Shown here: piece by piece, positions 1 to 64,000 of the stretch
How positions within the stretch are numbered: the stretch's first letter is position 1
How the letters are laid out: each line of letters starts with the position of its first letter
Assembly: GCA_025163595.1 (NCBI GenBank)
Contig: CP104100.1
Location: 868,001 to 932,000, forward strand
DNA: 64,000 bases
Source of the DNA: Phaeobacter sp. G2
GTDB lineage: Bacteria; Pseudomonadota; Alphaproteobacteria; Rhodobacterales; Rhodobacteraceae
Direction of reading: 5' to 3'
The notes under the pieces: generated by a model
Told to the model about the DNA's origin: nothing
What the model saw: the letters and a program-made list of their open reading frames with translations, nothing else
The model's database searches: none
Translations under genes and position numbers: made by a program

Positions 1-2
1 CG

Positions 3-1319
3 CACCGGCCCGAGGATCTGTTCCGCGAGGCGGGCAGCTATCTGCAACTACGCGGTATTCTGCGCGGGCTTGAGGTGGCTTTGCACCAGGGCAGCGCGAC
101 CGAGATGCCAATAAGCGAGGGCCAGCGGGATGAAACCGCAGCGGCACTTTGGGCCCTGGCGCAGAGCCTGGAAGAGGGCGATATCGGCGATGCCCTGGAG
201 CGGATGCAGCGGGCCAAGGAGCGCCTGAGCCAAGCGATGCGAGAAGGGGCCAGCGACGAGGAAATCGCCCGCCTGATGCAGAAACTGCGCGAGGCCACCC
301 AGGATTACATGCGCCAGCTGCAGCGTCAGGCGCAGCGCGACAATCCGTCGGGAGACAGCGGTGAGGCGCAGGAAAATGCCATGACGCTGAGCCAGCAGGA
401 TCTGCAGGCGATGATGGATCGCATTCAGGAACTGATGGAACAGGGGCGCATGGCTGAAGCGGAACAGGCGCTGGAAGAGTTCCAGCGGATGATGGAAAAC
501 ATGCGGATCAGTCAGAGCCAGCAGGGGCAGAACGGCTCTGACGGTCAGCAGGCGATGGAAGATCTTGGCGAGACCCTGCAAGAGCAACAGGGGCTTTCCG
601 ATCAGGCCTTTCGCGATTTGCAGGAACAGTTCAACCCCAATGCCCAGGCCGGCGAAAGCCAAGGCAATGAAGGCCGAAGCGGTGGCCAGGGCCGGGGGCA
701 GCAGCACCAGGGCGGCACCGGCGGTGAGGGCCAGTCCGGCGAAGACGGCAGTCAGGGTCAGGGCGGTCAATCTCCGGGCCAATCCGCTGACGGATCATCC
801 CAGGGCGGTGCCGAGGGTGGATCAGCCGGTGCAGGTAGCCTGGCCGAACAACAGCAGGCCCTGCGAGAGGCCCTGCGGCGGCAACAACAGGGGCTGCCGC
901 TGGGCCAGGGCGCAGAGGGGGAAGCCACCAAAGAGGCGTTGGATCGCGCCGGTGAGGCGATGGATGGCGCCGAAGAAGCCCTGCGTCAGGGTGATTTGGC
1001 GGAAGCAATTGATCGCCAGTCCGAGGCCATGGAGGCCCTGCGCGAAGGCATGCGCGCTCTGGGGGAGGCAATCGCGCAGAACCAACAACCCGGACAGCAA
1101 CAGGGCCAGGGGGACATCGCATCCTCTGGGCAAGCCGACCCCTTGGGGCGGGATCGCAATGCCGGCGGGCTGGCAGGGGAGCAAAACTCCGAGTTTGGTG
1201 ATGGCCGGGCGCATCGCCGCGCTTGGGATCTGCTGGAAGAGCTCCGCCGCCGCGTGGGTGAGCAAGATCGGGCAGAAGACGAGCGGCGCTATTTTGAACG
1301 TCTGTTGGATCAATTCTAA
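3..1319 (+). CDS. DUF4175 / TIGR02302 family protein, C-terminal part (5' end outside window)
   Basis: The frame is open from base 3 to a TAA at 1317-1319, so the true start lies before the window; the first in-window GTG at 75 is not a credible start. The visible 438 residues are the soluble C-terminal half: charged helices rich in Glu, Gln, Arg and Met (coiled-coil-like), a low-complexity Gly/Gln/Ser stretch at about 650-830, then another Gln-rich helical part and a conserved-looking tail ending RLLDQF. This matches the large alphaproteobacterial DUF4175 family, whose N-terminus has membrane segments; function is unknown. It is not overlapped by a following gene and converges on the zinc-ribbon gene. 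Confidence 0.8.
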   Translation, partial: HRPEDLFREAGSYLQLRGILRGLEVALHQGSATEMPISEGQRDETAAALWALAQSLEEGDIGDALERMQRAKERLSQAMREGASDEEIARLMQKLREATQDYMRQLQRQAQRDNPSGDSGEAQENAMTLSQQDLQAMMDRIQELMEQGRMAEAEQALEEFQRMMENMRISQSQQGQNGSDGQQAMEDLGETLQEQQGLSDQAFRDLQEQFNPNAQAGESQGNEGRSGGQGRGQQHQGGTGGEGQSGEDGSQGQGGQSPGQSADGSSQGGAEGGSAGAGSLAEQQQALREALRRQQQGLPLGQGAEGEATKEALDRAGEAMDGAEEALRQGDLAEAIDRQSEAMEALREGMRALGEAIAQNQQPGQQQGQGDIASSGQADPLGRDRNAGGLAGEQNSEFGDGRAHRRAWDLLEELRRRVGEQDRAEDERRYFERLLDQF

Positions 1320-1390
1320 ACCCGCGGCAGGGTGATGTGCCCTGTATTTCCCTGTCTGGGCAAGCAATGCCCCTCTTTGGCGCAAGCGCA

Positions 1391-1485
1391 AGGGAGGGCT
1401 CCCGCCCAGGACTTGGGGATTTGAAAATCCCGCGTCCTCGTTGGGCCGGGCGCCTACCGCTCTGAGAGAGCGGTAGGCGCGGCGC
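1391..1485 (+). repeat. GC-rich two-hairpin element, copy A
   Basis: Block GCTCCCGCC begins at 1398 and block TTGGGCC at 1441 (43 bp apart). Between them AGGAC/GTCCT (1408-1412, 1434-1438) encloses GGGATTT/AAATCCC (1416-1422, 1425-1431). After the second block comes a perfect 14-bp stem with a 3-base loop (1450-1463, 1467-1480). It lies 72 bases after the DUF4175 stop, in the same orientation. Confidence 0.65.
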
Positions 1486-1604
1486 CAGGCTGCACTGTCG
1501 CGGGAAGGTCCATGCGGCGGCCTATTTGGCTGTGGCAGCAGATCGGCCCCGGTGAACGTGGGCACACTGGAATTATGGGCACACTGGCCGAGACGTCGCC
1601 TGCT

Positions 1605-1656
1605 AACAGGCCAGAAAAACAGGCCTCAAAAACAGGCAGGTGAAACAGGTTGGGGC
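1605..1656. repeat. 13-bp tandem micro-repeat (AACAGG units)
   Basis: AACAGG starts at 1605, 1618, 1631 and 1644, an exact 13-bp period. The first two units are nearly identical (AACAGGCCAGAAA and AACAGGCCTCAAA) and the later ones diverge. No coding role is visible. Confidence 0.55.
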
Positions 1657-1799
1657 TATCGGCCGGGATAGTTGCCGCAAAACCCTTGGTGGGTTGTACG
1701 GTGCGCCTGCGACTTACGAGCTTATCTGCCAGCATATCCGGCAGTGATCAGCAATGTGATCAGCGAGTCATCTTCCTGTGGCCAGCCAGCGAGGGCCGC

Positions 1800-2753
1800 T
1801 TACAGCTGAGGTTTCTGCAAGGCTGTGACCTGTGTGGCCAGCCAAAGCCTGAGCTGATCCACCCAGGTCACATAGCTGCTCAGGTAGGGGTCTGCCTGGG
1901 GCAGAATTTCCGCGATTTGCGGCGCATTGCTGTAGACCATCACCAGCGCCAGAACAGCCAGCACAGCCAGGGCAAACCCACGGGTAAACCCGGATTTCCG
2001 GGGCGCCGGTGCCATGTGCTCGGACTCTGGCGGCGGTGGGCTGTCAGCTGCGCGCAGGGTCGAGTTGATCTCTTCGATGTCTGGCAACACGCCGCGCTTT
2101 AGTCCGCTGGCTTCGGCGGCCAACTGGCGCGGATCTTCGCCGCGAATGCGGGCCATGCGGTCTTTGGCCTGGCGCGTGCGCTGGGCCTCTTCGTTTTCAG
2201 GCAGATCATCCAGCCCCAGGTTGGGCTGTGTCTCCAATGTCTGGCTTTGGTCCGCAGCGCGCAGGCTGGCTTCCCGCTCTGCTTCCTCGCGCAGGATCTC
2301 GCTGAGAGCGGGATCCAGCCCACGGGCGGGCGTCTGGGGCGACTGGGGTGGCTGAGGCGACTGGGGGGCAGGCTCGGCGTGATCCTCGGCGGCGGCGTCC
2401 TGCGCCTGCTGCGGGAAATCCTCTGTCGGCGAGACGTCAGCGGCATCCTGAGCCGTACTGTCGGAGGACGCAGAAGGGTCGAGCTGAGGCTCGGATGCAA
2501 AGGTGACCTCGGTATCCTGGTCAGCGCGGTCGGGGTGTTCAGTGGCTGTCCGCGCCGGAGCGGCATCTGCTGCCGGTTCAGGGGCGGGTGGCTCTGCAAA
2601 ATCCGGGTCTGCAGTGGCATCGGGGGCAATGCCCGCGGCCTGTTGAAACCAGGTATCGCCGCAGTTGGAGCACTGCACATCACGACCTTCATCGGGAATG
2701 ACGTCATCCGGTACTTCGTACTGGGCACCACAATTCGGGCAGGTCAGACGCAT
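1800..2753 (-). CDS. MJ0042-type zinc-ribbon, single-pass membrane protein
   Basis: A 317-residue protein. Residues 1-36 form a zinc ribbon with CPNC and CSNC pairs, the MJ0042 N-terminal finger. A long acidic, Pro/Ala/Gln-rich disordered linker follows, then a basic patch and one hydrophobic helix (about residues 255-275) near the C-terminus. The start at 2753 was chosen because the finger begins MRLTCPNC and AAGGAG precedes it; upstream in-frame sequence is not protein-like. It is divergent from ftsE with about 200 bp between them. The family is common next to ftsEX in Rhodobacteraceae; its function is not established. Finger and membrane topology suggest a sensor or scaffold, but that is inference. 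Confidence 0.8.
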   Translation of the reverse strand: MRLTCPNCGAQYEVPDDVIPDEGRDVQCSNCGDTWFQQAAGIAPDATADPDFAEPPAPEPAADAAPARTATEHPDRADQDTEVTFASEPQLDPSASSDSTAQDAADVSPTEDFPQQAQDAAAEDHAEPAPQSPQPPQSPQTPARGLDPALSEILREEAEREASLRAADQSQTLETQPNLGLDDLPENEEAQRTRQAKDRMARIRGEDPRQLAAEASGLKRGVLPDIEEINSTLRAADSPPPPESEHMAPAPRKSGFTRGFALAVLAVLALVMVYSNAPQIAEILPQADPYLSSYVTWVDQLRLWLATQVTALQKPQL

Positions 2754-2953
2754 AAGATCTCCTTGACCCCGGCGGTCTCCGGGGAGCTGTCGGCAGTATT
2801 TCCAAATGACAATAGGCAGTTCGGCGCTTTGGTGAAAGGGTGAATTGTGCTTTGTCGGCGCCGTCAGGGGGGACATTGGGCGCTTTGAACCATGGCCCAT
2901 TGAAACTGACGGGCTGCTGGGGCAAAACTGCTGAGCGCATACAGGGGACAGTC

Positions 2954-3631
2954 GTGATAGAGCTGGAAAACGTTGGCTACAACTACGGAGGCGGGGAGCT
3001 GCTGAGCGATGTCTCGGTAAAGCTGGCTCCGGGGTCTTTTCATTTCCTGACCGGGCCGTCGGGCGCAGGCAAGACCACGCTGTTGAAACTCTGCTATGGG
3101 GCGCTGACGCCGACCTCGGGGCGGGTGCGGGCCTTTAACATGGATGTGCAGGGGCTGGACCGGGATCAGATGGCGCATTTGCGGCGTCGTGTCGGGGTGG
3201 TGCATCAGGACTGCCGGTTTCTGGACCACCTTGCGGTGATCGAAAACATTGCCCTGCCGCTGATTGTTGCCGGCAAGGATCTGTCCCAGGAAGAGGCCAA
3301 CCTGCGCGAATTGCTGACCTGGGTTGGCCTGTCCCAGCGCGCCGATGCGCTTCCGCCGGAACTGTCGGGCGGTGAGCGACAGCGGGCGGCGCTTGCACGG
3401 TCGGTGATCCTGTCGCCGGATGTGATTATCGCGGATGAGCCCACCGGCAACGTCGACTGGGAGATGTCACAGCGGCTTTTGCAGCTGCTGGTCGAACTCA
3501 ACCGGATGGGCAAGACGATTCTGGTGGCGACCCATGATATGGCTCTGATCCGGGCTGCCAAGAAACAGGTGCAGGCGCGGGTGCTGCGGATCTCGGCCAA
3601 ACAGCTGATCCAGGCGGGGGCAGACCTATGA
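2954..3631 (+). CDS. ftsE: Cell division ATP-binding protein FtsE
   Basis: ATPase of the FtsEX complex, which couples cytoplasmic ATP hydrolysis to activation of periplasmic murein hydrolases at the septum. The 225-residue length is typical. Walker A GPSGAGKT is at about 34-41, signature LSGGERQ near 137, Walker B IIADEP near 157 followed by TGNVD, and the H-loop in ATHD near 193. The start is a GTG at 2954 (MIELENVGYNYGGG), preceded by GGGGA; longer in-frame starts upstream lack family similarity. It overlaps ftsX by four bases (ATGA), so the two are translationally coupled. Confidence 0.93.
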   Translation: MIELENVGYNYGGGELLSDVSVKLAPGSFHFLTGPSGAGKTTLLKLCYGALTPTSGRVRAFNMDVQGLDRDQMAHLRRRVGVVHQDCRFLDHLAVIENIALPLIVAGKDLSQEEANLRELLTWVGLSQRADALPPELSGGERQRAALARSVILSPDVIIADEPTGNVDWEMSQRLLQLLVELNRMGKTILVATHDMALIRAAKKQVQARVLRISAKQLIQAGADL

Positions 3632-4527
3632 GCGAAGGACGGTTGCGTAAACTCATCATGGGCGATGCTCAGGCGGACCGGGTGGTGCCGCCCAGCGGGT
3701 TCACCGCCCAGCTGACCCTGTTTGTCTCAGGCGCTATGGCGTTTCTGGCGGTGTTTGCCCTGGCGCTGTCGCTGGCCTCGGGGCGGCTGGCCAATCGCTG
3801 GGCGGATGAGCTGGCCCGCGCCGCCACCCTGCGGATCAATGCCCCTGCCGAGCAGCGTCTGGCCCAGACCGAAGCGGCACTGACAATTTTGCGCCAAACC
3901 CCTGGGGTGGCCTCGGCCCGTGCCTTTAGCGCCGAAGAACAGGCTGAGCTGCTGTCCCCCTGGTTTGGATCCTCTCTGGCCATCGACAGCCTGCCAGTGC
4001 CGCAACTGATCGAGGTGATCGAAGGCGATCCCGGCTATGACGGCACCGGGCTGCGCCTGCGCCTGCAGGCCGAGGTGCCGGGGGCGGTGCTGGATGACCA
4101 TACCCGCTGGCGCGCGCCGTTGGTGGATGCCGCCCGCGCCCTGCGCCGTTTGGGAGCGGTCTCCATTCTGCTGATTGCCGGCGCCACGGCGGCGATGATC
4201 ACGCTGGCGGCCAATGCCGCGCTTGCCGCCAATGCGCAGGTGATCGAAGTGCTGCGGCTGGTCGGGGCGCTGGACAGCTATATTGCCCATGCCTTTGTGC
4301 GCCGCTTTACCCTGCGCGCCCTTGGCGGGGCTGCGGTTGGCGTTGGCCTGGGTATGATTGGGGTCTGGCTGATGCCAAGTGCCTCGAATGAGGGCGGGTT
4401 TTTGACCGGGCTTGGGTTTCAGGGCTGGGCCTGGGGGCTGCCACTGTTGATCCCGCCTTTGGGGGCCTTGGTCGCCTTTGCCGCCACCACCCGCGCCGCC
4501 AATAAACGTTTGGGAGATTTGACGTGA
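3628..4527 (+). CDS. ftsX: Cell division protein FtsX
   Basis: Membrane partner of FtsE, 299 residues. It has the expected layout: a short cytoplasmic N-terminus, a first membrane helix at about 30-50, a large periplasmic loop that in the family engages hydrolase activators, then three C-terminal helices (about 175-200, 225-250, 265-290). The start overlaps the ftsE stop, and its own end overlaps the next start as GTGA. The periplasmic domain is Ala/Glu rich and poorly conserved, as is usual for alphaproteobacterial FtsX. Assignment rests on ftsE linkage plus topology. Confidence 0.9.
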   Translation: MSEGRLRKLIMGDAQADRVVPPSGFTAQLTLFVSGAMAFLAVFALALSLASGRLANRWADELARAATLRINAPAEQRLAQTEAALTILRQTPGVASARAFSAEEQAELLSPWFGSSLAIDSLPVPQLIEVIEGDPGYDGTGLRLRLQAEVPGAVLDDHTRWRAPLVDAARALRRLGAVSILLIAGATAAMITLAANAALAANAQVIEVLRLVGALDSYIAHAFVRRFTLRALGGAAVGVGLGMIGVWLMPSASNEGGFLTGLGFQGWAWGLPLLIPPLGALVAFAATTRAANKRLGDLT

Positions 4528-5264
4528 CATTTGCAATTCAGTGGCTGCGGTCCTTTCTCTTTGTGTTTCAGATCTATTTCATGATGCCAATCTTTGGCCT
4601 GATGTTTGCGCCCTGGGCGATCTTTAGCAAACGCGGCGCCCGGGCCTGCTGCAAAAGCTATTCGCGCTGGGTGTTCTGGACGGCACGTTTCATGGTGGGC
4701 ATTCGCTGTGAAGTGCGCGGCACACCGCCATCGGGTGAGGTGCTGATTGCCGCAAAACACCAGTCGTTTCTGGACATCATGATGATCTTTACCGCGCTGC
4801 CCACAGCCAAGTTCATCATGAAAAAAGAGATCCTGCGCACCCCCGTAATTGGCCAATATGCCAAGCTGCTGGACTGTGTTGCGGTGGATCGCGGCAAGCG
4901 CGGCGCGGCCATCGACAAGATGGTGCAGGACGTCAGGGCAGGCCACCAGGAGGCAGGCCAGTTGATCATCTATTCACAAGGCACCCGCGTCGCGCCGGGC
5001 GTCAAGGCGGATTACAAGGTTGGCACCGGGGTGCTGTATGAGCAGCTGGGCCAGCCCTGTGTGCCGGTCGCCACCAATGTCGGTGTGCTTTGGCCGCGCA
5101 CCGGCATCCTGCGCAAACCCGGCGTGGCGGTGGTGGAATTCCTCGACCAGATCGAGCCAGGCCTGGACCGCAAGGAGTTCATGGACACTCTGGAGACGCG
5201 GGTAGAAGAGAAATCGGACGCATTGATGCGGGAATTGGGATTTGATCCAGATGCAGTATCTTAA
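4524..5264 (+). CDS. plsC: 1-acyl-sn-glycerol-3-phosphate acyltransferase (PlsC)
   Basis: Transfers an acyl chain to lysophosphatidic acid to make phosphatidic acid at the inner membrane. 246 residues with an N-terminal hydrophobic helix (about 8-35). The catalytic HX4D motif is HQSFLD at 79-84. The substrate-binding block reads YSQGTR at 150-155, where the family consensus is EGTR, so Glu is replaced by Gln. The start is GTG, overlapping the ftsX stop by three bases. Position in the ftsEX operon suggests coordinated envelope growth. Confidence 0.9.
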   Translation: MTFAIQWLRSFLFVFQIYFMMPIFGLMFAPWAIFSKRGARACCKSYSRWVFWTARFMVGIRCEVRGTPPSGEVLIAAKHQSFLDIMMIFTALPTAKFIMKKEILRTPVIGQYAKLLDCVAVDRGKRGAAIDKMVQDVRAGHQEAGQLIIYSQGTRVAPGVKADYKVGTGVLYEQLGQPCVPVATNVGVLWPRTGILRKPGVAVVEFLDQIEPGLDRKEFMDTLETRVEEKSDALMRELGFDPDAVS

Positions 5265-5856
5265 AACGATTGACGACCTGGAGGCGCTTTATGGCACGCC
5301 GGGGGGGCCTTCGTTGCGCAAGGTGGCGCGCCGGATGACGCCGCTCTATCGCCAATGGATCATGGCCTCCAAGCTGTGCATGTTGACCACCGTAGGGCCG
5401 GAGGGCACCGATGACAGCCCCCGCGGCGACGATGGCCCGGTGGTGCAGGAACTGGACCCCGGCACCCTGGCCCTGCCCGATTGGCGCGGCAATAACCGGT
5501 TGGATTCCCTGCGCAATATCGTTCGCGACGGGCGTGTTTCGCTGATGTTTCTGGTGCCGGGATCAAACAATGTCATGCGGGTCAATGGCACCGCTCAGGT
5601 GACGGCGGAGGCGGATCTGCGCGCCCGGTTCGAAAAGAAGGGCAAGCAGCCCGCCACTGTGATCGTCATCGCCATTGATGAGATCTACAGCCAATGCGCC
5701 CGCGCCCTGCTGCGCGCAGGCACCTGGGAAGGTGTAGATGAAAGTCAGGGCCTGCCCTCGATGGGCGAAATTCTGGCCGAGCAGACCGATGGCGAAGAGG
5801 GTGGCAAGGACTATGACCAAGCCTGGGGTGCACGGGCAGCCCAGACCATGTGGTAG
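5251..5856 (+). CDS. Pyridoxamine 5'-phosphate oxidase-family flavoprotein (MSMEG_1061-like)
   Basis: A 201-residue FMN-binding split-barrel protein of the PPOX superfamily. The core holds KLCMLTTVGPEG, DDSPRGD, LPDWRGNNRLDSLRNI and a VSLMFLVPG strand, the pattern of the MSMEG_1061-type subgroup. It probably binds FMN or F420-like cofactors; the substrate is unknown and true pyridoxal synthesis is unlikely. The ATG at 5251 was preferred over a TTG nine bases upstream. It overlaps the end of plsC by 14 bases, making it the fourth gene of the operon. Confidence 0.85.
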   Translation: MQYLKTIDDLEALYGTPGGPSLRKVARRMTPLYRQWIMASKLCMLTTVGPEGTDDSPRGDDGPVVQELDPGTLALPDWRGNNRLDSLRNIVRDGRVSLMFLVPGSNNVMRVNGTAQVTAEADLRARFEKKGKQPATVIVIAIDEIYSQCARALLRAGTWEGVDESQGLPSMGEILAEQTDGEEGGKDYDQAWGARAAQTMW

Positions 5857-5859
5857 CCG

Positions 5860-6090
5860 ATGGAGCAGGTGCTGGCTAAGCCCGATGTAACGGCGTTTAT
5901 GGTCTGGTTGGGGGGATACCTGTCAGTCTTTGTGCTGCTTCTGTGGTGGTCGCGTCAGTTCCGCGAATGTTTTCTCGACTGGATCACCCTGAAGGACCCT
6001 TTTGGGCTGCGGTTCTGGGGGCAAAACATTCTATTTGCAGCGTTCACCCTGGCCTATTTTGCCGTGGCTGTCCTGTTCCTCGGAGGCTGA
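5860..6090 (+). CDS. Small two-helix membrane protein, unknown function
   Basis: A 76-residue ORF starting three bases after the preceding stop. It has two hydrophobic segments (about 12-29 and 55-74) separated by a charged loop rich in Arg, Asp and Trp. It looks like the last gene of the ftsE operon. No family was recognised. The tight spacing and clean membrane topology support coding. An 8-bp inverted repeat at 6101-6130 follows and may terminate the operon. Confidence 0.6.
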   Translation: MEQVLAKPDVTAFMVWLGGYLSVFVLLLWWSRQFRECFLDWITLKDPFGLRFWGQNILFAAFTLAYFAVAVLFLGG

Positions 6091-6100
6091 GCCCCATTGG

Positions 6101-6130
6101 GCAGAGGCCGCGCCTTGGAGCAGCCTCTGC
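6101..6130 (+). terminator. Possible weak terminator after the ftsE operon
   Basis: GCAGAGGC (6101-6108) pairs with GCCTCTGC (6123-6130) across a 14-base loop. Only a loose T-rich tail follows, so termination is uncertain. Confidence 0.35.
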
Positions 6131-6156
6131 GCTTGTGTTGTTCCGGGGCGACCGGG

Positions 6157-6465
6157 TCAGGCGATGACCTCACCAATCAGAACCTGTGGCTGGATATTGG
6201 TGAAATTTGCCACATCTGCCATCACCGGGCCTGAGGCCTTCATCGCGGCGCCCATGGCCTCCCGATCGGCAAAGACGATTGTGGCTACGGCATGAAATCC
6301 GGCGGGTTGATCCGGGCCACCGGCGAGCCCCTTGGTGACCAGAACCCGGTCGATATGTGGCCCCATATGTTCCTGGACCAGCGGCATATGCGTATCGGCA
6401 TAATAGGCGTGGTCAAAGGTACTGCCGTCGCTGACCGGATAGATAACTTGTAGTGACACAGCCAT
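6157..6465 (-). CDS. EthD-domain protein
   Basis: A 102-residue dimeric alpha-beta barrel protein of the EthD family. The start MAVSLQVIYP, the Asp/His stretch DHAYYADTHMPLVQEHMGP and the later FADREAM segment are characteristic. EthD proteins appear as small companions in degradation pathways, but their catalytic role is unclear. The gene is monocistronic and convergent with the ftsE operon. No link to a neighbouring pathway is visible. Confidence 0.85.
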   Translation of the reverse strand: MAVSLQVIYPVSDGSTFDHAYYADTHMPLVQEHMGPHIDRVLVTKGLAGGPDQPAGFHAVATIVFADREAMGAAMKASGPVMADVANFTNIQPQVLIGEVIA

Positions 6466-6569
6466 GTGCCGTCCTCCCTTAGATTTCTATGACATCAGTA
6501 GACAACTGATACGGCGGCTTTCCTAGTGATAGTTTTTGCGACGCTGCGCTGCGTTCAGATCTAGGGGCC

Positions 6570-7094
6570 TTAGCCTGTTGGGGAGGTTAGGGAGAGAATG
6601 CTGTTGGAACTCTGCCCCGAGTTTGGATGGGCGCTAAAGAAAACGCCCCACCTTTTGGGGGATTGGATCTTCCCTACAAACCAGCCCTGCTCAAACACGT
6701 CTGGATCGGAGGATGACAGCCGAGGGTCGACTGCTAGGTCTGGAAATTCCTGAGAAACGATTTTTCTGGTCAGCTCCAGAAGTTCTTTGGCATCGGCCTC
6801 GGACAGAGCAAAGGGGTGATATGTTGCCACAGTACAGTAGCTGGCCTTGATACTGATGAAGCTACCAGAGGCCTGATCAATCCACTGGGACGAGGATGGG
6901 CTACGTTTGCGAAGCACCAGATTGGCTTCTGCCTTGGCTACGACGTTTTCTCCGCGATGATTTGGCAGACAATAGTCGCTGAACAGAGCGGCGAGATGCT
7001 CCGCGCGGCTGGGCAGAGGCCAGAGGACCGCGGCGAGGGCAAAGCCTGTCAGCAGCCCGGTGGCAACAATGGGGAAAAGAATATGTTTCTTCAA
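6570..7094 (-). CDS. Exported hypothetical protein, lower GC than neighbours
   Basis: A 174-residue protein with an N-terminal signal or anchor segment (KKHILFPIVATGLLTGFALAAVL) and two cysteines (about 42 and 68) in the mature part. No family was recognised. The start is a TTG with no clear ribosome site, so the N-terminus is uncertain. It sits downstream of the lpdA terminator hairpin, so it probably has its own promoter. Lower GC and the lack of recognisable homology suggest a lineage-specific, possibly transferred gene. Confidence 0.6.
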   Translation of the reverse strand: MKKHILFPIVATGLLTGFALAAVLWPLPSRAEHLAALFSDYCLPNHRGENVVAKAEANLVLRKRSPSSSQWIDQASGSFISIKASYCTVATYHPFALSEADAKELLELTRKIVSQEFPDLAVDPRLSSSDPDVFEQGWFVGKIQSPKRWGVFFSAHPNSGQSSNSILSLTSPTG

Positions 7095-7109
7095 AATGCA
7101 AAGCCTAAA

Positions 7110-7139
7110 GGAAACGCCCCGACAAAATATGCCGGGGCG
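7110..7139 (-). terminator. Terminator of lpdA
   Basis: CGCCCCG (7115-7121) pairs with CGGGGCG (7133-7139). On the minus strand the stem is followed by TTTCCTTT. It lies between the lpdA stop and the next minus-strand gene. Confidence 0.65.
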
Positions 7140-7151
7140 CGAAAGGCGAAG

Positions 7152-8546
7152 TTAGCTGTGGATGGCGCCATTGCCGCAGGCCAGGGCGGCTTCGCGCACG
7201 GCTTCCGAATAGGTCGGATGGGCGTGGCAGGTCAGGGCGACGTCTTCGGCGGAGGCGCCAAATTCCATCGCGACGCAGAGCTCGTGGATCAAGTCGCCAG
7301 CGCCGGGGCCAATGATGGCAGCGCCCAGGATACGGTCGGTTTCCTTGTCGGTGATGATTTTGACAAAACCGCCTTCGGCCTGGTGCACCGCCTTGGCGCG
7401 GGCATTGGCCATGAAGTTGAACTTGCCAACCTTGATCTTGCGACCCTCAGCCTTGAGCGCATCCTCAGTCGCGCCAACGGTGGCGACCTCGGGGGTGGTG
7501 TAGACCACACCGGGGATAACGCCGTAGTTCACGTGACCATGTTTGCCACCAATGACATCGGCCACGGCCATGCCTTCATCTTCGGCTTTATGGGCCAGCA
7601 TTGGGCCCTCGATCACGTCGCCGATAGCATAGATGCCAGCCACATTGGTGCGCCACTGGGAGTCGGTGGCGATCTGGCCGCGCTCGGTCAGTTTGACGCC
7701 CAGTGCCTCCAGACCCAGCCCATCTGCATAGGCTTTGCGCCCGGTTGCAACCAGCACCACATCGGCGTCGAGGACCTCCTCGGTCTCGGGGGTTTTCTTC
7801 AGGGCGTATTTTACCTTGGCTTTGGTTTTGGAGGCCTCAACCCCCTGCACCGCAGCCCCCATGATGAAGGTCAGGCCCTGTTTTTCCAGGATACGCTTGA
7901 AGCCGCGCTGCACGTCTTTGTCCATGCCGGGGCAGACCGCGTCCATATATTCAACAACGGTGACTTCTGATCCGAGACGGGCATAGACCGAGCCAAGTTC
8001 CAACCCGATGACGCCGGCGCCGATGACGACCATTTTCTTTGGCACTTTGGGCAGATCCAGCGCGCCGGTGGAGGTAACAACGATCTTTTCGTCGACCTCG
8101 ACGCCGGGCAGGCTCGAGGGCACAGAGCCAGTGGCCACAACGATGTTCTTGGCCTCATGGGTGTCATCGCCGACCTTGACCTGACCGGCAGCGGGGATTG
8201 AAGCCCAGCCTTTGAGCCAGTCGATCTTGTTCTTTTTCATCAGGAATTCGATACCGCCGGTGTTCTGGCCCACGACGTCTTCCTTGTAGGATTTCATCTG
8301 GTTCCAATCGACCGAGGGGGATTTGCCTTTGAGCCCCATGCTGCCAAAGTTGTGCTCGGCTTCGTGCAGCATATGGGTGGCATGCAGCAGCGCCTTTGAG
8401 GGGATGCAGCCAATGTTGAGGCAGGTGCCGCCGAGGGTCTCGCGGCCCTCTACGATGGCGGTTTTGAGGCCCAGCTGGGCGCAGCGGATGGCGCTGACAT
8501 AGCCGCCGGGGCCTGCACCGATGATGATGACGTCGTAGCTTGCCAT
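7152..8546 (-). CDS. lpdA: Dihydrolipoyl dehydrogenase (E3)
   Basis: FAD-dependent E3 subunit that reoxidises dihydrolipoamide of 2-oxo acid dehydrogenases with NAD+. 464 residues, full length. It shows the FAD-binding GAGPGGY near 10, the redox disulfide in GGTCLNIGC (Cys42 and Cys47), an NAD-binding [10 protein letters not shown] segment and the C-terminal HAHPTYSE with the catalytic His-Glu pair. It ends the minus-strand TCA block, about 1.1 kb downstream of odhB, so it probably serves the 2-oxoglutarate complex encoded there and perhaps others. Confidence 0.95.
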
Positions 8547-8574
8547 TATTGAGGGTCCTTTTGCGGTTTGTGTT

Positions 8575-8639
8575 GGGGAGGGGGCTCTGCCCCCGGCCCG
8601 AGTGGGCCTCCCCCGAGGTATTTGTGGAAAGATGAAAGC
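8575..8639. repeat. GC-rich inverted repeat upstream of lpdA
   Basis: The gap between lpdA and the MAPEG gene holds GGGGGCTCTGCCCCC (a near-palindrome at about 8581-8596) and then GTGGGCCTCCCCCGAGG, leading into an A-rich tail with GGAAAGATGAAAG. It resembles dispersed intergenic elements of roseobacters, from memory, but is not a copy of the two-hairpin element. Confidence 0.35.
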
Positions 8640-9029
8640 CTAGATGAGGGCGGCGATCAACATGGTTGTGGTGGCCAGAAGGCCAATAAACCAGATCACC
8701 GAGCGCCAGGGGGAGAGCCCCAGGGCATAGGCGGGGACATAGGCGATCCGCGCGGCCAGATAGATCCAGGCGCTGGTTTGGGTGACTGCGGTGGACTGAT
8801 CGCCAAGGGTGATAACGATGCAGGCGATGGTAAAGAGCGCGAGGCCTTCATAGTGGTTTTCCATCGCCCGTTTGAAACGGCCTGCGGTGCCGGTCAGCGT
8901 GACGGGTTCATCGCGGGGGCCAAGAGCGACGCGGCGGCTGACCTGTTGGTTGGCGGTAAAGGAATAGGCGCCAAACTGCAGGACTTGCAGCAGGGCGGCG
9001 AGTGTAAGGGTGGTGAGTTCTGTGGTCAT
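8640..9029 (-). CDS. MAPEG family membrane protein
   Basis: A 129-residue integral membrane protein of the MAPEG superfamily (membrane-associated eicosanoid/glutathione metabolism). It has four hydrophobic helices. The block RFKRAMENHYEGLALF in the second helix is the family hallmark. Bacterial members have unknown substrates. The start lies one base from the stop of the upstream orphan gene, so the two are probably cotranscribed. Confidence 0.88.
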   Translation of the reverse strand: MTTELTTLTLAALLQVLQFGAYSFTANQQVSRRVALGPRDEPVTLTGTAGRFKRAMENHYEGLALFTIACIVITLGDQSTAVTQTSAWIYLAARIAYVPAYALGLSPWRSVIWFIGLLATTTMLIAALI

Positions 9030-9030
9030 T

Positions 9031-9600
9031 TTACCAAGGCCTAACGTGCTGTCTGTTCAAGCGTTGAGCATTCGAAAACGCCAAGACTTCGCCTGTTTCC
9101 TCTAGCATGGAGCATCTAGAGATGACATCGCGCAGCAGTCCTCCCACCGAGTAGCGAAACTTATCATATCGCAACTGATCATCGCTTTGCTCTTGCTCGT
9201 CTGTAAATGTGATCGGAAGCTTTTCACAAGCTTTGAAAATTTCAACCGTTTCAAAACTGGCATCCCATGCATGCGAAAACTTATTTCTGATTTCGTTTAA
9301 TGCAATCAGAGATACAGCCTCAGTCTTTCCAACTAGACCGAGCCCCTGAGCAACCGCGGTTTTGCTCGTGAAGTTTTTTAGAGCACGGTCCAAATCTCGT
9401 TTTTGTTTGCAATTCATGTCAGACGTGTCGAGGCGAATTCTGAGGAGTTTACCCAACAAGCTGTCCATGGCGCACATAGTGATCAGGACGACTGCTCGGG
9501 GAGATTCATCGCGAAGGCCCTGTGTGAAAGTATCGAGCTCAGCTGCATCACTGAGCACGCGCTCAAACCCTGGAATGTACGATTGTTTAGGTTCTCTCAT
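9031..9600 (-). CDS. MltR-like helical protein, function unknown
   Basis: A 189-residue all-alpha protein. PRAVVLITMCAMDSLLGKLLR followed by a stretch ending LIALNEIRNKFSHAW resembles the mannitol repressor (MltR)/DUF4145 fold, where a conserved Arg-Asn-x-Phe-x-His helix is typical. No DNA-binding domain is visible, so repressor activity should not be assumed. The start at 9600 (MREPKQ) was chosen over a longer upstream extension. The gene interrupts odhB and lpdA, has lower GC than its neighbours, and its stop lies one base from the MAPEG start. Confidence 0.65.
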   Translation of the reverse strand: MREPKQSYIPGFERVLSDAAELDTFTQGLRDESPRAVVLITMCAMDSLLGKLLRIRLDTSDMNCKQKRDLDRALKNFTSKTAVAQGLGLVGKTEAVSLIALNEIRNKFSHAWDASFETVEIFKACEKLPITFTDEQEQSDDQLRYDKFRYSVGGLLRDVISRCSMLEETGEVLAFSNAQRLNRQHVRPW

Positions 9601-9621
9601 GGCTAAAACACCCAATCCAAT

Positions 9622-9656
9622 GCCCCACTCCAAAGTCAGAGTGGGGCAATTGCTTT
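9622..9656. terminator. Strong hairpin with plus-strand T-tract after sucB
   Basis: GCCCCACTC (9622-9630) pairs perfectly with GAGTGGGGC (9639-9647). The T-tract lies on the plus strand although both flanking genes are on the minus strand. On the minus strand only a distant TTTT follows, so it may act as an mRNA-stabilising or processing hairpin between odhB and the orphan gene. Confidence 0.5.
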
Positions 9657-9657
9657 T

Positions 9658-11151
9658 TTACAGATCCATCAGCAGGCGGCGGGGATCTTCCAGGGCTTCC
9701 TTGACGCGCACCAGGAAGGTCACGGCACCTTTGCCGTCGACGATGCGGTGATCATAGCTCAGCGCCAGATACATCATCGGGCGGATCACCACTTCACCGT
9801 TGATCGCCATGGGGCGGTCCTGGATCTTGTGCATGCCAAGAATGCCGGACTGTGGCGGGTTAAGGATCGGCGAGGACATCAGCGAGCCATAGACGCCGCC
9901 GTTGGACAGCGTGAAGGTACCGCCCTGCATGTCTGCCATTGACAGTTTGCCGTCGCGCGCCAGTTTGCCCTTGGCCGAGATGGCTTTTTCGATTTCCGCA
10001 AAGGACATCGCATCGGCGTCGCGGATTACGGGAACCACCAGGCCAGTTGGGGTGCCGGCGGCCACGCCCATGTTGACGTAGTTTTTGTAGACGATGTCGG
10101 TGCCGTCGATTTCAGCGTTTACTTCGGGCACTTCTTTCAGGGCGTGGCAGCAGGCCTTGGTGAAGAAGGACATGAAGCCAAGACGCACACCGTGCTTTTT
10201 CTCGAACTGGTCTTTGTACTGGCTGCGCAGGGCCATGACCTCGCCCATGTCCACCTCGTTATAGGTGGTGAGCATGGCAGCGGTGTTCTGGCTGTCCTTC
10301 AGACGCTTGGCGATGGTCTGGCGCAGGCGGGTCATCTTGACGCGTTCTTCGCGGGCAGCGTCATTTGCCGCCACTGGCGCGCGTGGAGCTGCTGGTGTGG
10401 GCGCTGGAGCCGCAGCGGCTGCGGCGACGGCGCGCGCCACGTCGTCTTTCATGATGCGGCCATCGCGACCGGTGCCTGCCACATTGGCGGCAGAGAGTCC
10501 GGCTTCGGTCATGGCCTTTTCCGCCGATGGCGCATTGGCGATGTCCTTGCCTGCGGCGGCAGGAGCAGCAGCTGCAGCAGGGGCTGCGGCTGGCGCCGCC
10601 GCTGCGCCAGAGCCGGAGATCACGCCCAGTTTGGCGTTGGCTTCAACAGTAGAGCCTTCGGCGGCAGTGATTTCTGCCAGAACACCTGCGGCGGGGGAGG
10701 GCACTTCGACGGAAACCTTATCTGTCTCCAGCTCGCAGAGCATTTCGTCCTGAGCGACGGTATCGCCGACCTTTTTGAACCAGACGGAAACAGTCGCCTC
10801 GGTCACGGATTCGCCGAGAGTGGGCACCATGACGTCGGTGCTGCCGCCCGCGGCCTCTGGGGCTGCGGCTGCGGGGGCTGGGGCGGCGGCAGGCGCGGGA
10901 GCTGCGGCGTCGCCGGAGGCTGAGATATTGGCCAGCAGCGCGTCAACGCCGACGGTATCGCCTTCGTTGGCGACGATGTCAGCCAGAACGCCAGCGGCGG
11001 GGGCGGGCACTTCTACAGTGACCTTGTCGGTTTCCAGCTCACAGAGCATTTCATCCTGCGCCACGGTATCGCCAGGTTTCTTGAACCAGGTGGCAACGGT
11101 GGCTTCGGTAACGGATTCGCCCAGAGTGGGCACGCGAACTTCGGTTGTCAT
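9658..11151 (-). CDS. sucB: 2-oxoglutarate dehydrogenase E2, dihydrolipoamide succinyltransferase
   Basis: E2 core of the 2-oxoglutarate dehydrogenase complex, which passes succinyl groups from E1 to CoA. 497 residues. It has two lipoyl domains in tandem, with lipoylated lysines predicted at 43 and 145 (both ETDK). Each is followed by an Ala/Pro linker. Then come the peripheral-subunit-binding domain (about 205-245) and a catalytic domain ending with the [10 protein letters not shown] active-site block. E2o proteins of model bacteria carry a single lipoyl domain. It lies 11 bases downstream of sucA. Confidence 0.95.
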
Positions 11152-11162
11152 GTCTGTCTTCC

Positions 11163-14114
11163 TCAGATGCTCAGCGCGTCGTTCACGAGCGCAGCTTGTT
11201 GGGCTTTATGTTGGCTGGCGAGGCCGGTGGCAGGCGACGCCGAGGTGGCTCGGCCGACGTAAGTGGGCCGGGTATGCTTGGCCTTGATCCGGCTCAGCAC
11301 CCATTCAATATTGGGCTCAATGAAGGTCCAGGCACCCTGGTTCTTGGGTTCTTCCTGACACCAGACCATTTCCGCACCTTTGAACCGTTCCAGCTCCTTG
11401 ACCAGAGAGATCGCCGGGAAGGGATAGAACTGTTCGATGCGCATCAGATAGACGTCGTCAATGCCACGGGCGTCGCGCTCTTCCAGCAGGTCGTAGTAAA
11501 CCTTGCCCGAGCACATGACGACGCGCTTGATCTTGTCATCTGCGGCCAGCTGGGTGTCGGAATTGCCCTGTTGGGCATCATCCCACAGTACCCGGTGGAA
11601 GCTGGATCCGGTGGTGAAATCCTCAGCATTGCTGATCGCCAGCTTATGGCGCAGCAGTGATTTTGGCGTCATCAGCATCAGCGGCTTGCGGAACGAGCGG
11701 TGTAGCTGGCGGCGCAGGATGTGGAAGTAGTTGGCCGGGGTGGTGCAATTGGCAACGATCCAGTTGTCCTGACCACACATCTGCAAGAACCGTTCCAGAC
11801 GGGCGGAGGAATGCTCGGGTCCCTGACCCTCAAAGCCATGGGGCATCAGGCAGACCAAACCGGACATCCGCAACCATTTGCTTTCGCCCGACGAGATGAA
11901 CTGGTCGAACATGATCTGGGCGCCGTTGGCAAAATCGCCAAACTGCGCTTCCCAAAGGGTTAGCGCGTTAGGCTCCGCCAGGGAGTAGCCATACTCAAAG
12001 CCCAAAACCGCATATTCCGACAGGGCAGAGTCGATCACATCATATTGCGATTGGCCTTCGCGGATATTGTTGAGCGGGAAATAGCGCTCTTCGGTGTCCT
12101 GGTTGATGATGCCTGAATGACGCTGAGAGAAGGTGCCGCGGGTGGCATCCTGGCCGGACAGGCGTACTGGGTAGCCCTCGGTGAGCAAAGAGCCAAAGGC
12201 CAGTGCTTCGCCAGTGGCCCAGTCAATGCCGGTCCCGGTTTCAAACATCTTGCCACGGGCCGCCAGAAAGCGTCCCACGGTTTTATGCATCGGGAATCCT
12301 TCGGGAACCGAGGCGAGGCTCTTGCCGATTTCGGCCATGGTCTCCGGTGGGATCGCAGTGCGCCCACGCTGATAGTCCTCATCCTGTTTGTCCAGATGCG
12401 ACCAGCGCCCATCCAGCCAATCGGCCTTGTTGGGTTTGTAATCCTTGCCGATCTCGAACTCTTCGTTCAGATGCGCCTGGAAGCCGGCCTTCATATCCTC
12501 GATTTCGCCCTCAGGGATCAGACCGTCCTTGACCAGGCGTTCTGTATACAGGCTGAGCGTGGTTTTATGGCCCTTGATCTTTTTGTACATCAGGGGGTTG
12601 GTGAACATGGGCTCGTCGCCCTCGTTGTGACCAAAGCGGCGGTAGCAGAAGATGTCCAGCACCACGTCCTTGCCAAACTTCTGGCGGAACTCGGTGGCCA
12701 CCTTGGCGGCGTGCACCACGGCTTCGGGGTCGTCGCCATTGACGTGGAAGATCGGCGCTTCAACCACCAGTGCGTTGTCGGTGGGATATGGCGAAGAGCG
12801 CGAGAAATGCGGCGCGGTGGTGAACCCAATCTGGTTGTTCACCACGATATGCATGGTGCCGCCGGTCTTGTGCCCCTTGAGGCCAGACAGCGCAAAACAT
12901 TCCGCCACAACACCCTGGCCAGCAAAGGCCGCATCGCCGTGCAGCAGGATCGACAGGACCTTGGTGCGGCTGTCGTCGTTTTTCTGGTCCTGCTTGGCGC
13001 GTACCTTGCCCAGAACAACCGGGTTCACCGCCTCCAGGTGCGAGGGGTTGGCCGTCAGCGACAGGTGGACGGTGTTGCCGTCAAATTCGCGATCTGAAGA
13101 GGCGCCAAGGTGGTACTTCACATCGCCTGAGCCATCCACGTCTTCGGGTTTGAAACTGCCACCCTGGAATTCGTTGAAGATGGCGCGATAGGGTTTCTGC
13201 ATCACATTTGCCAGAACCGACAGGCGGCCCCGGTGCGGCATGCCGATGACGATCTCTTCAACGCCCAGGTTGCCACCGCGCTTGATGATCTGCTCCATCG
13301 CCGGGATCAGGCTTTCGCCGCCATCCAGGCCAAAGCGCTTGGTGCCCATGTATTTCACATGCAGGAATTTCTCAAACCCTTCGGCCTCAACCATCTTGTT
13401 GAGAATGGCCTTGCGGCCCTCGCGGGTGAAGGTGATTTCCTTGTCGTAGCCCTCGATACGCTCTTTCAGCCAGGCGGACTGCGCCGGGTCTGAAATATGC
13501 ATGTATTGCAGGGCAAAGGTGCCGCAATAGGTGCGTTTTACGATGTCGACGATCTGCCGCATCGAAGCCACCTGCAGCCCCAGCACATTGTCGATAAAGA
13601 TCGGGCGATCCATATCCGCATCCATAAAGCCATAGCTTTTGGGATCCAGCTCGGGGTGGGGGGCATCGCTGCGCATCGACAGCGGGTCCAGATCGGCGGC
13701 CAGATGGCCCCGGATCCGATAGGCGCGGATCAGCATCAGGGCGCGGATCGAATCCAGCACCGCGCGCTGGATCTGCTCGTCCGAGACCTCAACACCTGCC
13801 TTGGCGGCCTTCTCGGCGATCTTTTTGCCAGCGGCCTTGGTTTCCACTGGCGCAGGCCATTCGCCTGTCAGCGCAGCGGTCAGATCATCATTGGGGGCCG
13901 GGGGCCAGTCGCCACGTGCCCAAGAGGGGCCAGCGGCCTCTGCCGTCACATCCGGTTCTGCATCGCCCATCTGGCGGAAGAACTCAGCCCAGGCGGCATC
14001 CACCGCATTGGGGTCTTTGGCGTATTGGGCATAGAGCTGTTCAAGATATTCGGCATTGTGCCCCTGCATAAAAGAGGAGGCGTGGAACAGGTCGTTGGGA
14101 GAGGTGTCTGTCAT
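11163..14114 (-). CDS. sucA: 2-oxoglutarate dehydrogenase E1 component
   Basis: Thiamine-diphosphate decarboxylase that converts 2-oxoglutarate to a succinyl-lipoyl group. 983 residues, full length. Recognisable blocks are the N-terminal segment that in the family binds E2 (residues about 5-45), [14 protein letters not shown], the ThDP site [13 protein letters not shown] with NNQIGFTT, and the C-terminal [13 protein letters not shown]. The ATG at 14114 was chosen over a GTG twelve bases upstream because its product matches the family N-terminus. A long palindrome lies about 57 bp upstream. Confidence 0.95.
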
Positions 14115-14170
14115 GGATGTTCTCACTGCAGAGGATCAGAGACTGGGTTTCGAAAAATGGTAGCTTTGGT

Positions 14171-14190
14171 CGGACAAATTGTTTTGTCCG
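14171..14190. promoter_or_regulatory. 20-bp palindrome upstream of sucA
   Basis: CGGACAAATTGTTTTGTCCG has 8-bp perfect arms around TTGT and lies 57-76 bp upstream of the sucA start. Size and symmetry suit a dimeric repressor site; the regulator is unknown. TTTCGAAA occurs on either side, at 14148 and 14293. Confidence 0.45.
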
Positions 14191-14354
14191 AAGGGTATAG
14201 GGCAGATGTGTTTCGCAATGCTTACGGAGATTTCTGCAGAAGGCGTGCGTGCGGCACGACCGGTCGACAGGCCTGCGGTTACCTGTTGTTCGTTTCGAAA
14301 GCCCAAACCTATGGGTGCCTGCGTCATGTCTGCCTGCCGTTTTCGAGTGGGTAG

Positions 14355-14379
14355 GCCGGGGCGCATTCTACGCCCCGGC
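14355..14379. terminator. GC-rich hairpin after sucD
   Basis: GCCGGGGCG (14355-14363) pairs with CGCCCCGGC (14371-14379), a perfect 9-bp stem with a 7-base loop, just after the sucD stop. The minus strand has no T-tract, so it may attenuate or process the sucD-sucA transcript rather than end it. Confidence 0.5.
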
Positions 14380-14388
14380 TGGTATTCT

Positions 14389-15273
14389 TTAGCCTTTGAT
14401 CGCTTTCAGCACGGCTTCGCCCAGGCCCGCGGGGCTTTCGGCGACGACGATGCCAGCAGAGCGCATGGCTTCGATCTTATCTTCGGCACCACCTTTGCCA
14501 CCGGCAACAATCGCGCCAGCGTGGCCCATGCGGCGGCCGGGAGGGGCTGTACGGCCAGCGATAAAGCCAGCAACGGGCTTCCAACGGCCTTTCTTGCGCT
14601 GCTCGGCGAGGAATTCAGCGGCTTCTTCTTCTGCGGAGCCACCGATTTCACCGATCATGATGATGCTTTCTGTTTCATCATCGTCCAGGAACAGGTCCAG
14701 CACGTCGATGTGCTCGGTGCCTTTGATGGGGTCGCCACCAATGCCCACGGCCGAAGACTGGCCCAAACCAATGTCCGAGGTCTGTTTCACAGCTTCATAG
14801 GTTAGGGTACCGGAGCGCGATACAACACCCACGCTCCCGCGTTTGTGAATATGGCCGGGCATAATGCCGATCTTGCAGGCATCCGGGGTGATAACGCCGG
14901 GGCAGTTGGGGCCGATGAGGCGCGATTTCGAGCCTTCCAGCGCCCGCTGAACCCGCATCATGTCCAGCACCGGGATGCCTTCGGTGATGCAGACGATCAG
15001 TTCCATCTCGGCGTCGATGGCCTCGAGGATCGAGTCAGCGGCAAAGGGGGGCGGCACGTAGATGACAGAGGCATTGGCTTCGGTCATGTGCTTGGCTTCG
15101 TGCACGGAGTTGAAGACCGGCAGGTTCAGGTGGCTCTGGCCGCCTTTGCCTGGGGTGACACCGCCGACCATTTTGGTGCCATAGGCGATGGCCTGTTCAG
15201 AGTGAAAGGTGCCCTGCGAGCCGGTGAAGCCCTGACAGATGACTTTAGTGTTTTCGTCGATGAGTACGGCCAT
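14389..15273 (-). CDS. sucD: Succinate-CoA ligase, alpha subunit
   Basis: Alpha subunit of succinyl-CoA synthetase, which makes ATP or GTP from succinyl-CoA. 294 residues. It has the CoA-binding Rossmann domain starting with [23 protein letters not shown], and the active-site histidine in [10 protein letters not shown] (about residue 251) that is phosphorylated in catalysis. It follows sucC but is separated from it by a small hypothetical gene, which is unusual. Confidence 0.95.
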
Positions 15274-15284
15274 GTGTTTGGTCC

Positions 15285-15788
15285 TTACTTTGAGTTCAAA
15301 ATGTCCGAGACTTCCTTATTATTGAGCGCAAAAAAACGGGTTTCACCTGGGGGCAGTGCCGCGTATTCTTTATCGTTCAAATAATAAAATGCCTGTCTCG
15401 GAGCTTTGGTTCGGCTTTGCGGTAGTCGGATCAATCCAGTAGTGTCGGTGTTTCTAAATTGAACGGTGACCCAACTGGGCTCGGGGTTTCCCCGCTCAAA
15501 AAAGCATTCGGCATGAGCCGGAAAAAAACTGCCGACGCTGCTTCTTGCAATGACATCTGGAAAGACGATCCGATTTGTACTGGCCTCAGAAAGCGGCAGC
15601 TTAGTAGCTTCCACTTTCAATAGCCCGATCTCTACGCTTTTGATCACGACTGTGTTCAGTATTCCTGTGCGCACGACTTCTTCGCACGCAATACATCCAG
15701 TGTCCTGAGCGCGGCAGACTGAGGTTTCAGCCAATGCCGGGGCTACAGACAAGCAAGAAAACAGAACCTTTGCCGTGATCTCTAGCAC
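15285..15788 (-). CDS. Exported hypothetical protein inserted between sucC and sucD
   Basis: A 167-residue protein with a likely signal peptide (cleavage near ALAET), then a Cys-rich N-terminal part ([13 protein letters not shown]) and an otherwise beta-rich chain. No family was recognised. It starts with GTG four bases after the sucC stop and ends eleven bases before sucD, so it lies inside the sucCD operon and is probably translated with it. Base composition is lower in GC than sucC and sucD, suggesting a later insertion. No role in succinyl-CoA synthetase is implied by the sequence. Confidence 0.65.
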
Positions 15789-15792
15789 AAGA

Positions 15793-16986
15793 TCAGCCCT
15801 TAACCGCTTTCACGATTTTTTCGGCGCCGTCGGACAGGTTGTCGGCTGCGATCACGTCAAGACCAGAGGTGTTGATGATCTCTTTGCCGGCTTCCACATT
15901 GGTGCCTTCCAGACGGACAACCAGCGGAACCTTCAGGCCGACTTCCTTCACTGCGGCAACGACGCCCTCGGCAATCACATCGCAGCGCATGATGCCGCCG
16001 AAGATGTTGACCAGGATGCCTTTGACCTGTGGGTCCGAGGTGATGATCTTGAAGGCCTCGGTGACTTTCTCTTTGGTAGCACCGCCACCCACGTCGAGGA
16101 AGTTTGCAGGCTCAGCACCGTAGAGTTTGATGATGTCCATGGTGGCCATCGCCAGACCGGCGCCGTTCACCATGCAGCCGATCTCACCGTCGAGCGCGAT
16201 GTAGTTCAGGTCATACTTGGAGGCTTCCAGCTCTTTGGAGTCTTCTTCGGTGGTGTCGCGCAGTTCAGCCACATCCGCGTGGCGGTACATGGCGTTGCCG
16301 TCAAAGCTGACCTTGGCGTCGAGCACTTTCAGATCACCGGTGTCAGACACGATCAGCGGGTTGATTTCCAGCATCTCCATGTCTTTGTCGGTGAAGGCCT
16401 GGTACAGCTGGCCCATCAGTTTGACGCACTGCTTGATCTGCTGACCCTCAAGGCCCAGCGAGAAGGCGATGCGGCGGCCGTGGAAAGCCTGATAGCCGGT
16501 GGCCGGATCAACCGAGAAGGACAGGATTTTCTCTGGGGTTGCGGCAGCAACCTCTTCGATGTCCATGCCACCCTCGGTGGAGCAGACAAAGGAGATGCGC
16601 GAGGTCTGGCGATCGACCAGCAGGGCCAGGTACAATTCGGTCTGAATGCCCGAACCCGCCTCGATGTAGATGCGGTTGACCTGTTTGCCCGCAGGGCCGG
16701 TCTGGTGGGTGACCAGGGTGCGCCCCAGCATCTTTTTGGCTTCTTCCGAGGCTTCCTCGACCGATTTGGTCAGGCGGACACCGCCTTTTTCACCGGCATC
16801 GGCTTCTTTGAAGGAGCCCTTGCCGCGACCGCCGGCATGGATCTGTGCCTTAACCACCCAAAGCGGGCCGTCAAGCTCACCTGCTGCGGTTTTGGCTTCG
16901 TCGGCCTTTAGCACGACGCGACCGTCGGAGACTGGTGCTCCGTAGCTGCGAAGGAGGGCCTTGGCCTGATATTCGTGGATGTTCAT
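15793..16986 (-). CDS. sucC: Succinate-CoA ligase, beta subunit
   Basis: ADP- or GDP-forming beta subunit, 397 residues. It has the ATP-grasp nucleotide-binding domain at the N-terminus ([29 protein letters not shown]) and the CoA-ligase domain at the C-terminus with [15 protein letters not shown]. It is the first gene of the sucCD operon. Its upstream region carries two TGTGATCACA palindromes 21 bp apart plus ATTTGCAAAT, an arrangement shared with sdhC. Confidence 0.95.
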
Positions 16987-17097
16987 GAGAAACTGTCCCG
17001 TCTGGCTTCAATAATCTCTGTCATAACGCCGTCATACGCCAAATGTTTAAAGGCTTTTCTGACGTCTCACGGGGAAATGATGAAGATTTTCGGGTTT

Positions 17098-17139
17098 TGT
17101 GATCACAGCTTTCGGGGGTGTGATCACAAATTTGCAAAT
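17098..17139. promoter_or_regulatory. Paired TGTGATCACA palindromes plus ATTTGCAAAT upstream of sucC
   Basis: Perfect TGTGATCACA occurs at 17098-17107 and 17119-17128, centres 21 bp (two helical turns) apart. ATTTGCAAAT follows at 17130-17139. The nearer palindrome edge is about 111 bp from the sucC start. The same module precedes sdhC. TTTGCAAA is the core reported for short-chain acyl-CoA regulators of the PccR/RamB type; the TGTGATCACA-binding factor is not known to me. Confidence 0.6.
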
Positions 17140-17265
17140 GGCTAATTCAATTGATTCGTTGCCGGGCGTCAGGCTAAAAACGACATCCAGAGCAGGGCAC
17201 CGACCCTGACGCGGGCAGGCCCTGGGTCTAAAATCGCTGACACTGCGCCAGGTCAGAGGGGGCCA

Positions 17266-17300
17266 AAAAGAAAATGCACGCCCCGATAGAGGGCGTGCAT
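17266..17300 (-). terminator. Rho-independent terminator of mdh
   Basis: ATGCACGCCC (17274-17283) pairs with GGGCGTGCAT (17291-17300), a 10-bp perfect stem. On the minus strand the stem is followed by TTTTCTTTTT, a good T-tract. It lies just past the mdh stop. Confidence 0.85.
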
Positions 17301-17335
17301 GAAGTGTTATACTGCGATCAGAACCGCAGCAGAAA

Positions 17336-18857
<1,522 letters not shown>

Positions 18858-19175
18858 TCAGGCGTCGTTATCAGCCGTGGGGACGGCCTCGGCCAGGGCC
18901 TCAAACGACTGTCCCGAGGCCATGAGGCAGGTCATGCCGGTGGGCATGGTCACTGTGATGGTCCAGCTGCCGCTCTCGGCTGAGGCAAAGGTTTCCATCA
19001 CCATGCCTTGCTGGCCAATGCCAATGGCCTGACGGCTTTCGCCATATTTCGAGGCGAGTCGCTCGACGACGACCTCACGCGGGGCGCAATTGCGGCCCTG
19101 GGCCAGTGCGGGGGAGGCAGCCATGAGGCTCGCGGTAAAGCCCAATACAGACAGGCCAAGTACAGTTTTAAACAT
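18858..19175 (-). CDS. Small exported protein, unknown function
   Basis: A 105-residue protein with a clear signal peptide (MFKTVLGLSVLGFTASLMAASPALA, cleavage after ALA) and an 80-residue mature part. Two cysteines (CAPREVV and MTCLMAS) could form a disulfide. No family name is recognised, but the pattern looks like small periplasmic proteins found widely in Rhodobacterales. The start at 19175 has AAGGAGA upstream. It is monocistronic. Confidence 0.75.
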   Translation of the reverse strand: MFKTVLGLSVLGFTASLMAASPALAQGRNCAPREVVVERLASKYGESRQAIGIGQQGMVMETFASAESGSWTITVTMPTGMTCLMASGQSFEALAEAVPTADNDA

Positions 19176-19301
19176 CGTCTTCTCCTTGGGTTTTACCCTA
19201 TACGGAACGGCTGACCTGAGAGAGAGCGGTCACATGACCTCCCTTCGTACCCGTCAGATCGGGGCCGGATTCAATTGACGTAATGGTTATGCAGGCCTTT
19301 G

Positions 19302-19354
19302 GCCCGGTCTTAATTCGGGCGTTTTGCCCGGTCTTTCCTAATGGGCTTTTGCCC
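19302..19354. repeat. Repeated GCCCGGTCTT and small GGGC hairpins
   Basis: GCCCGGTCTT occurs at 19302 and 19326. CGGGCGTTTTGCCCG (19316-19330) and GGGCTTTTGCCC (19343-19354) are successive small stem-loops upstream of mcl2. Function unknown. Confidence 0.4.
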
Positions 19355-19492
19355 TCGCAGAGTGACGACCATCTTGCGCCAGAACCCTAAAAAATAGGGG
19401 TTTGGTGGCAGTGTGATCCCAAGCCAGAAGGCCACTGCGATGATAAAATTGTGCCAAGGAGGGTTTGAAAAATAGTTAATCCGCCGATCCAA
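19310..19492 (-). CDS. Possible small membrane protein (doubtful)
   Basis: A 60-codon ORF with TTG start, one hydrophobic stretch (about residues 13-28) and a basic tail. No ribosome site is clear and no family recognised. It may be a remnant or chance ORF; listed because its composition (Trp, Asn, Pro around a helix) looks protein-like. Confidence 0.25.
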   Translation of the reverse strand: MDRRINYFSNPPWHNFIIAVAFWLGITLPPNPYFLGFWRKMVVTLRGQKPIRKDRAKRPN

Positions 19493-19660
19493 ACCGGGCA
19501 GAGAAAATCTCCGGGTAAAATATCGTTTTTCACAGGTGGGTTAGCCGAGGCCACCTGCAGATGTCGTGAGGTCGTTTCTGCAATGCGGCATCAACGCCCT
19601 TGAAAGTTTTCGCCCGAATCTGTACCCGTTTGCGCAACAAAATAACCTGGAGGCTCCCTG

Positions 19661-20515
19661 ATGGATCCGCGCATTCGCCCTTATCGTTCGGTACTCTACA
19701 TTCCTGGCTCCAAGCCGCGGGCATTGGAAAAGGCCAAGACACTGCCTGTTGATGCGGTGATCTTTGATCTTGAGGATGCGGTTTCGGTTGAGGAAAAGGA
19801 CAATGCGCGCGACACGCTGGCGGCGGCCCTGAAAGAGGGCGGTTATGGCGGGCGGGTGAAAATTGTCCGCATCAACGGCTTTGACACCCCCTGGGGCAAG
19901 GATGATGCCAAAGCGGCGGCGGCGATGGACTGCGATGGGGTGCTGTTGCCCAAGGTCTCCAGCCCGGCAGATCTGGATGCACTGGCCGAGATCACCGGCG
20001 ACATGCCGCTTTGGGCGATGATGGAGACGCCGCGCGGCATGTTGAACGCGGCCGAGATTGCGGCGCATCCCAAACTGCAGGGCATGGTTATGGGCACCAA
20101 TGATCTGGCCAAAGAGCTGCAAACGCGGTTCCGTGCTGACCGGCTGCCGATGATGGCGGGCCTCGGCCTGTGCCTGTTGGCGGCCAAGGCCGAGGGGCTG
20201 ATCATTGTGGATGGCGTCTATAATGCCTTCAAGGATGATGACGGTCTAAGGCTTGAAAGCAGCCAGGGCCGTGACATGGGCTTTGACGGCAAGACCCTGA
20301 TCCACCCGGCCCAGGTCGATGTTGCCAACGAAGCCTTTGCCCCCAGCGAAGATGAAATTGATCTGGCCCGCCGCCAGATTGCCGCTTTTGAAGAGGTCGA
20401 GGCCTCGGGGCAGGGGGTGGCCGTTGTGGAGGGTAAGATTGTCGAAAACCTGCATGTTGTGACCGCACGCGAAATTCTCGCAAAAGCGGATGCAATTGCT
20501 GCGATTTCCGCCTAG
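19661..20515 (+). CDS. mcl2: HpcH/HpaI-family CoA ester lyase, probable (3S)-malyl-CoA thioesterase
   Basis: A 284-residue CitE-like TIM-barrel enzyme. Motifs are RSVLYIPGSKPRALEKA, the metal-binding IFDLEDAV (about 34-41), the substrate Arg in VRINGFDTPW, METPRGM and MGTNDLAKE. The shorter length and CitE-like start, not the MSFR-type start of the lyase Mcl1, together with its position near mch and sdh as in Rhodobacter, favour Mcl2. Mcl2 hydrolyses malyl-CoA to malate and CoA, giving an apparent malate synthase in the ethylmalonyl-CoA pathway. Lyase activity cannot be excluded from sequence alone. Confidence 0.8.
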   Translation: MDPRIRPYRSVLYIPGSKPRALEKAKTLPVDAVIFDLEDAVSVEEKDNARDTLAAALKEGGYGGRVKIVRINGFDTPWGKDDAKAAAAMDCDGVLLPKVSSPADLDALAEITGDMPLWAMMETPRGMLNAAEIAAHPKLQGMVMGTNDLAKELQTRFRADRLPMMAGLGLCLLAAKAEGLIIVDGVYNAFKDDDGLRLESSQGRDMGFDGKTLIHPAQVDVANEAFAPSEDEIDLARRQIAAFEEVEASGQGVAVVEGKIVENLHVVTAREILAKADAIAAISA

Positions 20516-20516
20516 G

Positions 20517-20533
20517 TGTTAACCAAGTTAACA
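20517..20533. promoter_or_regulatory. 17-bp palindrome between mcl2 and the NnrU-like gene
   Basis: TGTTAACCAAGTTAACA has 7-bp perfect arms around CAA. It starts two bases after the mcl2 stop and ends 16 bases before the next start. It could be an operator or a weak intercistronic hairpin. Confidence 0.4.
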
Positions 20534-20549
20534 TCTTTAGGAGACTGAC

Positions 20550-21101
20550 ATGACACTTCTGGTCCTAGGCATCCTGCTGTGGTGGGGCGCGCATCTGTTC
20601 AAGCGCGTCGCACCGGGCATCCGTGAACCAATGGGCAACAAGGGCAAGGGGCTCGTCGCCATTGTTCTGGTGGCAAGCATCGTGCTGATGGTGGTCGGCT
20701 ATCGTTCCGCCGAAAGCTTTGAGCTGGGGATTTACCCGCCGTTCCTGCAGCATATCAACAACCTGCTGATGCTGCTGGCGCTTTATTTCACCAGCCCCGG
20801 CCCCAGCAAGGGCGCGATCTTTTACAAGATGCGCCACCCGATGCTGACCGGTTTTGGCCTTTGGGCGATTGCCCACCTGCTGGTCAATTGGGATCCGGCG
20901 TCTTTTGTGCTCTTTGGCGGGCTTTGGGCCTGGTCGATTGTCGAAAAGATCGTGATCAACAAGACCGAACCCAACTGGACCCCCAACCCCAAGGGCAGCA
21001 TCAAAAAGGACGCGATGTTCTTGCTGGCCTCGGTCGTGCTGCTGGCGGTGATTGGCTATGTGCACGGGATGGTTGGTCCCTCTCCCTTTCCTGGGGGCTG
21101 A
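20550..21101 (+). CDS. NnrU family membrane protein
   Basis: A 183-residue integral membrane protein with about five helices. The segment FYKMRHPMLTGFGLWAIAHLL matches the NnrU family, which is related to isoprenylcysteine methyltransferase-like proteins. NnrU was named for a nitric-oxide-linked locus, but no denitrification gene is nearby. Here it lies between mcl2 and mch. Its role is unknown. Confidence 0.85.
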   Translation: MTLLVLGILLWWGAHLFKRVAPGIREPMGNKGKGLVAIVLVASIVLMVVGYRSAESFELGIYPPFLQHINNLLMLLALYFTSPGPSKGAIFYKMRHPMLTGFGLWAIAHLLVNWDPASFVLFGGLWAWSIVEKIVINKTEPNWTPNPKGSIKKDAMFLLASVVLLAVIGYVHGMVGPSPFPGG

Positions 21102-21104
21102 GGC

Positions 21105-21308
21105 ATGAAACTCTACCGTTTTTTAAGCGAAGACGACACATCCGCCTTTTGTCACAAAGTGACCGATGCGCTGAACAAAGGGTGGGAGCTGCATGGCAGC
21201 CCCACTCAGACCTTTGATCCTGTCAAAGGCATCATGCGCTGTGGTCAGTCTGTGGTGAAAGAGGTGGATGGCACCTACACACCCGAGACAAAACTGGGAG
21301 AACACTGA
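21105..21308 (+). CDS. DUF1737 protein
   Basis: A 67-residue protein starting four bases after the NnrU stop. It has the DUF1737 core KVTDALNKGWELHGSPT followed by a strand with MRCGQSVV. The family is a small alpha-beta domain of unknown function. The stop shares its last base with the mch start (TGATG), implying coupled translation. Confidence 0.85.
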   Translation: MKLYRFLSEDDTSAFCHKVTDALNKGWELHGSPTQTFDPVKGIMRCGQSVVKEVDGTYTPETKLGEH

Positions 21309-22354
21309 TGGCCAAGACCAGCGCGGCTAAGACCAATTCAGGTCGATTTTTTGAAGACTACGCCTTGGGCGATGTGATCACCCACGCGGTGCCCCGCACC
21401 GTCTCGGGCGGTGAGCGCGCCATGTATCACGCGCTCTATCCGGCGCGTCATGCGCTGTATTCTTCGGATGAATTTGCCCGCCGCTCTGGTCTGCCAAAAT
21501 CGCCGCTGGATGATCTGGCGGCCTTTCATATCGTGTTTGGCAAGACGGTTCCCGATGTCTCGCTGAATGCGGTGGCCAATCTGGGCTACGCCGAGGGACG
21601 CTGGCTGTTGCCGGTCTATGAAGGCGATACTCTGCGCTCCACCAGCGAGGTGATTGGCGTCAAACAGAACTCCAATGGCAAATCCGGTGTGGTCTATGTT
21701 CGCACCCGTGGCCTGAACCAGCGCGACGAGACCGTGATGGAATATGTCCGCTGGGTGATGGTGCGCAAAGGCAACCTGGAGGCGCCAGCGCCGGAAACCG
21801 TGCTGCCGGATCTGGCAAAGGTCATCCCTGCCGATCAGCTGGTGGTGCCTGCGGGGCTGGATTTCAGTGACTATGACTTTGATCTGGCAGGGGAGCCCCA
21901 TCGCTGGGGCGATTACGCGGTCGGCGAGACCATCAACCACGTGGATGGTGTCACCATTGAAGAGGCCGAGCATATGCTGGCCACCCGCCTGTGGCAGAAC
22001 ACCGCCAAGGTGCATTTCGACACCACCGCCCGTCCTGATGGCACCCGGCTGATCTACGGCGGCCATGTGATTTCGATGGCGCGGGCCCTGTCCTTTAATG
22101 GATTGGCCAATGCGCAGATGATTGTTGGCCTGAATGGTGGCGCCCATGCCAACCCCTGTCTGTCAGGCACCACCATCCGCGCCTGGTCCGAGGTGCTGGA
22201 TAAGGTCGATACCGATGCCCCCGGCGTTGGTGCCATCCGCCTGCGTCTGGTGGCCACCAAGGGCGGCGATCCCTTCGCGCTGAAGGGCGAGGACGGCAAA
22301 TACCTGCCTGACGTGCTGCTGGATCTGGACTACTGGGCCTTGATGCCCAAATAG
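21308..22354 (+). CDS. mch: Mesaconyl-CoA hydratase (beta-methylmalyl-CoA dehydratase)
   Basis: Hydrates mesaconyl-CoA to beta-methylmalyl-CoA in the ethylmalonyl-CoA pathway. 348 residues with two MaoC-like hot-dog halves. The start GRFFEDYALGDVITHAVPRTVSGGE is distinctive for this enzyme, and the second half repeats a hot-dog with the block YGGHVISMARALSFNGLAN. It is the last gene of the mcl2-NnrU-DUF1737-mch cluster and is followed by a strong terminator. Confidence 0.93.
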   Translation: MAKTSAAKTNSGRFFEDYALGDVITHAVPRTVSGGERAMYHALYPARHALYSSDEFARRSGLPKSPLDDLAAFHIVFGKTVPDVSLNAVANLGYAEGRWLLPVYEGDTLRSTSEVIGVKQNSNGKSGVVYVRTRGLNQRDETVMEYVRWVMVRKGNLEAPAPETVLPDLAKVIPADQLVVPAGLDFSDYDFDLAGEPHRWGDYAVGETINHVDGVTIEEAEHMLATRLWQNTAKVHFDTTARPDGTRLIYGGHVISMARALSFNGLANAQMIVGLNGGAHANPCLSGTTIRAWSEVLDKVDTDAPGVGAIRLRLVATKGGDPFALKGEDGKYLPDVLLDLDYWALMPK

Positions 22355-22379
22355 CGGTGGCATCTAAGGCAGTGCATTC

Positions 22380-22415
22380 AACAGACCGCGCGTTACCCTG
22401 GCGTGGTCTGTTTTG
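22380..22415 (+). terminator. Rho-independent terminator after mch
   Basis: AACAGACCGCGC (22380-22391) pairs with GCGTGGTCTGTT (22401-22412) across a 9-base loop, 12 bp with one G-T pair, ending in TTTT. Confidence 0.85.
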
Positions 22416-22493
22416 CGGCTGTTGCATCACAGCTTTGTGTCCATGTGGTCAAGAGGGGTGACGCAACCGGCGCTTGCGGCTTAGTGTTTTCCC

Positions 22494-23306
22494 ATGCGGA
22501 TCAAAGCCCGACTCTTTGCTGTTGTGTGCCTTGCCCTGCCACTGCCTGGCTGGGCCTGTGACCTGGCGCTGGTGCTGGCGGTGGATGTCTCTGGTTCGGT
22601 TGATGAAACCGAATACCGCATCCAGATGGATGGGCTGGCGGCTGGCCTGCGCGACGGGCTGGTGTCCGAGGCTTTGGTGAGCGCCCAGGCACGGGTGACC
22701 CTGATCCAGTGGTCGGGGCGGGCGCGGCAGGAAATCTCTATTCCCTGGACGCCAACCCGCACATTTGACGAGGTCGAGGCCCTGGCACAGGCGATTGAGA
22801 CCGCACCACGCCCCTGGCGCAATTTTTCCACCGCCCTGGGCGAGGCATTGCTGCTGGGGCTCAGTCAGATTACCGAAGGACCGGCCTGCAAACGCCGGGT
22901 GATTGATCTCTCGGGGGACGGGCCGTCAAACGAGGGGGTCGAGCCTGCGACGCTGAAGTCTCTGATGCGGCAGGCCGATGTCACGGTCAATGCCATCGCG
23001 ATTGAGCAAAGCGAACCTGACCTCACCGCCTATTTTTACGAACATGTGATAGAAGGCGAGGGCGCCTTTGTGGAGACAGCCCGAAGTTTCCACGACTATC
23101 CTGAGAAAATTCGCCGCAAACTGGTACGGGAGGTGGCGCGCAAAACCGCTTCAATTCAGCTCCCGCAACAGGCTCCGAAACAGGCCTCGCCGCAGCCATC
23201 TGGCCACGCGTCGCTGCCGCAGCCCATCTTGCCGGTATTTGGGGGCAGAAAGAGCGGATTGCAGGAAATCACGCTAGGGAGGGCTGATTCTGCAAAACAA
23301 TTTTAG
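22494..23306 (+). CDS. DUF1194 (von Willebrand A-like) exported protein
   Basis: A 270-residue protein with a signal peptide (MRIKARLFAVVCLALPLPGWA). It then has a vWA-type fold with a MIDAS-like DVSGSVDE near 30 and the later DLSGDGPSNEG. DUF1194 members are periplasmic and of unknown function. The last 60 residues are Gln/Pro-rich and likely disordered. It lies in the same direction as sdhC but about 155 bp upstream of it, with the sdh regulatory sites between. Confidence 0.85.
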   Translation: MRIKARLFAVVCLALPLPGWACDLALVLAVDVSGSVDETEYRIQMDGLAAGLRDGLVSEALVSAQARVTLIQWSGRARQEISIPWTPTRTFDEVEALAQAIETAPRPWRNFSTALGEALLLGLSQITEGPACKRRVIDLSGDGPSNEGVEPATLKSLMRQADVTVNAIAIEQSEPDLTAYFYEHVIEGEGAFVETARSFHDYPEKIRRKLVREVARKTASIQLPQQAPKQASPQPSGHASLPQPILPVFGGRKSGLQEITLGRADSAKQF

Positions 23307-23317
23307 TAAGACATTTT

Positions 23318-23368
23318 TGTGATCACTGGGCCGTTTCCTGTGATCACATATTGGCTTTTTTTGCAAAA
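23318..23368. promoter_or_regulatory. Paired TGTGATCAC palindromes plus TTTTGCAAAA upstream of sdhC
   Basis: TGTGATCACT at 23318-23327 and TGTGATCACA at 23339-23348 have centres 21 bp apart, as upstream of sucC. TTTTGCAAAA is at 23359-23368. The nearer palindrome edge is about 114 bp from the sdhC start, nearly identical to the sucC distance. Confidence 0.6.
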
Positions 23369-23461
23369 CTGGTCAAATAACCGCAGAAATTTACCCGCTG
23401 TTTGCGTGACAGGACGTAAAAATCCGCTAAAACGGCTTCAGCTAACTGGAAAGGAGCCAAC

Positions 23462-23845
23462 ATGGCCGATGTAAATCGGGGCAATCGCCCGCTTTCGCCA
23501 CATTTGTCGATCTACCGCCCTCAGATGACCTCTATGTCCTCGATCCTCACCCGGATCACCGGCAATGCGCTGATCATCTCGGTGATACTGATTGTATGGT
23601 GGCTCCTCGCGGCGGCGACCTCGCCCGCCTATTTTGCCACCGCCAACGGGGTGATGACCTCCTGGTTTGGTGATATCGTGCTGGTGCTGTCGACGCTGGG
23701 CATCTGGTATCACTTTCTTGCCGGGCTGCGGCACCTGTATTTTGATGCCGGCCATGGGCTGGACATTGATACAGCCGAGAAACTGGGTTGGGGCATGATG
23801 ATCGGGTCTGTCGTTCTCACCGTTCTCACCGTGATCGTGGTTTAA
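23462..23845 (+). CDS. sdhC: Succinate dehydrogenase cytochrome b556 subunit
   Basis: Membrane anchor that binds haem b and quinone for complex II. 127 residues with three helices and the family signature RPLSPHLSIYRP near the start. His ligands are in WYHFLAGLRHLYFD and GHGLD. AAGGAG precedes the start. First gene of the sdh operon. Confidence 0.95.
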   Translation: MADVNRGNRPLSPHLSIYRPQMTSMSSILTRITGNALIISVILIVWWLLAAATSPAYFATANGVMTSWFGDIVLVLSTLGIWYHFLAGLRHLYFDAGHGLDIDTAEKLGWGMMIGSVVLTVLTVIVV

Positions 23846-23855
23846 GGAGCACAAC

Positions 23856-24227
23856 ATGCGTTATTTGACCGCTCGTAAACGCGCCGTTGGCAAAGGTGCT
23901 GCCGGCACCGGCACCCAGCATCACTGGTACATGCAGGTAAGCGCCGTGGCGCTGGCCTTTTTGGTTCCGGCTTTCATCTATATCGTCGGCTCTGCCATTG
24001 GCGGCACGCAGGAAGAGGTTCTGGCCACTTTTGCACGCCCCTTCCCGGCAATCCTGACGGGCCTCACACTGTTTGTCGGTGTGATGCATTTCAACAAGGG
24101 CGCGCAAATGATGATCGAAGACTATGCGCGTGGCTCGATGCGTAAAGCGCTGATCATGTTTGTGATCGGCCTCAGCTACGCCACAATCGCCACAGGGTTT
24201 TTTGCCCTGGCCAAGATCGCGCTGTAA
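23856..24227 (+). CDS. sdhD: Succinate dehydrogenase membrane anchor subunit
   Basis: Second membrane anchor of complex II, 123 residues with three helices. It begins MRYLTARKRAVGKGAAG, and HHWYMQVSAVAL and the HFNKGAQMMIEDYARG block are typical of alphaproteobacterial SdhD. It lies 10 bases after sdhC and 12 bases before sdhA. Confidence 0.95.
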   Translation: MRYLTARKRAVGKGAAGTGTQHHWYMQVSAVALAFLVPAFIYIVGSAIGGTQEEVLATFARPFPAILTGLTLFVGVMHFNKGAQMMIEDYARGSMRKALIMFVIGLSYATIATGFFALAKIAL

Positions 24228-24239
24228 GGGACAAAAGAA

Positions 24240-26045
24240 ATGGCTGCATACGAATACGAGACGCATGACTATGACGTCGTGGTCGTGGGTGCCGGCGGTG
24301 CCGGTCTGCGCGCAACACTTGGCATGGCCGAACAGGGCCTGCGCACTGCCTGCGTGACCAAGGTTTTCCCCACCCGGTCCCACACGGTTGCGGCACAGGG
24401 CGGCATTGCTGCCTCATTGTCGAACATGGGCCCTGATAACTGGCAGTGGCATATGTATGACACCGTCAAGGGCTCTGACTGGTTGGGCGATACGGACGCG
24501 ATGGAGTATCTCGCGCGCGAAGCCCCCAAGGCGGTTTATGAGCTGGAACACTACGGTGTGCCGTTCAGCCGGACCGAAGAAGGTAAAATCTATCAGCGAC
24601 CCTTTGGTGGCCACACCACGGAATTTGGCGAAGGCCCCCCGGTGCAGCGGACCTGTGCCGCAGCCGACCGGACCGGGCACGCCATTTTGCACACGCTGTA
24701 TGGTCAGTCGCTGAAGAACAACGCTGAATTCTACATCGAATATTTTGCCATCGACCTGATCATGTCGGATGAGGGCGAATGCCAGGGTGTTGTCTGCTGG
24801 AAGCTCGACGATGGCACCATGCATGTCTTCAACGCCAAGATGGTTGTGCTGGCCACAGGCGGCTATGGTCGTGCCTTCTTCTCGGCCACCTCGGCCCATA
24901 CCTGCACCGGCGACGGTGGCGGCATGGTGGCGCGGGCCGGTCTGGCGCTGCAGGATATGGAATTTGTTCAGTTCCACCCCACCGGGATTTATGGCTCTGG
25001 CTGTCTGATCACCGAGGGCGCGCGCGGCGAAGGCGGTTATCTGACCAACTCTGAAGGCGAACGGTTCATGGAGCGCTATGCGCCCCAGTACAAAGACCTC
25101 GCCCCGCGCGATTACGTGTCTCGGTCGATGACTATGGAAATCCGCGAAGGCCGTGGTGTCGGCGCTGATGGCGACCATATCCACCTGAACCTCAGCCACC
25201 TGCCGCCTGAGGCCCTGGCCGAGCGTCTGCCGGGGATCTCCGAGAGCGCCAAGATTTTTGCCGGTGTTGACGTCACCAAAGAGCCGATCCCGGTTCTGCC
25301 AACGGTGCACTACAACATGGGCGGCATTCCCACCAACTATTGGGGCGAAGTGCTGAACCCAACCGCCGAAAACCCAACCGGCGTTGTGCCTGGCCTGATG
25401 GCCGTGGGCGAAGCGGGTTGTGCCTCGGTCCATGGTGCCAACCGCCTGGGTTCCAACTCGCTGATTGACCTTGTGGTCTTTGGCCGTGCTGCTGCCATCC
25501 GTGCGGGTAAGACCGTGGATGCAGAAGCCCCCAATGCGCCGCTGAACCAGGCCTCGGTCGACAAGGCTTTTGATCGCTTTGATGGGCTGCGCAACGCCAA
25601 TGGTGGGATCGCCACCGCGGATCTGCGTCTGGAAATGCAGCGGACCATGCAGTCCGATGCGGCGGTGTTCCGGACCGACAAGTCCTTGAAAGAGGGCGTC
25701 GAGAAGATGACCGTGATCGCGGGCAAAATGGATGACCTGAAAGTCACCGATCGCTCGCTGGTCTGGAACTCGGATCTGATGGAGACCCTGGAACTGGCAA
25801 ACCTGATGCCAAACGCCCTGGCTACCATCCACGGTGCCGAAGCTCGTCGCGAAAGCCGCGGTGCCCACGCCCATGAGGATTACAGCACGCGGGACGACGA
25901 AAACTGGCGGGTGCATACCGTCAGCCGGGTCGAAGGCGAAAAGGTCGATCTGACCTACCGTCCGGTGATCCTGGATCGGCTCACCTCCGAAGACGAAGGT
26001 GGTATCAGCCTGGCGAAGATCGCGCCCAAAGCGCGGACGTTCTAA
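24240..26045 (+). CDS. sdhA: Succinate dehydrogenase flavoprotein subunit
   Basis: Oxidises succinate to fumarate with covalently bound FAD. 601 residues. It has the dinucleotide fold [12 protein letters not shown], the FAD-linking His in [11 protein letters not shown] (His48), and the catalytic region [22 protein letters not shown]. The usual sdhCDAB order is broken: two extra genes follow before sdhB. Confidence 0.96.
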
Positions 26046-26046
26046 G

Positions 26047-26274
26047 ATGGCTAAGCCCTGGGATATCAAATTGGTGCTGCTGGGTCTTGCGACCCTGCTG
26101 TTGTCGGCCTGTGCCGACCGCCAGGTATCTCAGGTGCCCCTGCCATGGGACTTCCCCTTGATGCCTGGGGATGCGGCGCTGTGGGAGACCCTGACGGTTG
26201 AAGAACAGCGGCGCGCCTTGGCTTTCCTGTCGGATGGGTCGACGATTCGCTCTTCCTTGGTTGAGGGGTATTAG
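26047..26274 (+). CDS. Small lipoprotein inside the sdh operon
   Basis: A 75-residue protein with a lipobox (LLLSAC, lipidated Cys near residue 20) and a short acidic mature part. It starts one base after the sdhA stop and ends one base before the next gene, so it is cotranscribed. No family was recognised. Roseobacter sdh operons often carry such small genes at this place, but its role is unknown. Confidence 0.7.
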   Translation: MAKPWDIKLVLLGLATLLLSACADRQVSQVPLPWDFPLMPGDAALWETLTVEEQRRALAFLSDGSTIRSSLVEGY

Positions 26275-26275
26275 A

Positions 26276-27160
26276 GTGACCGCTGCGTTGGACATCTCTG
26301 CGCCCGCCGAATGGCAGGCCCTGGGACTGGTTCCCGGGCTTAGCCTGCGGGTCTTTGGTATGCGGCGCTCTGGCAATCATGCCATTCTGGCCTGGCTGCA
26401 GCGCAATGCGCCCCGTGGCCGATCGGTGTTTTTGAACAATTGCAAGCCGGGTACTGATCCTTTGCACAATGCGCGCGGGATCGAGGTTAACGGCAGCCAT
26501 GCCTCGCATAATCAGGCCAAGCGCAACCTGCCTGCGGTGACGCAAAAAGCAGGCGATGGCGCGCTGTTTCTGGTCTCATACGAGGACACCAGCCCGGCTG
26601 AATTTGGCCTCTCACGGCAGCCCTCTGGGGCGTTTGATGAGGCTTTGTTTTCGCACAATGTCCTGATCTATCGTGGGTTTCTGAACTGGTCTGCGTCTTT
26701 GTTGAAAAAGATCCAGGCCAATGACGGCTACACGCTGGTACGTCGCAATGGCATCGTTTTGCGCGCCATGGACAGCTATATCCGGCTGTTGGGGCTGGTC
26801 CGGCAGGCGCAGGATTTGGGACTGGTGGCGATCTGCTATGACCGCTGGACGCGCAGTGCTGACTATCGCGCCGCGTTGTTGCAACAGTTGGGGCTGGCAG
26901 AGCATGACAACAGCCTCGGCGAGGTGCAGTCTTATGGTGGCGGCTCTTCGTTTCAAAAACAGGCCAGTTCAGCGGCTGAGTTGCAGACCGACCGGCGCTG
27001 GCAGCAAATGCGCAGCGATGCGGAGTATCAGGCCCTGCTGCATCTGGCCGCCCGCGATCCGGCGCTGCTTGCGGAATTAGAAGAGCTGTTCCCCGAGGAT
27101 GCCGCCTATCTAAAAACCGTTGCCCAACACCAGCCTTTGCCGCAGGGGGAGGGCCGATGA
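26276..27160 (+). CDS. P-loop sulfotransferase-like protein inside the sdh operon
   Basis: A 294-residue protein starting with GTG at 26276, one base after the lipoprotein stop. GMRRSGNHAILAWLQRN near the N-terminus resembles the 5'-phosphosulfate-binding loop of sulfotransferase-family proteins. The later block YRGFLNWSASLLKK and a C-terminal acidic helix complete the fold. Substrate is unknown, and the PAPS-binding residues have not been checked in full. Its position between sdhA and sdhB suggests linked expression rather than shared chemistry. Confidence 0.6.
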   Translation: MTAALDISAPAEWQALGLVPGLSLRVFGMRRSGNHAILAWLQRNAPRGRSVFLNNCKPGTDPLHNARGIEVNGSHASHNQAKRNLPAVTQKAGDGALFLVSYEDTSPAEFGLSRQPSGAFDEALFSHNVLIYRGFLNWSASLLKKIQANDGYTLVRRNGIVLRAMDSYIRLLGLVRQAQDLGLVAICYDRWTRSADYRAALLQQLGLAEHDNSLGEVQSYGGGSSFQKQASSAAELQTDRRWQQMRSDAEYQALLHLAARDPALLAELEELFPEDAAYLKTVAQHQPLPQGEGR

Positions 27161-27191
27161 CTGCTGGCCTTTGTCTGACGCGCCAAACATC

Positions 27192-27207
27192 TGCCGCAGC
27201 TGCGGCA
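27192..27207. repeat. 16-bp perfect palindrome before sdhB
   Basis: TGCCGCAGCTGCGGCA is a perfect palindrome 110 bp upstream of the sdhB start and 31 bases after the P-loop gene stop. It may be a structure in the sdh mRNA or an operator. Confidence 0.4.
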
Positions 27208-27316
27208 TTACTTAAGTTTCGGAGGGGCCTGTGGGCTCAGCCGGTCCATCTGATCTCTTGTCAGCCTGGGGCCCTGGCCCCTTGTGTGACAGGCAGCTAA
27301 GCAAGGAGAACGATCT

Positions 27317-28096
27317 ATGGTCGAATTCGCACTTCCGAAAAATTCCAAGATCACCACGGGGAAAACGTGGCCCAAGCCCGAAGGCGCGACAAATGTGCGC
27401 AAGTTCAAGATCTATCGCTGGAACCCGGACGACGGCAAGAACCCGCAGGTGGACACCTATTTCCTGGATATGGACAAATGTGGTCCGATGATCCTGGATG
27501 CGCTGATCAAGATCAAAAACGAGATTGATCCAACCCTGACCTTCCGCCGCTCCTGCCGCGAGGGGATCTGTGGCTCCTGTGCGATGAACGTCGGTGGTAT
27601 CAACACGCTGGCCTGTATCTACGGGCTGGATGAGGTCAAGGGTGACGTCAAAATCTACCCGCTGCCGCATATGCCAGTGGTCAAGGATTTGATCCCGGAT
27701 CTGACGCATTTTTATGCCCAGCATGCCTCGATCATGCCCTGGCTGGAAACCAAGACCAACGCCCCCGCCAAGGAATGGCGTCAGTCGATCGAGGACCGCA
27801 AGAAGCTCGATGGGCTGTATGAATGCGTGATGTGTGCCAGCTGCTCCACTTCCTGCCCCAGCTACTGGTGGAATGGCGACAAATACCTCGGGCCAGCAGC
27901 GCTGTTGCATGCCTATCGCTGGATCATCGACAGCCGTGATGAGGCCACGCCTGAGCGTCTGGACCAGCTGGAGGATCCTTTCAAGCTCTATCGCTGCCAC
28001 ACCATCATGAACTGCACCAAGACCTGCCCCAAGGGGCTGAACCCGGCCGAGGCAATCGCCCATATCAAACATATGATGGTTGATCGCGCCGTCTAA
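27317..28096 (+). CDS. sdhB: Succinate dehydrogenase iron-sulfur subunit
   Basis: Carries electrons from SdhA to the quinone site. 259 residues. It has the plant-type [2Fe-2S] Cys motif CREGICGSC near 80, and the ferredoxin-like [4Fe-4S] and [3Fe-4S] clusters in [12 protein letters not shown] and [20 protein letters not shown] precedes the start. It is separated from the P-loop gene by 156 bases and is the last sdh gene. Confidence 0.96.
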
Positions 28097-28131
28097 TCTA
28101 TCTGCCTAACCTATCCGTCTGATCAGTCGCC
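28093..28131. repeat. 13-bp micro-repeat at the sdhB stop
   Basis: CTAATCTATCTGC (28093-28105, containing the sdhB TAA), CTAACCTATCCGT (28106-28118) and a weaker third unit starting at 28119 follow at exactly 13 bp. The first two match at 10 of 13 positions. Confidence 0.45.
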
Positions 28132-28165
28132 AATCCTGGCGCTGAGCGAGACAGAATGAATTAGA

Positions 28166-28200
28166 AACCTCCGGGCAGGAAACTGTTCGGGGGTTTTCTT
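28166..28200 (+). terminator. Terminator of the sdh operon
   Basis: AACCTCCGGGCA pairs with TGTTCGGGGGTT, 12 bp including three G-T pairs, followed by a short T-rich end. It is 70 bases after sdhB. Confidence 0.75.
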
Positions 28201-28336
28201 ATGGACGCGGTGCAGCACGTGAGGGGGCTTGCAATAAATGCATGCCGAGACTGCACTTATGTCCGGTGTGTTCAAACCTGAGAGCGCCTATGTTTGGGCC
28301 AAGGGAGAGGTTTCAAACCGATCAGGACATAAGACA

Positions 28337-28501
28337 ATGAAGACCGTAGAATTTTTGCCAAACACTGCCGCCGCTGCCAAGGCCGAGGCGGCTCTGCAGG
28401 ATCTGGATCAGGCCTGGGCCTATTACACGCCAGAGGCGCTGCAGCCGAGCCAGGATAGTGGTTCCACCGAAGGCTTTGTTCCCTATTACGACGCAGCTTG
28501 A
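28337..28501 (+). CDS. Small acidic protein, unknown function
   Basis: A 54-residue ORF (MKTVEFLPNTAAAAK...) with an Ala-rich helical start and an acidic, Tyr-rich tail. The ATG at 28337 was preferred over a longer extension with no family likeness. It sits between two similar terminators (28166-28200 and 28536-28569), so it is a stand-alone unit. Coding is plausible but unproven. Confidence 0.5.
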   Translation: MKTVEFLPNTAAAAKAEAALQDLDQAWAYYTPEALQPSQDSGSTEGFVPYYDAA

Positions 28502-28535
28502 TAGCCGTAGCTTGATCGAGAGCTGCCGTTCACAG

Positions 28536-28569
28536 AAACCTCCGACCTCCCTCGGTTCGGAGGTTTTTG
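28536..28569 (+). terminator. Terminator after the 54-residue ORF
   Basis: AAACCTCCGA (28536-28545) pairs with TCGGAGGTTT (28557-28566), followed by TTGTTT. The arm AAACCTCCG is shared with the terminator after sdhB. Confidence 0.8.
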
Positions 28570-28605
28570 TTTGAGCTGAAGAGGCCGAGGCGTTACAGCG
28601 CTGGC

Positions 28606-28794
28606 ATGCCCATTCTCTTACTCCTGCTGCTCACCGGCGTTTTTGGCTATTTCATCTACCGCCGCAAGACGACAACCCTGAATCGCGATTGCCGCTGGCG
28701 CCAAGAGCGCAGCCTGCAGCGGTGGCGGTGCAGCAATTGCGGTGCGCTGCAGCCAGGCACGGCAGAGCCTCGGGATTGTTTGCGGGGGCATTAG
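28606..28794 (+). CDS. Small membrane protein with a Cys-rich tail
   Basis: A 62-residue ORF with a poly-Leu membrane helix (PILLLLLLTGVFGYFIY) then a basic linker and a zinc-ribbon-like CSNCGALQPG with a further Cys near the end. Similar tiny proteins occur in Rhodobacterales. No function is known. Confidence 0.55.
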   Translation: MPILLLLLLTGVFGYFIYRRKTTTLNRDCRWRQERSLQRWRCSNCGALQPGTAEPRDCLRGH

Positions 28795-28941
28795 CTCTCC
28801 TGTGACAGAGAAGATGGCGGTGCGTTGTGAGGTTGCTGGCAAGGGGCGATCTGACAAGGACGTGAGCGGCGGCGGCAGGATCAGGCTTGCGCAGGCTTGG
28901 TGAAACAGGCCTATTTGGCGCAAACAATGGAAGGTTCCCAC

Positions 28942-29799
28942 ATGGCTCAGTCATCCCATCACGTGCCCGCAGATGCCGAAGCGCGCCGTGCCGTCAAACC
29001 GGTGATTTGCTACCCCAACACGACGCTTCCGGTGCCGGATCTTACGCTGTATCGGTCCGCGCGTCAGGGCGCTGTAAAAACCGGGGAGGTTTTGGTCAGT
29101 CCCCGCGATGCGGCCTGTTTTGAAGCCCCCGCCGGTCATTTCTTTCGCATCACTTCGGTCGAGGGACCACAGGTTGGCGATTTGAATCTGTGGAACCGGG
29201 ATGATCTGAAGGAGCGGTTCTATTCTGGTAAGACCCGTGCGCTGCATGGAACCCATATCACCACCGGGGAGCGCATGTGGAGCAGTTTTCCGGCGATGCG
29301 CCCGATGGCCACGATTGTTGAGGATAGTCTGGAGTGGTACGGGATCGATGCCTTTGGTGGCTCGGTGCATGATGTCATTGGCACCCGTTGCGATCCCTAT
29401 ACGGGCAATTTGCTGGCGGGCAGCCAGTACCATCAGTGCTGCCATTCAAACCTGACCCGCGCCATGGCTGATCACCTGGGCGTCAGCCCGGCGCAGGCGG
29501 AACCCCATGTGCATGACGTGCTGAACGTCTTTATGTGCACAGGATTTACCCGTGATACCGGGCAGTATTTTATGAAACAAAGCCCTGTACGGCCTGGTGA
29601 CTATCTTGAGTTTTTTGCCGAGATTCCACTGCTGGGGGCATTGAGCGCCTGTCCAGGGGGGGATTGTTCTGCGCAACACTCCAGCGATGCCGCTGCCTGC
29701 TACCCGCTCTTGGTGGAGATCTTTGCCCCAGAGGCGGGAGCGCTAGGCGATTGGCAGAGCCCGGATTTGAATGGCTACAATCAAAGCCACGGGCGATAA
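28942..29799 (+). CDS. DUF1989 (urea carboxylase-associated family) protein
   Basis: A 285-residue protein of the DUF1989 family, whose members often lie beside urea carboxylase or aminomethyltransferase genes. Features are the VGDLNLWN core, the HVHDVLNVFMCTGF block, CPGGDCSAQ and the tail DLNGYNQSHGR. The ATG at 28942 was chosen because GGAAGG lies upstream; an in-frame GTG at 28897 is possible. No urea carboxylase gene is nearby, so the substrate is unclear. Confidence 0.85.
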   Translation: MAQSSHHVPADAEARRAVKPVICYPNTTLPVPDLTLYRSARQGAVKTGEVLVSPRDAACFEAPAGHFFRITSVEGPQVGDLNLWNRDDLKERFYSGKTRALHGTHITTGERMWSSFPAMRPMATIVEDSLEWYGIDAFGGSVHDVIGTRCDPYTGNLLAGSQYHQCCHSNLTRAMADHLGVSPAQAEPHVHDVLNVFMCTGFTRDTGQYFMKQSPVRPGDYLEFFAEIPLLGALSACPGGDCSAQHSSDAAACYPLLVEIFAPEAGALGDWQSPDLNGYNQSHGR

Positions 29800-29822
29800 C
29801 TTCCGGTCGAGATGTTTTTCAC

Positions 29823-29908
29823 AGGAGGGGGGCTCCAGCGCAGGGCGTGCCGCATCAAGATGCGGCGCCCCCTTGGGCCCGGCAGCGCGCCGCCAAGGCG
29901 CGCTGCGC
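29823..29908 (+). repeat. GC-rich two-hairpin element, copy B
   Basis: GCTCC begins at 29832 and TTGGGCCC at 29873, 41 bp apart. Between them GCCGCATC/GATGCGGC (29849-29856, 29859-29866) is inside GGGC/GCCC. After the second block is a perfect 10-bp stem GCAGCGCGCC/GGCGCGCTGC (29882-29891, 29897-29906). It starts 24 bases after the DUF1989 stop. Confidence 0.65.
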
Positions 29909-29954
29909 TATCGCACCACAGAAGCGGCAGTGTGTTTGAACAGGCTGAGGTGGC

Positions 29955-29982
29955 AAGAAAAAGACGCCCCCCAAGGGGCGCC
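29955..29982 (-). terminator. Terminator of deoD
   Basis: On the minus strand GGCGCCCC TTGG GGGGCGTC (29982-29963) is followed by TTTTTC. The 8-bp stem and T-tract fit a rho-independent terminator. A weaker version reads on the plus strand. Confidence 0.75.
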
Positions 29983-30044
29983 TTTTGACTGGGTGGCACC
30001 GCCCAAGAGACGTGCAACTGTCGGACTAAGCTTACGCTCAGCGC

Positions 30045-30749
30045 TTAGGCAAAAGCAGCTTCCAAGGCGATTTCGACCATATCCCCAAAGCTGCGTTCCC
30101 GCTGGTCAGAGGGCAGGGTTTCGCCAGTTCCAAGGTGGTCAGAGACCGTGAGGACCGCCAGGGCGCGGCACTGATACCGCGCTGCCAGAGTGTAAAGTTC
30201 TGCCGCCTCCATTTCGACGCCAAGAATGCCGTGACGCACCATCTGTTCGTTCAGATCTGGGCGTTCGTCATAAAAGGTATCGGAGGAATAAATGCCGCCA
30301 ACATGGGTACCAATATCGCGCGATTGTGCAGCTGTGACTGCAGCCTGCAAAAGCGACCAATCCGCCGAGGGGGCAAAGTTCACTTCCTTAAAAATGCTTT
30401 GGGAGGGGGAGGCGAGGGTGGTCGCCGTCATTGCCACAATCACGTCCCGCAATTTGACCTGTGGCTGCATTCCGCCACATGATCCAATACGGATCAGGGT
30501 TTTTGCACCAAAATCTCGGATCAATTCATTTGCGTATATGGAAAGGGAGGGCATACCCATGCCGCTCCCCTGAATTGTGACCTTGTGACCATTCCAGCTG
30601 CCAGTATAGCCCAGCATTCCGCGCACTTCGTTTATTAATTGGGCATCCTGCAGGAAAGTCTCTGCCGCCCATTTCGCCCGATAAGGGTCGCCAGGCATGA
30701 GAACGGTTTCTGCAATGTCACCCTTTTGAGCGCCGATATGAATGGTCAT
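30045..30749 (-). CDS. deoD: Purine-nucleoside phosphorylase, DeoD type
   Basis: Phosphorolyses purine nucleosides to the free base and ribose-1-phosphate for salvage. 234 residues, the normal hexameric DeoD length. Motifs are [29 protein letters not shown] and the substrate-binding [10 protein letters not shown]. It is upstream of the H-NS-like gene's stop by 21 bases and ends in a terminator. It fits with the nucleoside-type ABC transporter encoded at 43-48 kb. Confidence 0.93.
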
Positions 30750-30770
30750 TTGGTGTCTCCTGTTCTGGAA

Positions 30771-31088
30771 TCAGATTTCCAGGTCAGAGATATCCATACC
30801 AGAGGTGATGGCAGAATGCACCCAATGTGGTTTGCGACCCCGGCCACTCCAGGTTTCCTCTGGGTTGTGCGGGTTGCGGTATTTTGCAGCGGCTTTTTGC
30901 TTCTTGCCGGTGTTCTTTGCCTGGCCTGCGATTTCGTCCAGAGAAAAGCCAAACTTGGCAGCCGCTTCTTCTGCGGCCTTAATGGCTTCTTTGCGCTCGC
31001 GCTGCTCTGCTTCTTTCAGGGCATCATCAATGCCGGCCTTTAGTTCCAAAAGCTCTTTACGGGACATTTCCGAAAGATTAAAACTCAT
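30771..31088 (-). CDS. H-NS-family nucleoid-associated protein
   Basis: A 105-residue H-NS/MvaT-like protein. It has an N-terminal coiled-coil dimerisation part (about 1-45, Leu/Glu/Ala-rich) and a C-terminal DNA-binding motif KYRNPHNPEETWSGRGRKPHW. The start at 31088 (MSFNLSEMS) was chosen; a longer version lacks likeness. Such proteins in Rhodobacter silence AT-rich, often acquired DNA. It precedes deoD in the same direction. Confidence 0.88.
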   Translation of the reverse strand: MSFNLSEMSRKELLELKAGIDDALKEAEQRERKEAIKAAEEAAAKFGFSLDEIAGQAKNTGKKQKAAAKYRNPHNPEETWSGRGRKPHWVHSAITSGMDISDLEI

Positions 31089-31163
31089 TTTGATACTCCG
31101 AGTTGAGATATCGCACACAAATTGTTGCGTTATATGTCTTAATGCCAAAATGAATAGAGATTA

Positions 31164-31189
31164 CCAGCCCAATTTTAAAGTTAGGCTGG
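31164..31189 (-). terminator. Possible terminator after ecm
   Basis: CCAGCC (31164-31169) and GGCTGG (31184-31189) form an imperfect stem, with a loose T-rich end on the minus strand. It may end the ecm transcript. Confidence 0.35.
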
Positions 31190-31220
31190 CCATTTCTGAA
31201 AAAATGCGGATTTCAACAAT

Positions 31221-33185
31221 CTAGGAGGGGCGTGAAAGTTTAACAATGTCCGCCATGATTGTGTTTAATTCAAAATCCTTTGGAGTATAAACGCGAGAGA
31301 CTCCCATTTGGCTCAATTTCTCTGCATCTTCATCGGGAATAATCCCCCCGACCACGACGGGGATATGGCCAAGGTCCGCCTGTTCCATGCGCTGCATCAA
31401 TTCCTCGACAAGCGGCAGATGGCTGCCGGACAAAATGGACAGGCCAACAACATGGGCGCCGTCATCCTGCGCCTGTGCCACCAGTTCTTCGGGAGTCATG
31501 CGAATACCGTCATAGGTGATGTCCATACCGCAGTCACGGGCCCGGAAGGCGATTTGTTCGGCGCCATTTGAATGGCCGTCCAGGCCGGGTTTGCCAACCA
31601 CGAACTTCAACCTGCGGCCGAGCTGGTCAGAGACCGCATTGACCGCCTCGCGCAGGTCTTCCAGCCCTTCAGTCTTGTTTGACGGCGAGCCGGAGACCCC
31701 GGTGGGGCCGCGATAGGTGCCGTGGACTTTGCGCATTTCTTCGGCCCATTCACCGGTGGTGACGCCCGCTTTGGCCGCTTTGATCGAAGGCTCCATGATG
31801 TTGCTGCCATCGCGTGCGGCGGCGCGCAGTTCGGCCAAAGCCTGTTCTACGGCCCCCGTGTCACGTGCGGCACGCCAGGCGTTGAGCCGTGAGATCTGTT
31901 CCTGCTCTACGGCGGGATCAACCACCATGATGCCACCGTCTTCGGTCTGCAGCGGCGAGGCTTCGCCCTCGGTCCAGCGATTTACCCCCACCACAACGGT
32001 CTCGTTGCGCTCGATGCGGTTCAGGCGCTCGGCGTTGGAATCCACCAGGCGGGATTTCATATATTCAATCGAGGCAACGGCGCCGCCCATGGATTGCAGG
32101 TTGGCCAGCTCGGCGCGGGCACCTTCCTTCAGGGCCTCGACCTTTTTGTCGACAGCCGGGTTGCCGTCAAACAGGTCTTCAAATTCTAGAAGGTCGGTTT
32201 CATAGGCCAGGATCTGCTGCATCCGCATCGACCATTGCTGGTCCCAAGGGCGGGGCAGGCCTAGGGCTTCGTTCCAGGCTGGCAGCTGCACCGCACGGGC
32301 GCGGGCCTTTTTCGACAGGGTCACCGCCAGCATCTCAATCAGGATGCGGTAGACGTTGTTTTCTGGCTGCTGTTCGGTCAGCCCCAACGAGTTCACCTGC
32401 ACCCCGTAGCGGAAGCGGCGGAATTTGGAGTCCTCGACCCCGTAGCGGTCGCGACAGATTTCATCCCAAAGATCAACAAAGGCGCGCATCTTGCACATCT
32501 CGGTGACAAAACGGATGCCGGCATTCACAAAGAAGGAGATCCGCCCAACCAGTGCCGGGAAATCCTCCGGCGCGATGCGCGGCTTCAGCTCATCCAGAAC
32601 CGCCTGTGCCGTGGCCAGGGCAAAGGCCAGCTCTTGCTCCGGCGTCGCGCCGGCCTCCTGCAGGTGGTAGGAACAGACATTCATCGGGTTCCATTTGGGA
32701 ACATTGGTGTAGCAGTACTCAGCCACATCCGCGATCATCTTGAGGCTGGGCTTGGGCGGGCAGATATAGGTGCCGCGGCTCAGGTATTCCTTGATCAGAT
32801 CGTTTTGCACCGTGCCCTGCAGTTTTGAAACATCGGCACCTTGCTCTTCGGCAGCAGCAATATAGAGCGACAGCAGCCAGGGCGCAGTCGCGTTGATGGT
32901 CATCGAGGTGTTCATCTGCTCCAGCGGGATCTGATCGAACAGGCTGCGCATATCCCCGAGATGGCCAATAGGAACGCCAACCTTGCCGACTTCACCACGG
33001 GCGAGAACATGGTCGCTGTCATAGCCGGTCTGGGTGGGCAGATCAAAGGCCACCGAAAGGCCGGTCTGTCCCTTGGCCAGATTGGAGCGGTACAGCGCAT
33101 TCGAAGCCTCTGCAGTGGAGTGGCCGGCATAGGTCCGGATCAGCCAGGGACGATCAGTTTTGCGGTCATTCTGCATCTGCGACAT
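31221..33185 (-). CDS. ecm: (2R)-ethylmalonyl-CoA mutase
   Basis: Coenzyme-B12-dependent isomerase that converts ethylmalonyl-CoA to methylsuccinyl-CoA, a signature step of the ethylmalonyl-CoA pathway. 654 residues, shorter than methylmalonyl-CoA mutase. The N-terminal TIM-barrel holds RTYAGHSTAEASNALYRSN and SVAFDLPTQTGYDSDH. The B12-binding domain carries GLDGHSNGAEQIA (about residue 540, with the cobalt-ligand His). It stands alone and opposite to ccr about 2.4 kb away. Confidence 0.93.
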   Translation of the reverse strand: MSQMQNDRKTDRPWLIRTYAGHSTAEASNALYRSNLAKGQTGLSVAFDLPTQTGYDSDHVLARGEVGKVGVPIGHLGDMRSLFDQIPLEQMNTSMTINATAPWLLSLYIAAAEEQGADVSKLQGTVQNDLIKEYLSRGTYICPPKPSLKMIADVAEYCYTNVPKWNPMNVCSYHLQEAGATPEQELAFALATAQAVLDELKPRIAPEDFPALVGRISFFVNAGIRFVTEMCKMRAFVDLWDEICRDRYGVEDSKFRRFRYGVQVNSLGLTEQQPENNVYRILIEMLAVTLSKKARARAVQLPAWNEALGLPRPWDQQWSMRMQQILAYETDLLEFEDLFDGNPAVDKKVEALKEGARAELANLQSMGGAVASIEYMKSRLVDSNAERLNRIERNETVVVGVNRWTEGEASPLQTEDGGIMVVDPAVEQEQISRLNAWRAARDTGAVEQALAELRAAARDGSNIMEPSIKAAKAGVTTGEWAEEMRKVHGTYRGPTGVSGSPSNKTEGLEDLREAVNAVSDQLGRRLKFVVGKPGLDGHSNGAEQIAFRARDCGMDITYDGIRMTPEELVAQAQDDGAHVVGLSILSGSHLPLVEELMQRMEQADLGHIPVVVGGIIPDEDAEKLSQMGVSRVYTPKDFELNTIMADIVKLSRPS

Positions 33186-33293
33186 GGAGAGCCTCGCGTT
33201 GTCTAGTCAGTAATTATATTTCGCTGAGGGGATCTAGACTGCAATTTTCAACCCATGTCAATTCGCTGCGTTGCGGCAATTCGGGCGGCGGCA

Positions 33294-33324
33294 CAAAAAA
33301 AGCGCCTTTGCCGGGCAAAGACGC
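33294..33324 (-). terminator. Strong minus-strand terminator
   Basis: On the minus strand GCGTCTTTGC, CCG and GCAAAGGCGC (33324-33302) form a 10-bp stem with one G-T pair, followed by a run of seven or more T. It ends the exported-protein gene upstream of ecm. Confidence 0.85.
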
Positions 33325-33387
33325 GCTGTAACCAGCCTGCCCCCCGAACGCGGGCAAGCAGGCTGCCCGGGTTCGCGGGTGGGCCGT

Positions 33388-33426
33388 TTGCCCGGTTAAT
33401 TGCCCGGTTAATTGCCCGGTTAATTG
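33388..33426. repeat. Three perfect 12-bp tandem repeats at a stop codon
   Basis: TTGCCCGGTTAA is repeated exactly at 33388, 33400 and 33412, plus a partial TTG. The minus-strand stop codon TAA (33422-33420) lies within the third unit. Confidence 0.7.
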
Positions 33427-33761
33427 TAGGTATAGGTGCCGATTTTACAGACATTGATGCCGCGGGCCACCAAAACGTCATCATCATCAAAAATCGCTTT
33501 GAAGTCGAATTTACAGTAGCCGGTGCCATCATCAAAATCGATGCGAACGGATTGGCCTGGTCGCAACACATCGCGCCCAAGGATATCCTCTTCCCAGGAA
33601 TCAGTACCCTTGTTGGAGCCGTAGAACTGCATGATTGTGTAGTTGGTATCGTTCACGATGGTAACCCGGCGGTCCAGTGCAGCAGCTGGAAGAGCGATGG
33701 TGGAGGCCAGAACAGCAGCCAAAACGGTTTTGAAGATGGTTCTTCGGTTCATGACAGGCAT
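33420..33761 (-). CDS. Exported small protein, unknown function
   Basis: A 113-residue protein with a signal peptide (IFKTVLAAVLASTIALPAAA) and a beta-rich mature domain with RRVTIVNDTNYTIMQFYGSN and two cysteines (CKFDFKA, NVCKIG) that may pair. A second start, three codons later (33752, MNRRTIF), is equally likely. The pattern matches a family of small alphaproteobacterial exported proteins with no assigned function. The stop codon falls in a 12-bp tandem repeat. Confidence 0.75.
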   Translation of the reverse strand: MPVMNRRTIFKTVLAAVLASTIALPAAALDRRVTIVNDTNYTIMQFYGSNKGTDSWEEDILGRDVLRPGQSVRIDFDDGTGYCKFDFKAIFDDDDVLVARGINVCKIGTYTYN

Positions 33762-33942
33762 TTCCCTCTATTGTTGTTTTGAAGCGGGCTCCCTCGGGTT
33801 CCAATGGCGCGCACGCGGGGGAAGCTAACAATAGGCTATCACAAATTGGTTATTTTTGACGCCGCCGTTTTAAAGTTTCGCAAGCGGAGACTTCGCCGCC
33901 AGCTTCCTTTTCCTCGCGTGGTTCCTCCTGTAGGCTCAGCTT

Positions 33943-35445
33943 ATGACGCGAACAGTTGAGCTTCCGCTTTGGCTTTTGGTGCTGATCCTGCTGTTTGCAG
34001 CGGTCACTTTTGCCTCGCATTTCTTGTTTCCCTCGGTGCGCTGGTTCTTTCGCCGTCGGTTTGAGCGGGCAGTGGCGCGGCTGAATTTACGGTTGGAACG
34101 GCCGATAGAGCCGTTCAAACTGACCCGCCGCTATGACATGATCCAACGTCTGATTTATGATCCCGAAGTTGCCCGGGCAATCTCGCGCCATGCCGCCGCA
34201 GAGGGGATCCCCGAAAACGTCGCCTTTGAACAGGCGCGCCGGTATGCCCGCGAAATCGTGCCGAGCTTTTCGGCCTTTGCCTATTTTGGTTTTGCTATCC
34301 GCGCCGCACGCTTGCTGTCCAATGCCATCTATCGTGTGCGCCTTGGCTATCAGGACAAAGCAGCACTGCGTCAGCTTGATCCCAATGCAACGCTGATTTT
34401 TGTGATGAACCACCGTTCCAACATGGACTACGTGCTGGTGACCTACCTGGCGGCGCGGCGCTCGGCGCTGTCTTATGCGGTGGGGGAATGGGCGCGGGTC
34501 TGGCCGCTCTCACGGCTGATCCGGGCCATGGGGGCCTACTTTATTCGGCGCAAATCGCGCAATGATCTCTACCGCAGGGTGCTTGCGGCCTACATGCGTC
34601 TGGCGACGCAGGGCGGGGCAACCCAGGCGATGTTCCCCGAGGGGGGGCTAAGCCTGGATGGTGCCCTGGCTGAACCAAAATTGGGGTTGTTGAAATACAT
34701 CGTGGAAGCAGGAGATGCCTATGCTGAGGATCCCCAGGGGCGCGATGTGCTGTTTGTTCCGGTGGCAATAAATTATGACTGGGTTCTGGAAGATACCATC
34801 CTGACCTCAGCTGCACGCGCCGGAGAACGCCGATTCAAGGCCCGAATCGGCGTGATCATGGCGCGCATCCTGCACCAGCTTTGGTTGTGGATGACGGGCC
34901 GCTACCATCGTTTTGGCTATGCTGCAGTCAACTTTGGCCGCCCCTTAAGCCTGCGGGAATTTGCAAAGCGGGGTGCAGAAAACGGCGCGCTGCAGCTGCC
35001 AGATCATGGGGCAGAGGCACCAAGCTGCGATCCTGCCGCCGACCTGACCACGGATCTTGCCACAGAGCTGCTGTTTAGGATCGGGCAGGCGGTGCCGGTG
35101 CTGCCGGTTCCGCTTGCTGCTTGGCTGTTGCTACGCCACGGCCCTATGGGGGTGGATGCTTTGGAGCACCATATGGCGATGCTGCAAAAGCAGTTACCGC
35201 GAGTTGTGGTGCATCATAACAGCGCCAGTTTGCGCACTGCCGCAGAAGAGGCGCGGCGCATTCTGCTGCGGCGGGGGCTGGTCGTGCAGCAAGGAGGGCT
35301 GTTGGTGGTGGTGCCGGCCAAACAGGACCTGTTGCAGTATTACGCAAACTCCCTTGCGCATCTGCTCCCAGAGGGGCCGTTGGGCCTTCCCGAAGGCGAT
35401 GATGCTGCACGCGCATTGGATATTTCTGCGCCTGCGAGGTCATAA
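33943..35445 (+). CDS. Glycerol-3-phosphate acyltransferase-like (PlsB-type) protein
   Basis: A 500-residue membrane-associated acyltransferase. One N-terminal helix (about 8-28) is followed by the acyltransferase motifs NHRSNMD (HX4D, about 152) and FPEGGLS (about 228), and a VPVAINYDWV block. Length and motifs fit the PlsB/LPLAT superfamily, which acylates glycerol-3-phosphate to begin phospholipid synthesis. Substrate preference is not evident. It is divergent from the exported-protein gene and about 112 bases upstream of ccr. Confidence 0.85.
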   Translation: MTRTVELPLWLLVLILLFAAVTFASHFLFPSVRWFFRRRFERAVARLNLRLERPIEPFKLTRRYDMIQRLIYDPEVARAISRHAAAEGIPENVAFEQARRYAREIVPSFSAFAYFGFAIRAARLLSNAIYRVRLGYQDKAALRQLDPNATLIFVMNHRSNMDYVLVTYLAARRSALSYAVGEWARVWPLSRLIRAMGAYFIRRKSRNDLYRRVLAAYMRLATQGGATQAMFPEGGLSLDGALAEPKLGLLKYIVEAGDAYAEDPQGRDVLFVPVAINYDWVLEDTILTSAARAGERRFKARIGVIMARILHQLWLWMTGRYHRFGYAAVNFGRPLSLREFAKRGAENGALQLPDHGAEAPSCDPAADLTTDLATELLFRIGQAVPVLPVPLAAWLLLRHGPMGVDALEHHMAMLQKQLPRVVVHHNSASLRTAAEEARRILLRRGLVVQQGGLLVVVPAKQDLLQYYANSLAHLLPEGPLGLPEGDDAARALDISAPARS

Positions 35446-35510
35446 AATTACAATATGACCCCCGGTAGGGGTTGCAATGTTACCCGGCTGTTTTTATCCA
35501 TCAGGGAGCA

Positions 35511-35531
35511 GCTGCGATTCTGCGTCGCAGC
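35511..35531. promoter_or_regulatory. Inverted repeat upstream of ccr
   Basis: GCTGCGA and TCGCAGC are 7-bp perfect arms with a 7-base spacer, 27 bp before the ccr start. It could be an operator. The ribosome site AGGAGG follows it. Confidence 0.35.
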
Positions 35532-35557
35532 AATGACCTTTGAAATAGGAGGCCACC

Positions 35558-36844
35558 ATGGCTTTGGACACACAAACCGGACCGCTGTCTTACGAGGCTC
35601 CCGAAAAAGACCTGTATGAGGTCGGTGAAATGCCACCCATGGGCTATGTCCCCAAGAAAATGTACGCTTGGGCCATTCGCAAAGAACGCCATGGTGATCC
35701 TGATTCCGCCATGTTGCAGGAAGTGGTTGATGTGCCCCAGCTCGACAGCCACGAAGTGTTGGTGTTGGTGATGGCCGCAGGGGTGAACTACAACGGTGTC
35801 TGGGCTGCGCTTGGCAAGCCGATCAGCCCCTTTGATGGCCATAAACAGCCCTATCATATTGCCGGTTCCGATGCCTCTGGGATTGTTTGGGCCGTTGGTG
35901 ACAAGGTCAAGCGCTGGAAGGTCGGTGATGAGGTTGTCATTCACTGCAACCAGGATGATGGCGACGACGAAGAGTGCAACGGTGGCGATCCGATGTATTC
36001 TCCCAGCCAGCGCATCTGGGGCTATGAAACCCCTGATGGGTCCTTCAGCCAGTTTACCAATGTGCAGGCCCAACAGCTGATGCCGCGCCCCAAGCACCTG
36101 AGCTGGGAAGAGAGCGCCTGCTACACGCTGACACTGGCCACCGCCTACCGTATGTTGTTTGGCCATGAGCCTCATGACCTGAAGCCCGGTCAGAACGTTC
36201 TGGTCTGGGGCGCATCGGGCGGCCTGGGATCCTATGCCATCCAGCTGATCAACACTGCTGGCGCCAATGCCATCGGGGTGATCTCGGACGAAAGCAAGCG
36301 TGATTTTGTCATGGGGCTGGGTGCCAAGGGCGTGTTGAACCGCAAGGATTTCAACTGCTGGGGCCAGATGCCCACCGTGAACACACCGGAATATGCCACT
36401 TGGTTCAAAGAAGCGCGCAAATTCGGCGCTGCCATCTGGGAGATCACCGGCAAAGGCAATAACGTCGACATGGTGTTTGAACACCCTGGTGAGGCAACCT
36501 TCCCGGTTTCGACCTTCGTCTGTAAAAAAGGCGGCATGGTTGTGATCTGTGCAGGCACCTCCGGCTTTAACCTGACCTTCGATGTGCGTTACATGTGGAT
36601 GCACCAGAAGCGTTTGCAGGGGTCGCACTTTGCCCACCTGAAACAGGCTGCTGCAGCGAACAAGCTGATGGTTGAGCGTCGTCTTGATCCCTGCATGTCA
36701 GAAGTTTTCTCCTGGTCGGACCTGCCGGACGCACATATGAAAATGCTGCGCAACGAGCATAAACCGGGCAATATGTCGGTTCTGGTTCAGGCCCCAAAAA
36801 CCGGCCTGCGCACTCTCGAAGATGTGCTTGAAGCAGGCAAATAA
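35558..36844 (+). CDS. ccrA: Crotonyl-CoA carboxylase/reductase
   Basis: Reductively carboxylates crotonyl-CoA with NADPH and CO2 to ethylmalonyl-CoA, the key step of the ethylmalonyl-CoA pathway. 428 residues of the zinc-independent MDR superfamily. The block AGVNYNGVWAALGKPIS, the cofactor fold WGASGGLGSYAIQLI and the C-terminal HLKQAAAANKLM are diagnostic. A perfect AGGAGG precedes the ATG. A strong terminator follows. It lies next to luxR-luxI, as I recall from other roseobacters. Confidence 0.95.
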   Translation: MALDTQTGPLSYEAPEKDLYEVGEMPPMGYVPKKMYAWAIRKERHGDPDSAMLQEVVDVPQLDSHEVLVLVMAAGVNYNGVWAALGKPISPFDGHKQPYHIAGSDASGIVWAVGDKVKRWKVGDEVVIHCNQDDGDDEECNGGDPMYSPSQRIWGYETPDGSFSQFTNVQAQQLMPRPKHLSWEESACYTLTLATAYRMLFGHEPHDLKPGQNVLVWGASGGLGSYAIQLINTAGANAIGVISDESKRDFVMGLGAKGVLNRKDFNCWGQMPTVNTPEYATWFKEARKFGAAIWEITGKGNNVDMVFEHPGEATFPVSTFVCKKGGMVVICAGTSGFNLTFDVRYMWMHQKRLQGSHFAHLKQAAAANKLMVERRLDPCMSEVFSWSDLPDAHMKMLRNEHKPGNMSVLVQAPKTGLRTLEDVLEAGK

Positions 36845-37270
36845 GCCAAACCATCTGGGCGCAGAGCCCATGAGATGAAAAGTCGGGCGTCGCGCTCCCT
36901 TGCCGGGGAGCTGCGGCGCCCGATTTTGTTTACGCTTAACGGAGGCACGCCCCTAGTTGGACCGCGAGATCGCCCCTGTTTGGTCCGGCCAGCCTCAGAT
37001 ATGGGCAGCCAGACGGGTGGGCAGCCAGACAGCTGATCTGCCGGACAGGTGATCAGCCAGACCTGCAATTTTTTTCCTATCGGCTTGAAGGTCTTGTGGT
37101 TTTAGGGACTGTAGTGCCCAAGAAATGGGCAAAGGAGCAACGAATTCGTTGACCTGAGAGACTTTAGTGAAGAAAAAAGAAACGGGAAATGAGGAGGACG
37201 GGTCCTGCGTCGAGAGTTCGGCGCGTGAAGTGGGTCGTATTACTTCCATAGCAGAGTGATATGTGACGCC
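36845..37270. promoter_or_regulatory. Intergenic region between ccr and luxR
   Basis: 426 bases. It has the ccr terminator, the duplicated TGGGCAGCCAGAC (37002 and 37018, 16 bp apart) and a third CAGCCAGAC at 37054, then an AT-rich part likely holding the luxR promoter. No lux-box palindrome could be assigned by eye. Confidence 0.45.
36883..36928 (+). terminator. Terminator of ccr
   Basis: TCGGGCG (36883-36889) pairs with CGCCCGA (36917-36923), enclosing GCTCCC/GGGGAGC; TTTT follows. Confidence 0.85.
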
Positions 37271-37990
37271 ATGACGACCAAAACAGAACTGGACAAGATA
37301 CTGACGGCGTTGGACGCTACACAGACCCTTGAGGGGCTGCAGGGTATCATTGAAAGTATCTGCAAGGTATTTGCCATTGATCACGCGATGTATCATTGGG
37401 TCGATAGTGCTGGGGATCATTACTATTTTGGCACCTATTCGGATGCGTGGACCCAACAGTATCAGGACAAGAACTACACCCGCATCGACCCGGTTGTTTC
37501 CGGATGTTATCAGCGCTTCCATCCTGTGGATTGGCGGCGTCTTGACTGGTCCACCAAACCCGCGCGCGAGTTTTTTCAGGCCGCGATGGAACATGGTGTC
37601 GGCAACCAGGGCTATTCGGTCCCTATTCGCGGCCCCAATGGTCAGTTTGCCTTGTTCTCGGTCAGCCATCATTGCGAGGATGCAATCTGGGACAACTTCA
37701 TCGACCGGAACAGCCGCGATTTGATCCTGATTGGGCATTACTTCAATCGCAAGGCTCTGGAGTTTGAACCCGACCGCGCACCAGAGCAGGCACAGCCCCT
37801 ATCCCCCCGCGAACTGGATGCGTTGACCCTGTTGGGCATTGGATACAGTCGGGCGCAGGTTGCAAAGACCCTGTCGATTTCCGAGCACACGCTGCGGGTC
37901 TATATTGAAAGTGCGCGGTTCAAGCTGGGCGCGCTGAACACCACCCATGCCATTGCCCGCGCAGTGAGCTGCGGAATGGTGATTATCTAA
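37271..37990 (+). CDS. luxR: LuxR-family autoinducer-binding regulator
   Basis: A 239-residue quorum-sensing transcription factor. The N-terminal autoinducer-binding domain (about 10-160) has the conserved Trp, Tyr and Asp-Pro positions (YHWV, DPVVSG, DWRRLDW). The C-terminal helix-turn-helix (about 180-235) contains LSPRELDALTLLGIGYSRAQVAK and the recognition helix region LRVYIESARFKLGA. The ATG at 37271 was chosen over a GTG five codons earlier. It lies immediately upstream of luxI, its likely partner. Confidence 0.92.
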   Translation: MTTKTELDKILTALDATQTLEGLQGIIESICKVFAIDHAMYHWVDSAGDHYYFGTYSDAWTQQYQDKNYTRIDPVVSGCYQRFHPVDWRRLDWSTKPAREFFQAAMEHGVGNQGYSVPIRGPNGQFALFSVSHHCEDAIWDNFIDRNSRDLILIGHYFNRKALEFEPDRAPEQAQPLSPRELDALTLLGIGYSRAQVAKTLSISEHTLRVYIESARFKLGALNTTHAIARAVSCGMVII

Positions 37991-38118
37991 CGCTTGATTT
38001 CAAATACTTGCACTTAGCAGCGTTAACTATTCCGCTTTGAGGGTCTCTTGAGCCTTGGGCGGACTCGCTTTGCGGGCGTAGGCTCCCCTCGTGTTTCTAG
38101 CAAAAGGGGACTTATGAA

Positions 38119-38760
38119 ATGCTACGCTATGTCTATGCAGGTGATTTGAATGCCCATGCCGATTTGGCCCATTCGATGTTTGTGGATCGTGCTGATCAGT
38201 TTCAAACCAGGTTGGGCTGGGATGTCCAGGTGGACCGCCAGGGCGAGGAGCGCGATCAATATGACGCGCTGAACCCGCTCTATGTGATCTGGGAAATGCC
38301 CGATGGCCGTCATGGGGGCTCGATGCGGTTTTTGCCAACAACCGGGCCGGTGATGGTCAATGATGTGTTTTCGAACCTGACCGGCGGCAATCCGATTTCC
38401 AGTCCTTTGATCTGGGAATGTACCCGGTTCTGCCTGTCGCGGGAGGCGACCGGAAATGTGGCCGGCGCGCTGACGCTGGCAGGGTTGGAGATCATGCGAA
38501 ACCTCGCCGTTTCCCATTTTGCCGGGGTGTTTGATCGCCGTATGGTGCGGATCTACCGCAGTCTTGGCTTTAGTCCCGAGATCATCAAATCTGCGGGTGT
38601 TGGTCGCGACAGGATCAGCCTTGGCCTATGGGAATACAACGTGCAGGCCTATCAGCGGGTGGCACGGCGGGCAGGTATCGCGCCGGAAATGTCTCAGCTG
38701 TGGTTTGATCGCTCCTTAGGCAGCACTTCTGCTGCGGCGCCGATGCGCCTGACCGGGTGA
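38119..38760 (+). CDS. luxI: Acyl-homoserine-lactone synthase
   Basis: Makes an N-acyl homoserine lactone from S-adenosylmethionine and an acyl-ACP. 213 residues. It has the LuxI core: an N-terminal DLAHSMFVDRADQF with Arg, GGSMRFLPTTGPVMV (the SAM-side loop), and SPLIWECTRFCL. The acyl chain cannot be inferred from sequence. It follows luxR by 128 bases. Confidence 0.95.
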   Translation: MLRYVYAGDLNAHADLAHSMFVDRADQFQTRLGWDVQVDRQGEERDQYDALNPLYVIWEMPDGRHGGSMRFLPTTGPVMVNDVFSNLTGGNPISSPLIWECTRFCLSREATGNVAGALTLAGLEIMRNLAVSHFAGVFDRRMVRIYRSLGFSPEIIKSAGVGRDRISLGLWEYNVQAYQRVARRAGIAPEMSQLWFDRSLGSTSAAAPMRLTG

Positions 38761-38847
38761 TTCTGGCAGAGACATGGGCGGATGAAGATTAAGAACAGGG
38801 GGTCGGTTGCGCTGGTGTCGCCGACCCCGCCGGGATAGTGTCGCGCC

Positions 38848-40386
38848 ATGACAGATTTGACCGTAAAATTCTCCGATGATCAGGCCGTTGCCTTTGACAG
38901 TGTTTCGGCTTTGCTGCGCCAGGCCGGGGTGGATTTGGAGGACGGTCTGCTGCAGCCTCCCATGGGGGAGGCCGGGGTAATGGCGGTAATTGGCAAGGCG
39001 GGCTCAGGCAAGACGCTGTTGCTGGCCGAGCTGTATAAAACGCTTGAAAAGGCCGGTGTCGAAGTGGTCTCGGGCGATTATGAAAGCCGCAAAAAGACCG
39101 GGCGCCGGTCGCTGGCGATCCTGGCACCAACCAACAAGGCGGCCAGCGTTTTGCGGCTGCGGGGGGTTCCAGCCACAACCATTCACCGCATTCTCTACAC
39201 GCCGGTTTATGACCCGGAATATGAACGGATCGCCGAATGGCTCGCCGGGAATGGTGAGCTGCCCGAGGTCGATGGCCTGACAGAAGAGGCTTTGGCGCGG
39301 GCGGCGGCCTTCTATGAGAAAAACAAATCTATTCCCGGGGCGCTTGCCGCTGCGGGACTGCGGGGATCCGATTTTATCACCGGTTGGAAACGGCGCGAAG
39401 ATCCGCTGGATATCGGTTTTGTCGATGAGGCCTCGATGCTGGATGACCGCCAGTTTGAGGATCTGAAAGAGATCTTTCCCAATCTGGTGCTGTTTGGAGA
39501 TCCGGCGCAGTTGGCGCCGGTCAATCAATCTGGGTCGATGGTGTTTGAAACCCTGCCAGAGCCGCGCCAGCTGGTGCTGCATCGGGTCCACCGCCAGGAG
39601 GCGGATAATCCCATTTTGGATCTTGCCCATGCGCTGGCGGATCCGGCGCTGGGGTTTGATGATTTTGAACGGATGATCGAAGAAACCGCCAAGCGCGATG
39701 AGCGCGTGGTTTGGGGGCAGCGGGTCGAAGTCGATCTAATGGCGCGCAGCCCGGTGCTGGTTTGGCGCAATGCCACCCGTATCCGGCTGATCAATGCCTT
39801 TCGCAGGGTACATGGCGCGCCAGAGGATGCCCTGGCCGAGGGCGAGCCTTTGATCTGTGACGGGTTGGAGCTGCCGTTGAAACACCGCAAGAAGCGGCTC
39901 GACCTGGAGGCGCGCGGACTGATCAAGGGCGCCCAGGTGGTCTATTTGGGGCCAGGGCGTAAGCCGGGGTTTTCGCGTCTGCATGTGATGGGGGCCGAAG
40001 ACCCGCAGGTCTCGGCGGCCTCGATTGTGAAAATTGAAAAGCCGGATGAGGAAGAGCCCTTTATTCCCTATGCCGCCCGCATGGGCGCCACCTTTTTGCA
40101 CGGCGCTGCGGTGACCATCCACAAGGCGCAGGGCTCGCAGTGGGATACTACCCAGGTCTTTGCGCCTGATATCTATGCCGCCGCCCGTATGGGGCGGGTG
40201 GAGGCGGGGCAGCCGCTGTGGAAACGCCTGGCCTATGTGGCCATCACCCGGGCGCAGGAGCGCCTGATCTGGGTGGTGCGCAACCGGCTGTCCAAACCAA
40301 CGGGACCGCTGCGGGTGGACGATTTGAAGGCTGCCCCGGCGGCGGCTCTGACGTTGGAAATGCAAGAGGAGGCATCGCTGTTATGA
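38848..40386 (+). CDS. RecD-like ATP-dependent DNA helicase
   Basis: A 512-residue superfamily-1 helicase. Walker A GKAGSGKT is at about 49-56, Walker B-type DEASMLDD near 191, and conserved blocks DPAQLAPVNQSGSM, VTIHKAQGSQWD and YVAITRAQERLIW cover the later helicase motifs. It lacks extra nuclease or RecBC-interaction domains. It is 87 bases after luxI and overlaps the SDR gene by four bases. Confidence 0.85.
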   Translation: MTDLTVKFSDDQAVAFDSVSALLRQAGVDLEDGLLQPPMGEAGVMAVIGKAGSGKTLLLAELYKTLEKAGVEVVSGDYESRKKTGRRSLAILAPTNKAASVLRLRGVPATTIHRILYTPVYDPEYERIAEWLAGNGELPEVDGLTEEALARAAAFYEKNKSIPGALAAAGLRGSDFITGWKRREDPLDIGFVDEASMLDDRQFEDLKEIFPNLVLFGDPAQLAPVNQSGSMVFETLPEPRQLVLHRVHRQEADNPILDLAHALADPALGFDDFERMIEETAKRDERVVWGQRVEVDLMARSPVLVWRNATRIRLINAFRRVHGAPEDALAEGEPLICDGLELPLKHRKKRLDLEARGLIKGAQVVYLGPGRKPGFSRLHVMGAEDPQVSAASIVKIEKPDEEEPFIPYAARMGATFLHGAAVTIHKAQGSQWDTTQVFAPDIYAAARMGRVEAGQPLWKRLAYVAITRAQERLIWVVRNRLSKPTGPLRVDDLKAAPAAALTLEMQEEASLL

Positions 40387-41135
40387 GCAGTTTTGACAGT
40401 GCAAAAACCATTCTGATCACCGGGGCGAGTTCTGGCATTGGCCGGGCCGTGGCGGAGCTCTGCCTGTCCAGAGGCTGGCAGGTTGGTCTTTTGGCGCGCC
40501 GCCAGGAGGTGCTGGAAGAAATCGCCATGGGGCATGTGAATGCCACGGTTCTGCCGGCGGATGTGACCGATGCCACCGCCGTGGATCATGCGGTCAATCA
40601 ATTTGTCATGGCCACCGGCCGGTTGGATGTTTTGTTCAACAATGCCGGGATCTTTACCCCCGGTGGCAGTATCGACGAAATTGCCCTGGAGGATTGGTAT
40701 GCCTCGGTGAATGTGAACCTCAATGGTATGTTCCTTGCCGCCCGGGCAAGCTTTCGCCAGATGCGCCGCCAGACACCGCAGGGCGGGCGCATCATCAACA
40801 ATGGCTCTATCGCCGCCCATGTACCACGGCCGGGATCGGTGCCTTATTCAGCGACCAAATCCGCCATTACCGGCCTCACCCGCAGCCTGTCTCTGGATGG
40901 GCGGGCCTTTGATATCGCCTGTGGCCAGATTGATATCGGCAATGCCCGCACACCGATGGTCGAAGACCTGAGCGCCCGCCAGGCCGAGGCTGCCCCCGAG
41001 GCGGCGCCGATGCCAAGTTTTGCGGTGGAAGATGCGGCCAAATCGGTGCTGCATATGGCTGAATTGCCGCCAGAGGCCAATGTTCAGTTTATGACGGTGA
41101 TGGCAACCAAGATGCCCTATATCGGCCGCGGCTGA
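40383..41135 (+). CDS. Short-chain dehydrogenase/reductase
   Basis: A 250-residue classical SDR. NAD(P)-binding TGASSGIGRA is near 13, NNAG near 90, and the catalytic Ser and YxxxK (YSATK) are in place. The start ATG overlaps the helicase stop (ATGA). Substrate unknown. Residues after TGx3GxG suggest neither NADH nor NADPH clearly. Confidence 0.88.
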   Translation: MSSFDSAKTILITGASSGIGRAVAELCLSRGWQVGLLARRQEVLEEIAMGHVNATVLPADVTDATAVDHAVNQFVMATGRLDVLFNNAGIFTPGGSIDEIALEDWYASVNVNLNGMFLAARASFRQMRRQTPQGGRIINNGSIAAHVPRPGSVPYSATKSAITGLTRSLSLDGRAFDIACGQIDIGNARTPMVEDLSARQAEAAPEAAPMPSFAVEDAAKSVLHMAELPPEANVQFMTVMATKMPYIGRG

Positions 41136-41190
41136 TTGCTTTGGAATGCTCAGGTCAGATCTGTGTATCAGATCTGTGCACCAGACCAGT

Positions 41191-41272
41191 GCAAGGGGGG
41201 CTCCCGCCCGGATGCGCTGCGCTTGCGCGCCGCAAATCCCGTTGGGCCCGGCGCCGCGCTGACGCGCGGCGC
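41191..41272 (+). repeat. GC-rich two-hairpin element, copy C
   Basis: GCTCCCGCC begins at 41200 and TTGGGCC at 41242, 42 bp apart. The spacer starts GGAT and ends ATCC. The second hairpin is GCGCCGCGC/GCGCGGCGC (41251-41259, 41264-41272) with loop TGAC. It starts 56 bases after the SDR stop, same strand. Confidence 0.65.
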
Positions 41273-41395
41273 AACAGAAAATCTGCTGAGAGGCTCTGAT
41301 CTGGCAGTATGCCCGATCAGAGCCAGTTCCAGAGTATTCTGTTTGACCTGACCTCAAGGGTGAACCGCGCTGGGGCGCGGCCGCTAAGCGGCCCT

Positions 41396-41511
41396 TGACC
41401 TCTGGTCAAACGAAAAGGACTGACCTCTGGTCAAACGAAAGAAAACAGGCCTCTGGTCAAACGAAAGAGACTGACCGCTGGTCAAACAAAAAGAGGCTGA
41501 GCTTTGGTCAG
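41396..41511. repeat. 25-26 bp tandem array, core TGACCTCTGGTCAAACGAAA
   Basis: Units start at 41396, 41421, 41447, 41472 and 41498 (spacings 25, 26, 25, 26). The first two contain TGACCTCTGGTCAAACGAAA exactly and the third and fourth differ by a few bases. Each has a dyad TGACC-TCT-GGTCA. The fifth unit is partial and runs into the stop codon of the minus-strand TIGR02186 gene. Confidence 0.75.
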
Positions 41512-42300
41512 TTAGTTGTTGCGCAGCAGGCGAAAAGCAGCTGAGGCTCCCCAGCCGGCCGCGACTGCGATGGCCAGAGACATCAGCCCATAGAGAAAGG
41601 GTTGTTCCCGTGACAGACCGTAGAGAAACCTCTCAAGACCAACCTTGCGCACGTCGATTTCGGTTTCAAAACTGGAGACAACGCGGCCTGCACGGGTAAG
41701 GAAGATCCGGGCGGCGTAGTGTCCTTCGGTGACATCCGCAGGCATGTCTATGGCGCTGCGAAACAGGGTTTGCTGGTCAACGGCCACGGTGTTTTCACGC
41801 AGGGAATACAGCCCTTCGTCTTCGCGAATGCGCACAACGGCATCGGCAAAGTCCTGGGCGTCGGCGATGTTCATTGCGGCCCCGACCGAGCGGATGGCGC
41901 GGGCAATGGACACCCGGTAGCGCAGATCCTCGGTGTCTGAGATCACCTCGGAGAAGGGGGCGCTGGTGGCAATGGCGTAAAAGCTGGGGGCGGAGTCAAC
42001 GATGACGCTTTCGGTATTGACCCAGATGCCCATGCGTTTTGCCTTGCGCCGCACTGTCACTGGCGAATTGGGGCCAGAGACCGCAACGATGACCTCCAGC
42101 GGCGGGCCTTCCGGGATTGGCGATTGCCGTTTCACGGCGCCAAAGATCAGAATCTCTGATCCGTCAAAATCTGCTGTAATGGCAACACGGTCCTGGCTCA
42201 GGCCAAGCACGACTTCTTCCTCAACGGCCTGACCGGGGGAGGGCAGGCAGATAAGCGTGGACAGTGCCAGAAAGGCGGCGAGGAAAGCGGAACGGACCAT
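41512..42300 (-). CDS. TIGR02186 family exported membrane protein
   Basis: A 262-residue protein with a signal peptide (MVRSAFLAAFLALSTLICLPSPGQA) and a C-terminal membrane helix (about 235-255). TIGR02186 members travel with TauE/SafE-type exporters; the neighbour here is one. Probable start at 42300 with GGAGGG upstream. Suggested role, sulfur compound export, is inference from the pairing. Confidence 0.85.
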   Translation of the reverse strand: MVRSAFLAAFLALSTLICLPSPGQAVEEEVVLGLSQDRVAITADFDGSEILIFGAVKRQSPIPEGPPLEVIVAVSGPNSPVTVRRKAKRMGIWVNTESVIVDSAPSFYAIATSAPFSEVISDTEDLRYRVSIARAIRSVGAAMNIADAQDFADAVVRIREDEGLYSLRENTVAVDQQTLFRSAIDMPADVTEGHYAARIFLTRAGRVVSSFETEIDVRKVGLERFLYGLSREQPFLYGLMSLAIAVAAGWGASAAFRLLRNN

Positions 42301-42302
42301 GG

Positions 42303-43223
42303 TCAATGCCCTCCTGCTGCGCCAAGGGAGTAGAGCTCATTAGGCATGAGCAGAAGATCAAGGCCCAGTTTGGTGCAGACCAGCATGACCATCAAAGCCA
42401 GCAAAATACGCAGTTGCTCAGCTTTGAGAAAGACCCCAACGCGGGTGCCGATCTGGGCGCCGATGACGCCGCCAACCAAGAGTAGAACCGCCAGCACGAT
42501 ATCCACGGTGTAGTTGGTGGTGGCATGCAGCATGGTGGTAAAGGCGGTGACCAGGATGATCTGGAACAGCGAGGTGCCAACGACCACCTTGGTGGGCATG
42601 CCGAGAATATAGATCATTGCCGGCACCATGATAAAACCGCCGCCGACCCCCATGATCGCGGCCAGGATGCCCACCACGACCCCAACCATGAGGGGCGGAA
42701 TCACCGAGATATACAGACCCGAGGTGCGAAAGCGCATTTTGAATGGCAGGGCATGAACCCAGCCACGTTGCCGCCGGGGCGCGGGAGCCCCGCCTGCGCG
42801 TCTGGATTTGAAAATAGCGTTCAGGCTTTCGATGAACATCAACGTGCCAACAATGCCCAGGAAGACCACATAAAAAAGGGTGACCAGCAAATCGACCTGA
42901 CCCAGGCTTTTGAGGTAGTTGAATACAATCACCCCCAAGCCAGCGCCGATGAGGCCCCCCGCCTGCAGGACCAGCCCCATTTTGATATCGACCGTGCGTC
43001 GCCGAAAATGGGCCAGGACGCCCGAAAAGGACGACGCAACAAGCTGGGTTGCGCCGGTAGCCACCGCGACAACGGGTGGAATGCCTATGAAGAACAATAA
43101 GGGGGTCATCAGGAAGCCCCCACCAACCCCGAACATGCCGGACATAATGCCGACAAGGCCTCCGAGGCCCAGCAGCAGGAAGGCGTCGACCGATACCTCG
43201 GCAATGGGAAGGTAAACTTGCAT
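42303..43223 (-). CDS. TauE/SafE family sulfite exporter
   Basis: A 306-residue integral membrane protein with about eight helices in two repeats. Each repeat has the family Gly motif: GIMSGMFGVGGGFLMTPLL and GILAAIMGVGGGFIMVPAM. It probably exports sulfite or organosulfonates, but no taurine-degradation genes are nearby to set the substrate. The start at 43223 (MQVYLPIAEV) was chosen. It ends two bases before the TIGR02186 start, so the pair is cotranscribed. Confidence 0.9.
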   Translation of the reverse strand: MQVYLPIAEVSVDAFLLLGLGGLVGIMSGMFGVGGGFLMTPLLFFIGIPPVVAVATGATQLVASSFSGVLAHFRRRTVDIKMGLVLQAGGLIGAGLGVIVFNYLKSLGQVDLLVTLFYVVFLGIVGTLMFIESLNAIFKSRRAGGAPAPRRQRGWVHALPFKMRFRTSGLYISVIPPLMVGVVVGILAAIMGVGGGFIMVPAMIYILGMPTKVVVGTSLFQIILVTAFTTMLHATTNYTVDIVLAVLLLVGGVIGAQIGTRVGVFLKAEQLRILLALMVMLVCTKLGLDLLLMPNELYSLGAAGGH

Positions 43224-43350
43224 AAATAAGTTAGACCGCAGCGGTGCAAGAAAAGCAACTAGGATGCCGCTGTGCAGCACGCAGGATTGATCTTGAAAGC
43301 AAAACTGGACCTAATCGTGACACTGGGATCACAGGGGGCAAAGCCCAACC

Positions 43351-43385
43351 AAAAAGGCCCGCTCAGATGTTAGCTGGGCGGGCCT
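43351..43385 (-). terminator. Terminator of the nucleoside ABC transporter operon
   Basis: AGGCCCGCTCAG (43355-43366) pairs with CTGGGCGGGCCT (43374-43385), 12 bp with one G-T pair. On the minus strand a run of five T follows. Confidence 0.85.
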
Positions 43386-43411
43386 GTATGTGTTTCCGGC
43401 AGGAGTGGGAC

Positions 43412-44419
43412 CTATCGTTCTTTCACGTAGGGCTCACCGCCTGCGCGGGGCGGCACGGCCTTGCCGACAAACCCCGCAAGAATCACCACGGTCAGGATAT
43501 AGGGCAGGGCATCCATCGCCTGCACTGGCACCACGATCGGGCCAAGCTCGATGTTCTGGAACCGCAGGGCGATGGCTTGCAGCAGGCCAAAGAGCAGGCA
43601 GGCTCCCATGGCTTGCCAGGGGCGCCATTTGGCAAAGATAAGCGCGGCAAGTGCGATAAAACCACGCCCGGCGGTCATGTCTTTCACAAAACCGGCCTGG
43701 AGCGCGGTGGCCAGATAGGCGCCAGCGATGCCACAGAGCACCCCGCAGATGGCGACAGCGGCAAATCGCAGCCCCACAACCGAAACGCCAGCCGTGTCCA
43801 CCGCCGCAGGGTTTTCCCCCACCGCCCGCAGACGCAGGCCAAACCGGGTGCGATACAGGATCCACCAGGTTGCAGGCACCGCCAGAAAGGCAAGATAGAC
43901 CAGGATGGAGTGGCCGGAGAGCAGCTCGGAATAGACCTGCTGCACAGGGCCGGCTTCCTTCATCAGCTGGGACACCGGCCTGCCGGTTGCCGCCGCATCC
44001 TCTGGGCCGATGGCAAAGGGCCATTCCAGACCTTCAAAACGGCCACCACTGAGCAAAGAGGGGGTGCGGCCGCCCTGTTTGAACCAATCCTGGGCAATCA
44101 GCACGGTCAGGCCAGCTGCAAGGAAGTTGATGGCAACGCCAGAGATCAGCTGGTTGCCACGGAAGGTGATCGAGGCCAGCCCGTGCAAACCAGAGAGCAG
44201 CAAGGAAGAGGCAATACCCGCCAGCAGCCCCAGCCAGACATTGCCCGTCACGGCAGCAATGGCCGCAGAGAAAAAGGCCGCCATCAGCATCTTGCCCTCA
44301 AGGCCGATGTCAAAAATGCCTGCACGTTCCGAATAGAGCCCGGCCAGACAGGCGAGCAACAGCGGTGTCGCCAGACGCACGGTGCTGTCCAGCACCTGGA
44401 TCAGAGTGAGAAAATCCAT
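43412..44419 (-). CDS. ABC transporter permease (nucleoside/BMP type)
   Basis: A 335-residue permease of the RbsC/NupQ-like family with about eight helices. GIFDIGLEGKMLMAAFFSAA near the N-terminus is the hallmark of the second permease of BMP-type purine nucleoside or riboflavin-like importers. It overlaps the end of the preceding permease as TGATG. Last gene of the operon. Confidence 0.9.
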   Translation of the reverse strand: MDFLTLIQVLDSTVRLATPLLLACLAGLYSERAGIFDIGLEGKMLMAAFFSAAIAAVTGNVWLGLLAGIASSLLLSGLHGLASITFRGNQLISGVAINFLAAGLTVLIAQDWFKQGGRTPSLLSGGRFEGLEWPFAIGPEDAAATGRPVSQLMKEAGPVQQVYSELLSGHSILVYLAFLAVPATWWILYRTRFGLRLRAVGENPAAVDTAGVSVVGLRFAAVAICGVLCGIAGAYLATALQAGFVKDMTAGRGFIALAALIFAKWRPWQAMGACLLFGLLQAIALRFQNIELGPIVVPVQAMDALPYILTVVILAGFVGKAVPPRAGGEPYVKER

Positions 44420-45513
44420 CAGCTTGGCTCCTTGCGGAAGGCGAGGAAGATCTTCTCAAGCGGGATCCGCACCATATTGTCCAGCGCCCCGGTAAAGAGG
44501 ATTACCAGAGCCTGAATGACCACGATCAGCTCGCGCGGGATCTTGGTCCAAAGCGCCAGCTCGGCGCCGCCCTGATAGAGAAAGCCAAAAAGGATCGCTG
44601 CCAGAAAGACGCCAAAGGGATGGTTGCGCCCCATCAGGGCCACGGCGATGCCGATGAAACCAGCGCCTTCGGTGGCGTTCAGCACCAGGCGCTCTGCCTC
44701 GCCCATGACGTTGTTGGTGGCCATCATGCCCGCCAGGGCACCAGAGATCATCATGGCGATGATGGTGATTTTGACGGGCGAGATGCCGGCATAGCGAGCA
44801 CCGGCTTCGGATCGTCCAAAGGCGCGGATCTCAAACCCCAGCGAAGTCCGCCAGATCAGCAGCCAGACAGCGAGGCAGGCAAAAACCGCCACGAGCAGGC
44901 TGACATTGGCGGGGGCGGATTTGGAAAAGGCGATGCCTAGCGGCGCCAGCAGCTCATGCAGGGTGGGCAGATGTACGGTCTCGCTGAACCTGGCAGAGGC
45001 CGGATCCATCGAGCTGGCGGGTTTCAGCACATTGACCAGCACATAGTTCAGCACCGCTGCGGCGATAAAGTTGAACATGATGGTGGTGATGACGATGTGG
45101 CTGCCGCGTTTGGCCTGCAGATAGGCCGGAATGGCGGCCCAGGCTGCGCCGAACAGGCCCGCGCCAAGGCAGGCAAACAACAGCGCCAGGGTCCAATGTG
45201 GCCAGGGAATGAACAGGCAGATCACCGCAACCCCCAGGCCCCCCAGCATCGCCTGGCCTTCGCCGCCGATGTTGAACAGCCCGGCATGGGCGGCAACCGC
45301 CACCGCAAGGCCGGTGAACATGAAATTGGTGGCGTAATACAGCGTATAACCCCAGCCATAGCTGGAGCCGAGCGCCCCGTCGACCATCAGCTTGACCGCT
45401 GCAACCGGGTCTTCGCCAATGGCAAGGATCACCAGCGCCGAGAGGCCCGCAGCAAGCATCAGACTGATCAGTGGGATCAGAACGACATCGGCCCATTTTG
45501 GCATTTTTTCCAT
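44419..45513 (-). CDS. ABC transporter permease (nucleoside/BMP type)
   Basis: A 364-residue permease, first of the pair (NupP-like). It has about nine helices, and LFNIGGEGQAMLGGLG is the matching motif. Cotranscribed with the ATPase, whose stop abuts its start. Confidence 0.9.
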   Translation of the reverse strand: MEKMPKWADVVLIPLISLMLAAGLSALVILAIGEDPVAAVKLMVDGALGSSYGWGYTLYYATNFMFTGLAVAVAAHAGLFNIGGEGQAMLGGLGVAVICLFIPWPHWTLALLFACLGAGLFGAAWAAIPAYLQAKRGSHIVITTIMFNFIAAAVLNYVLVNVLKPASSMDPASARFSETVHLPTLHELLAPLGIAFSKSAPANVSLLVAVFACLAVWLLIWRTSLGFEIRAFGRSEAGARYAGISPVKITIIAMMISGALAGMMATNNVMGEAERLVLNATEGAGFIGIAVALMGRNHPFGVFLAAILFGFLYQGGAELALWTKIPRELIVVIQALVILFTGALDNMVRIPLEKIFLAFRKEPS

Positions 45514-47043
45514 TTACGCCGCCTCCCCCGCGACGCCGGCCATCATCAGGCCCAGCTCTTTTTCATCTGTTTCAGCCACGATGCGTTCGCCCATGATCAT
45601 TCCGTCAAACATCACCGCCACACGGTCGGCCAGCGACAGGATCTCTTCCAGTTCGACTGAAACCAGTAGGATTGCCTTGCCCTGGTCGCGCAGGTCGACA
45701 ATTTGTTTATGGATGAACTCAATGGCGCCGATATCAACGCCCCGGGTGGGTTGGCCGATCAGCAGCAGATCCGGGTTGCGCTCGATCTCGCGGGCGACCA
45801 CGATTTTTTGTTGATTGCCTCCCGAGAAATTCTTGGCCGCCAGCAAGGGGTCCGGCGGGCGGACATCGAACTTTTTCATCTTGGCTTCGGTATCGGCGCG
45901 GATTGCGGCGTTGTTCATCAACAGGCCGCGCTGATACTCAGGCGCGTGGTGATAGCCAAAGGCGGTGTTTTCCCAGGCGTGGAAATCCATGATCAACCCT
46001 TCGCGCTGGCGGTCCTCGGGCACATGAGCCACGTGGGCCGCGCGTCGGGCACGGGCATCAGAGCCTGCGCCGTGCAATGGCAGCGCAGCGCCATTGAGCC
46101 TGATCGAACCCTCGCCGCTACGCATACCGCCCAAGACTTCCATAAGCTCAGACTGGCCATTGCCCGCCACGCCCGCAATGCCGAGGATCTCCCCGGCGTG
46201 CACGGTCAGGTCGATGCCTTTTAGGCGCTCAACCCCGGCGCCGTCCACGATGCGCAGCTGTTCGATTTCCAGGACTGGCTTGCCAGGTTTGGCAGGCAGT
46301 TTATCAACCCGTAACAAAACCTTACGCCCCACCATCAGCTCTGCCAGATGTTCGGGGCTGGTCTCAGAGGTCTTGACCGTAGCGGTCATTTGCCCCCGGC
46401 GCATAACCGAGACCGTATCGGTGGCCTCCATGATTTCGCGCAGCTTGTGGGTGATCAGGATGATGGTTTTGCCTTCGGCGCGCAGCCGACCAAGGATGCG
46501 GAACAGCTGGTCGGCCTCTGGCGGCGTCAGCACCCCGGTGGGTTCATCCAGGATCAGAATATCCGCTTGCCGGTAGAGTGCCTTGAGGATCTCTACCCGC
46601 TGTTGCATGCCAACGCCGATCTCATCAATGCGTTTATCCGGGTCGACGTTCAGCTCATATTCCGCGGCCAGCTCCTTGAGGATCTTGCGGGCCTTGGTCA
46701 GCGAGGGCATCAGCAGGCCGCCGTCTTCGGCGCCCAGCACGATGTTTTCCAGAACGGTGAAATTCTCCACCAGTTTGAAATGCTGAAAAACCATGCCGAT
46801 ACCGGCCACAATGGCGGCCTGACTGTCGGGGATCTCGGTCTGTTTGCCGTTGATCCAGATCTCACCCTTGTCGGCCTTGTAGAACCCGTAAAGGATGCTC
46901 ATCAGGGTGGATTTTCCAGCGCCGTTTTCACCAATGATACCGTGTATGGTGCCGGGGGCGACGCTGATCGAGATGTCTTTGTTTGCTTGAACCGGTCCAA
47001 AGGATTTAGAGATGCCTTTGAGTTCAATGGCGGGGGCGGTCAA
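45514..47043 (-). CDS. ABC transporter ATP-binding protein, two nucleotide domains
   Basis: A 509-residue ATPase of the RbsA/NupO type with two fused ABC domains. The first has Walker A GENGAGKS (about 38-45) and Walker B DEPTGVLTP. The second has GVAGNGQSELMEVL, where the Walker A Lys is replaced by Gln, as usual for the degenerate half. The start is a TTG at 47043, overlapping the upstream gene stop. It energises the two permeases and the BMP protein. Confidence 0.9.
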   Translation of the reverse strand: MTAPAIELKGISKSFGPVQANKDISISVAPGTIHGIIGENGAGKSTLMSILYGFYKADKGEIWINGKQTEIPDSQAAIVAGIGMVFQHFKLVENFTVLENIVLGAEDGGLLMPSLTKARKILKELAAEYELNVDPDKRIDEIGVGMQQRVEILKALYRQADILILDEPTGVLTPPEADQLFRILGRLRAEGKTIILITHKLREIMEATDTVSVMRRGQMTATVKTSETSPEHLAELMVGRKVLLRVDKLPAKPGKPVLEIEQLRIVDGAGVERLKGIDLTVHAGEILGIAGVAGNGQSELMEVLGGMRSGEGSIRLNGAALPLHGAGSDARARRAAHVAHVPEDRQREGLIMDFHAWENTAFGYHHAPEYQRGLLMNNAAIRADTEAKMKKFDVRPPDPLLAAKNFSGGNQQKIVVAREIERNPDLLLIGQPTRGVDIGAIEFIHKQIVDLRDQGKAILLVSVELEEILSLADRVAVMFDGMIMGERIVAETDEKELGLMMAGVAGEAA

Positions 47044-47393
47044 TCGGGCTCTCCCATGCCTGAAAATCCAATCACACGCAGCAGTCTGTGCTGTGCCAGT
47101 TCCACAAAAGACTGGTCGCGCAGCATGCGTTGACCGGCTTTGACAAAATCGAGAATGGCACGCAGGTGGCCGTTATGTACGCTGGCGATACAGCCTGCGG
47201 CAGTGGCACCGGGCAGCGTCGCCGACATCTGGGCAATATGGCCCAGATAGGCCTGACGACCCAGGACCGGGTCTGGTGCGTTTGGATTGGAGGAATAAAA
47301 ATTCGGCCCGATGGCTGCATCTGTTATGGCAGCACGCTGCTCGGGCGATGGGGCAGCCCAGGCCAAAAACAAAGTATGAAGACACGTTGTCAT
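47040..47393 (-). CDS. SnoaL/NTF2-like protein inside the ABC operon
   Basis: A 117-residue small alpha-beta barrel (NTF2-like) protein. Motifs are WAAPSPEQRAAITDAA and FYSSNPNAPDPVLGRQAY. These folds bind small ligands or catalyse isomerisation, but no catalytic residues were recognised. It overlaps the ATPase start by four bases and lies 17 bases after the BMP gene, so it is a bona fide operon member. Function with the transporter is unknown. Confidence 0.75.
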   Translation of the reverse strand: MTTCLHTLFLAWAAPSPEQRAAITDAAIGPNFYSSNPNAPDPVLGRQAYLGHIAQMSATLPGATAAGCIASVHNGHLRAILDFVKAGQRMLRDQSFVELAQHRLLRVIGFSGMGEPD

Positions 47394-47410
47394 GGCCTGG
47401 GACTTTCTGT

Positions 47411-48409
47411 TTAGAACTTCAGCGCAGGGCAGCTGTTGTCCGCATAGTAAGACACAACTTCGATCTCGCCGTCGATGATCTGCTGGCGGGCCTTATCGAC
47501 TGCCGCTTTCATGTCATCGGTGACCAGGGCGGCGTTGTTGTCATCAAGCGCATAGCCAACACCTTCTTCGGCCAGCCCCATGGAGAACACACCGGCTTCG
47601 ACTGCGTCGCCTGCCGACATGGCGTCATAAACCGCGACGTCAACGCGTTTCAGCATCGAGGTCAGGACCTTGCCCGGGTGCAGGTGGTTCTGGTTGCTGT
47701 CGACGCCGATCGACAGGATGCCTTCGTCGGCTGCGGTCTGCAGCACACCAACGCCGGTGCCGCCTGCTGCGGCATAGACCACATCAGCACCCTGGCTGAT
47801 CTGGGCTTTGGTCAGCTCAGAGCCTTTTACCGGGTCATTCCAGGCCGAAGGCGTGGTGCCGGTCATATTGGCGATGACCGTTGCATCAGGGTTCACCGCT
47901 TTGACGCCCTGGGCATAGCCGCAGCCAAAGTGACGGATCAGTGGCACGTCCATACCGCCGACAAAACCGACGGTGTCGGATTTGGAGGCCATCGCCGCCA
48001 TCATGCCAACCAGGTAAGAGCCCTCGTGCTCGGCAAAGCCAACCTGACGGATATTTGGCGCGTCCAGCCAGGTGACGTCGATCACAACAAATTTGGTATC
48101 GGGATAGTCGGGCGCAACCGAGCTAAGCGGATCAGCCATGGCAAAACCCATGGTGACGATGGGGTTGGCACCGGCTTCAGCAAAACGGCGCAGGGCCTGC
48201 TCACGCTGGGCTTCGGATTGCAGTTCGATCTCGCGGAAGGTGCCGCCGGTTTCTTCGGCCCAGCGTTGGGCTCCGCCAAAGGCAGCCTCATTGAAGCTCT
48301 TGTCGAATTTGCCGCCCAGGTCAAAGATCAGCGCAGGCTCGGCCAGGGCCGCACCAGCAGAAAGGGCCAGCGTGGCTGCGGCGCCCATCAGGGATTTCAT
48401 CAGCGTCAT
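47411..48409 (-). CDS. BMP family ABC transporter substrate-binding protein
   Basis: A 332-residue periplasmic protein with a signal peptide (LMGAAATLALSAGAALA) and a two-lobed binding fold. FDLGGKFDKSFNEAAFGGAQ and VGFVGGMDVPLIRHF are hallmarks of the BMP/PnrA family, which binds purine nucleosides. First gene of the operon; with deoD elsewhere in the window it suggests purine nucleoside salvage. Confidence 0.92.
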   Translation of the reverse strand: MTLMKSLMGAAATLALSAGAALAEPALIFDLGGKFDKSFNEAAFGGAQRWAEETGGTFREIELQSEAQREQALRRFAEAGANPIVTMGFAMADPLSSVAPDYPDTKFVVIDVTWLDAPNIRQVGFAEHEGSYLVGMMAAMASKSDTVGFVGGMDVPLIRHFGCGYAQGVKAVNPDATVIANMTGTTPSAWNDPVKGSELTKAQISQGADVVYAAAGGTGVGVLQTAADEGILSIGVDSNQNHLHPGKVLTSMLKRVDVAVYDAMSAGDAVEAGVFSMGLAEEGVGYALDDNNAALVTDDMKAAVDKARQQIIDGEIEVVSYYADNSCPALKF

Positions 48410-48580
48410 TAGGATACTCCCGGTTTTTGTTTTTCCGCGCTTTGGTCAGACATGATCCGTCAAAAGGGATCACCTTGGCCCAGCAGGGATTGTTATTAAT
48501 AGGTGTGGCAATTTAGCCCTTTGGCCGGGGAGGGGGTCAACCGCTTTTTGCCCCATTGGCGCGAATTCCGTGCAGGTTGC

Positions 48581-49006
48581 CTAAGGTAACTCTTTTCGCA
48601 TGACGATTGCATCGACGGATGCGGCGTTTTTACGGGCATAGTAGCCGCGTCGGCAGCCGCAGCGGGCGAATCCTTGTGACAGATACAGGCCAATGGCGGC
48701 GTCATTGTCTGCTGCAACCTCCAAAAAACAGGTCTGTGCGCCCCGTAACCGGGCCTGCGTTTGCCAGTCTTGCATCAGGGCGCGGGCCAGGCCTTGGCGT
48801 TGACAGGCGGGATCGGTGGCGATGGTCAACAATTCGGCCTCATCGGCGATAACCCGCACCAGGGCAAAGCTGCGGCCATCGCCGCAGGCAAAGCACAGCG
48901 GACTGTCCAGAAGAGCGGTGAACTCGTCTTGTGACCACGGGCGAGACTGGGTGAAGGCGGCGGCATGAATTTGCGCCAGAACCATTGGGGAGGGGGCGTT
49001 ACCCAT
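48581..49006 (-). CDS. rimI: GNAT acetyltransferase, RimI-like
   Basis: A 141-residue GNAT protein. Acetyl-CoA-binding block RQGLARALMQDW and LEVAADNDAAIGLYLSQGF match RimI, which acetylates ribosomal protein S18. Its start overlaps the tsaB stop by eight bases. Pairing with tsaB is a common arrangement. Confidence 0.85.
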   Translation of the reverse strand: MGNAPSPMVLAQIHAAAFTQSRPWSQDEFTALLDSPLCFACGDGRSFALVRVIADEAELLTIATDPACQRQGLARALMQDWQTQARLRGAQTCFLEVAADNDAAIGLYLSQGFARCGCRRGYYARKNAASVDAIVMRKELP

Positions 49007-49595
49007 CTATCAATTGTGGCGGCAGATCTCGTGCCGGGGCGGCGTCTGCCGCACGCAGATACAGCGGCGCAGGGGGGGCAGGGCTGTCCAGGTAGCGCTT
49101 ACCCGCCAGTTCTGCGATGCGCTGTGCCAAATCCACCGGAGAGGCCTCAGGCGCAAAGATCAGCCCGGCGCTGCGCGCGGCATCGCTGGCCTCACTTTCG
49201 GGCATCAGACGCGGCGCTTGCCCGTCAAGGCTGGCGTAAACCTGGGCGCGGGGCGCGGGAACGGCGGCCAAAGCCCCGTGTTTTTCGCGGGCGTCAAACC
49301 CATCAATCCCAACTGCTGGAACGCCAAGCCCCAGGGACAGCCCCCGGGCTGCGGCCACGGCAATCCGTATGCCGGTAAAATTCCCCGGCCCAATACCAAC
49401 CCCAATGGCATCCAGATCGGACCAGGTCAGTCCTGCCTCTGCCAGGATTTCTTCGAGAAGCGGCATCAGCCGTTCTGCCTGTCCACGGCTGTGTACTTCA
49501 AACCGTTCCGCCAACAGGCGATCGCCACGCAGCAATGCGGCCGCGCAATGCGCGGCCGAGGTGTCAAAACCTAGAACCAGGGGAGAGGTATTCAT
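48999..49595 (-). CDS. tsaB: tRNA threonylcarbamoyladenosine synthesis protein TsaB
   Basis: Scaffold of the complex that makes t6A in tRNAs reading ANN codons. 198 residues with the ASKHA start LGFDTSAAHCAAALL and the core GIGPGNFTGIRIAVAAARGLSLGL. The C-terminus is shorter than in some homologues but the family shows such variation. Overlaps rimI. Confidence 0.9.
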   Translation of the reverse strand: MNTSPLVLGFDTSAAHCAAALLRGDRLLAERFEVHSRGQAERLMPLLEEILAEAGLTWSDLDAIGVGIGPGNFTGIRIAVAAARGLSLGLGVPAVGIDGFDAREKHGALAAVPAPRAQVYASLDGQAPRLMPESEASDAARSAGLIFAPEASPVDLAQRIAELAGKRYLDSPAPPAPLYLRAADAAPARDLPPQLIDG

Positions 49596-49691
49596 TAGGT
49601 CTCCACTTTAACAGGCTCTCCCCGCCACACCCGCCGGTGTCGGGCAGCTGGCACGGCGGAGGGTGGCGGCGCCAGACGGCATCAGGTCGGG

Positions 49692-50255
49692 TCAGACCGC
49701 GACGGGGCGAACTTCGGTGACTTCCGGGATATAGTGGCGCAGCAGGTTTTCGATCCCCATCTTCAGAGTCAGAGTCGAAGAGGGGCAGCCAGCACAGGCC
49801 CCCTGCATATGCAGGTAGACAACTCCACGGTCAAAGCCGTGGAAGGTGATGTCGCCACCATCTTGCGCCACCGCAGGGCGTACACGGCTGTCCAGCAGAT
49901 CTTTGATCTGGTCGACAATCTCACTGTTTTCACCGCTGTGTTCCGCATGGCCCGAGGCCTGTTCCTCGCCAGCACTGACGATGGGCTGACCAGATTGATA
50001 GTGTTCCATAATGGCGCCGAGAATGGCAGGCTTTATGTGGTCCCACTCGGTTGTTTCTGATTTGGTGACGGTGACAAAATCATTGCCAAAGAAAACACCA
50101 GCGACGCCAGAGACTGCAAAAATGCGGCTGGCCAGCGGCGAGCTTCCGGCCGAATCGGCACTGGGGAAATCAGCGGTCCCAGCGTCCAGAACAGTCTGCC
50201 CTGGCAGGAATTTCAGCGTTGCCGGGTTCGGTGTGGATTCAGTCTGAATGAACAT
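49692..50255 (-). CDS. nfuA: NfuA-type iron-sulfur scaffold
   Basis: Carrier that delivers Fe-S clusters to target proteins. 187 residues. An N-terminal degenerate domain (MFIQTESTPNPATLKFLPG) is followed by the Nfu domain with the cluster-binding CxxC in QGACAGCPSS (Cys154 and Cys157). An Irr-type iron box lies 58 bp upstream, suggesting iron control. Confidence 0.92.
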   Translation of the reverse strand: MFIQTESTPNPATLKFLPGQTVLDAGTADFPSADSAGSSPLASRIFAVSGVAGVFFGNDFVTVTKSETTEWDHIKPAILGAIMEHYQSGQPIVSAGEEQASGHAEHSGENSEIVDQIKDLLDSRVRPAVAQDGGDITFHGFDRGVVYLHMQGACAGCPSSTLTLKMGIENLLRHYIPEVTEVRPVAV

Positions 50256-50312
50256 CTCGGGCCTCCAAAAAGCGTCTGAGGGATATGCGCCCGAAGGGGC
50301 ATCAAGTCAAGG

Positions 50313-50329
50313 TTTAGAATAATTCTAAA
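50313..50329. promoter_or_regulatory. Irr-type iron control element upstream of nfuA
   Basis: TTTAGAATAATTCTAAA is a perfect 17-bp palindrome matching the alphaproteobacterial Irr box pattern TTTAGAA-N3-TTCTAAA. It lies 58-74 bp before the nfuA start. Irr is a haem-sensitive regulator of iron genes. No second box was found in the window. Confidence 0.75.
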
Positions 50330-50488
50330 TTGGATTGCCGGGCAGTGCAATCCCTTTTGCGGGTGTCTTCCGGCTCTTTGTTTCGCAGCGTTCCCTAGGC
50401 CGTCTGGCTTGGCATCTCTGCACAGCCAGCGCCAGGCTGGGAAACCCTTCGTTCTGCCTTGGCCCGGATCTTGGACCGTTTGTCACCT

Positions 50489-50944
50489 TCAGGTAATGGC
50501 ATCCAGGCGTTCCTTGGACAGATCTCCGGGCACAATAGTGATTGGCACAGGCAGGTTGCCGGAAGATTTGCTCAGCTGGCTGACCAGCGGGCCTGGGCCC
50601 TTTCGATCATCGCCTGCGCCCAGAACCAAGACGCCAATCTCTGCATCCGCTTCGATCTGGGCCATTATCTCGGGCACGGCCTTGCCTTCGCGAATGATCA
50701 GTTCCGGATCGACCCCTTGGCGATCCCGCATCCATTTTGCAAAAACTTCAAAATGGGCATGGATACGTTCGCGGGCTTCTTCCCGCATGACTTCGCCGAC
50801 GCCAATCCAATGATTAAATTCATCCGGTGGGATGACCGAAAGAATGGCGACACCGCCGCCGGTTTTTGCCGCGCGCATCGCGGCAAATCGCATTGCATTC
50901 AGACATTCACGGCTGTCGTCTAGTACAACTAGGAATTTGCGCAT
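50489..50944 (-). CDS. Universal stress protein
   Basis: A 151-residue UspA-fold protein. It starts MRKFLVVLDDSRECLNAMRFAA, and the ATP-binding-type loop LVLGAGDD is near the C-terminus (about residue 115). Whether it binds ATP is unclear as the GxxGxG pattern is not perfect. Start at 50944. Flanked by non-coding DNA on both sides; copy D of the two-hairpin element lies upstream. Confidence 0.85.
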   Translation of the reverse strand: MRKFLVVLDDSRECLNAMRFAAMRAAKTGGGVAILSVIPPDEFNHWIGVGEVMREEARERIHAHFEVFAKWMRDRQGVDPELIIREGKAVPEIMAQIEADAEIGVLVLGAGDDRKGPGPLVSQLSKSSGNLPVPITIVPGDLSKERLDAIT

Positions 50945-51044
50945 GTGTGGCCTCTGGTTGCTCCACCAAGGATCATGACGCAATAGTGCGCGCGCAACAA
51001 TAGAAATGGCACAGTTGCAGGCCAAGCCCTGCTGTCTTGGCCTG

Positions 51045-51125
51045 CAAAGGGCGTGCTCCCGCCTGTTCCATGTGATCTGCGATCCCACTCACAGTTGGGC
51101 CTGGCGCCGCTGGCGCTGCGCGCTC
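51045..51125 (+). repeat. GC-rich two-hairpin element, copy D
   Basis: GCTCCCGCC begins at 51055 and TTGGGCC at 51095, 40 bp apart. The spacer can pair ATC/GAT around TGC. The second stem is short, GCGCC/GGCGC (51104-51108, 51112-51116). It is the only copy opposite to both neighbouring genes. Confidence 0.55.
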
Positions 51126-51173
51126 CCTAAACGAGATCAAGGTGGCCTTTGAGGGCCATTAGTAACAGGCGGT

Positions 51174-51197
51174 TGATTTCGGCCGACTGATTTCGGG
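51174..51197. repeat. 14-bp tandem micro-repeat
   Basis: TGATTTCGGC (51174) and TGATTTCGGG (51188) repeat 14 bp apart, ending 30 bases from the minus-strand stop of ilvE. Confidence 0.4.
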
Positions 51198-51227
51198 CAG
51201 GTTGCACCGGGGCGCAGGAGAGACAGG

Positions 51228-52091
51228 TTACGACTGGCTCGAGGCCCAGTCCCAATACAGCTCCCGAACGCGTTTTGTGACTGGCCCAATCTGGTATGTG
51301 CACGCGTCAAAACCGGTAACGGGGGTCACTTTGCTCATGTTGCCCGACATGAAGACCTCGTCGGCGGCTTCAAAATCCTGCACGCTCAGCACGGTTTCAT
51401 GTACGGTGACCCCATCCGCACGCAGGTTGGCGATATGGCGCGCACGGGTAATTCCGGCCAAGAAAGTCCCGTTTGGGATCGGGGTAAAGACCTCTCCGTC
51501 GCGGACCATAAAGAGGTTGGCCGTTGCTGTTTCTGCCACATTGCCCATCGCGTCCAGCGCCAGGGCATTGCTGAAGCCTTTGCTGCGGGCCTCGCGCAGC
51601 ATCCGCGCATTGTTGGGATACAGGCATCCGGCCTTTGCATTGACAACCGCATTCTCCATCACCGGGCGGCGAAACCGGGTGCGTGTCAGGGTTGCGCTGG
51701 CCTCTGCCGGTGCCATGGGGATTTCTTCCAGGCAGAGGGCAAATTCAGTGCTCTCTGGCGCTGGGGCAATGGTCGTCGGATCGCCGTCGGTGGCCCAATA
51801 CATTGGGCGGATATAGACCGCAGATCCGGGTGCAAAGCCCTTCAGGCCTTCCAGCGCGATGTCGACCATTTCAGCGGTTTTCACCGTGGGGCGCATCATC
51901 AAGGCCTCAGCCGAGGCATTGGTGCGGGCGCAATGCAGGTCCAGATCGGGGGTCATGCCCTCAAAGAAGCGGGCGCCATCAAACACGGAAGACCCCAACC
52001 ACATTGCGTGGTCTGCGGCTTTCAGCAGGGCAATATTGCCATCATGCCAGCGACCTTGAAAATAGGTGCGAATATTTGTGCCTGCAGCCAT
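51228..52091 (-). CDS. ilvE: Branched-chain amino acid aminotransferase (class IV)
   Basis: A 287-residue PLP-dependent class IV aminotransferase. The start MAAGTNIRTYFQGRWHDGN was chosen at 52091 because the longer extension lacks homology. The PLP lysine is in NAVVNAKAGCLYPNN, and AETATANLFMV and FMSGNMSKVTPV are typical. Substrate class cannot be proved; D-amino acid aminotransferases share the fold. Confidence 0.85.
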   Translation of the reverse strand: MAAGTNIRTYFQGRWHDGNIALLKAADHAMWLGSSVFDGARFFEGMTPDLDLHCARTNASAEALMMRPTVKTAEMVDIALEGLKGFAPGSAVYIRPMYWATDGDPTTIAPAPESTEFALCLEEIPMAPAEASATLTRTRFRRPVMENAVVNAKAGCLYPNNARMLREARSKGFSNALALDAMGNVAETATANLFMVRDGEVFTPIPNGTFLAGITRARHIANLRADGVTVHETVLSVQDFEAADEVFMSGNMSKVTPVTGFDACTYQIGPVTKRVRELYWDWASSQS

Positions 52092-52245
52092 GATGTCCCC
52101 CTGCGTTTCACGTGCGGCGAATCTAGGAGGAAAAGGGTCATAGGGCCAGACCTTTTTGTTGGGCAGCCTTCGCGCTTGCTCACATTTATTCGGCAATTGC
52201 GCCAGGCTCTGAGACGCTCTTGCAGGTACCGTGCCCCAAGCGAAA

Positions 52246-52318
52246 CCGCGCGCCGATAGGCGCGCGGGGCCCAACAGGGGCGGGGCATCTGTGATGCACC
52301 ATGTCCCCTGGCGGGAGC
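52246..52318 (-). repeat. GC-rich two-hairpin element, copy E
   Basis: On the minus strand GCTCCCGCC begins at 52318 and TTGGGCC at 52274, 44 bp apart. The spacer pairs GCATC/GATGC and the second stem is CCGCGCGCC/GGCGCGCGG (52267-52259, 52254-52246) with loop TATC. It follows the ferritin-like Paa gene by 85 bases in the same direction. Confidence 0.65.
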
Positions 52319-52355
52319 ATTTGGCTCTGCCCCTCTCGCGGCAGCCGGCGCTGCG

Positions 52356-52400
52356 CCAAGTGAGCTGTCCCACCTGTGAGCTGCCGCAAGTGAAGCTGCC
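52356..52400. repeat. 15-bp tandem micro-repeat
   Basis: On the minus strand GGCAGCTTCACTTGC, GGCAGCTCACAGGTG and GGACAGCTCACTTGG follow at exactly 15 bp. The array begins two bases after the upstream stop codon. Confidence 0.5.
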
Positions 52401-52402
52401 TG

Positions 52403-53164
52403 TCAGGAGGGCCGTGTCAGGCCCAGTCTTGCCAGTTTGGCGCCTGCTTCTGCCTGCCAGCGGGTTTTGAGCTCGCCGTTGGGGGTGCGACGCAGGCCCA
52501 GAGCCTTCAGCTCTTCAAACTTGGCTGAGTCTTCACTGCCAAAGCTGACGGCAACACGTGGCCACCAGTAGTCAACCGAGGCCTGTAAATCGCCCTTGCC
52601 GGAATCTTCTATCAGCCGTTCCAGACCTTCCTCCGCCAATTCCGCATGGCGGGCTTCGATCGGAGCCAGAGCGCGAAACACCTCGGCCAGAGGCTGATAG
52701 GAGATCAGCGAGAATTCAGCCAGCTGTACGGCGACGGCCCGGCCCATCAACAGGTTCATCACCACTGCATCCGCCCAGCCTTCCAGCGGGTAGTTGAACA
52801 CCGCCAGCCGCATGTCATGGTCCGAGCGCTGTTGGCCGATATCAGCATCGCGCCCCAGGCGCGCGGTCCAGGGGTGGTGATCTGCATAGCGTTCAGTATC
52901 GGCGCCAAATTCCCCCATGATCCGCAGCACGCGATCGGCGTTGTCGCTCTTCTCCAGCACGATTTTGGCAGCGGCAATACGGGCCTTGATGCCGGGGCCT
53001 TCGTTGATGATCTCGGCAAAACCAGCGGCACCCGCCAGTTCGCTGTCGACAAAGGTGGCCATCAGTTTCAGCAGGGCGGCGCGGTAGCGCGGTGGCACAT
53101 TGGCGGGATTGCTCAACATGCCTCCCTGGGCGAGATAGCTTTTGATGCTCATGTCCTCGGTCAT
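52403..53164 (-). CDS. PaaA/PaaC-type ferritin-like protein
   Basis: A 253-residue all-alpha protein of the phenylacetate catabolic (PaaA_PaaC) family. It has the pairing of acidic and His residues expected of a diiron ferritin-like fold (EARHAELAEE, LAVFNYPLEGWADA). It is the last gene of the paa operon, 24 bases after paaE. Its role is unknown: it could be an accessory or a second oxygenase component. An ATG four codons in (53152) is an alternative start. Confidence 0.75.
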   Translation of the reverse strand: MTEDMSIKSYLAQGGMLSNPANVPPRYRAALLKLMATFVDSELAGAAGFAEIINEGPGIKARIAAAKIVLEKSDNADRVLRIMGEFGADTERYADHHPWTARLGRDADIGQQRSDHDMRLAVFNYPLEGWADAVVMNLLMGRAVAVQLAEFSLISYQPLAEVFRALAPIEARHAELAEEGLERLIEDSGKGDLQASVDYWWPRVAVSFGSEDSAKFEELKALGLRRTPNGELKTRWQAEAGAKLARLGLTRPS

Positions 53165-53188
53165 GAAATAGCCTTCCTTTTAAACGCG

Positions 53189-54262
53189 TTACTGATCGTA
53201 ATCGACAACAACCCTGTCGGTCACCGGAAAGGCCTGACAGGACAGGACATAGCCTTTTTCGACCTCGTAGTCCTCAAGGGCGTGATTGGCGACCATCTCC
53301 ACTTCGCCCTCGATCACCTTGCAGCGACAGGTGGAGCAGACCCCGGCCTTGCAGGCATAGGGCGCATCCATGGCGTTTTCCAAAGCGGCGTCCAGGATGG
53401 TCATGTCCTTGCCCATCTGCACCGTCTGGGTCGAGCCATCCAGGGTGATCGCTGCGGTGGCCTGATTGCCGGCACTGGCGGCATCTGCGGCGCCTTGTTT
53501 GCGTTTGGCGCGCCCGGGCTGGGCACTGGCGAACAGTTCGAATTTGATCTGCGCATCCTCCAGCCCTGCGTTGCGCAGGGCGGCAGCGATGCCCAGCATC
53601 ATTGGCTCTGGTCCGCAGATAAAGGCGGTGTCTACGGATTTGATATCAATCCAGTGTTCAAACAGCTGAGCGCATTTTTCCTGGGTGACCAGACCGGTAA
53701 ACAGGTCGATTTCCTGGGCGTCGGATTCCAGGATATGGATCACGTTGAAGCGGCCCATATAGATGTTTTTCAGATCTTCCAGCTCCTCGCGGAACATGAT
53801 CGTGTTGACGCCTTTGTTGGCATAGACCAGCGTAAAGGTCGACTCGGGCTCTGCCTCCAGGGTGGTCTTGAGGATCGACAGCACCGGGGTGACGCCGGAA
53901 CCGCCGGCAAAACCCAGATAGTTTTTTGCTGTTGCGGCATCCAGTGGGGTGAAAAAGCTGCCCATGGGGGGCATTGCATCCAGCATGTCACCGGGTTGCA
54001 GCTCGGTATTGGCCCAGGTGGAGAAGGCTCCGCCATCGACCCGTTTGATGCCCACCTGCAACATGCCATCGCCCTTGCCGGCACAGATCGAATAGCTGCG
54101 GCGCAGCTCTTCGCCATCAAAATCGCGACGGAAGGTCAGGTACTGCCCTTGGGTGAAATCAAACTCCGCAGCCGCGCCATTGACGGGCTTCAGGGAAACC
54201 ACAACCGCATCGCGGATGGTTTTGCGGACATCGGTAACTTCGAGTTGGTGGAAGCGCGCCAT
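53189..54262 (-). CDS. paaE: Ring-1,2-phenylacetyl-CoA epoxidase reductase, PaaE
   Basis: Passes electrons from NADPH to the PaaABCD oxygenase. 357 residues. FAD-binding RSYSICAGK, NAD domain GGSGVTPVLSI, and C-terminal [2Fe-2S] CKAGVCSTCRCKV near 305 plus a distal Cys. Start at 54262 (MARFHQLEVTDV). It follows paaD by ten bases. Confidence 0.93.
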   Translation of the reverse strand: MARFHQLEVTDVRKTIRDAVVVSLKPVNGAAAEFDFTQGQYLTFRRDFDGEELRRSYSICAGKGDGMLQVGIKRVDGGAFSTWANTELQPGDMLDAMPPMGSFFTPLDAATAKNYLGFAGGSGVTPVLSILKTTLEAEPESTFTLVYANKGVNTIMFREELEDLKNIYMGRFNVIHILESDAQEIDLFTGLVTQEKCAQLFEHWIDIKSVDTAFICGPEPMMLGIAAALRNAGLEDAQIKFELFASAQPGRAKRKQGAADAASAGNQATAAITLDGSTQTVQMGKDMTILDAALENAMDAPYACKAGVCSTCRCKVIEGEVEMVANHALEDYEVEKGYVLSCQAFPVTDRVVVDYDQ

Positions 54263-54272
54263 GGAGCTCTCC

Positions 54273-54746
54273 TCAGATGCACTTGAAATAATCAAAGGGT
54301 TCAAGACAGTCCTGGCAGCGCCAGTGAGCCTTACAGGGGGTGGAGCCAAACTGGCTCACACGGGTGACATTCTTGCTTTGGCAATTGGGGCAGCGTTCCG
54401 GGCCGCCAGCGGCCTGCGGTGGGGCAATGCCAAATTCTTCCAGTTTTGCGCGGCCCTTTTCAGACATCCAATCGGTGGTCCAGGGCGGCGAGATCTGGGT
54501 TTTGAGCTGGATCTTATCCAGGCCGTGATCGCGCAGCGCTGTCTCAATATCCAGGTTGATGATCGCGGTGGCGGGGCAGCCGGAATAGGTGGGCGTGACC
54601 GAGACCACCAGGGTGTCCCCCTGCCATTCCACGCCGCGAATGATGCCCAGATCCACCAGGCTGATCACCGGAATTTCCGGATCGGGCACAGCGTCGAGCC
54701 ATTCCCAGATCTGGTCCACGCTTGGCTGAGTAGTAACTTGGCTCAT
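54273..54746 (-). CDS. paaD: Phenylacetate epoxidase-associated protein PaaD
   Basis: DUF59 protein thought to help mature or assemble the epoxidase. 157 residues: DUF59 domain (DPEIPVISLVDLGIIRGVE and VTPTYSGCPATAII) then a C-terminal four-Cys zinc ribbon CPNCQSKN...CQDCLEP. Start at 54746 (MSQVTTQPSV). Upstream are two hairpins between paaC and paaD. Confidence 0.92.
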   Translation of the reverse strand: MSQVTTQPSVDQIWEWLDAVPDPEIPVISLVDLGIIRGVEWQGDTLVVSVTPTYSGCPATAIINLDIETALRDHGLDKIQLKTQISPPWTTDWMSEKGRAKLEEFGIAPPQAAGGPERCPNCQSKNVTRVSQFGSTPCKAHWRCQDCLEPFDYFKCI

Positions 54747-54812
54747 GCGGTTATCCTCTTTGGCACGCTTGCCCGGACGATAGGCTGGGTAGCCCCGGCC
54801 CTCCCCGACAAA

Positions 54813-54860
54813 CCAGAGATGTGTCTCTGGCAAAGGGAAGGGGGTTTTCCCCCCACCCGA
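54813..54860. other. Two hairpins between paaC and paaD
   Basis: CCAGAGA/TCTCTGG (54813-54819, 54824-54830) and GGGGG-TTTT-CCCCC-like structure at about 54842-54856. Within the paa operon they could tune the paaC/paaD message ratio. Confidence 0.45.
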
Positions 54861-54895
54861 GGTCGGGAGCTGCCCTCAGATTATTGCTTTCAGAC

Positions 54896-55669
54896 TTACC
54901 AGCTGGCGCCGGGATAGGCCCGTTGCAGCCATTGCATATGGGTCAACAGATGGCCTAGGTGCTCGGTATGCATGGCGCCAGTGCGGCCACCTTTGTGGGC
55001 AAAGTCGCTGTCCGGAATGGTCAGGGTGGCCTCTGTCAGAACCCGCTTGATCAGCACGTCATAATCGGCGCGCAGCGAGGCCGGATCCGGGGCGATACCA
55101 GCCTTGACCATGGCAGCATCGACCGGGTCAGAGGTGAACATCTCGCCGACATAGGGCCAAAGATAATCCAGCGCTGTCTGCATGAAATCATGGCTTTGCG
55201 CCGTGCCGTCGCCCAGGCCCACAACCGTATCGGCAGAGCGTTCCAGGTGATAGGTCACCTCTTTGCTGGTCTTGGCAGCGATCGCGGCAATGCGGTCATC
55301 CGAGGATTTCATCAGATGCCCCAACTGGATCGAATGCCAGGCGTCAAACAGGAACTGGCGCATCAGGGTGCGGCCAAAATCCTCGTTTGGGACTTCAACC
55401 AGCAGCAGGTTGCGGAAATCCCAGACATCGCGCAGAAACGCCAGATCGTCAGCGGATTTTCCCTCGCCCTGAACTTCACCGGCGAGACCCAGCCACATCT
55501 GGGTCTGACCAATCAGATCCAGCGCGGTATTTGCCAGGGCAATGTCTTCTTCCAGCACCGGCGCGTGGCCACACCATTCGCTGACCCGATGGCCAAGGAT
55601 CAGGGTATTGTCGCCCATGCGCAGCAGGAACTGAAACAGGGCCTCATTATCTGTGAGAGGGGCCGCCAT
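54896..55669 (-). CDS. paaC: Phenylacetyl-CoA epoxidase subunit PaaC
   Basis: Structural partner of PaaA in the epoxidase core. 257 residues, all-alpha. Blocks are HRVSEWCGHAPVLEEDIALAN, WDFRNLLLVEVPNEDFG and AWHSIQLGHLMKSSDDRI. Its start overlaps the paaB stop by one base. Confidence 0.94.
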   Translation of the reverse strand: MAAPLTDNEALFQFLLRMGDNTLILGHRVSEWCGHAPVLEEDIALANTALDLIGQTQMWLGLAGEVQGEGKSADDLAFLRDVWDFRNLLLVEVPNEDFGRTLMRQFLFDAWHSIQLGHLMKSSDDRIAAIAAKTSKEVTYHLERSADTVVGLGDGTAQSHDFMQTALDYLWPYVGEMFTSDPVDAAMVKAGIAPDPASLRADYDVLIKRVLTEATLTIPDSDFAHKGGRTGAMHTEHLGHLLTHMQWLQRAYPGASW

Positions 55670-55953
55670 TACATCGCCCCCACTTCGTCGGGGATGTCAA
55701 AGAAGGTCGGATGACGATAGACCTTGCTTTCAGAAGGCTCATAGAGCGGGCCTTTGTCGCTGGGCGAGGAGGCGGCGATATGGTTGGCTTCAACCACCCA
55801 GATCGACACGCCCTCATTGCGGCGGGTGTAGACGTCGCGGGCGTTTTTGATTGCCATTTCTGCGTCCGGCGCATGCAAGGAGCCGACGTGACGGTGGCTC
55901 ATGCCATGCTGACCACGGATAAAGATTTCCCAGAGGGGCCATTCGTTTTTCAT
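55669..55953 (-). CDS. paaB: Phenylacetyl-CoA epoxidase subunit PaaB
   Basis: Small bridging subunit of the epoxidase, 94 residues. WEIFIRGQHGMSHRHVGSLHAPDAEMA is the family core. It follows the DUF3291 gene by four bases. Confidence 0.94.
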   Translation of the reverse strand: MKNEWPLWEIFIRGQHGMSHRHVGSLHAPDAEMAIKNARDVYTRRNEGVSIWVVEANHIAASSPSDKGPLYEPSESKVYRHPTFFDIPDEVGAM

Positions 55954-55957
55954 GTGA

Positions 55958-56437
55958 TTACTCCGCTGCTACGGTGCTGCATTGTGCGCTGCGCCAGCGC
56001 GTGGCTTGGGGGAGATGTGACCAGCCAAAGGCGTGATCACTGTTGCCATGGGCATCGAGATGGGCAAGCCGATCCATGGCTTCCTCAACACTGGGAGTTG
56101 TTCCGGGGTCTACCCACCACATGGCAAAATGCATGGAATCCAGCATGTTGAACCATTCGTCGCGGCGTTGGTAAAACTGCCGATGGATGGTGCCCCAGAC
56201 AAATGTCTCCAGGTTTTCAACCCGGTCCCAGGTCGAAACATTCACGATGACGCGTGGGTCATTCATCACCAGCGTGTCAGTGGCATTGCCGCTGTCATCG
56301 GTATAGCGCCACTGAAACCCGTCGGAACGTTCCGCAATGCCGTTTATCTTGTCCAAAGCGTTCATGAAAGGCGCAACACGCTGATCATCAGAATCGTGTT
56401 TCAACCGGGCGATATTGATTTCAGCCAGGTGTTTCAT
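55958..56437 (-). CDS. DUF3291 protein in the paa operon
   Basis: A 159-residue DUF3291 protein, starting [15 protein letters not shown] at 56437. The family has a dimeric alpha-beta barrel-like fold with the WEN/FVW blocks ([15 protein letters not shown]). It overlaps the paaA stop by four bases, so it is cotranscribed with paaA and paaB, an unusual position. Possible role in handling a reactive intermediate is speculation. Confidence 0.75.
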
Positions 56438-57411
56438 TCTGCGGCAACCTTGGCCGCGGCTTTCTTGCGGGCATGGGCCAGCAGGCCATCCCGCACCCAT
56501 TGGCCGTCTTTCCAGGCCTTGTTGCGGGCCGCCAGCCGATCAGTGTTACAGGGGCCATTGCCCTTGATCACGTCAAAGAACTCGGACCAGTCGGGGTCAG
56601 AGTAGTCATAGTGACCGCGCTCTTCGTTCCATTTGATGCCTTCGTCAGGCAGGTCGAGCCCGAGATATTCGATCTGCGGCACGGTCTGATCGACAAATTT
56701 TTGGCGCAGCTCGTCATTGGTGTTCATCTTGATCTTCCAGGCCATCGACTGGGTCGAATGCACGGAATCTGCATCCGAGGGACCAAACATCATCAGTGCC
56801 GGGAACCACAGGCGATTGACCGCATCCTGGGCCATCTTCTTTTGCGCAGGGGTGCCGGTAGCCATCTTGCGGATAGCGTCAAACCCCTGACGCGCGTGAA
56901 AGCTCTCTTCCTTGCAGACCCGGATCATGGCGCGGGAATAGGGACCAAACGAAGTCCGCTGCAATGGCACCTGGTTCATGATGGCAGCGCCATCCACCAG
57001 CCAGCCCACCGCGCCCATATCGGCCCAGTTCAGGGTTGGGTAGTTGAAGATGGAGGAATATTTCATCCGCCCATCCAGCAGCATCTCGGTCAGCTCATCG
57101 CGGCTCACCCCCAGGGTTTCGGCGGCACAGTAAAGGTAGAGACCGTGACCGGCTTCATCCTGTACCTTGGCCAGGAGGATCGCCTTGCGCTCCAGGGTGG
57201 GCGCGCGGGTGATCCAGTTGCCCTCAGGCAGCTGGCCGACGATTTCCGAATGGGCATGCTGACCGATCTGGCGGATCAGGGTCTTGCGGTATCCCGCAGG
57301 CATCCAATCCTTTGGTTCGATCTTTTCACCGGCATCAATGCGGGCCTGAAAAGCGGCCAGCTTTTCCGGATCATCGGTGCTCGCTTCGGATTGTACCATC
57401 TGTGCATACAT
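56434..57411 (-). CDS. paaA: Phenylacetyl-CoA epoxidase subunit PaaA
   Basis: Catalytic diiron subunit that epoxidises phenylacetyl-CoA. 325 residues. [18 protein letters not shown] contains the diiron-binding Glu/His pair, and the four-helix core is complete. First paa structural gene, 30 bases after the thiolase gene. Confidence 0.95.
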
Positions 57412-57441
57412 GACTTGCTCCTCCCGTATTGGGTTGCTGGC

Positions 57442-58644
57442 TTAAACGCGTTCCAGGATCAGGGCGGTGCCCTGACCAACGCCGACACACATGGTGCACA
57501 GCGCATAGCGCCCACCGGTGCGTTGCAGTTGATAGGCGGCTGTCAGCACCAAACGGGCGCCGGACATGCCAAGAGGGTGACCGATGGCAATGGCGCCACC
57601 GTTGGGGTTCACATGGGCCGCGTCATCGGCGACGCCCAGTTCACGCAGTGTCGCAATCCCCTGCGAGGCAAAGGCCTCGTTCAGCTCGATCACATCCATC
57701 TGATCAATGGTCAGGCCGGTGCGGGCCAGCACTTTGCGGGTGGCAGGCACCGGGCCAATGCCCATGACGCGGGGCTCAACCCCGGCGGCGGCCATGCCGA
57801 CGATGCGCGCCATTGGCTTTAGGCCGTTTTTGGCGGCTGCGGCCTCGTTTGCCATCAGGATGGCGGCGGCACCGTCATTGACGCCAGAGGCATTGCCGGC
57901 GGTCACGGTCAGGTCAGGGCCATTGACGCCTTTCAGCTTGGCCAGTTTGTCGGCGCCGGTGCCGGGGCGGGGGTGCTCGTCGGTGTCGACAATCAGCGGA
58001 TCCCCTTTGCGCTGGGGCACGGATACGGGCGTGATTTCATCGTTAAAGATGCCAGCCTCATGGGCGGCGGCCCAGCGGGCCTGGCTGCGGGCGGCAAAGG
58101 CATCCTGGTCTTCGCGGCTGATGCCATAATCGGTGGCAACATTGTCGGCAGTCTGTGGCATCGAGTCGGTGCCATACATTGCCTGCATCTTCTTGTTCAC
58201 AAAGCGCCAGCCGATGGTGGTGTCATAGACCGCATTGGCGCGGGTAAAAGCCGAAGTCGCCTTGGGCATTACAAAAGGCGCGCGGCTCATGCTTTCGACA
58301 CCGCCAGCGATGGCCATGTCATAGTCACCCGCGCGGATCCCCCGTGAGGCCATTCCCACGGCGTCCATTCCAGAGGCACAGAGCCGGTTGATGGTGGTGC
58401 CGGGCACATCTACAGGCAGACCCGCCAACAGGGCCGCCATGCGGGCCACGTTGCGGTTGCTTTCGCCGGCCTGGTTGGCGTCGCCAAAGATCACGTCGTC
58501 AATGCTGGCCCAGTCAACCTGCGGATTGCGCGCCGCAAGGGCCGCAATGGGTGAGGCTGCCAAGTCATCGGTACGCACCTGAGACAAGGCACCGCCATAG
58601 CGGCCAATTGGGGTTCGGGTGGCATCGCAGATGAATGCATCCAT
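57442..58644 (-). CDS. paaJ: 3-oxoadipyl-CoA/3-oxo-5,6-dehydrosuberyl-CoA thiolase
   Basis: Last step of phenylacetate breakdown, cleaving 3-oxoadipyl-CoA to succinyl-CoA and acetyl-CoA. 400 residues. The nucleophilic Cys is in NRLCASGMDAVG, the second in ALCTMCVGVGQG, and the His in GHPLGMSGARL. It is the first gene of the minus-strand paa operon, divergent from the AtuA-like gene. pcaF from the beta-ketoadipate pathway shares the family, so either name fits. Confidence 0.9.
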   Translation of the reverse strand: MDAFICDATRTPIGRYGGALSQVRTDDLAASPIAALAARNPQVDWASIDDVIFGDANQAGESNRNVARMAALLAGLPVDVPGTTINRLCASGMDAVGMASRGIRAGDYDMAIAGGVESMSRAPFVMPKATSAFTRANAVYDTTIGWRFVNKKMQAMYGTDSMPQTADNVATDYGISREDQDAFAARSQARWAAAHEAGIFNDEITPVSVPQRKGDPLIVDTDEHPRPGTGADKLAKLKGVNGPDLTVTAGNASGVNDGAAAILMANEAAAAKNGLKPMARIVGMAAAGVEPRVMGIGPVPATRKVLARTGLTIDQMDVIELNEAFASQGIATLRELGVADDAAHVNPNGGAIAIGHPLGMSGARLVLTAAYQLQRTGGRYALCTMCVGVGQGTALILERV

Positions 58645-58923
58645 GGTGTTCGCGTCTCCTGAATTATCGGCAAAATAAGCCGACCGTGGGGTCGGTGTTA
58701 TGCCTCTTGGTGATTCGTGGCAAGTAAAACGTAACGATTTATCGCATAGATCCGTAATCCTGTAACGTATTGGTGGGAGCTTAGTGACTTAACGTCGTCA
58801 AGAGCCACGGGCAGATTTAGGTTGCAGGCAGGGACATGCTTAGCCCAGATTAAAACAGAACGATCGGTCTGTTCAGGGCTTTCAGGTCGGTATTGTCCTG
58901 TAACCTGCCAGAAGGGGGAGAGA
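58645..58923. promoter_or_regulatory. Divergent promoter region between paaJ and the AtuA-like gene
   Basis: 279 bases that must hold promoters for both directions. It includes a 20-bp TetR-type palindrome (58854-58873) and two GTAACG-like copies near 58735-58775. Confidence 0.6.
58854..58873. promoter_or_regulatory. TetR-type operator-like palindrome
   Basis: AACAGAACGATCGGTCTGTT has only one mismatched pair in its 20-bp dyad and centres on CGATCG, similar to TetR-family sites with ACCGAnnTCGGT cores (PaaR or AtuR-like). It ends 50 bp before the AtuA-like start. Confidence 0.5.
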
Positions 58924-60729
58924 ATGTCACAGCATTTGCGCATTGGTGGTGCCAGTGGTTTCTGGGGAGATTCAAGCGTTGCGACGGCGCAGCTTTTGGC
59001 CTCTCCGGGGCTCGATTTTATTGTCTATGACTACCTTGCCGAAATCACCATGGCGATCCTGGCGCGGGCGCGGGCCAAAGACCCCGAGACGGGCTATGCC
59101 ACAGATTTTGTCAGCGCGGCTATGGCACCAAACCTTGCCGAGATTGCCAAGCAAGGCGTGCGAATTGTGTCTAACGCCGGTGGTATGAACCCAAAGGCCT
59201 GCGCGGCGGCTCTGGAGGCCGAGATCAAAAAGCAGGGGGTCACGCTAAAGGTTGCTGTCGTCACCGGCGATGATCTATTGGCCCAGGCAGAGCAGATCGT
59301 CGAGGCCGCACCACGGGACATGTTTCGGGGCACATCTTTGCCACCGGTGGACAAGATTGCCAGTATCAACGCCTATCTTGGCGCCTTTCCCATTGCCGCC
59401 GCGCTGGATCGCGGCGCCGATATTGTGGTGACCGGGCGCTGTGTCGACAGTGCGGTGACTCTGGGCGCGGCAATTCATCATTTTGGCTGGACCGCCACTG
59501 ATCTGGATGCCTTGGCCGGCGGTAGCCTGGCCGGGCATATTCTGGAATGCGGCCCGCAGGCCACCGGTGGCAATTTCACCGACTGGCGCTTGGTGGCAGA
59601 AAACCTGGCAGAGATCGGCTATCCCATCGCTGAGATCCGCCGGGATGGCAGCTTTGAGGTGAGCAAGCCGGAAGGCACAGGCGGGTTGGTTTCACGCGGG
59701 ACCGTCGGCGAACAGATGCTCTATGAAATCGGCGATCCACAGGCCTATCTGTTGCCGGATGTGGCTTGTGATTTCTCTGAGGTGGTGTTGCAGGAGGTCG
59801 CGCCGGACCGGGTTCTGGTCTCAGGTGCGCGGGGGCTGGGAGTGCCAGACAGTTACAAGACCTGCCTGACCTGGGCCGATGGCTTTCGCTCGGGACATAT
59901 TTTCACCTTCTATGGTCTGGAAGCCGAAGAGAAGGCTCAGCTCTTTGCCGATACGGTGTTAAAGCGCTGCCGCGCGGCGCTGCAGCGCATGCAGGCGCCG
60001 GATTACACCGATGTCAGTGTGGAACTGCTGGGCACTGAAAGCCAGTTTGGCAACAAGCGCGACCTGCCCCCCCAGCGTGAGGTGGCGGTCAAGATTGCGG
60101 TACGCCACCAGGAGGCCCGCGCCGTGGCCCTGTTTCTGAAAGAGGCCACCGGTCTGGGTCTGGCAACACCGCCGGGGTTGAGCGGCTTTGCGGGGGCGCG
60201 GCCCAAGCCCTCGCCGGTGCTGGCGCTGTTCTCCTACCTTACCCCCAAGCCGCAGGTTCAGCAGCGCCTGCTGGACGAGGCGGGCGAGGTGCAGTGCCCG
60301 GAGGTCAAAGGTCCTGCTGTGGCTGTGACACCGCGGCCAAACCTGCCGCAGGCCCCGCAGGCGGCAACCTATGTCCAGGTGCCCCTGGTCGACCTGGCCT
60401 GGGCCCGCAGCGGCGACAAGGGCGATATCGCCAATATCGGCGTGATGGCACGCGATCCCGCCTGGATGCCCTGGATCTGGGCGGGTCTGACGCCAGCGCA
60501 TTTGCACCAGGTGTTTGACCATTTCCTGGAAGGGGCCGGGGCGGAGGCGATAGAGCGGTTCTACCTGCCTGGCTCTGCCTCGATGAATATCCTTTTGCAC
60601 GGCGCGCTAGGCGGTGGCGGCACCTCGTCCCTGCGCAATGACCCGCAGGCCAAGGGCTATGCCCAGCTGCTGCTGGCGGCACCTATCGCAGTCGATGCGG
60701 ATCTGCTGGCACGGCTGCGGGGGGAATGA
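58924..60729 (+). CDS. AtuA family (DUF1446) protein
   Basis: A 601-residue protein of the AtuA family, which is linked to acyclic terpene and branched acyl-CoA catabolism. It starts MSQHLRIGGASGFWGDSS with a GGGGGAG site upstream, and DLAWARSGDKGDIANIGVMARDP is conserved near the C-terminus. The biochemical role is unknown. It lies upstream of carboxylase subunits, as in atu clusters. Confidence 0.85.
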   Translation: MSQHLRIGGASGFWGDSSVATAQLLASPGLDFIVYDYLAEITMAILARARAKDPETGYATDFVSAAMAPNLAEIAKQGVRIVSNAGGMNPKACAAALEAEIKKQGVTLKVAVVTGDDLLAQAEQIVEAAPRDMFRGTSLPPVDKIASINAYLGAFPIAAALDRGADIVVTGRCVDSAVTLGAAIHHFGWTATDLDALAGGSLAGHILECGPQATGGNFTDWRLVAENLAEIGYPIAEIRRDGSFEVSKPEGTGGLVSRGTVGEQMLYEIGDPQAYLLPDVACDFSEVVLQEVAPDRVLVSGARGLGVPDSYKTCLTWADGFRSGHIFTFYGLEAEEKAQLFADTVLKRCRAALQRMQAPDYTDVSVELLGTESQFGNKRDLPPQREVAVKIAVRHQEARAVALFLKEATGLGLATPPGLSGFAGARPKPSPVLALFSYLTPKPQVQQRLLDEAGEVQCPEVKGPAVAVTPRPNLPQAPQAATYVQVPLVDLAWARSGDKGDIANIGVMARDPAWMPWIWAGLTPAHLHQVFDHFLEGAGAEAIERFYLPGSASMNILLHGALGGGGTSSLRNDPQAKGYAQLLLAAPIAVDADLLARLRGE

Positions 60730-60823
60730 TGTATCACAATAAAAAGATGCAGCAGGATCTCTGGTGCGCTGGTCGCGGCTTTGGGGCTGCGATTTCTACG
60801 ATCAACCCGATGAGGACATGTGG

Positions 60824-62440
60824 ATGAAGGCTTTTCAAAGCAGGATCAATACCGCCAGCGACAGCTATGCCCAGAACCGCGCCGATATGCTGGCGCAGGT
60901 GGACCGGATGCGCAGCTTGGAAGCCCGTGCTGCAGCAAAATCAGAGCAGCGTCGCCCGGTGTTTGATAAACGCGGCCAGCTGTCGCCACGGGAACGTCTG
61001 GCGGCCTTGCTCGACCCGGGCTTGCCATTTCTTGAGCTCTACAACATGGCCTCCTATCTGGTGGACGACCCGGATCCTGAGACCTCGATCCCCGGGGCCT
61101 CGATCATTCTGGGGATTGGCTATGTGGCTGGGGTGCGTTGCATGGTCTTTGTGGATGATGCCGGCATCAATGCCGGGGCAATGACCGGCAAATCGGTGGA
61201 TAAGGCGCTGGGCGCCATTGATATCGCGTTGAAGCAAAAGCTGCCCTTTGTGCATCTGGTTGAAAGCGCCGGTGCAGATCTGACCCGCTACACGGTTGAG
61301 CTCTGGGCCCATGGCGGCGGCATGTTTGCCGGTCTGGCGCGGCTCTCGGCGGCGGGCAATCCGGTGATCACCGTTCTGCACGGGGCCTCGACCGCTGGCG
61401 GCGCCTATCAGCCGGGGCTGTCGGACTATGTGATCGGGGTTAAGGGCAACGGTATGGCGATGCTGGCCGGGGCGGCGCTGGTTCAGGCCGCAACCGGAGA
61501 AATCGCCGAGGATGCCGACCTGGGCGGCGCCGAGATGCACGCAGAGGTCACCGGCCTGGTGGAATACCTCGCCGAGGATGATGCCCATGGTCTGGAGATT
61601 GCCCGCGATGTGGTGGCCGGTCTGGGCTGGCAAAACTGCGCCGACCCCGCCGTCGCCTATGATCCGCCCAAATATGACAGCGAGGAGTTGGCCGGGGCCA
61701 TCCCGGCGGACTACCGCAAACCCTATGACATGCGCGAGCTGGCCGCGCGGCTGGTGGATGGCTCTCGGCTGCGGGATTTCAAGCCGGATTATGGCCCGGC
61801 GCTGGTCTGCCTGCAGGCGCATATCATGGGCCAGCCCGTCGGCATTCTTGGCAATAACGGCCCCATTGATCCTGACGGTGCCACCAAGGCAACGCATTTC
61901 CTGCAGGTGATGGATCAGGCGGGCACCCCGGTGATCTTTCTGGGCAATACCACCGGCTATATGGTTGGTACCGCCTATGAGCGCGCGGGCATGATCAAAC
62001 ATGGCTCCAAGATGATCCAGGCGGTGACCAACCTGCGGGTGCCCAAGATCTCGCTCTATACCGGGGCCAGTTTTGGCGCCGGCAACTATGGCATGTGTGG
62101 TCATGCCTTTGGCGCGGATTTCCTGTTCACCTGGCCCAATGCCATGACCGGGGTGATGGGGGGCGAACAGGCGGCTCTGACCATGGAACAGGTGGCGCGG
62201 CGCACCGCTGCGCGCAAAGGCATCCCGGTGGACGAAGCCCGCCTGGCCAAGCAAAGCGCCGGGATCGCGGCGCATTTTGATAGTCAGTCGGATGCGTTTT
62301 TCACCTCCGGGCGGATGCTGGACATGGGCATGATTGATCCGCGCGACAGCCGGGAGGTGATTGGTTTTTGTCTCGCCACCTGCAGGGAGGCGCGCCGCCG
62401 TGATCTCAACCCCAATGCCTTTGGCGTGGGGCGGGCCTGA
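60824..62440 (+). CDS. Acyl-CoA carboxylase, carboxyltransferase (beta) subunit
   Basis: Carboxyltransferase half of a biotin-dependent acyl-CoA carboxylase (methylcrotonyl/geranyl/propionyl-CoA type). 538 residues. Crotonase-fold blocks are SAGADLTRYTVELW, VLHGASTAGGAYQPGLSD and TTGYMVGTAYERAGMIKHGSKM. The start at 60824 (MKAFQSRINTAS) was preferred because GAGG lies eight bases before it; 60818 is an alternative. AtuC-like by context, but substrate is unproved. Confidence 0.9.
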   Translation: MKAFQSRINTASDSYAQNRADMLAQVDRMRSLEARAAAKSEQRRPVFDKRGQLSPRERLAALLDPGLPFLELYNMASYLVDDPDPETSIPGASIILGIGYVAGVRCMVFVDDAGINAGAMTGKSVDKALGAIDIALKQKLPFVHLVESAGADLTRYTVELWAHGGGMFAGLARLSAAGNPVITVLHGASTAGGAYQPGLSDYVIGVKGNGMAMLAGAALVQAATGEIAEDADLGGAEMHAEVTGLVEYLAEDDAHGLEIARDVVAGLGWQNCADPAVAYDPPKYDSEELAGAIPADYRKPYDMRELAARLVDGSRLRDFKPDYGPALVCLQAHIMGQPVGILGNNGPIDPDGATKATHFLQVMDQAGTPVIFLGNTTGYMVGTAYERAGMIKHGSKMIQAVTNLRVPKISLYTGASFGAGNYGMCGHAFGADFLFTWPNAMTGVMGGEQAALTMEQVARRTAARKGIPVDEARLAKQSAGIAAHFDSQSDAFFTSGRMLDMGMIDPRDSREVIGFCLATCREARRRDLNPNAFGVGRA

Positions 62441-62457
62441 TGGGAGAGGAGCAGAAT

Positions 62458-64000
62458 ATGACCGAGTTTAATTCAATCCTGGTGGCCAATCGTGGCGAGA
62501 TCGCCCTGCGTATCATGCGCACGGCGCGCGCGATGGGGATGACTTGCGTGGCGGTGTATACCGAAGCCGACGCAGGGAGCCCGCATGTGGGTTTTGCTGA
62601 TCGCGCCATCTGCATTGGCACCGGCCCGGTGGGCGACAGCTATCTGGATGCATCCAAGGTTCTGGCCGCGGCACAGGAGGCAGGCGCGCAGGCGGTGCAC
62701 CCCGGCTATGGCTTCTTGTCGGAGAATGCCGAATTTGCCCGCGCCTGCACTGCGGCTGGCCTTACGTTTATTGGCCCCAGCGCTGAGTCCATTGCTCTGA
62801 TGGGCAACAAAGCAGCCGCCAAACGGCGCATGATCGAAGCAGGGGTTCCCTGCGTTCCCGGCTATGAGGGGGCAGATCAGTCACCGGCTGTGCTGGCGGC
62901 AGAGGCGGCAGGGATTGGCTATCCGGTAATGATCAAGGCGGCGGCAGGGGGCGGCGGCCGTGGCATGCGGCTGGTCACCGCCCCCGAAGGTTTTGCACCG
63001 GCTTTGGATCTGGCCAAAAGCGAAGCCCTGTCGGCCTTTGGCTCGGATGAGATGATCCTGGAAAAGGCGGTGATGCGCCCGCGTCACGTGGAGATCCAGA
63101 TCTTTGCTGATGCCAGTGGCAATACCATCCACCTGGGCGAGCGCGACTGCTCGGTGCAGCGCCGCCATCAGAAGGTGGTGGAAGAGGCCCCCTGTCCGGT
63201 GATGACGCCTGAGCTGCGCGCCGAAATGGGTGCGGCTGCGGTGGCTGCGGCCCGCGCTGTCAGCTATCTGGGGGCCGGAACGGTGGAGTTCCTGCTGGAT
63301 GCCGATGGGGCTTTTTACTTTCTGGAGATGAACACCCGCCTGCAGGTGGAACACCCGGTAACGGAGATGGTCACGGGGCTCGATCTGGTGGCGCTGCAGA
63401 TCCGCGCGGCGCGTGGTCAGGCGCTGGGGCTGGCGCAACACGACGTGGCGCTGACCGGCCATGCCATCGAGGTGCGGCTCTACGCCGAAGACGCCAGCCA
63501 GGGGTTTTTGCCTCAATCCGGCGGGATCAGTCTCTGGCAGCCGCCCAGCGGGCCGGGCATCCGGGTGGATGCGGGGATTACCTCCGGGCAGGAAGTCTCT
63601 GCTTTTTATGACCCTATGCTGGCCAAACTCATCGCCCATGGATCCACGCGCGGCGAGGCGCTGGAGCGCTTGATTGCGGCGCTGCGCGATACGGTGATTT
63701 TTGGGCCTGCCTGCAACCGTGATTTTCTGATTGATGTTCTCAGCCATGGGGAATTTGCCACAGGGGCGGCCACCACTGGTTTTATCAGTGACCACTTTGA
63801 TCCACTTCTGCCGCCCGAGGTCACCAGCGCCGATCTGGCGCTGGCAGCGGGGCTGATCTATCGCGCCGATCAGGCGGCAATGGCTCAACAGGCCACCATC
63901 CCGGCAGATCTGCTTGGCTGGTCCAGTCAGGGGGCGTTGCAGGCGCGAATGGTACTGGAGGCCGGAGGCGATCCTGTGACGGTGCAGCTACGCCAGGGTC
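62458..64000 (+). CDS. Biotin carboxylase (alpha) subunit of acyl-CoA carboxylase, 5' part
   Basis: Carboxylates biotin with ATP and bicarbonate. 514 in-window residues; the gene continues past 64000, so the biotin-carrier Lys is out of view. It starts MTEFNSILVANRGEIALRIMR, with the ATP-grasp motifs HPGYGFLSENAEF, KAAAGGGGRGMRLV, the EMNTRLQVEHPVTE active-site block and a Glu-Arg-Asp-Cys-Ser-Val-Gln-Arg segment. GAGAGGAG lies upstream of the start. It follows the carboxyltransferase gene by 17 bases. Confidence 0.93.
   Translation, partial: MTEFNSILVANRGEIALRIMRTARAMGMTCVAVYTEADAGSPHVGFADRAICIGTGPVGDSYLDASKVLAAAQEAGAQAVHPGYGFLSENAEFARACTAAGLTFIGPSAESIALMGNKAAAKRRMIEAGVPCVPGYEGADQSPAVLAAEAAGIGYPVMIKAAAGGGGRGMRLVTAPEGFAPALDLAKSEALSAFGSDEMILEKAVMRPRHVEIQIFADASGNTIHLGERDCSVQRRHQKVVEEAPCPVMTPELRAEMGAAAVAAARAVSYLGAGTVEFLLDADGAFYFLEMNTRLQVEHPVTEMVTGLDLVALQIRAARGQALGLAQHDVALTGHAIEVRLYAEDASQGFLPQSGGISLWQPPSGPGIRVDAGITSGQEVSAFYDPMLAKLIAHGSTRGEALERLIAALRDTVIFGPACNRDFLIDVLSHGEFATGAATTGFISDHFDPLLPPEVTSADLALAAGLIYRADQAAMAQQATIPADLLGWSSQGALQARMVLEAGGDPVTVQLRQG

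Follow-up and report, generated by a model that had tools for sequence, protein, structure and literature searches.

A clade-specific, REP-like two-hairpin element behind stop codons of roseobacters, probably a signal at the transcript end

The window, a stretch of 64,000 nucleotides from Phaeobacter sp. G2 (C1:868001-932000 of the 4.96 Mb host genome, G000), contains five copies, A to E, of an element in which two short blocks of sequence alternate with two hairpins (Table 1). A sequence-only reading had already recognised this family, and its overall observation holds, with corrections to copies B and E. The block said to be common to all five is exact, as GCTCCCGCC, in A, C, D and E and reads GCTCCAGCG in B. 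TTGGGCC is indeed present in every copy, with block starts 40-44 nt apart in A, C, D and E. Copy E had been placed at 52246 on the minus strand, a position near the low end of the model match listed in the table. Four copies follow a stop codon on their own strand, as had been read, and D is antisense to its neighbours. Each part of the element had also been said to fold; against shuffled sequences, single folds are better for A (z -4.0), B (-3.2) and E (-2.5) and not for C (-0.24) or D (-0.80). The covariance model used for the matches was trained on a set that included A, C, D and E and not B, and the next match in the window has an E-value of 0.18. An ordinary terminator-like hairpin shares the convergent gap with copy B, which is therefore not the sole candidate end signal in that gap. 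Elsewhere in the window, CCTCTGGTCAAACGAAAG is found in tandem copies at 41399-41500, behind copy C, and an ARAGORN call of tRNA-Pro at 40575-40671 falls within a well-scoring coding ORF and is probably spurious.

Table 1. Copies of the element and a neighbouring hairpin, in window positions (model E-values are rough)
Feature	Position	Strand	Model E	Parts	Context
Copy A	1392..1491	+	6.7e-11	block 1 GCTCCCGCC 1398-1406; hairpin 1 spacer 1407-1440; TTGGGCC 1441-1447; hairpin 2 from 1448	stop ends 1319, 78 nt upstream
Copy B	29826..29917	+	2.2e-6	GCTCCAGCG at 29832; TTGGGCC at 29873; two hairpins	stop ends 29799, 32 nt upstream; outside training set
Copy C	41194..41283	+	4.3e-13	blocks 41200-41208 and 41242-41248, then hairpin 2	stop ends 41135, 64 nt upstream
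Copy D	51049..51132	+	1.4e-9	blocks 51055-51063 and 51095-51101	between two minus-strand genes, antisense to both
Copy E	52237..52324	-	1.4e-9	block 1 starts 52318; block 2 52274-52268	84 nt behind stop of minus-strand gene 52403-53164
Two-way terminator-like hairpin (AAAAAG..CTTTT)	29958..29986	.			same convergent gap as copy B

The anatomy of the element was described from 189 copies gathered by exact-pattern searches, in which the blocks were fixed by the search and, for part of the set, GTTGGGCCCGGCG as well. Eight copies with too little flank were set aside, and any that was over 65% similar to a retained copy was dropped, reducing 181 copies to 132 non-redundant ones; positions behind block 2 were judged on the 50 copies not selected for GTTGGGCCCGGCG. 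The order is GCTCCCGCC, hairpin 1, GTTGGGCC, two free bases and a GC-closed hairpin 2, preceded by a G-rich stretch, often AAAGGGGG, which is not fixed. Block variants do exist, as copy B and the model matches show. The spacer between the blocks measures 29-42 nt (median 34, 132 copies) and folds into hairpin 1, and a G stands directly before the TTGGGCC of block 2 in 128/132. The two free bases behind block 2 are followed by GC in all 132 copies and in all 50 of the unselected ones, and this GC closes hairpin 2 in 119/132. Within hairpin 1, the pair at spacer positions +2/-3 is kept in 122 of 132 copies, against 81 expected, mostly as G-C (90), C-G (21) or A-T (9), whilst +1/-2 is a C.C mismatch in 76. 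In the commonest hairpin 1 base, CGTC/TCCCG (34/132), C.C, U.C and C.U mismatches surround a single G-C pair. At the second position after block 2, 47 of the 50 unselected copies have a purine, for the most part G, as if this base formed a U.G pair with block 1, which would be available on the plus strand only. Applied to the raw alignment, RNAalifold proposed that the two blocks pair with each other; most of the columns concerned are invariant and so lie beyond the reach of covariation. Four copies (L016, L019, L022 and L025) are followed by an A-rich stretch and TGCTGAGA, where a third hairpin is possible, and may represent a subfamily.

The stems vary between copies whilst their pairing is kept, as the sequence-only reading had noted. 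The covariance model (R1; 68 sequences, 19 pairs) has a structure set by hand from column counts and chosen on the same alignment that was used for counting. In that MAFFT alignment there are 153 two-sided changes against 52 in column shuffles, none of 500 shuffles reaching 153, with the proviso that the structure was picked there. Among 128 model-aligned copies the figures are 511 and 139, in an alignment whose fitting leans towards the structure. The covariation score is 0.30, against at most 0.13 in slid controls, and kinship among the sequences can inflate such tests.

Were a stem to act in the RNA of a single strand alone, G.U should be better tolerated in it than A.C. In the model alignment, which is fitted to the plus strand, 42 stem cells of 2292 hold G.U and 42 hold A.C. 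An earlier, simpler count had given A.C 52 and G.T 18 in hairpin 1, and 16 and 9 in hairpin 2, or 68 against 27 in total. RNA of the minus strand was considered from that first count; the 42:42 balance favours neither strand, and the lean of the first count towards the minus strand is not accounted for by the model alignment. Equality of the two mismatches suggests that both strands are used, that pairing matters in DNA, or that the arms are equalised by hairpin-templated copying. Use of both strands is plausible, since most copies sit between convergent genes. Hairpin-templated copying would also fit three otherwise near-identical copies of one genome, G015 (L225, L227 and L230), which carry two-sided changes at a common position of the stem. 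The covariation that had been taken as the mark of a selected structure is real, whilst the equal rarity of G.U and A.C counsels caution: covariation alone is no proof of a selected RNA.

In the host genome there are 37 occurrences of the exact pattern GCTCCCGCC-N25..48-TTGGGCC, against 2 of the reversed pattern. The exact pattern is present in 16 of 40 sampled genomes, host included, and in 6 of 30 genera, with 19-44 copies in each of the 10 congeners of that sample. G011 has one such match beside two control matches, and the covariance model later finds four copies in it; in G039, from another family, one match beside two control matches was treated as chance. Searching the host genome and its relatives with the model yielded more copies and more covariation than the first five had offered: at least 77 copies in the host, where the best 150 of 4494 candidates were scored, and at least 83 and 52 in the congeners G008 and G003. 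In the family, 120 genomes were searched, each from a different genus and with the best 36 candidates scored per genome, and at least 22 of them, the host being one, have a match. Genera with many copies are those of G000, G015, G017 and G099. In a class-wide sample, with the best 30 scored, the host alone of 142 genomes matched at E 1e-5; the listed part of that sample holds one other genome of the host family, without a match. Matches listed for a longer pattern include Leisingera, Phaeobacter, Pseudophaeobacter, Tritonibacter, Epibacterium, Ruegeria, Tropicibacter, Salinihabitans and Rhodovulum sp. 12E13. Plasmid records gave 18 matches, among them the Ruegeria sp. TM1040 megaplasmid, and the phage records searched gave none. 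The element is a family of the Roseobacter group: marine roseobacters have dozens of copies, most of them a short way downstream of the stop of an ordinary gene. Contigs titled Nocardioides marinus DP1N28-1 also carry it (L064 and L074); we infer that they are probably from a mislabelled roseobacter.

For the analysis of context, genes were called with a hexamer-based caller (trained on 445 of 506 long ORFs) and no annotation was used; L031, a single match in another family, was removed before counting. The 189 copies comprise 111 in convergent gaps, 34 in tandem gaps in sense orientation, 25 tandem antisense and 4 divergent, together with 2 inside genes and 13 at edges, which leaves 174 with both neighbours called. 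A gene on the same strand lies upstream of 145 of these 174 and is lacking for 29. The distance behind its stop codon has a median of 26 nt (quartiles 16 and 63.5; 143 copies within 600 nt), and 137 of the 143 begin at most 110 nt behind the stop, whilst the median from the end of the element to the next gene is 142 nt. Of the 111 copies in convergent gaps, 85 lie closer to their own stop than to the opposing one. Gaps of 20-900 nt that hold an exact copy are convergent in 69 cases, tandem in 50 and divergent in 2, against 76, 486 and 171 for gaps that hold none; the odds ratio for convergent gaps is 11.5, with Fisher's test giving P 1e-28 and 1e-10 for loci that are not independent. In tandem gaps the 34 sense and 25 antisense copies (34/59) do not differ from half (P 0.30). 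In the host genome 30 loci were tried, of which three lacked the relaxed pattern and one an upstream gene; for 26 copies found by the model both neighbours were called, and 24 of these have a gene of their own strand upstream.

Neighbouring copies less than 450 nt apart are arranged tail-to-tail without exception in three genomes (15/15, 17/17 and 7/7; 39/39 together), and L120 and L134 share a single hairpin 2. A fuzzy search finds tail-to-tail partners for 8 of the 25 tandem antisense copies, against a background of 122/2000. Copy D itself is antisense in this way. Opposite it, where the following gene stops, G003 and G001 have a further copy, and G008 has a degenerate one; for G003 and G008 there are model matches as well. 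On the larger scale, 50 of 75 copies in the host genome have the leading strand orientation (arms set from sampled skew), and each of the three chromosomes compared (G000, G008 and G003) has an element-free stretch of 0.73-0.84 Mb. In the host this stretch, C1 2.155-2.922 Mb, contains a GC-skew switch, and the replication terminus therefore probably lies there.

The 24 upstream proteins scanned include glycerol kinase, FolC, a UbiH-type hydroxylase, polyphosphate kinase 2, glutamate-tRNA ligase, HisG, tryptophan 2,3-dioxygenase, PhaR, exodeoxyribonuclease III and a PtsN-like protein (the last below cut-off); 3 of 20 had no match in the family scan. Since the 24 are varied and without a theme, gene-specific regulation was rejected. 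Tails behind hairpin 2 have at least four T in their first 7 nt in 6 of 119 copies. U-run terminators stand on 6 of 84 element strands and 13 of 66 opposite strands (P 0.027), or 31 of 188 when all other strands are compared (P 0.054); they are scarce anyway, being found on 18 of 122 strands in convergent gaps without the element. The view that the element is no known RNA stands, in that nothing lies above cut-off in Rfam 15. The whole window gave 0 matches at the gathering cut-off, and a permissive scan of 1300-1600 gave 10, all below it, the best at E 0.012 and 22.3 bits against a cut-off of 55. The same kind of scan, applied with a limit of E 1 to three G015 loci, gave none.

Some copies persist over considerable divergence and others do not. 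The orthologue of copy D in G008, G003 and G001 is clearly alike in hairpin 1 and the blocks, whilst its flanks can no longer be aligned. Copies A, C and E are missing from G003, and C from G001 as well; at the C locus G003 has a hairpin-2-like remnant alone. The set of copies changes from species to species, so that no gene seems to depend on having one. The orthologue of copy A in G008 is preceded by a short tandem array of another kind. Two strains of T. mobilis share all four loci that were chosen because their model lists differed, with 95-97% identity over 3.1 kb. In one of these strains, A3R06, hairpin 2 of L248 reads as poly-G followed by poly-C and is normal in the sister strain, probably a sequencing error at a strong hairpin.

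G015 differs in having at least 11 near-identical copies. Their likeness sets in at the first base of block 1 and extends to hairpin 2, whilst the sequences upstream are dissimilar, so that the left edge of the unit, at GCTCCCGCC, is sharp. For five copies a longer context was available, and each of these lies 11-79 nt behind a sense ORF of 171-704 codons, as judged by codon-position GC; orientation in G015 is claimed for these five alone. On 651-base pieces the upstream gene was called on the same strand in 6 of 16, on the opposite strand in 9 and not at all in 1, gene calling being judged unreliable on such short GC-rich pieces. Most of the copies L225-L239 have a second conserved block, CTTTCATCTCTTYGGCAAATACTCCGGGGGTGAGGCC..GGCCGAGGGGGCAGCGCCCCCTT, behind hairpin 2. 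Its end also precedes copy L234, and it may be a separate dispersed repeat; a regular-expression scan found none in the window. The Y1 transposase domain PF01797 was found in none of G000, G008, G003 and G015, with controls positive in 5 of 14, and once in G017, a genome that has copies of the element.

Taken together, these observations suggest that the element is probably a clade-specific, REP-like 3'-end element, spread by copying, which serves as a signal for transcript-end formation or 3' protection. To the fuller proposal, a dispersed 3'-UTR family of about 90 nt, copied rarely, whose hairpins mark the end of the message by termination or 3' protection, we would give an even chance. The sequence-only reading had offered a 3'-UTR element, a terminator family and a mobile palindrome as options and is partly supported: location and orientation fit a 3'-end element. 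The element would be transcribed just behind the stop codon, its RNA forming hairpin 1 between the fixed blocks and the GC-rich hairpin 2 behind them, and the two hairpins would jointly mark the message end. RNA polymerase might then stop without a U-run, probably through a factor that reads the fixed blocks, or the hairpins might halt 3' exonucleases after Rho-dependent termination. As there is no U-run as a rule, release of polymerase by the hairpin alone is unlikely; likelier routes are a block-reading factor or Rho-dependent ends that are trimmed as far as the hairpins. Tail-to-tail pairs could serve two convergent genes, and new copies would arise by rare duplication of a unit whose left edge is block 1. 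Anatomy, covariation, location, orientation, the persistence of some copies and the copying in G015 are observed directly; the end-forming or end-protecting role, the block-reading factor and the route of copying are what we infer.

A role at the transcript end is argued for by placement on the gene strand behind stops, avoidance of divergent gaps, convergent pairs, the sharing of a last hairpin and indifference to gene function. To these may be added the retention of copy D where its flanks fail to align and the rarity of U-run terminators on the element strand relative to the opposite strand. Against it count the near-lack of U-runs, the absence of an excess of G.U over A.C, the copies without a same-strand upstream gene, the unbiased orientation in tandem gaps, the terminator-like hairpin beside copy B and the turnover of copies between species. 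An ordinary family of intrinsic terminators would account for a GC-rich hairpin behind stop codons, yet this already weakened reading is scarcely credible given the six U-run tails in 119 and the two fixed blocks, which ordinary intrinsic terminators are not known to have. The identical GCUCCCGCC in many 3' UTRs might instead serve as the C-rich pairing region of a trans-acting sRNA or sponge family released from 3' UTRs; with no relative in Rfam, and with tail-to-tail pairs that would be unexpected for sRNAs, we consider this very improbable.

A rival that spares the host any function is a REP-like mobile palindrome, spread by some enzyme and surviving mainly where it does least harm, behind genes. 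The burst of copies in G015 with its sharp left edge and the differing presence of A, C and E between species speak for it, and REPs likewise lie near 3' ends and between convergent genes (PMC3733652). The copies compared outside G015 are however mostly old: copy D retains its blocks and hairpins between diverged flanks, the four T. mobilis loci are in both strains, stems differ between paralogues, and the Y1 domain is missing from the host and the burst genome, though not from G017. We regard a purely selfish palindrome as possible and rather unlikely. Rather less probable is a site that acts in DNA, a cruciform or a place where gyrase or another protein binds between convergent genes, with the effect of relieving supercoils or organising the chromosome, as with some of the REP clusters (BIMEs) of E. 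coli. The strong preference for convergent gaps, the parity of G.U and A.C in the stems and the element-free stretches, with the skew switch in that of the host, would suit such a site, and the parity may equally reflect use of both strands. Most copies are nevertheless anchored to one stop codon in a fixed orientation, asymmetric mismatches recur in hairpin 1, and the purine at +2 fits pairing to block 1 in the plus strand alone.

It is tempting to consider that the 3'-end signal belongs to a previously undescribed class, a two-hairpin element that lacks a U-run and has its blocks recognised by an RNA- or DNA-binding factor dedicated to it in roseobacters, and which stands singly or as a tail-to-tail pair insulating convergent genes and is copied in the right orientation without a Y1 transposase; this would be a tentative and somewhat doubtful extension. 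By what means messages are ended in GC-rich bacteria poor in U-run terminators is a standing question. With its many copies, fixed blocks, free stems and mostly stop-anchored position, the element offers a direct test bed for transcript ends. It is not described in the available portions of PMC2864571, PMC12306157, PMC3733652, PMC1525189 and PMC4809877, nor was a description found in the literature searched, a scope to which most subscription journals do not belong.

Several known systems share features with the element. Intrinsic, Rho-independent terminators likewise place a GC-rich hairpin soon behind the stop codon, whereas the element has fixed blocks and a U-run in 6/119 only. Integron attC sites have a variable stem and GTTRRRY and RYYYAAC boxes, and lie behind stop codons in gene orientation. 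The element resembles them in its variable stem, in GTTGGGC, which fits GTTRRRY, and in its place behind stops. By contrast, the RYYYAAC box is found at its left end in 0/132 copies, the upstream genes identified are ordinary chromosomal ones, and the integron integrase TIGR02249 stayed below cut-off in all three genomes scanned, as it did in all 14 controls. An attC identity was rejected on the box and the integrase.

REPs in general are, like the element, short, extragenic and palindromic; they number in the tens, lie behind genes, are over-represented where genes converge and often form inverted pairs (PMC3733652, PMC12306157 and PMC1525189). REPs have also been linked to gyrase and mRNA stability (PMC1525189). 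The element shares their extragenic position near 3' ends, in convergent or unidirectional gaps, with 2 of 189 copies inside called genes. It differs in having two hairpins, two fixed flanking blocks and stems that vary between copies where REP units are alike, stem included, the G015 burst being the exception; its close pairs are tail-to-tail only. With no PF01797 (Y1, TnpA_REP) domain in the host, a RAYT-mobilised REP was rejected. The CGTC-tagged REPs, according to PMC3733652, are alphaproteobacterial, lie near 3' ends and have no dedicated transposase, likenesses that the element shares. Their pairs are mainly head-to-head, and they have a terminal unpaired CGTC tag, a stem started by AT and a short unpaired tail, mostly CCA (PMC3733652). 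In the element CGTC is internal, directly behind block 1 in 44/132 copies, and CGTCAT, the tag with an AT-started stem, is found in 5/132, which places it outside that group; it has in addition fixed blocks, a second hairpin and no sequence-constant stem. The nearest known kind is the REP, and in particular the CGTC-tagged REPs of alphaproteobacteria.
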